From the NCBI GenBank assembly GCA_018398765.1, contig JAHBMJ010000139.1:28050-55590 (forward strand): a stretch of DNA of 27,541 nt. Direction: 5' to 3'. This DNA is from Chromera velia. Lineage: Eukaryota; Sar; Chromeraceae. Numbering within the stretch: position 1 is the stretch's first letter; each line of letters begins with the position of its first letter. The position numbers and the translations under genes were made by a program. This document shows, in pieces, positions 1 to 27,541 of this stretch. The notes under the pieces are model-generated. The model did no database searches. It had not been told where the DNA came from and saw only the letters and a program-made list of their open reading frames with translations.

Positions 1-147
1 AGAGACAGAGACAGAGACAGAGACAGACACAGACACAGAGACAGACACAGGGACAGGGACAGAGACAGAGACAGAGACAGAGACAGACAGAGAGACAGAG
101 AGACGGAGAGACTTAGAGACAGAGAGAGAGAAGAGAGAGAGAGGAGA

Positions 148-184
<37 letters not shown>

Positions 185-210
185 GGAGAGAGAGAAAAGA
201 GAGAGAGAGA

Positions 211-252
<42 letters not shown>

Positions 253-480
253 GAGAGAACGAAAGAGGGAGAGGGTAAGGAAGAAAAAGAGAGAGTAATT
301 AACTTCAAAGGAAGAAATAGAGCGAGAGCGAGAGAGGGAGAGAGAGTAAGGAAGAAAGAGAGAGGGTAAGGAAGAAATAGAGCGAGAGCGAGAGAGCGAG
401 AGAGAGCGAGAGAGAGCGAGAGAGAGCGAGAGCGACAGAGAGAGCGAGAGAGAGAGGGAGAGAAAAGGAGAGATAGACAC
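1..480. repeat. purine-rich (GA)n / GACAGA microsatellite tract
   Basis: The first 80 bases are GACAGA-type hexamers. They pass into long GA runs and then into a repeated GAGCGAGA / GTAAGGAAGAAA pattern at about 260-430. On the minus strand the tract is pyrimidine-rich, CT-type DNA, which is what introns of the other genes here contain on their sense strand. It is therefore most easily read as intron or 3' flank of the minus-strand gene that starts at 818. Long open frames through it are by-products of the repeat. Confidence 0.9.
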
Positions 481-818
481 GCGTAGAGGAAGACTGAGAG
501 TTGCACAACCGGAGACCCACTATTGCAAACGTAGATGAAAGTAAACACGAAAAAGTCGACGATGCCGAACACCAGAAGGACGCTGGCCAGTCCAATTTGG
601 ACTTCTCTGGTCAACGTCGTGGGAGAGTTTAGGTAGAGGAACCCTCCAGCAATGTCCGAGCTTACATCCAAGAAGGAGCTCATGATCTTCACCCACCTGG
701 AGAACAACGCATAGCAGACGAAAACTATGAGATCGATCCTTTTAGCACTGTCGAGCCTCTGGATTGTTTGCAAGGAGCGCGTCAATACGTTCTTTGCCGT
801 ATTCCAAAATGCAGTCAT
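481..818 (-). CDS. multi-pass membrane protein, 5' coding part (3' part unresolved)
   Basis: The product is not recognised. The minus-strand frame from the ATG at 816-818 is open through non-repetitive sequence. The ATG is the first one after an in-frame stop at 870-872. The peptide begins MTAFWNTAKNVLTRSL. It has one hydrophobic segment around residues 29-47 (IDLIVFVCYALFSRWVKIM), then an SSDIAGG motif, then a strong hydrophobic helix pair around residues 75-98 (GLASVLLVFGIVDFFVFTFI). After about 481 the frame enters the CT-rich tract and stays open to the window edge only because of the repeat. The exon therefore probably ends near 480-530, at one of several GT sites that I cannot separate. 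The order of segments (helix, acidic/serine motif, helix containing FGI) resembles the minus-strand protein at 1688-2509, so the two may be tandem relatives. A competing frame with acceptor near 902 also reads about 50 sensible codons, so the 5' end is uncertain. Confidence 0.5.
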
Positions 819-1687
819 GATTGATTGCGCATCTACACAAACCCCTGACGTTTTCCATTGACCAGCCGTTCATGCTCAGACAAACAGCGAGGATGCCTCT
901 GGAAAAAAAGGGAACTTAATGAAGCTCCAATCAAAAGAAGAAAAACAATCCATCCGCACAGGAAGAAAGACCGCATGGATGGACCCACCAGAGAACAGCA
1001 CAGTGCAGCGGCGTCTTTGCGAGTTTGGGTGACACGAGGCGAATCAAATTCTCAGTGCACCCACGCGCTGCAGAATCGACTTGAGCTCTTCCCATCTGCA
1101 ATTATACAACGTAGAACATTACATCATCATCATCATCAAGAATATGGAATGGATCCGATTGCTGCCGCAAAAAAAATCAGAAAGAACCTCAAAGGAAGAT
1201 AGACTCGGATCACCACAACCAATTAAACTTTTGGGTCGAATTCATGCAAATCACCTTGCTTGTCTGTCTTGGTCTCTGTCTCAAACTGAGGGGATAGTTG
1301 AATTAAAAAAAAAACGAGGAAGGACCCTGCCCCCCCGCAAAACAAAGACAGGTTACTACTCCTCTGTTGGGCCGGCAGCTCTGTATGCGGCTCTCGCCGA
1401 TGACTCTTCTTTTGTGCCAGTAATTGTGCATATTTACCTCCGCAGTCCATGTGTGAGTGCATCTTTTTATTCTTTCGCACCAACCATGAGTCAAATCACG
1501 CCCACACTATCCCAGCCTGTCCACGTGTGTGCCAATGCAGCAACGACAGACAGCCCTTCACTCCAAGCCTGTGTGTGGAAACTTCAATGCGGAGGTGTGG
1601 ATGACCAAAACAATACATACAGGACATGTCAGATGCAGTAATCAATTGTTTTGCAGATGCTGAACGCCCCCCCATGCATGCACGACT
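819..1687. other. intergenic / possible 5' region, no supported gene
   Basis: Several short overlapping open frames occur on both strands, but none shows a recognisable domain or consistent codon pattern. A CAT trinucleotide run lies near 1120-1138 and an A-run near 1302-1313. On the minus strand a good pyrimidine tract plus AG is seen at about 902-916, so part of an upstream exon of the 818 gene could lie here. Confidence 0.5.
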
Positions 1688-2509
1688 TCATTCTGTCCAT
1701 CGACCCACCTTCTCCTCATGGTTCTCTGCTGCCTCCCGTCTCCATCTCTTCTCGTTGACAATATGTTGCTCCAACCCCCTGATGTGGGCCATCGACACAG
1801 TTTGGGCCCCTGTGATCACCGCCACACAAGCGTACGTCTCCATGAGGGACCGTGTTCCTAGGGGCGTTAGGTAAAAATTCAGAATGGCAAATGCACCCCC
1901 TCCAAAACCTCCCAAGAGTCTGGCGCCAATCTTCCAACCTTCGTACGCGAACATAGGCAAAAACCACTCTGATATTCCGATTGGTATGCCAAAAAGCGAG
2001 AACACACCCACTGACATGGCTAACTGCCGTTCGGAACCAGAGAGGTTTTCGGAGTCCGTGATGAAGATGATGGGGGAAACAGCTCCGGCAAGCAACGCAA
2101 CAAATGAGAGCGCACACAGGGCGATGACCTGATATCTGCACCCCTTCTCCCACAGGTTTTCCAATGAGTACGCACTGAGTGGCGGGATGGAGCAGAGACA
2201 ACGGGGAGACGCCTGGGTGTCCTCAGATTTCGACCGTTCTTCTTCCTCTCCTTCTTTTCCTTCTTCATCGCCTTCTCCTTCTTGATTCTGCTGCTGCTGC
2301 TGTTGCAGTGGACGAGACAAGTCCTGGACAGATGGCGTCTGCCCGAGTTCTTTTTCGACCACTAGCGCTGAACAATGGCCGAAGAAGCGTCCCTTCCTGT
2401 CTCCCTGCTCCAATCTGTGCGGCTCCACCCCATCCTCTCTGTCAGAGCAATTTCCTCTTTCTGGGGGGTCTCCTGAGGTACCTAGAAGTTTCGATGGCGA
2501 GGCTTCCAT
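1688..2509 (-). CDS. hypothetical four-helix membrane protein, 273 aa
   Basis: This is a single open frame of 273 residues from an ATG at 2507-2509 to TGA at 1688-1690. The first 110 residues are hydrophilic and probably cytoplasmic, with a glutamine run and an acidic Glu/Gly stretch around residues 69-92. Four hydrophobic segments follow at roughly residues 127-150 (starting YQVIALCALSFVALLAG), 163-187 (LAMSVGVFSLFGIPIGI), 192-213 (IGARLLGGFGGGAFAILNF) and 222-243 (METYACVAVITGAQTVSM). The tail is basic then acidic. I do not recognise a family. The glycine-rich third helix and charged tail suggest a small integral membrane protein and not an enzyme. It shares its layout with the minus-strand ORF at 818. 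Upstream exons cannot be excluded, but the methionine start and natural stop make an intronless gene plausible. Confidence 0.6.
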   Translation of the reverse strand: MEASPSKLLGTSGDPPERGNCSDREDGVEPHRLEQGDRKGRFFGHCSALVVEKELGQTPSVQDLSRPLQQQQQQNQEGEGDEEGKEGEEEERSKSEDTQASPRCLCSIPPLSAYSLENLWEKGCRYQVIALCALSFVALLAGAVSPIIFITDSENLSGSERQLAMSVGVFSLFGIPIGISEWFLPMFAYEGWKIGARLLGGFGGGAFAILNFYLTPLGTRSLMETYACVAVITGAQTVSMAHIRGLEQHIVNEKRWRREAAENHEEKVGRWTE

Positions 2510-3174
2510 TTGTGTGACAGATCAACGAATGGGCAAAATGTGGCATGTCATTCGCATTTCTTCGTATGTATATATATATAGAGAGAGTATGCACACATAT
2601 ATATAAATATGATTCTCTGAGCGGTTGCAGACCCGGAGGGTATAAGTAATCAGCGTGAATGAAGACTCGTGGGCAGAAGTGCAGTCTCACTATGAAGGCT
2701 GAGACAAATTCATGGAAGCTTTTTCTTCGAAAAGAGAATTAAGTCTGCGTCTACAAAGGTCAGTCACTGCATGCATGCAATAGTGACTAGTCCAAGCGCG
2801 CGTTTTGCGCGCGCGCGCCTGCATGCCGATCAAAATTTGTCAGACGTGCGTGCAGGTAGGTTGACTCATGGTTGACACAGACATGCAGAAATGAGTCAGA
2901 TTCAAGGAAGAACCTTCCTTCGATCAATCATTCAATATCATTTCAATATATATCATTCAATGTGTATACGTCCGGGATTTTTCACACAAAGAGGGTAGCA
3001 GAGAAAGCTAACGTGTACGCCCTCTTCTCACTTTTCTGGTCCATACAGAAGATCTGACAGTTTCGGCTTGAATGTTCGCGAGATCAAAGTGAAATGAGGT
3101 AGGTGACTGGAAAAGGAGACTGGGGGTTCTTGTTTTACGAAACAGCAGGAAGAAGGGGAAGAGTCAGCTGGAGG
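2510..3174. other. intergenic region between divergent genes
   Basis: No coding region is supported. The stretch holds a TA/GA microsatellite near 2567-2587, a cluster of palindromes at 2761-2826, and otherwise AT-rich unique DNA. It separates the minus-strand membrane protein (start 2509) from the plus-strand secreted protein (start 3175). It should therefore contain both promoters, but I see no TATA box or other clear core element. Confidence 0.55.
2761..2826. other. palindrome cluster: GCATGC hairpin and alternating GC tract
   Basis: AGTCACT at 2762-2768 pairs with AGTGACT at 2782-2788, enclosing a GCATGCATGC core. Immediately after it, GCGCGCG is followed by TTTT and then an alternating GC tract (about 2796-2818), which can form a hairpin or left-handed DNA. 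Another GCATGC lies at 2820-2825. It sits between two divergent genes. Confidence 0.6.
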
Positions 3175-4137
3175 ATGCGAAATCTTCTCTGGGCTCTTGC
3201 TTCCCTTTTAGGGGCAGCTCTCTCTTCCAGTCCTGCGCTAGCTGGATTGTCCGCAGTGGCTCCCCAGAGGAGGCGCCTTAGCGGAAAAAAAGTGCAACAG
3301 GAGAGCGGACACTCACGGCCTACGTATCTTTCCTTTGCTGCTGTTGCCAGCTTCCTGAAAAGAAAAATAATCGGCGATCCTTCCGAGTGCACTTGCGAAT
3401 GCTGTGCTACAGTTGTTCGCTGGGGCAATCACAAAGACGGTCAGTGTGCACGTGAACTTTGGCGATTTTTTTCGCCTCTTGTCGATCGGGTCATTTTCTT
3501 TGGGTGCCTGTGAAAGGAACTTCCCAATCGTTCTTGCAGGAAAACACAAATATATGTGCGGAGTTGCTTTCGGTGGACCAGCTCAATGTGGCGTGGTGCG
3601 TAAGTGGACTCTCAGGCAGACCCTTGTGATAGTGATGTGCACATGCAGATAGACCCGCTCGAGTCCCTTTCCTACTCCCCACTGTTGTCCAGCCGTCTCC
3701 TCTCTCTTTCTCAGCCCGTCTCGTTCAGCTCTCCAAAGCTGTCCGCGAGGCTGGGGGCCAGAAACCAGCCGCTGTACCCTTTTGTTGACGTACTGTCTGA
3801 TCTCTAGCAAGTGGACTGTCGTTTCCCTCCTTCACCATCCGTGTACTTCAGTTTCTTCTCGTCGTTTACAATGGCAGAATCATACCCCAAAGCCTTCCTT
3901 CGTTCGTTCACTCTCCTGGTGTCCGCCTTCCCTCATCCATCCGTTCTCTCTCTGCAGGGAGCACCGGAAGACGAACTGCCGCAGTGCACCCTGCCGACAG
4001 ACGACAAAGTCCTGACATGGGCAACCGCGGAGGACGTGGTGGACCTGGGGAGGTGGTGCAGGTGCGTGCGTCAGTAGATTACTGGAATGAACTAGAGCTA
4101 GTCGGAATTGAGGGGAGTCAGAGAGATGACAAAGGTT

Positions 4138-4196
<59 letters not shown>

Positions 4197-4478
4197 CTTT
4201 GCTTGGGGAGATGGTGAGGGTGGGTGGGAATCTTGGTTGGACGGTCTATCTATCCGTCCATCTGTCTGTGCGAATCAGGGAGGAAGAAGAAGGGGAAAAG
4301 AAACTTAGGGGACTGTGTGTGGATGTGTCTTTGTGTCTCTTTGTCTGTCTGTGTGAACCAAGAAAAGACAGCGATATTGTCTGTGAGGTTGTGAAAGAGC
4401 TTAGGCTTCTGCAACCTTTCTCTTTTGCCATCCCTGAAATGGCAATGCGGAATTCAAACTTCTGGTCCTCTTCTGTTC

Positions 4479-4516
<38 letters not shown>

Positions 4517-5478
4517 GTCTCTCTCTTTCGCTCTTTGTCCTGTTCCCTTCTCTTTTTTTTCTGCTGACCTACCGAATTCCCGAACGGTTCCCTTTGATTG
4601 TCTTCTGCCTCCCGCAAAATCTACTCAGTGAGAAGAAGCGATGTTTATTTTTTTTTCAGGGCCCCCGCATGCCTGTCCTTCAAAGTTTTGGCTTGTTTCT
4701 GTTTTCTGTCAGTAGATCGGATCAATGAGCAGTCCCTGCTTCAGTTTTTCGACGCTGCCTATCTCTCGTTTTAATCGCTCGTCCACTTCTTCTGTTCTCT
4801 TCTCGCACGATCGATTTGTTGCGTTCATATACGTATGATGTGTTCATATACCCTGCATAAGATGTGCGATCACGCATGTATAATGTGTTCTCCTCTCCTC
4901 GCATTCCCACACGGGTTGTGTTCGGTTCCTTCAGGAATGCTGAGGATGTCCAAGCAGATCCTCTCTTGGTCGGTCAGCCCGTGTGTCTGTTTTTCTGTCT
5001 AGCTGTCTCTTGTATGCATGTGTCAGCTAGGCAGCTGTCTCACTAGGTTTTGCCGAGAGGGAAAAATGGATGGATGGACGGATGGATGGACGAAGATTCA
5101 CGTGAGGCTGCTCGATCAGCAATGCTCTGAAAAAGGAAGGAAATCTACAGCACTCGGCCGACTTGTCTGCTCCCACTCTTCATTATTTTATGCTTCATCG
5201 GGTGTGTTGATTGATCATCCGGACCCTCTGCCTGCCTGCCTGCCTGCCCGCTTGTCCCTTGCTCGCAGAACAACGGTACGAACACGACGCTCTTCTCCCT
5301 CCACATGCCGGATGGCTGGACGAATCAGACCACAGTCGACGGGGCCCCTCCGGCAACTGACGCACACGGCCAGCCTCTGATCTCGACGTTGGAGGAGACT
5401 GTGGGTGGTGTGGGGGGAGGGTTGAGAACAGAGCCGCAAAAGGACGTGCGTGCACGGCGGCACTCATCGGGGGTCTGA
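3175..5478 (+). CDS. secreted cysteine-rich protein, five exons, about 226 aa
   Basis: I infer exons 3175-3439, 3540-3595, 3958-4061, 4935-4980 and 5269-5478. Phases agree at every junction (1, 0, 2, 0) and the total is 681 bases including TGA at 5476-5478. The start at 3175 gives a textbook signal peptide (MRNLLWALASLLGAALSSSP, cleavage near ALA-G at residues 21-24), so the product should enter the secretory pathway. A basic stretch follows (QRRRLSGKK). The mature part has a tight cysteine cluster, C-x-C-x-CC at residues 72-77, then further cysteines at about 95, 105, 117 and 141. The last exon is rich in Asn, Thr and Gly with N-glycosylation-type NGT and NQT sites, and ends in a basic tail. 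No enzyme family is recognised; an extracellular or vesicle-lumen structural role is the most one can infer. Introns 3 and 4 contain GT, GA, CT and GGAT microsatellites. Exon 4 (46 bases) is the least certain. Confidence 0.68.
4138..4192 (+). repeat. (GT)n followed by (GA)n in an intron
   Basis: About 12 GT units pass directly into about 15 GA units, within inferred intron 3 of the secreted-protein gene. A second tract, (CT)n at about 4484-4520, lies in the same intron. Confidence 0.9.
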
Positions 5479-6400
5479 GTTGACGAGTTGTGCAGAGAAG
5501 AGAGGAGGATGTGGGTTTTGTTTTCCTGTCTGTCCGGAGGGAGGGAGTGGAAGGAACAAACAGGGGAGGTGCAGTGTGACCCTACATACTTATGGGAGTT
5601 GACTACCATATTGCGAGGGATTCGAATAAACATCAACAAATGGGGAGAGAATATGAGATCAGAGAGATGAGGGTGTACGTGGGAGTGCTGGGGGATGAAG
5701 ACGCTACTCGGATGAGAATTTGATCTCGACTGACGGAATGACGTCTGCATGATCTTCTGTCGACCTGGCTGTGTATCTTTTGATACCCTTCAATCAGAAG
5801 AAGGTCTGACGGAAGATAGAAAGCGAAGAAAAGTGATGACACAGCAAGGATCTGCACCAGAGAGACACTCACAATCAACAGAGAAAAGAAAACAGAAGAG
5901 ATCAGTCGTCTTTGTTGTTCAGTCGAAATGAATTTCATTCTCGTCATTCAAGAGCTCGCACCCCCACCCTCCGACGTCCCTGGAAATCGTTTTTGTGTCC
6001 GCTCTTGAATTGCTCTCTCTCCATCGGTAGTGCCCCGCGCCCCAAGCCTACTTCAATCTCTTCTTCGGCATGGAAACAGGGAGATCAAATTCAAGCGTGA
6101 GTCAGAACAATTGTTGTTACAATGTTGTAGAAGAGAATTAACAAAAACACGTAAAAACATGTTGGAGTCAGTGTTCTAACCGTGTTTGGCTTGAGTGTAA
6201 TGCAGTTTTAAACATATTCCTTGAGGAGTATATCTAGGAGTATATACTAACCATTCTATCATATGTCTTATCATGTCTAATCATGTTGTACATATCATCA
6301 TCATCATCCTATGTTATCATAACGTCAGTAAACTTATGAATGGCCCTGCATGTGGAAAACAAGAAAAAGCGGTGTATGCGATATATGATGATTGAGAGTG
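5479..6400. other. intergenic region, no gene seen
   Basis: This is the 3' flank of the secreted-protein gene. It contains an ATC run near 6296-6308 and a short direct repeat (AGGAGTATAT at about 6224 and 6237). No convincing frame, domain or RNA gene was found. Confidence 0.5.
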
Positions 6401-6401
6401 T

Positions 6402-6890
6402 ATGCGACTACCTCCCTGACACTACCAGCCACTTGAAAGAAAAACGTTGAAGTTCATCCGCGAATACGACTTTTTCTTTTAAGAATTAATCTGCGTCGGC
6501 GGCCCAGACTTTCAAGACACTGTCCACGCCTGCAGTGCAGAGTTTCAAGATATAGTCCGCGTGTGCGGCGCAGACAAAAACCATCCGTGAGAGCGACATA
6601 AAATTCAAGTGGCTTATAGTGTCAGGGAGGTGACCCGGAGGTCTATGCGACATCGATTCACGCTCGCCGTAATTATAACTTACTACGGGTAAGGAACCGT
6701 TCACCATAGTAAGCAAAGAAGAGTTAATAGACATAGTTCGCATCTGCGGTACAGATTTTCAAGACATAGTTCACATTTGCGGTGCAGACTTTCAAAAGAT
6801 AGTCCATGTATGCGGCGTGGACTTTGAAGTCTATCCGTCAGAGTAAAAAAATTTTTAAATGGCTTATAGTGTCGGGGAGATAGCACGCCG
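6402..6890. repeat. nested repeat: 33-base tandem units inside a larger duplication with an inverted partner
   Basis: Units of about 33 bases, roughly GCGGYGCAGACTTTCAAGA then CATAGTCCRCRT, occur in two short arrays: about 6498-6590 and 6728-6835. Each array is followed by CATCCGT-like sequence (YATCCGT) and then by a block reading GGCTTATAGTGTCRGGGAG (6612 and 6859), so the whole unit of about 240 bases is duplicated. An inverted, imperfect copy of that last block lies at about 6411-6436, facing the copy at 6604-6631. The arrangement looks like a decayed foldback or tandem-repeat element. Minus-strand open frames across it only reflect the repeat. Confidence 0.7.
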
Positions 6891-7039
6891 CATAACACGC
6901 CACATACCGCATTTGACGCATGCCATATTCGACTATATGGCGCTTTTCTGGATCACTGAGACTAGCTTCAAACGGGAACTTTCCGGGGTTTTTTTTAATG
7001 CTAGGGGTAGCTAACGTTCTTAGATTGTTTCCTACAAGT

Positions 7040-7132
7040 GCCCCCCGCTTCGCTTTCCGGGGCCATGTGTTCATGGGCTCATGCAGCAGAAATTGTTTGG
7101 TAAGCGCCCCCCGCTTCGCTTTCCGGGGCCAT
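7040..7132. repeat. 27-base GC-rich direct repeat, two exact copies
   Basis: Bases 7040-7066 and 7106-7132 are identical. Each starts GCCCCCCGCTTCGC and ends CCGGGGCCAT, and the GCCCC / GGGGC ends can pair to form a small hairpin. Spacing between starts is 66 bases. The surrounding sequence is unique and less GC-rich, so the pair stands out. Confidence 0.8.
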
Positions 7133-7311
7133 AATAATCTTTGAGAAAATCGTGGAAGCATTTGACATGACCCGCTCTTCTGTTCACAGTGCATGCGGCA
7201 GCCCAGCAAGTGTTCTTCATCAATCTGTAAGACTTCCTTTTCTGATTCGACATCGCCTTCCTGTTGTTGCAAAACCTAGCTGCTGGTGTTCGTCATTTGA
7301 TCGTTGACAGC

Positions 7312-9947
7312 ATGAGTCTTTGTCTTGTGAGCCTTATTCTGGCAGTTGGATTCTGCCTCTGCCTTCCTGTGGCAGGTTCTGCTCCCTCCTCTGTCCTTCC
7401 ACAGGCACAGAAGGAAGTCCGGGACGTGCTCTCTAGAGGGAGAGCTCTCCAAACAGGTGGGCAACCTTCCCTCTTTTGTGTTCCTTCATTCAACCCACAT
7501 CCCCGTCTCCGTCTCGCAGAACGATTTGGCCTGAAAGCGCATTGCGTGGGTTCCTTCTCCTCCTCATACACCCATCCATGGATTCGTCCGCCCTTTCTTT
7601 CTTTGTGAACGCGGACTCGGGGGTGACGCACGCACGCACCTGTTCGACCTCTTCCATCCGCTTTTGCTCATCGACTCTGAGGAGAGGTATCTTTGCCTGC
7701 TGTCATCAATTGTGGAGTAGCGGTGTCGACGGCCGTCTTTGTCGATCATTCTTTTCACTTTCCCTGGTCTGTATGCAGAGACATGCGAGGTGCCCGCTAA
7801 TGTTACCACCATGTTCAGCAGCCGTCTCCATCCTCTGCTCGCGCGGGAAGGGAAGAGATGCCCCCGCCGCTGACTTCCATCAGGACAGGCGAACAACCAC
7901 GCGCAGTGTATCTGGAGTGTCCTGAGGGGCACGAGTGCGCAGTTTGGAAGAAATGGGTGGGCGCGTGGTCGAGAGCAACCCCGTACTCGTGCTACTTCGA
8001 CGTGGAGTGCGTCGACGGACAGCTGAGGGTCGCGACAGAGGATAGCTGGAGGCACCTGAACGTCACCTGCACAGGTGGGGGGGGGAGGACTTGGCAAGCA
8101 AAGAGGTGCATGTCTCGTTTTGCCTGTAAGGCAGTTTGCGCAACTGTCCGGCACGGTTGTGTGCGTATGTGTTGTTTGTATCTGTAGAGAGACGTACCGG
8201 TGTGTGATTGCACCTTCTCGTCACACAGACGGAGACGTATAGTTCCCACCGAACACGCAGTGGCCTCTCTTCTTCTTTTTCTGCTTTTTTTTGTTCACTG
8301 CTGCGAACCGGATGGACCCTTTCTCTCTCTCTTTCTGTGTCCTGAACCTCCTGGGTGGACGTGCATGTTCCCCTATACATCTACTGCATTTCTTCTTCCT
8401 TTCCTTTCCCTTCTTCAGATCCTGAGGAGAAATGCGACGTTCCTTCGGATCTCTCGGGGGTCTCCAACGAGGGGGGCTTTCTCCATCCTCTCCTGTCAGT
8501 GAAGTCGGAAGAGCCCCTCTCCCTCGGAATCGGAGAACAGAAAGTGGACCTCCAGTGCCCTCAGGGGTACCAGTGCGCTCGGTGGTGGGCTGAGAGCCAA
8601 AACTGGAGACCGCATTGCTACGCTTACATCGGGTGTGAAGAGGGCGAACTGAGGACTAGCAGTCCGGCGCACATTACCTGCTCCGGTGAGGTGGGGGGGA
8701 GCATCTCAATTGCTCTTTCTTTTCACAACGTCTTCCTTGCTTGTCAACTCTCGATCGAGTGATGTGACTGGTTTCCTCTCCATTCCCATTCTGCTTACCG
8801 ACTCTGTGGTTGGTTGCACGCCTCAGCAAACCTTCCTTCCCCTGCTTTCCTGTTTTTGTAGGTCCAGATGGATTGATTGTTGGTGCTCGATCTCAGCGTG
8901 ATTTTGCTGCCTGGCTACTCAGGGAGAGAGAGAGAGACAGACAGACAGGCAGGCAGGCCGGCAGGCAGATGGGCAGACGGACGGACGGGCAGAGAGATAG
9001 ACCTTCAGCCTTCGCAGAAGGACTTGGAGTGAGAAGCGACGATCCAGGAAGAGTGCCCCATCCCGGCCGTCCGTGGAACCTCTCGAAGGAGGGCCGGTTG
9101 ACACGCTGCATGCAGACTTCATACATGCATGTGTGAGCCTCTCTGTGCCGAGCTTTCCGTTTTTCAGCTTGATGAAAACATCATATTGACGTCTCAAGTC
9201 CATCTCGCTCCCTGTAATTTGCATGCAGAGACGAATCTTCTAGGTCAGGGTATTGTTGAGCCTGTCGACCTGACCCCTCAGCTCCCCTCTGTGTTTGAGG
9301 GTCAGACTGGGTCCCCCCTTTCTGTCTCTGTGACAAGAGGGTTTCAGAACGCAACCGTGAACGCGGATTTTGATTTCTGTGGCGGGAGTACTTTTGAGGC
9401 GGGCGTGTGGTTCAGTCTCCGCGTGCCCTCTTCGAGCGGGGACGGCCCTTTGAGAGTTTCTGTTGACACCTGCACAGATACTTCCGTCAGTTACTCTGGG
9501 GAGGGAGCGGGGGCTTGTTACTTGATTGTCCTCTTTCCGCGCGGCGAAGCTCTCTGTTTTTTTCTGCCGCACTCTCTCTGGTCCTCTTCTTAAGGGAGTG
9601 AGCAGGGATTTGATCTTCCCTGCCTTCTTCTGCCAGGGTCTTTTCCCTCTTCTCTCTGTCTCCTTTTCTCTCTCTGTGTCTCATCTCTTTTTCCTTCCTT
9701 CCTTCTTGTCTGCCTGCAGATCGACACAGTGATGGGAGTCGTGGCAGGAGAGAACTGCGGGTCCAACGCGCTGATGTGTGAGTGCGTGGGGTTCAGCAAC
9801 GACGACTGCGGCTATCAGTCTCGCGTCTCCTTTGAGGCCGAGGCCGGCAAGCAAGTGTTTGTTCTCGTCAGACCGTACAGAGCCAGCTGGAACAACCCAG
9901 ACGATACCTTCACCCTCTCGGTAACTCTTGAGAGAACGAGCAGCTAA
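7312..9947 (+). CDS. secreted protein with two duplicated cysteine-rich modules and a PPC-like domain
   Basis: Inferred exons are 7312-7456, 7779-8074, 8419-8685, 9229-9485 and 9720-9947. Exon 1 encodes a clear signal peptide (MSLCLVSLILAVGFCLCLPV, cleavage near AGS). Exons 2 and 3 are homologous, both bounded by phase 1 introns. Each carries about six cysteines in the pattern C-x-VP ... LHPLL ... L-x-CPxGYxCA-x-W ... C ... C-x-x-G-x-LR ... C, a disulfide module loosely like a sushi domain. Exons 4 and 5 join in phase 0 to give GVWFSLRVP ... LRVSVDTCTDTSIDTVMGV ... CG ... NDDCGYQSRVSFEAEAG ... VLVRPYR ... FTLSV. This matches the bacterial pre-peptidase C-terminal (PPC) beta-sandwich fold often found in secreted proteins. 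Exon 2 is one base out of frame: its 5' part (ETCEVPANV ... LHPLLAREG) and 3' part (from about 7858) are in different frames. With one base restored the product would be about 397 aa. Function is unknown; probably extracellular binding or surface coat. Confidence 0.7.
8936..8996 (+). repeat. GACAGACAGGCAGG-type tetranucleotide repeat
   Basis: A run of GACA, GGCA and GACG tetranucleotides lies inside inferred intron 3 of the PPC-domain gene. An open frame crossing it has no counterpart in the flanking exons and is treated as intron. Confidence 0.85.
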
Positions 9948-10623
9948 AGGAAGGCTTGGGAAGGATTGAGTGGTTTATTCAGAACCCAATCGGCATGTAT
10001 GCAGAGAGAAGGAAGGAATTCAATTTCCTCCATTAAGTTTCGTTTTGATCATGCAAAGGATCAATCACTCCGGAAAGAAAGACAGAACAGGTTGGTTGCA
10101 TTACTCGTCCAGGACTGGGATTGGATTCCGAGTTTTTTTTTCTTGGCGTTTTGCCTGCAGGGAAAGTGCGAAGGGGATGTGAATGAGAGTTGAGGGAAAA
10201 TATAGTACACAAACCGTGTGACAGGGAGAGATTCCTATGTTCTTAGTAGTGATGGTGGAAAAAGGATTGGTTAGGGGTTTCACCTTCAGAGTATGTTCTA
10301 TTCTATCCGGCCAGGGAAAGACAGAAGAAGGTTTCTAGGTAATGGATGGCATGATTGATTTGATATCGGGGTGGTGGTGAGGCTCTTCGGTGATAGATGG
10401 AGAATGGAGCTGGCCCTGGGTGACCGAAAGTCCTGCACTTCAGATGTTTTCTCTGTCCTGTCTTTGCTTTCCTGGCAGAATTAAATGGATGCATGCATGC
10501 ATGTGCGTATATATGTGGCTCTCTTTTTTCTTTGGCTGCCGATGTGTCATCTTTCCTTCGTTGAGTCTGTCCGAGAGCGCGTCAGAGAGAGTCGAACCCG
10601 CTAGCCTGAAGATGGATGCATGG

Positions 10624-10655
<32 letters not shown>

Positions 10656-11000
10656 GATGGATGAGGGCATGAAGTATGCGAGAGATCGATGGCTTTTCCG
10701 ATATGCAGTCGAGTTGTCATCTGAATCGAAGTTGGGATGAAGAGAATAGGAAGGTCGTCATGTTTCATTTCTCAGTTCGCACTCCCCTATGATCGACGGG
10801 AAACAAGTGGTCGATGATGCGGTGCATCGCCTATCTGTCTGCGTGCGCACGGAGCAGTACATAACGATACGGATCCAACCTTGATTCGCCTTCCAAGAGA
10901 GTCAAGGAGCGAGCGGATACAGGGGGAGAAGTTTCAAGAGCGAAGTGGTTAGTAGCAGCCGGTGCAAGAGGGATTGGGGAGTTGAATTAAATTCAATGCG
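9948..11000. other. gene-free stretch downstream of the PPC-domain gene
   Basis: No supported gene. A (GT)n run lies at about 10629-10653, and a GCATGCATGCATG run at about 10493-10505. The rest is unique sequence without recognisable domains. Confidence 0.5.
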
Positions 11001-11048
11001 ATCCGATGTACGTATCTTTTTCGATCAAAAGATCGTTCGACATCGGAT
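11001..11048. other. nested hairpin
   Basis: ATCCGATGT (11001-11009) pairs exactly with ACATCGGAT (11040-11048). Inside it CGATC-AAAA-GATCG (11022-11035) forms a second hairpin. A TTTTT run sits between the two left arms. No gene adjoins it. Confidence 0.6.
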
Positions 11049-11329
11049 TCTAGGTTCGATTGAGAGAGCCTGTCGACGTCATCATCATCATCATCATTAT
11101 TATTATTGATTGGTCTGTAGGCCATCATACAATGCTATACAATGCATCATCATTCACCATCGTCATCGGCCCATGGATGAGCGTCTAGCGTTCAGCTGGT
11201 TCGACACGCATGCAGTTAGACACACTGCCTGTTTACTTTTTGAACGGGCAAGTATCCTCTAGAATATCTTCCTGCCCAATAAAACCGTCATAACCACTAG
11301 CACAGACAACTGTAGACTTAGTGTAGAGT

Positions 11330-11540
11330 GATAAGTAAGTAAGTGATAAGTGATTTAGTGGTGCCCTTGAGCACTGTCGCCGTTTTGTCTTGTAGAGGCG
11401 TAATTTCAAGTAATTTGGTCGCCTAAATAAGTGATAAGTACTAGAATAAGCTAGAGAATAAGTGATTTATTCTAGGAGCTTATTGGCGCCTTAGATTGAG
11501 CACTGTCGCCGTTTTGTTTAGTAGAGGTCGCCTGGCTAGG
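11330..11540. repeat. two direct repeat units of about 129 bases
   Basis: The 20-base block TTGAGCACTGTCGCCGTTTT (and two bases beyond it) occurs at 11367 and again at 11496. Both copies are followed by a TAGAGG motif and preceded by AAGTGATAAGT / AATAAGTGATTTA sequence. The copies are diverged outside this core. The unit lies directly beside the foldback element that starts at 11555 and may be part of it. Confidence 0.65.
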
Positions 11541-11554
11541 AGGTCACCCCCGCA

Positions 11555-12067
11555 TGTTATAAACCATCCTGGTTTATACCTACTGTCTGGCTTACGTATG
11601 CTTGTGTGCGTTGCGGGTCAGCCTCGTCCCTTGCGGTGTAAGCAGTGCACCGCCCCTGCAATGCCTGTCAGTCGGCCCCGGATGGCATGCGTGCAGGCTT
11701 ATGATAAGAACCATATTGGTGTATGATCTACTGGTAGGCTTAGCTGACAGATTTATGCAGGTTGGACTCTATCAGTCAGGAGGAGTGTCATTCCATGCAG
11801 TACCAAACATAATTATAAAATAAGGACAACGATCATACTCTTTGGGTGTGAGGATACATATTGATCGATCAGTCGTTGCATGCCAATGCATGCAATAGGC
11901 CCGTACGCTACGGTACGCATGCCATCCAGGGCCGACTGACAGGCACTGCAGGGGCAGCGCACTGGTTGCACCGCAAGGGACGAGGCTGACTTGCGATGCA
12001 CACAAGCATACACAAGCCAGCTTAGGCCCACCTAGACATTAGGTATGAACCAGGGTGGTTCATAACA
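11555..12067. mobile_element. foldback element, about 140-150 base inverted arms
   Basis: The left arm, 11555-11692, matches the reverse complement of the right arm, 11915-12067, apart from one gap of about 15 bases and about 16 substitutions. Fourteen of these are transitions by my count. The outer end of each arm itself contains a small palindrome (AAACCATCCTGGTTT at left, GAACCACCCTGGTTC in the inverted right copy). The 220-base centre is unique, with no transposase-like frame, so this looks like a non-autonomous foldback or MITE-type element, or an inverted duplication. Open frames on both strands in the arms merely mirror each other. Confidence 0.72.
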
Positions 12068-12306
12068 CCGCAAATATAATAGCTAAATTATAAACCATGC
12101 AAAAATTATAATGGCTTCGACAGCTAGCTTTGTTCTATACCAGTAGTAGTAGGAGGCTTTGTTTATAAAGCATGATAAAGCATGATACTAGCCGTGACAT
12201 CCACTGACTGAGTATGACTCTATATAAACGACAAGATTTTAATGACTGTTATAAGCTCCAAAGTGATGTGCACAGCCCTGCATGGGTTACATAACCTAGT
12301 ACATAA

Positions 12307-12810
12307 CGGTTATTTCTTATAATTTATGACATAGATCATGACCTCACACCACCTTCCAAGGAAACTTCCGCGCTAGCCCCCGCATCCTTTCGCACCTCCA
12401 CACCCCACAAAAGCGATTCCACATCTTTCCGTTTCACCCAAAGGCCGAAACATGTCATTCCATTTTCTCAGGAGTGGAAAGCGATTCTTTACTACCCGGG
12501 TAAGGACTTGTCCCAACTGAACCCTGTGAGTGATAACTCTGGTCTTATGCCCCTCGTCTTTCAGTACAGCAAGGGGTAAACAGAGAAGCTGGGGGCATTG
12601 CCAATTACAGTCGCCCATGGTTGTGGCTGGGACGTGCGGCCTGCGGGAGAGGGTAACTTGACGGACAGGGCAGGCTTCGCTAGGCGAGTGCGCGCTCGCT
12701 TTATGATTTACAAGACTGACCGGCCGTGGAATGTTAGTGTACTTTCTGCTTCAAAGGCTGTTGCAACGGCCCTTGAAGATTTGATGAGAAGGATACCAGA
12801 GGCAGTATAG
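12307..12810 (+). pseudogene. interrupted ORF of unknown origin
   Basis: One plus-strand frame is open from 12307 to 12810 except for a single TAA at 12577-12579. The first part includes the stretch KHVIPFSQEWKAILYYPGKD; the second ends MRRIPEAV before TAG at 12808-12810. Composition and the even mix of residues on both sides of the stop look like real coding sequence. The setting, between a foldback element and a small inverted-end element, suggests a decayed mobile-element or viral-type gene. No domain is recognised. Splicing out the stop would require an unrealistically short intron, so a nonsense mutation is the simplest reading. Confidence 0.4.
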
Positions 12811-12979
12811 AAGCCATCGTTGCGTCATAGTGCTCAATTAACAAGAAGCGTTTTCTGGTGGCAAGAGGGAGGCACAAAGCAGCAACAGACGGCAGCATAG
12901 AGGGAGAGGCATGCTAGACATCCGGTACTAGAGGAAGACTGAGTGAACTAGAGTACTAGTGAACAAACTGATATTTTCT

Positions 12980-13229
12980 CTAGGTGACGCACAGTGGAAA
13001 AAAAAAAAACAGAATAGACATGTCGACATTTTTTTTTTCTTTTTTTTTTTTAGTCTGATGGTTAAAGGTCCAAGTGAACGTAGCAAAAGTAGGTTTTATA
13101 GTTAGATGTGTTTTTGTTATCTATGTTTGCATGGCACTTCCAATAAAATAATAATAAAAAAATAAAAAAGATTATATAGGCTTCTCAAGATTTTTTTTTT
13201 CTTTTTTTTTATTATTGTGCGTCGCCTAG
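12980..13229. mobile_element. small element with inverted ends (MITE-like)
   Basis: CTAGGTGACGCAC at 12980-12992 followed by an A-run faces a T-run followed by GTGCGTCGCCTAG at 13217-13229. The ends match at 12 of 13 bases and extend through the homopolymers, giving a 250-base unit. The interior holds T-runs, A/T-rich sequence and no coding frame. Both outermost bases lie in a CTAG palindrome, so a target duplication cannot be separated from the ends. Confidence 0.55.
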
Positions 13230-14028
13230 TGTTTTCTTTCTTTCCCCCTTTCTTTCTTTTCTTCGTTCCTTCTTTCCTACCTATTAAAGCCTTTACGATT
13301 TCTTTAGCTCTTCAGAATCTTAAACGAAGTTCTTCTTCTTTTCCCTAAAAGATAATCTGCGTCAGCACACCCAGACCAGAACGGTCCTTTTCTCTTTTCT
13401 AAATGTATCCATGTTCTACCGGCCTAGCTACCGGTAGTTACAATGGCTTCAAAGTGGAATGGAAGAATGCATGTGTTGTGATATGATGTGTCGTTGGATG
13501 TATGCATGGTGTGGAGTAATGTGTATTGATGTATGGTGCAAGGCGGACGCCAAACAACTAGCATGCAGGTCTAGGGTTTCGGCCCCGAACACAATCTAAT
13601 CCTGTAATCCTGTAGAAACGCCTAGACTCAGAGGCTAGCACGGAACTAGGTGCGGAACGAATTAATTAATCAATTAATCAGGCAACATCAAGCGTGCCTT
13701 AGGGCGTGCCGAAGGCGCGGCGATTTCAAATAGGTACGTTAGACCGCTAAACCGCCTAGCGTATACAGTTACTACTCGTTCAAAAATGGACCTTTAAATA
13801 GTGTTTTTGAAAATATAATTTAATTTAGTAGATCGAGTCTTGTTTTAAAGCGTCCTAGTAAACCGTCAAAGTTATTTTCAACGCCGGAGCCTAGAGAACC
13901 GTGATGCCGTGTTATACCAGCCGCGCGGGCCGGGCGGGTTCCGCCGGTTATCAGTACTGGTGTGCCAACACCACTGCAACAGTGGTGTTGAATCTGCACG
14001 TTTCGATTGGAATCCATGTTTATTCTAT
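13230..14028. other. gene-free AT-rich to mixed region
   Basis: No supported gene. About 13349-13380 contains AAGATAATCTGCGTCAGC, similar to AAGAATTAATCTGCGTCGG near 6481, so a fragment of that repeat family is also here. A 78-codon minus-strand frame at 13820-14056 overlaps the end of the fusion gene and shows nothing recognisable. Confidence 0.45.
13966..13990. terminator. perfect 11-base hairpin near the 3' end of the fusion gene
   Basis: CAACACCACTG, loop CAA, CAGTGGTGTTG. It lies 39 bases past the stop codon of the minus-strand fusion gene, so in that transcript it would be a stem-loop early in the 3' untranslated region. Its role is not known; it could equally be the remains of an element. 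Confidence 0.4.
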
Positions 14029-17000
14029 TCACTGACAGTTCCCGTTCACTCCACACGCCGTGAGGACCATCTCAGCAGCAAAGTCATCCGACTCCGGTGC
14101 CAGCAATCCAGCACCCTCTTCGGAATCTGCCCCACCCTCCCCGTTTATTGCCCTGCCTGCTTCCCCTTCATGAGAGAGAAGCCCTCTTCCTTCTTCCTGT
14201 ACAACCTGTGCTCGACTGCGTGCATCTCCAGCAATGTCCTCAGAGTCTCTTGGCTCTTCTGCTGCATGTACACTTGAAGAATCGGCAGCAGAGGAAGAAG
14301 GGGGAGGTTGAAGAGACGCAGAGGAGGCCATGAGATCTTCAATCAAGTCAGCCTCCATCTGCTCGTGGCGTGGCTTTACAGACTGGCTGCCCTTTTCCTT
14401 TCCTTTTCCAGTCTCTTCGCCTCCTCTTCCCTTAGTTCTCGAGGAGGAAGATGCTCCTCCCTCCTTCTCCCTGCGAGCCGCCCTCTCCCCCTGTCTTCCC
14501 CTGTCGGTGTCTGAGATGGAGATGAGAGGTCGGAGGGCTTTGAGGAGAGAAGAGAACAAGTTGGGGTTTTCAAACTCTTGCTGACTCAGGAGCATCTTCA
14601 CGCGGTGTCTCTGCAGGAAGGCAGGCAGACAGAGAGAAGAACAGAAAGAAAAAAGAGATGTCAACCTCTAAACTCTCCGTCTTCTTACTCAGGGCAAATC
14701 AAGGACCCTAGCAAAGCCCCTCCATTCCATCCCTCCCTCCATCCATCCATCCATCCATCCAACAAGACAACCAGGCAGACAGGAAGACAGACGAACAAAC
14801 CAACAGACTATACGGCTCTTCCTTTTCCCTCCTCCTTTTCAGGCACAGAATAGACAAAAAATAAAGAATGAACAAAACAAGACAGAGAGACTCAGGCAGT
14901 CGGGCAAAAAGACAGAACGAAGAAGAAGAAGAAGAGGAAGAAGAAGGAGAACCCAGACCTCTTTCGGTGCAGCAAAGCAAGCGGGGCAGTTGTCGGGCAC
15001 CACAGGGAGTTTCACCTCCTCTGCGAACTGCGCGAGCTGCCTCTCTCTGCACAGAGCGAGAGGCCTGCACACACGGAGGTCGCCTTCCTCGACTGTGTAG
15101 TGGGCCTGCATGGAAGGAAAAGGTTGGACGAGCAAAAGCAAGAGCAAAGACGGACAGAAACAATTAATCCAAAAAATCCGTCTCTACGTTCTATTTGCAG
15201 TGGACTTAGCAGACAGCCTTGAAGTTAATGGGCAGAGGGCATGCGAGAGACAGCGCGTGCGTGAAGGGAGAAACTTCGAAAGAGATTGGCTCGGGGAATG
15301 AGTAAGCGGTTGTACGCTGGAAGGATGAAGATGCTGCACCAGAGTAGAAGATGGTTTGCAAGGATTGAATGAGCATATCAAAAAGAATGGCAGTCAAAAA
15401 GAAGAGACATGTGGACGAATCCAATAAGGGCCAAGCATTCTACGCGCATCTATCGGTAGACAAGAGTGACGAAAATTCAATCCGAACGGTCTTCGAGAAT
15501 TCCGACAAGAAAGAGTACATGACTGACTGACTCACTGACTGACTGACTGACCGACCGACCGACTGACTGACTGACAGACTGACTTTCATGGTGTTCAAGG
15601 TTCCATTGTGGAAGGCAGACATCACGAAGGACTCCGCCAAGTCGTCCAGATGCTGGCCGAGAGCGAGAACTGTGTACCCATACTGCATGTGAGCGTGTAT
15701 ATGTATTTACAAATCATCTCCTCAGAGTCGAGTGTGCGGACTCGATTCCAACGAGAACAATTCGAAAAAAAAAAGACAGAAATCGATGTAGTTGATTGAT
15801 TTGTGTGAGGTGTTGGTGCGGGGCACGAAGGGGGGGTTCTGGGGGCAATCGGGAGAAAGGAAGAGGGGGTTGAACGGAAAAAGAAGGGTTCACCAATTCC
15901 TTCAGAAGTCAAGTGTGTGCAAGGGAGAGAAAAAGAGTGAGTGCCTTTCTTCGTGTCGTGCCGGAACACATCCTTTTCTGTCAATCATTCAAAAGAGTGA
16001 GAATCATAATGCACTTCAACATGAAAAGACTGCCTGTTAGAACGACTTGACGGACCTTTCGCATACAGCTGTACAGAATGCCTCTCTTCATACGCGAGCA
16101 GAACGCACACACCGATTGCCTCTGCATGTGGTGTTTTGCGAGCTCAATCAAGGGAAAACTGAGGAAATGGTAAGTGATGCCCAGCTCCTTGCAGTACTCC
16201 ATCAACGAATGGGGTTTGTATTCGGGTGTCTGGGGATCGACGGTGGCGGCCGCGACCTCAAAGCGGACTGGGGCCCTGCGAGAGAGGTCTCGCAGCAAGT
16301 GGAGCATCGAAAGACTGTCCTTGCCCCCGGAAAGTCCGACAAGCACCCGATCTCCCTCCCTGATCATCTCAAAATCCCTCACAGCCTCTCCAACGAGACG
16401 ACGAAGGTGTTTGGGTGTGTCGATGAAAACGCCTTTCGGGACAGGACGGGAAGGGGACGTGACGGCAGAGGGCCAAGAGCTCAGGTGCCTGCTGACCCTC
16501 TTCGTACTTCCATTTGCTGTTTTTTCTATTACCTGTTCAGGGGCTCCGTTCACGTCTTGCGCAGGAGGGTGTTTCTTCTCTTCCTCTTCTGCCCCAACCA
16601 TTCCTTCTCTTTCTTCTTTCCTGCACACCCCCCTTCCGTTGGGCTCTCGTCCCTTTTCCTTCCTTTTCTGCCGTGCATACATCTCCGACAACTCAGCTGT
16701 GCCGTCCACTATGCAAACACCTGTCCCTCGCCCCTTGGATTCTCCCTCTCTTTCCTGGCTGGAGCTCGAGTGATTCTCTGCACCAGCTGCTGGAGACTGA
16801 GAGGGTGCGGAAGGGACCTCCAATTCCTCTGTTGTGGTGTCATTCTTTGTCTGCACTGTCTCCCCCTCCGTGTTCCTTCCTGTCGTTTCGTTTTCTCTCC
16901 CGTTCGTACTGCTGTCTCCTGTAGGGTGGAGACGACAGGCGTCCTCCTCAGGAGACGGTTTTTTTGTCTGAACCGAATCTGAAGCCCCGTCTTTCTTCTT

Positions 17001-18259
17001 CACCTCTGGTCTGATCTCACCTTCCAAGGACCCCAGAGCAGCAGGGGAGAAGAAGGGGGTCTCGGGTCTGCGTGCCAGTGCCTCAAGCACAGCAGTCTCC
17101 CCTCGCGTCTCCTTCAGATGCTCTGGATTTCTCTGTCCACTCACCGCCTCCTTCAATTCTCCTGTGGAGGGAGACAGAAAGGAGACGAACTTCGCCCCTC
17201 TCTTGCTCAATTTCGGATCACTCCCATCTCCACTCAACCACTCACAAGCCGACATTCCCGGAAGAAACGACTCTTTCTTTCCCCACCCAGCGCTGAGAAG
17301 GGAAAATGCTGCGTCTGCAGGCAAAGCGAACCACAACAAATCGGAAAACTCGGCGGGAAATGCGGACACCCCACACTTCTCCTCTGACAGTGCCAGAGTT
17401 CCGCTCGAGTACAGGCTGCGCAGGTTCCCTTCTGCTGCGGCTATGAGATCATCAGCCTTTCGGGGACACACAACGTCCTCCTCTTTGCTGCTCTGTACCA
17501 AAGACGGCCGACCGGGGCGACCAGAGAAAAGAGAGAAATCGGACAACCAGAGGCGGGTCTCCCCATCTTCATGCCCCTTCAACCGATGTTTCCACTCGCC
17601 TGTCTCGAATTCAAAACAGTACGCAGGGAGAAACTTCCACCCGTGCGTTGCCACGAACTCGACTGCAGAAGCGATCACTTCCACCTCATCCCATGTCTGA
17701 CTAAAATGGACCCCCACACGTGTAAACCCAGGTCTCAGCACTTCTGCTCCTGTCAACGCGAGCGCCTTCTCCGTTCTGGCGCTCGCTTCCACGGACAGAC
17801 CCATCAAATACTGCGCATACGGACCCGCACACGCACACCCAGCACGTCCCTGAAGTCCAAACAAATCGTTCAGCAGCGTTGCCACAAAGGAATGATGCAA
17901 ATACAGAGACTGCCCCCCCTCTTTCTCTTCATTACCGTAAGAAATCAAAAAGGAGACAATCCCCGCCCGTCTGTCCATAAATCCCTGCACCCCTGTGTCA
18001 CACCCCAAAGACGACACCCCCCCTCCAAGAGCTGCTGAGTACCCCCCCGAACCCCCAAGAATCATAATCCGGGGATGCTCCGCCCAGCGCTCGACAAGGA
18101 AGGACGCCATTCGTGCCTCCCTCTCTGCAATTCTCTCTGCCGAGAGCTCTGAGTGGAGACGCAGAGCCAGACCCACTCGCACACACGCAAGCAGATCAGG
18201 GCTGCCCGCCTCTTCACGTTCTTCTGGGTGCTGCACGGACACAGAGAGGGAGAGGGAGG

Positions 18260-18317
<58 letters not shown>

Positions 18318-19946
18318 AATGCACAACATTTGAACTGACGCACTGGAGAGAGATTCATGCATGAGGCACGCGAACCTTTTTTATGCCCTTCTTCCTCCTG
18401 CCTGCCGTCATGGACCTTCGTTTCTTTCTGACTTGCTTACCTCTTTCGCTTGGATCTGCCTCCGTGTTCCTTTTCTTTTTGTTCTCTTGGTTCTTCACCT
18501 ACTTCCTTCTTGTTTTCTTTGTTACTTCTCTTCCCGTCTGTCCCTCTTCTGTGTAATCCCTGCCGATCCTGCAGAGCATTCTGACAACATCTTCAAAGAC
18601 ACGACCGACCTTCACGTATGAATGGTTGTCCTCTGAGACGAAAAACACAACACCCCCTCCCGGACACCCAGGCACTGCGTTCTGCATCCATTTCTTCTTC
18701 ATGACCAAAACCCCTGTCGATCCAGGACCCCCCAAGAATTTGTGGGGGGAGAAGAACCCGACGTCTACAGACCCCGCAACGTCGTTGGGAGGAGAAACGA
18801 CCGGGCGAATATGAGCAGCACGAGCAGCAAAGTCGACGCACGCCATGCCACCGTATGAGTGCACGAGATCACAGACACGGGACACGTCAATGGAGATTCC
18901 CGTAACGTTGGACGTCGCGCAGATGAGTGCGACAGGGAGGACGTCGAGTTCGTCCTGCTCGTCCGATCTTCTCTTGGTCTCCTTTAACGCTTTTGTGAGG
19001 GACGATATACAGAGGCTGTGAGAAGATGAATCGATTTCCAGGGACACAAAGCTGAACGATACCTCCTCGCCTCCTTCGTCTTTCTTCCCTTCACTCTCTA
19101 AGACAATCTCTCTGAAGGGAAGAGACAAAGAGTGATGGGCCAAGGGGTCACAGAGAAACACCACCTCTCTCTTTCTCTTCTGTCCCCCACCCGCCTGATC
19201 GCCCTCGCGAACTTCCTTTTGACCTCTCCCGCGCTCTTCCTCCAAATGTGACGCAGAGGTGCAATGGGCTCGAAACTGCGCCTCTGTCTTCATGCGAACG
19301 TTACAGAGCTTGCACAGATAGGAACCCCACCGGTCGACCTCAAGAAAGGCAGGCGGGGAGTTTGGACAGGCGGCGGAAGAGCCGCTCTGTCCTGGGCGCC
19401 GCCACCCGCTCTTCTTCATGATCTGGATGAACGCCGACACCGCTCCTGTGCACCCGTGGCCGCAAAACATAAGAGCGTCGTCGTAAGTCGCCCCGAGGAA
19501 GTTCTTTGCGATTTGGCGTGCCTCGTTCCTGAAGAATGTTGACTGACGCGCAGTCGCGTTCTGGAGGGTGTGTGTATTGCCTGCACACACAGAAAGAGAC
19601 GAGGGATGAGGATATCTTATCGATCGATCCAAGACCGGACTCAAATGCCTGGATTGCACGACGAAGGGATTGACTGACCATAGTGTGGGAGGACGTTCTT
19701 GGAGATAAAGGTCTCGACTGAGGAGAGGAACTTTCCCGACGCGGTGTGGTCAGCGTAGGTGACGGGCTTTGTGCCGAAAGGAGTTCTGATTGCTGGAGAC
19801 TCAAGACAGTCCTTCGCAATCTTCTCCTCACAGAGAGAATCAAAAGATGAAGCGCTGTCGACTTGCGTGGAAGGAACAGTGTGAGGGTCGGTTGAGGAGG
19901 GTGCAGCGCGAGACGCACTCTCTCCTTCAAAGTTGTATCGATACAT
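14029..19946 (-). CDS. fusion: class V aminotransferase (cysteine desulfurase-like) + TtcA-like PP-loop tRNA thiolase
   Basis: Inferred minus-strand exons are 19946-19679, 19580-18610, 18230-16056, 15682-15584, 15105-14959 and 14610-14029. Phases agree (1, 0, 0, 0, 0), totalling 4242 bases and about 1413 residues. Residues 60-600 form a PLP-dependent class V domain: TYADHTASGKFLSS, HYGNTHT (across junction 1), ACVDFAARAAHI, then SPHKFLGGPGSTG with probable PLP lysine K370, PGGGVVFFV, REEAGSPDLL and GCACAGPY with candidate sulfur-accepting Cys545. A U1-type zinc finger is inserted at C179, C182, H195 and H201. A low-complexity linker spans about 690-1000. The PP-loop domain follows: SGGKDS at 1047-1052, CAFCSRMKRGILY (C1121, C1124), ALGQHLDD, and NCPAC (C1211, C1214), as expected for the iron-sulfur site of TtcA, which makes 2-thiocytidine at position 32 of tRNA. 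The C-terminal 140 residues are an acidic extension. Inference: the first domain supplies sulfur to the second. No targeting peptide is obvious. Confidence 0.85.
15517..15588. repeat. (GACT)n repeat starting at a splice donor
   Basis: Tetranucleotide GACT/GACC units run from about 15517 to 15588. Read on the minus strand they begin exactly at the exon 4 donor (GTCAGT at 15583-15578) and repeat GTCAGTCAGT downstream, so the intron starts with a series of donor-like hexamers. Confidence 0.85.
18241..18315. repeat. (GA)n microsatellite inside an intron of the fusion gene
   Basis: The tract is 30 or more GA units. On the coding (minus) strand it is (CT)n and lies just upstream of the exon 3 acceptor (GTGCAG at 18236-18231), acting as or extending its polypyrimidine tract. 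The open frame that runs through it from 18362 is not the true exon start. Confidence 0.92.
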
Positions 19947-20545
19947 CCTCCCTGGCGGTTTGATTTACAGGATTCACACAGAAGAAAGGAGACGGGTATC
20001 TCTCACAAGCGACTGAGCAAACGGTTGGTGCTCGGGCTCTGTGACAAATTGCACGAGTGGTGGACCGGCCTTTAGCTCTGGAAGGGGATGCGAATTCAGA
20101 TCTACACAGAATACTCGTACGTGGGTACAACCGTTCACTGGTGAGGTGACATGGTCACCGTGACATTCATCACCGTAGGCTCTAGCGGTTTTCGGCGGCG
20201 ACGCGACCCACAACACATCCCACAACATATATGCGGGTCCGTTGCATGCGCGCGCGCCGCCGCACTGACTAGCCACCGTCTCTGCGCTTTTCCGTCTCCC
20301 ACAAAATTCGTCCTCGTACAGTGATGTCCAGTGAGGAATACCGACTCTCTTCACAAGCTGTACGTTGGGAACATCTCTCATCAGTCGACAGAGAGCTGAA
20401 TTTGTGACACAATTTCGAGTATATACTGGATGACTCTTTGAATTTATCGATCGATCCTCTTCTTGTTTTCTTTCGCGGTGTATTCTGCTGCTCATTCAGT
20501 GAGTGGGCGCTGAAAGCAGAAACGGAGAAAAGAGGATAGACGAAA
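19947..20545. promoter_or_regulatory. shared intergenic region of two divergent genes
   Basis: Six hundred bases separate the fusion gene start (19946, minus) from the BUB3 start (20546, plus), so both promoters should lie here. Visible structure: a cluster of GTGAC/GTCAC palindromes at about 20143-20173 (including GTGACATGGTCAC and GTCACCGTGAC), a GCATGCGCGCGCGCCGCCGC block at about 20244-20263, and ATCGATCGATC at about 20448. A 173-codon minus-strand frame (19974-20495) covers most of it, but its product has no recognisable features and I do not call it a gene. Confidence 0.5.
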
Positions 20546-21529
20546 ATGAACACCCCACTGACAGACATCAACGAACCACCCTTGGACTGCATCACCAGGG
20601 TGCAGTTCTCCCCGACGCAGGGTGAGTCCCTCCTTGTAGCGTCGTCATGGGACGGGTCTCTGCGTATGTACGACTGTAACAAGAATGCCATGCCCATCGC
20701 TTACGGTACCAACAAACCGATTCTGGACTGCTGTTTTATGGCCGACTCCAGAAGGGTGGTCTTTGGGGGGTTGTCTACGGAGGTTCGAATATTTGGCACA
20801 GCGGACAGCAGCAGCATTCTCTTGGGGAAGCACACGAAGGCAGTGAGGACGGTTTGTTACCACAAAGACCATCGCATTTTCACGGGTGGGTGGGACATGT
20901 TGGTGAAGGGGTGGGACCCCAGATCTCCCCAACCGACAAGCACAACCTCAGTCGGCCATAAGGTCTTCTGTATGGACTGCAATGACAGCAAAGTGCTTAT
21001 CGGGACCTCCAACAAAGAAATTGTTATTTTTGATGTGCGGAACATGGCCCAACCTTGGCACGTTGTAGAACCCCTGAAATATCAGTTGAGGTCAGTGAAG
21101 TGCTTCCCCGATCAGACCGGGTTTGCAGCCTCGTCCGTGGAGGGCCGAGTCGCGTGGGAGTATTTCGCCAACCCCTCCCCGAAACCGAAGTATGCCTTCA
21201 AGTGTCACCGTGAACCGATTGAAGGAGTGGAGCATGTCTATCCCGTCAATGCTTTGGCATTCCATTCGAAATACGGTACATTTGCCACCGGAGGGGGAGA
21301 CGGGACCGTCTCGATTTGGGATGGGATGGCAAAGAAGAGGTTGAGCAGAGTTAGCAAACAGAGCGTGGGGGTGTCCGCCCTCTCCTTTTCGGCCGACGGA
21401 ACCGTCCTTGCTCTCGGGCTGTCCTATACATTCGAAGAGGATGAAAAAGAGCAGATGCCTCCAAATGCCATCCGTCTGCGCCACCTCCAAGACAATGAAG
21501 TCAGACCCAAGAACCTTTCCTCCGGGTGA
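20546..21529 (+). CDS. BUB3: mitotic checkpoint protein BUB3 (WD40 propeller)
   Basis: This is an intronless frame of 327 residues, the usual BUB3 length. It encodes a WD40 beta-propeller that binds GLEBS motifs of BUB1/MAD3 and phosphorylated MELT repeats at kinetochores in other eukaryotes. Blade motifs are visible: SWDGSLRMYDC (34-44), GGLSTEVRIFG (74-84), GGWDMLVKGWDPR (114-126), GTSNKEIVIFDVRN (153-166) and GGGDGTVSIWDG (249-260). The BUB3 signature is in blades 5-6: SVEGRVAWEYF, then KYAFKCHRE with YPVNALAFH, and KKRL after the WD. The close relative RAE1 has a similar fold, but the SVEGRVA/EYF and KYAFKCHR motifs favour BUB3. The preceding in-frame context and MNTPLTDIN give a natural start. 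All neighbouring intact plus-strand genes have introns, so the lack of them is notable. Confidence 0.93.
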   Translation: MNTPLTDINEPPLDCITRVQFSPTQGESLLVASSWDGSLRMYDCNKNAMPIAYGTNKPILDCCFMADSRRVVFGGLSTEVRIFGTADSSSILLGKHTKAVRTVCYHKDHRIFTGGWDMLVKGWDPRSPQPTSTTSVGHKVFCMDCNDSKVLIGTSNKEIVIFDVRNMAQPWHVVEPLKYQLRSVKCFPDQTGFAASSVEGRVAWEYFANPSPKPKYAFKCHREPIEGVEHVYPVNALAFHSKYGTFATGGGDGTVSIWDGMAKKRLSRVSKQSVGVSALSFSADGTVLALGLSYTFEEDEKEQMPPNAIRLRHLQDNEVRPKNLSSG

Positions 21530-21957
21530 ATGTGAGTTAGCGAAGGGAGGGGGCTGGATGAGCAGAGTTTGTGTTGAAAGAACCAGGCCCAGTCTAGCTG
21601 CCAGTGCACATGTTGAGCTAGGAAAGGTGGAGCCAAGTGTGACAGATCGAGGCAGCGGTGAGGTTTGGGCCGAACTTTGGGAACAAAGGAGGGCCAGCTA
21701 TTGCTGGCAGGAGAAGGGGTGTGCGCGTTGGCCCATGGAGTGGCCGATTTATTTAGAAGTCATTGTGTGAGGGCCGCCGCTCTGTTTTTGATCGCATCGG
21801 AGGGGTAGCAACAACTGCAAATCTCAAAGAGAAAGGGGAAAGGAGCAGAGCAGGAAAAAACCGTGTAAAAACGCTCACAGAGTGAGAGACGCTGGCGTGT
21901 AGGCGTTTTTATATATGCATCTAACTATATCAATTTGTATAATGCATCATGATCCGA
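21530..21957. other. 3' flank of BUB3, no gene seen
   Basis: Open frames here are short and featureless. The region should contain the BUB3 3' untranslated region, but no clear polyadenylation signal could be assigned. A short AT-rich stretch at about 21907-21945 leads into the repeated element. Confidence 0.45.
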
Positions 21958-22272
21958 TGTAACATAATCAGTAGTCTAGTGGTAACGGAGCTCATATTCC
22001 AAGGCATAAAAGTAATGACACGAAGAAGGAGTGAACGGTTGGCTTGTTCTAGAAACGTTCATCCTAGAAGTCCTGCTTCAAAGTCTGGTTCTCCTAATAG
22101 TTAATCTGGATACCATGAACGCAAGCCGTCCTGAAGCTATATCGATTGGAGTGGCTACGGATGTGCACGCTTCCGCTCGGTCCCGCAAGGCAGGCTTATA
22201 CGTTTTGTCAACGCCACCGACCGGTCCACGCTAACGCTTAGAGGCGGCGCAGCTACGAGCATTCACGTCACA
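21958..22272 (+). mobile_element. dispersed 315-base element, copy 1 (possible SINE)
   Basis: It aligns without a gap to 25244-25558 in the same orientation, with about 27 differences, all transitions. Near the start, TAGTCTAGTGG (21972-21982) fits the tRNA-gene A-box pattern TRGYNNAGYGG. GTTCTAGAAAC at about 22046 is a poor B-box candidate. A tRNA-derived SINE is therefore possible. There is no coding frame and no poly-A tail at the end. Confidence 0.75.
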
Positions 22273-23295
22273 CATGCCCATCCTCCCAAGGCGTGTGTCC
22301 ACACACGATCTCAGATCTCATACTCAATTCCAATCGCTTCATTTCTCCTTGATGCTCTTTCCTTTCTCCCTCACATCAGATTCGAATCACACAAGAAGTC
22401 GGTATGCAACGACCGACATGGGTTGTTGGAGACTGCCACAAAGTTTAACATGTGCGTGGAGTGCTAACCATTCATCTTGAACATCGCTGCCTTAAGTAAA
22501 CAAGAACGGGATGACGGCGCGTGCAAGCGATCAGTCACCACAAGAAACTTCATAAATCTGTCACTGCATATGAGCTCATGTAGAGATCGCCCCACAGCTA
22601 GTCATACACTTTCACTCATCATCCATCCAGTTACTCTGCAAACACTGAATGATGACACCACAGGCACTCAAGAGGTGGTGTTTACGCTGTGGAGCTCTCC
22701 TCCCGCAAAGTGGTTCTGGTTCGACATGCATTAGGGAGAAAATACCAGAAACACTTTTACAGTCGGAAAAGACAAAGAGATCCTACAAATGCACATGCCA
22801 ACTCGCTTCAGATAGAAGGTACGCAAAAATATATAGAGAGAGATCAAATGTGCATGAGAAGATAAGAATCAAGACACAGAGAAAAGAATCTGCATCGAGA
22901 TGCATCAAAAGAAGAATAAAGAGAGATAGAAAAACATGAGAGGAAGTGTCCTCGAGTCGTTCCATTCAGTGTCAGTGTGTCAGTGTATCAATCAGTGTAT
23001 CAGTGTATCAATCAGTGTAGACCTCTCCCTCCTCATGGAAGAAGTGCGTTAGCAACTTTTCAAGCTGTTGTCTGTATTTCCTTTTTCTTCCTTCTTTTTC
23101 TACCTTTCCCTTGTTTTCATTCGTTCTTGTTCCACCTTTCGTTCGCTAAGCCTTTCATTTCTTCTTCTTCCACCCTTCATTCTCTTTTTTTCATTCATTC
23201 ATTCATTCAATCATTCTTTCATTCATTCTTTTCTTCTTTTTTTTCTTTCCTTCTTTCTTTCTTTTTTTATTTATTTCTTTCTTTTTCTAAACAGC
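22273..23295. other. gene-free region with simple repeats
   Basis: No gene is supported. A tandem CAGTGTATCAAT-type repeat lies at about 22966-23020. From about 23070 to 23290 the sequence is strongly pyrimidine-rich, with a CATT run near 23193-23212 and CTTT runs. It ends in a good acceptor (TTTTTCTAAACAG at 23283-23295), so the latter part may be an intron. Confidence 0.5.
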
Positions 23296-25232
23296 AAGGT
23301 GCAAGAAAGTCAAGGAAAAGGTTCAAGTAGCGAAGACGGACGGGGACAAGGTTAGAGACAAGACAAAGATAAGAACATTCATTCTTTCCTTCTCCATTCC
23401 ATCCTTTTAGTCTTTCTTCATCTCTTCAATCCCTCTTCCATTCTCCTATCTCTCCTTCTCACCTTCATTCTTTCTGCTTCCTCTAATCTATTGTTTCCCG
23501 TTCTCTCCTGCACCGACAGATACTATCATACCAACCAGCATCCCATCTATTCATTTCTTTCTGTCATCTTCTTTTCTCTTCGTTTTTCTTCTCTTCTTTC
23601 TTCCGTTCTCTTCTTTCTCTTTTTTGTACTTTTACCTTGCACTGGACTCTGTTCGGTGGAGAAACATGGGGAATCATTCTCACCCACTGGGCGGATTAAA
23701 TATGTACTTCTGAAGTCCTTGACCGAGAGCGTACATGGCGAGACTCGGCTCGTCTTTTCTTCTTCGACTCTAGATGCTCTACAGCTTCTAGCCTTCCAGA
23801 TAGGCCTTGTACGTCTTTGCACGGCTTGTTTCGATCAGCCTACCATCATCGTCGGTACACTGCCAGGCCTCTGTGTGGCGCTACTATTAGTAAGTTAGGG
23901 GCACACACAGGCTTTTCAAATTTCTTCCGTTCATTAAGCAGCGCCAATCTTGATAAGCTGGGTGCGCTTTTCTGCCATTCTCGATCTCCTCTCTCTTTTT
24001 ATGATCCCGCTGTTTCTGTTTATTCTTTTCTTCTTCTTTTCCTTAATTCTTTCTTCTTTCTGTTTAATTTTTTCTCGTCCTTCTACTCTTTTTCGTCCAT
24101 TCTCTCCTACCGGGCGCCCTCACACGAAGTGAGTACTGAGGATTTCCAGGCGCTCTCGCTGACTGTCATTTCCCGTCTCCTCCTTTTTTATTTTATGAAA
24201 ACGGAGACACAGGAACAATGCATACCTACAGTCAGCTGACTTGTTCTCTTCTTGTCTGGGATCTTGTCCGGGCGACCAGGTGTTCTCACACCCTGCCGTC
24301 TCCTCTTCTTTCGTTACTCTTCACGGCATGCCACCTGCCTCCACGAGAGGCAACCCAACCTCACAAAAGTCTATACGAAAGGAATCAGAAAGACTCAGAC
24401 TCGTTTCTTCATGTACAGGTCAGCACGACCGGAAGTGTGGTCCATGCTCTGTCTGCCCGTTTTCTTAGTCACTCCTTGTTCTGTCGTGCCCTGCCCTCTC
24501 TGGAGTCTACAATAAGCAGCTCCTTCTCCTGATTTGCACAGGTCCCTACACAACACGATAAGATGACTGAGAGGAGCACGCATAGAAACACTTCCTTTGC
24601 ACTCCAATCTTATGTAGGCTTTCCATCGATCTGCCGTATCGAGTCCTCACCATCAGACTAACAACAGTCCGAATTGACAACACCGTCTCACCCTTTTCGG
24701 ACTCACAGTTTCTCTTTTCCTTCCTTCACTCTCGATTCACAGAGTCACCTACCTCCTTCTCTTTCCATTTCTGTGGAAGCAATCTTTAGAGAGGGGACCA
24801 GAGAGAGGTTTTTCATCAGCACGCTCGATCTGTCATCAACGAGGCCTTTGTTCAGTCTCATCTTCCTGAGGTTTATATCTCAGGGAACACTAAGTCTTCC
24901 GAGGCCGATAGAACCTCACACACAGCCTCGGTAGAGAACCAATCACCACAGTGTTTTCCTCTTCTTCTGTGCTTCCATCGCAATAATCCACGTACACCAG
25001 TGGTCTGGCTTCATCTGGTTCTACCCTTCCTTGAAAAAAAATTCTCTCTCTGTAGATCACTATTCACGGTCTCTTTCCACAGGTAGTCATATTCTCTTCA
25101 AGTACAACACTTTTTCTTATGCGGCTCGCAAAGGAAGCCTTAGGACCAGATCAATCCATCAGACCAACTGTTCTATGGAAGCATCACACTCAGTTTGAAC
25201 AGGAAGAAATTTGTGACTCTGTCTGCCTTTGA
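23296..25232 (+). pseudogene. possible multi-exon gene or remnant with helicase-like fragments
   Basis: Evidence is weak. Three stretches look like exons separated by pyrimidine-rich sequence. The first is 23296-23350 (acceptor AAACAG, donor GTTAGA). The second ends at a strong GTAAGT donor at 23890; it reads SPTGRIKYVLLKSLTESV followed by RLVFSSSTLDALQLLAFQIG. The third is 25083-25232, reading VVIFSSSTTLFLMRLAKEAL and ending in TGA. The K-x8-L then VxFSSST-x-L-x-L pattern resembles the region around motif IV in the C-terminal helicase lobe of SNF2-family ATPases. The similar motif appears twice, and no later motif (such as the LLSTRAGG region) is intact. A decayed or duplicated fragment is therefore more likely than a working gene. 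Exon phases between them could not be made consistent. Confidence 0.25.
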
Positions 25233-25243
25233 TTGAGACCACC

Positions 25244-25558
25244 TGTAACATAATCAGTAGTTTAGCGGTAACGGAGCTCATATTCCAAGGCATAAAAGTA
25301 ATGACACGAAAAAGGAGTAAACGGTTAGCTTGTTCTAGAAACGTTCATCCTAAAAGTCCTACTTCAAAGTTCGGTTCTCCTAATAGTCAATCTAGATGCC
25401 ATGAATACAAGCCGTCCTGAAGCTATATCGATTAGAGTGGCTACGGGTGTGCGCGCTTCCGCTCGGTCCTGCAAGGCAGGCTCATACGTTCTGTTAACGC
25501 CACTAACCGGCCCACACCAACGCTTAGAGGCGGCGCAGCTACGAGCATTCATGTCACA
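25244..25558 (+). mobile_element. dispersed 315-base element, copy 2
   Basis: Same length and orientation as 21958-22272, about 91% identical with no indels. The A-box-like motif is TAGTTTAGCGG at 25258-25268. It follows directly after the stop of the helicase-like fragment. No obvious target site duplication was found at either end. Confidence 0.75.
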
Positions 25559-26023
25559 TTCAACATCATGTAAATGTTAGTATAAATGTTTAATCTACGG
25601 TTTCATTGAATCAACTAGGTCTTAAACATGCAAGAGGGGCGTAGGCCAGTCCCGTATGGGCCCTATGCATGCAGATCTACCCGCGTTTGGATTCAACTTT
25701 GGAATGTCATGGCATATAGGTCAGGGCCTGCTGTTATGCGGATCATGTACCTAATGACATGTATCTGCCGTCTTTCAGAGAAAATTTAATTCAAAAATTA
25801 AATACGCATGATTGTTTTTCATTCGAGTAGAAACAGAGTTCTCTTCATCTTTCTATTGGCAATGCGTGAAAGGTTATCATTCTGATTCGTTCAAAGGAAG
25901 TCAACTGCTAGGTCAACTGTTTGTTCTAAAGTATAAAGAAGTTCACTGTATCCAGTCTTTTTTTTTTTTGTTTGCTTGTCAATCTTCGTATATCTTTATT
26001 ACCCCTGCAGCTTTCTGTGAAGC
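25559..26023. other. AT-rich gene-free stretch
   Basis: It contains a T-run at about 25959-25969 followed by TATTACCCCTGCAG (25997-26010), which looks like an intron 3' end. A 71-codon frame at 25812-26027 is mainly hydrophobic by virtue of the T-rich tract. Nothing is recognised. Confidence 0.4.
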
Positions 26024-26272
26024 TTGAAGGAGACCAAAGTCGTCACTGGAGAGGACGGGTTAGCCAAGATGGTCGTATTAGGTTATGTCTTAGGTCGTGT
26101 TATGGGTCTAGTTAATTGTAATACCGTTGTATTTCATTTAAAAGGGAATGGTAACTATGATGCGCTTTGTGTCGTTTATGCAAGCGGCAAACCATCTTAT
26201 AGAAAGTCGTTTATTCATAAAGACAGTCTTAGAAATTACTTTAAGTTAGAAAGTCTCAGATGCATTAATTAG
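26024..26272 (+). CDS. small AT-rich ORF of unknown function
   Basis: An 82-codon frame from ATG at 26024 to TAG at 26270-26272. The peptide is balanced in composition (for example LGYVLGRVMGLVNCNTVVFH and KPSYRKSFIHKDSLRNYF). It reads like real protein, but no family is recognised. It is more AT-rich than the confident genes of this window and lies among mobile elements, and a candidate acceptor (CTGCAG) lies just upstream at 26005-26010. It could be a last exon, a viral or transposon remnant, or chance. Confidence 0.3.
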   Translation: MKETKVVTGEDGLAKMVVLGYVLGRVMGLVNCNTVVFHLKGNGNYDALCVVYASGKPSYRKSFIHKDSLRNYFKLESLRCIN

Positions 26273-26464
26273 TGTTTTAAAACATTTTTTTCATATGTAT
26301 TGATTTTAAGGTATCGAGTATCCTAGCAAGTATCGGTACTCCTCGATCCTCTTATACAGGTATGGAAGTATTGACGGTATCGGTACTTAACAGCTCTGGT
26401 CTGGCCTCTTTAGGTCAGCAATTGCTCAGGCGGCTTAGCGTGCTAGTTAACGTGTTCTCATCTA

Positions 26465-26655
26465 TGGGTCGGTGACTATTGCAATAGTTAGAATAGTGAA
26501 CTATTTTAACTATATTTTCTGATAGTCGCTTCATTTTTAACTATAAAATAGTAAGAATAGTTAACTATTTCAACTATTTTTTCTAGTTATAGTTTACCAT
26601 TTTGACTATAAAATATAGAGGTATAGCTATAGTTGCTATAGTCAACTATTTGTTG
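26465..26655. repeat. degenerate AT-rich AACTATTTT repeat
   Basis: Variants of TAGTTAACTATT and AACTATAAAATA recur about every 20-30 bases, on both strands because the core is palindromic. They directly border the 5' end of the LINE fragment and may be its insertion site or the 3' tail of another element. Confidence 0.65.
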
Positions 26656-27541
26656 ACGAACCGACTCATAGATGCTTAGCTTTGCAAGGAGAAGAAAGAA
26701 ACCGATCATGGAAGGAGAAGAAAGAAGAAAGAAAAAGGGAGAGGAAAGAAGAGCCAGCAGAAGCGCTGAGAGGGGAAGGAAGAAAGCAAATAAGAAAACT
26801 CAGAAGGATAAAGAGAAAAGTGAGAGAGGAAATCAGAGGCCTGAAAGCAGAAAGAGAGCAGAGGGATAAACGAGAAAATGAGAGCAGCACCTCAGCTCAG
26901 GAAGGAGAAAGATTGAGACAGGCATATGAGGAGAGGAGAAAACAGTTAGTCATGATAGAGAGAGCGCTGAGAAACGCGGTGACGAGAGAGCAAAGGAAGG
27001 CAGAAAAGAGAAAGGTGGAGAACATAAGAGCCGAAATAAATGAAGGAGGCTGCTGGAAGGTGTGGAGGAGACTCGGTGAGGAAGACAGGAGGGCAGCACC
27101 AAGAAAAACAAAAGACAGCATGACGACCCAGCAGGTAGCAGAAGGTTTCAAACAAACGTACGAGCTGCCAAAGGAAGAGAAAGAAGAGAGAAAGAGGGAA
27201 CAAGAAAGAAAAACGACAGTGAGTAGAGCGATTAAGGAGAAAGGATGGCACATAGCAGAGGAAAAAGAGGTAAGGAAGGCAATGAAAAGAGCAGGCAACC
27301 CCAGAAAGGCCGCTGGGAAGGACGGAATGCCCCCAGGAATGCTGAGAACGATGGAAAAATCGACTGAGCTGGTATCTTTGTATGTTTTGTTAATTAATGT
27401 TGCATATCGTTTTGGTTGGTGGCCGAAAGGGTGGAATGACTTGCCGGTGACGGCCCTTCCAAAACCGGGTAAGTCACTCGCACTAATTGGGGGATGGAGG
27501 GGAGTGCACCTGGTGGTAGCAGATGCGAAATGGGGGGACAT
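26619..27541 (+). mobile_element. non-LTR retrotransposon (LINE) fragment, linker and start of reverse transcriptase
   Basis: One frame is open from 26619 to about 27240. It encodes a highly charged Lys/Glu/Arg linker typical of the stretch between endonuclease and reverse transcriptase, ending GGCWKVWRRLGEED ... QQVAEGFKQTYELP ... TTVSRAIKE. The reading then continues one base out of frame: GWHIAEEKEVRKAMKRAGN, KAAGKDGMPPGML, GWWPKGWNDLPVTALPKPGK and GGWRGVHLV. This is the finger region of LINE reverse transcriptase (A-GxDG-P, W ... PxPKPGK, WRGI-L). The shift coincides with AAAA at 27240-27243, so this copy is probably dead or has a homopolymer error. No endonuclease is found upstream, which fits the usual 5' truncation. 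The catalytic YADD region lies beyond the window. Confidence 0.8.

What the first reader, a model, noticed from the sequence alone, without database searches (positions are those of the whole stretch)
14029..19946. Cysteine desulfurase-like enzyme fused to a TtcA-type tRNA thiolase
Six exons with matching phases join a complete class V aminotransferase (K370 in SPHKFLGG, GCACAGPY) to a complete PP-loop domain (SGGKDS, CxxC, HLDD, NCPAC). In known systems TtcA obtains sulfur from a separate cysteine desulfurase such as IscS. Here donor and acceptor appear covalently linked, which could channel sulfur and free the enzyme from the general desulfurase. The linker of roughly 300 or more low-complexity residues would let the two domains meet.
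Basis: partly seen in the sequence, partly recalled or inferred. Interest (0 to 1): 0.88.

Follow-up and report, generated by a model that had tools for sequence, protein, structure and literature searches.

The report
Fused sulfur-donor and tRNA-thiolating enzyme
A gene of a single-celled eukaryote joins an enzyme of the cysteine-desulfurase fold to one that would put sulfur on tRNA; the same domain order is already in print for one Toxoplasma protein, so this is a second, better-dissected case whose direct sulfur hand-over is still untested.

Summary
Confirmed. Six GT-AG exons on the minus strand (19946-14029) encode 1413 aa: a class V PLP enzyme (about 45-722), a disordered linker (about 732-1018) and a TtcA-type PP-loop domain (about 1019-1256). 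One 725-codon exon without a stop holds the end of the first domain, the linker and the start of the second. A diverged paralogue on another contig of the same genome keeps the order, the motifs it covers and the joining exon. The PLP domain belongs to a SufS-fold bacterial family for which I found no tested function; desulfurase activity is inferred. The architecture is not new: PMC9420914 (2022) prints class V aminotransferase plus PP-loop for T. gondii TGGT1_294380 ('TgTtcA', cytosol and nucleus); the parts I saw propose no sulfur relay. Independence from the general desulfurase is unlikely, since TtcA needs a [4Fe-4S] cluster. Verdict: a real fusion kept by selection; new member of a known kind with a testable relay.

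The parts
19679..19946 (-). exon 1, aa 1-89 (codon 90 split): low-complexity start and beginning of the PLP (class V) domain; no signal peptide by eye
   Evidence: nearest in-frame stop lies seven codons upstream of the ATG
18610..19580 (-). exon 2, aa 90-413: large part of the class V PLP domain with H238/H239, D339, K370 (K370 at 18741-18739)
19246..19317 (-). C2H2 zinc finger CxxC-x12-H-x5-H (C179, C182, H195, H201; aa 178-201) inserted in the PLP domain
   Evidence: zf-C2H2_jaz E 2.6e-4, 21.5 bits (cut-off 22.6) and zf-met 20.0 (21.2), both just under the cut-off; coordinates; ligands kept in the paralogue
16056..18230 (-). exon 3, aa 414-1138, one open frame: PLP C-terminal part (R542, C545, C547, R584; end motif LLWFALP 711-717), disordered linker, TtcA N-terminal half (SGGKDS at 16331-16314, CAFC at 16109-16098)
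16416..17276 (-). linker, about aa 732-1018, predicted disordered apart from one short helix (aa about 924-939); in the same open frame
   Evidence: pLDDT under 50 over most of exon residues 319-605; no stop
15584..15682 (-). exon 4, aa 1139-1171: TtcA GQHLDD motif
   Evidence: the intron before it is at the same codon boundary in the paralogue
14959..15105 (-). exon 5, aa 1172-1220: TtcA second CxxC (C1211, C1214 in NCPAC, 14991-14977)
   Evidence: the intron before it is at the same codon boundary in the paralogue
14029..14610 (-). exon 6, aa 1221-1413: end of the TtcA domain and a low-complexity C-terminal tail, stop TGA at 14031-14029

Best explanation
A nuclear gene of a eukaryote (taxon not established here) makes one bifunctional, probably cytosolic or nuclear, protein. 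Shown from sequence: a complete SufS-fold class V PLP domain and a complete TtcA-type PP-loop tRNA thiolase domain in one reading frame, separated by about 290 predicted-disordered residues, with a dsRNA-type zinc finger inside the PLP domain, maintained in a diverged paralogue as far as its contig reaches. Inferred: the PLP domain takes sulfur from cysteine onto C547 as a persulfide; the flexible linker lets that loop visit the TtcA domain; sulfur is passed to the open site of its three-cysteine cluster; the PP-loop adenylates a tRNA base (probably C32) and the sulfur replaces the oxygen; the zinc finger helps to hold the tRNA.
For: One exon holds the end of the PLP domain, the linker and the start of TtcA without a stop. 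Paralogue on C2657 with the same order; its open exon (L151 5618-6670) also runs from the PLP C-terminus through a linker to the TtcA start, with a GT/AG junction to VGNAIKEFDM, and two later introns at the same codon boundaries. Over covered positions (570 of 672 and 166 of 238) 275 of 570 PLP residues and 120 of 166 TtcA residues are identical, with pN/pS 0.36/0.78 and 0.22/0.75. Catalytic residues H238, H239, D339, K370, R542, C545, C547, R584 are conserved in the bacterial family and their motifs in the paralogue. In the family profile against SufS chains the second Cys of GCSCAGPY falls on the Cys of RAGHHCA (120.7 bits). Family model nearest to cysteine desulfurases. TtcA domain 35-37% identical to two bacterial TtcA with both CxxC pairs. 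The tagged T. gondii protein of this architecture has a band of expected size, in cytosol and nucleus. TtcA-type enzymes are thought to bind sulfur on the free iron of a three-cysteine cluster. An engineered MnmA-desulfurase fusion works in cells.
Against: No activity data for either domain. The PLP family has no tested member that I found: 86 bits against the SufS cut-off of 475, 100-127 bits for three bacterial members. No ttcA was found in the held flanks of 81 bacterial and viral loci, while Lrp/AsnC-like regulators (9 of 81) and an ABC ATPase family (14 of 81) recur, which fits general amino-acid chemistry; no control census was made. An unfused TtcA exists in the same genome. Smaller bands were seen for the T. 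gondii protein, so cleavage is possible. TtcA-type enzymes can use free sulfide in vitro. In the published fusion experiment MnmA alone could also complement, in one of four attempts.
Confidence: 0.55

Rival explanations
1. The fusion is real, but the PLP domain is not the sulfur donor: it is another lyase or amino-acid enzyme, or a dimer scaffold or cysteine sensor, and TtcA gets sulfur from the cytosolic machinery or free sulfide.
For: Family far below SufS cut-offs; bacterial neighbours point to amino-acid metabolism rather than thiolation; TtcA-type enzymes accept inorganic sulfide in vitro.
Confidence: 0.27
2. The thiolase half is active but acts on another base (for example U33, U34 or U54) or on another substrate rather than C32.
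For: TtcA, TtuA and NcsA are close relatives; the score (219) is under the TtcA cut-off of 272; the review I saw in passages tables s2C32 for bacteria, with archaea to be determined, and no eukaryote.
Against: TtcA is by far the best model: TilS N-domain 65 bits, NcsA and TtuA 45 bits; by my reading the domain lacks the terminal zinc fingers that TtuA and NcsA have; the T. gondii authors also placed theirs with TtcA/TtuA.
Confidence: 0.13
3. Two proteins: separate genes or transcripts, or a precursor that is always cut.
For: No transcript data; smaller bands for the tagged T. gondii protein; the PLP domain ends on its family's natural C-terminal motif before the linker.
Against: No stop in frame from 18380 to 15984; same joining exon in the paralogue; expected-size band in T. 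gondii.
Confidence: 0.05

Closest known systems
Toxoplasma gondii TGGT1_294380, 'TgTtcA' (PMC9420914; sections 19 and 20 read, other passages by search)
   Same: Aminotransferase class V matches (62-149, 571-719) followed by one PP-loop domain (1353-1528); here the PLP homology also starts near residue 50-64. The gap between its two class V matches covers the place where the zinc finger sits here. Band of expected size, cytosol and nucleus.
   Different: PP-loop begins about 310 residues later; a zinc finger, the cysteines and a donor role are not mentioned in what I saw; I could not fetch its sequence.
TtcA, tRNA 2-thiocytidine(32) synthetase (E. coli, P. aeruginosa)
   Same: PP-loop SGGKDS, both CxxC pairs, HxDD; 35-37% identity over the domain.
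   Different: These two are stand-alone proteins; here TtcA is the C-terminal part of a fusion with a low-complexity tail.
SufS/CsdA/Nfs2 group II cysteine desulfurases
   Different: About 20-27% identity, well under curated cut-offs, GCxCAGPY loop, extra C-terminal part ending in LRWFxLP; no tested activity found.
Bacterial 'aminotransferase class V-fold PLP-dependent enzyme' family (RGGCSCAGPYGH type)
   Same: 31-39% identity to seven plasmid members over the domain; C-terminal end motif shared.
   Different: Stand-alone: 482-590 aa in seven plasmid records, 547-608 aa in 44 of 56 open frames; no zinc finger in the seven aligned and no TtcA.
Engineered B. subtilis MnmA-YrvO fusion in P. falciparum (PMC10219651, passages only)
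   Same: A desulfurase covalently joined to a tRNA thiolase supports growth.
   Different: Artificial; s2U34 enzyme; MnmA alone could also complement in one of four attempts.

Membership tests
TtcA (tRNA 2-thiocytidine synthetase) | PP-loop SGGKDS | tested here: met
   1047-1052
TtcA (tRNA 2-thiocytidine synthetase) | two CxxC motifs that supply the three cluster cysteines | tested here: met
   C1121/C1124 and C1211/C1214 align with C122/C125 and C210/C213 of the fetched E. coli TtcA. The review names C122, C125 and C222; the fetched protein has no Cys at 222, so which of the second pair is the third ligand I could not settle. The paralogue shows the first pair; its contig ends before the second
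TtcA (tRNA 2-thiocytidine synthetase) | curated equivalog score | tested here: not met
   219.2 bits against 272, a cut-off set on bacterial proteins; still the best model by far. Hence 'TtcA-type', not 'TtcA'
TtcA (tRNA 2-thiocytidine synthetase) | makes s2C32 | not testable with these tools
   needs tRNA mass spectrometry
Cysteine desulfurase, group II (SufS/CsdA) | fold-type I class V fold | tested here: met
Cysteine desulfurase, group II (SufS/CsdA) | PLP lysine, His, Asp and catalytic loop cysteine | tested here: met
   K370, H238/H239, D339, C547; profile alignment to SufS places them
Cysteine desulfurase, group II (SufS/CsdA) | curated SufS score | tested here: not met
   85.8 bits against 475.1
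Cysteine desulfurase, group II (SufS/CsdA) | turns L-cysteine into alanine and persulfide | not testable with these tools
   needs an enzyme assay
TgTtcA architecture (class V PLP domain then PP-loop) | domain order in one polypeptide | tested here: met
   against the published order
TgTtcA architecture (class V PLP domain then PP-loop) | orthology by sequence | not tested
   T. gondii sequence not available in these tools
JAZ/zf-met C2H2 zinc finger | CxxC-x12-H-x5-H | tested here: met
   C179, C182, H195, H201; ligands kept in the paralogue
JAZ/zf-met C2H2 zinc finger | Pfam gathering score | tested here: not met
   21.5 against 22.6 and 20.0 against 21.2

The most novel reading that the evidence does not exclude
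A self-contained sulfur-relay enzyme: a distinct class of cysteine desulfurase, related to a bacterial family of unknown function and fitted with its own tRNA-binding zinc finger, feeds sulfur within one polypeptide to the cluster of a cytosolic eukaryotic TtcA. To my knowledge it would be the first dedicated donor for a TtcA-type enzyme and the first cytosolic 2-thio route of this kind in eukaryotes, shared by this organism and T. gondii, while an unfused TtcA serves an organelle.
Probability: 0.4. Interest if true: 0.82.

Novelty: new member of a known kind. Interest (0 to 1): 0.6.

Why it matters
How sulfur reaches [4Fe-4S] thiolases such as TtcA is described as unclear in two reviews that I saw in passages. 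A natural protein in which a desulfurase-fold domain and the thiolase are one chain, kept through a gene duplication in this genome and with the same domain order in T. gondii, makes that question directly testable with one purified protein and point mutants. It also offers a handle on a large bacterial PLP family for which I found no known function, and on whether eukaryotic cytosol makes 2-thiocytidine.

Tried and rejected
Separate genes: rejected for lack of any stop in the joining exon and because the paralogue repeats the joint. Operon origin in bacteria: tblastn of the TtcA domain against 89 loci (81 plus 8 plasmid loci; the 81 are 3.6 to 17 kb long) found nothing better than E 0.18. Fused bacterial relatives: the long open frames looked, on reading the ten longest, mostly like open non-coding leaders; L056 seemed to carry a real extra N-terminal region (my reading). 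Rows dropped: 25 of 81 loci from the alignment, because my gene caller missed the gene; of 65 loci readable, 46 were picked as diverse and 36 of these went into the family model; I kept 15 of the tblastn pieces and left out those that looked like chance. Some positions fall in two pieces and some piece ends may run past true homology; synonymous change is saturated, so only pN and pS are given. Neighbour census: besides the three groups I name, other groups in up to 6 of 81 loci (for example luciferase-like and UvrD-like by my reading, and several likely spurious antisense frames in GC-rich loci) were not pursued, and no control was made. Viral contigs: one distant PLP relative; TtcA by single protein: none; TtcA by alignment: 39 loci, bacterial-type on reading. 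No tRNA gene and no Rfam match at gathering level in the window. The single-sequence alignment that I first used for C547 (third stretch, 2.1 bits) is too weak to count; one search replaces it. The whole-genome protein query for further PLP-domain copies did not complete, so a third copy is not excluded; family queries score only the best candidates. Supplements of the T. gondii paper were out of reach and its sequence was not fetched. Literature: ten searches; two searches returned no paper; I opened seven papers in passages or sections (PMC10219651, PMC5372739, PMC5372745, PMC10067955, PMC8300815, PMC9420914, PMC5749711), of which PMC9420914 has this architecture; the other listed papers were not opened. 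Families absent from the structural list are not excluded.
Full report
What is there. On the minus strand six exons (19946-19679, 19580-18610, 18230-16056, 15682-15584, 15105-14959, 14610-14029) give 1413 codons in frame; all five introns start GT and end AG. Pfam finds Aminotran_5 (E 3.4e-26, two stretches, best 307-472) and ATP_bind_3 (E 3.6e-17, 1042-1210) in the same protein. NCBIfam names the second part TtcA (219 bits, cut-off 272, model positions 21-268 of 295; next TilS N-domain 65 bits, NcsA and TtuA 45 bits) and gives the first part SufS as best of a weak set (86 bits, cut-off 475).

Why it is one gene. Exon 3 alone, with no splicing assumed, carries the C-terminal part of the PLP domain down to its family's own end motif (LLWFALP here, LRWFxLP in most bacterial rows), then the linker, then the TtcA start with SGGKDS and CAFC. 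It is 725 codons without a stop; over 1000 shuffles the longest open frame was 428. The structure model of this exon (mean pLDDT 57.7) is confident for much of both flanking parts and under pLDDT 50 for most of exon residues 319-605, which is protein 732-1018. That model covers only the parts of each domain that lie in exon 3. There are no transcript data.

A paralogue repeats it. The window lies in a 177.8 Mb assembly of 4040 contigs. Searching it with the TtcA model found, besides the window gene, pieces on C29 and C2657. The C2657 stretch (L151) holds PLP-domain exons followed, on the same strand, by TtcA exons up to the contig end. Its open frame 5618-6670 contains the PLP C-terminus, a shorter linker that I could not align with that of the window gene, and PKSLRRT, then a GT donor; the next exon opens after CAG with VGNAIKEFDM, matching PKHLRRLVGEAVRDFEM of the window protein, where the window gene has no intron. 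Two later introns (before YGYTV and before AHYTV) are at the same codon boundary in both copies, GT to AG, and the window's exon 2/3 joint falls inside one continuous exon of the paralogue, which supports that splice. Identity over covered positions: PLP 275 of 570 (of 672 in the domain), TtcA 120 of 166 (of 238); proportions of changed non-synonymous and synonymous sites 0.36/0.78 and 0.22/0.75. Synonymous sites look saturated, so both domains appear to have been kept by selection since an old duplication, while the linker has not. The motifs that the contig reaches are kept: zinc-finger ligands, HH, Asp, SPHK, GCACAGPY, the PGFxR arginine, SGGKDS, CAFC, GQHLDD; the second CxxC lies beyond the contig end.

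The zinc finger. Between residues 178 and 201, inside the PLP domain, lies CKLC-x12-H-x5-H. It scores just under the Pfam cut-offs for zf-C2H2_jaz and zf-met, the seven bacterial relatives aligned lack it, and the paralogue keeps all four ligands. Pfam describes the jaz finger as double-stranded RNA-binding, so a role in holding tRNA is a reasonable inference, untested.

The TtcA domain. It is 35-37% identical to E. coli and P. aeruginosa TtcA, with SGGKDS, both CxxC pairs and the DD of HxDD. Bacterial TtcA holds a [4Fe-4S] cluster by three cysteines, needs IscS and IscU, and the role of the cluster in sulfur delivery is described as unclear. One review numbers the ligands C122, C125 and C222; the E. 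coli protein fetched here has C122, C125, C210 and C213 and none at 222, so I rest on the two CxxC motifs. A later paper describes a free iron site that takes up sulfide or donor sulfur.

The rest of the sulfur system in this genome. A second TtcA on C29 is closer to the E. coli protein (49-59% over three pieces), has a hydrophobic leader-like N-terminus by eye and no PLP-domain match in C29:38500-54000; an organellar location is inference. Class V enzymes elsewhere include NifS/IscS-like genes and SufS-like and IscS-like exons. So the fusion is not the only desulfurase-like gene nor the only TtcA, and independence from the general desulfurase is unlikely because the cluster must still be built.

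What was known. PMC9420914 (sections 19 and 20 read, the rest only as search passages) reports that T. gondii TGGT1_294380 has class V aminotransferase matches at 62-149 and 571-719 and a PP-loop at 1353-1528, calls it TgTtcA, and finds the tagged protein at the expected size, with smaller bands, in cytosol and nucleus. I saw no proposal there that the first domain feeds the second. The same section reports a SufE domain within the MnmA-like TGGT1_309110, another sulfur-relay part joined to a thiolase. PMC5749711 (one passage) lists the gene as a putative cytosolic thiouridylase. PMC10219651 (passages) shows that an engineered MnmA-YrvO fusion replaces MnmA in P. falciparum, though MnmA alone did so in one of four attempts.

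Verdict. The architecture is already in print for one apicomplexan, so this is a new member of a known kind; the paralogue, the zinc finger, the bacterial family of the PLP domain and the active-site conservation are what this work adds. The relay is the best explanation at about 0.55, and one mutant protein (C547) would go far to decide it.

Noticed in passing
window 20549-21526, + strand: Intronless WD40 protein (Pfam WD40 over its cut-off, THOC3 propeller best by E-value but under its cut-off), which I recognise from memory as Bub3/Rae1-like; it is divergent from the fusion gene with about 600 bases between the starts.
   Followed up: partly
L151 (G000:C2657:7000-16119): Paralogue of the fusion gene, intron-rich, cut by the contig end; at 461-971, in an apparent intron, ten copies of a 51-base unit at 98% match.
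   Followed up: yes
L150 7083-8990 (G000:C29): Unfused E. coli-like TtcA in at least three exons with a hydrophobic leader-like N-terminus, perhaps organellar.
   Followed up: partly
L132 (G000:C3048) and L131 (G000:C4039): Two further NifS/IscS-like genes matched in one piece each; the first reads one stop inside the match. Apparently intron-poor, so possibly bacterial contigs or late gene transfers.
   Followed up: no
L147 1111-2145 (G000:C789): Open frame of 344 aa with an ATP_bind_3 match, by its motifs TilS-like (my reading), possibly organellar.
   Followed up: no
L002 4947-8436: Bacterial family member in a row with an FAD-binding oxidoreductase and an L-2-amino-thiazoline-4-carboxylate hydrolase gene, a lead to a sulfur amino-acid substrate for this PLP family.
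   Followed up: no
L056 7005-9698: Relative with what looks like a fused cyclic-nucleotide-binding-type N-terminal region (my reading, no search made).
   Followed up: no
window 1-463, 18243-18314, 15520-15584: Long simple repeats (GA/CT runs and TGAC units), the last two in introns of the fusion gene.
   Followed up: no
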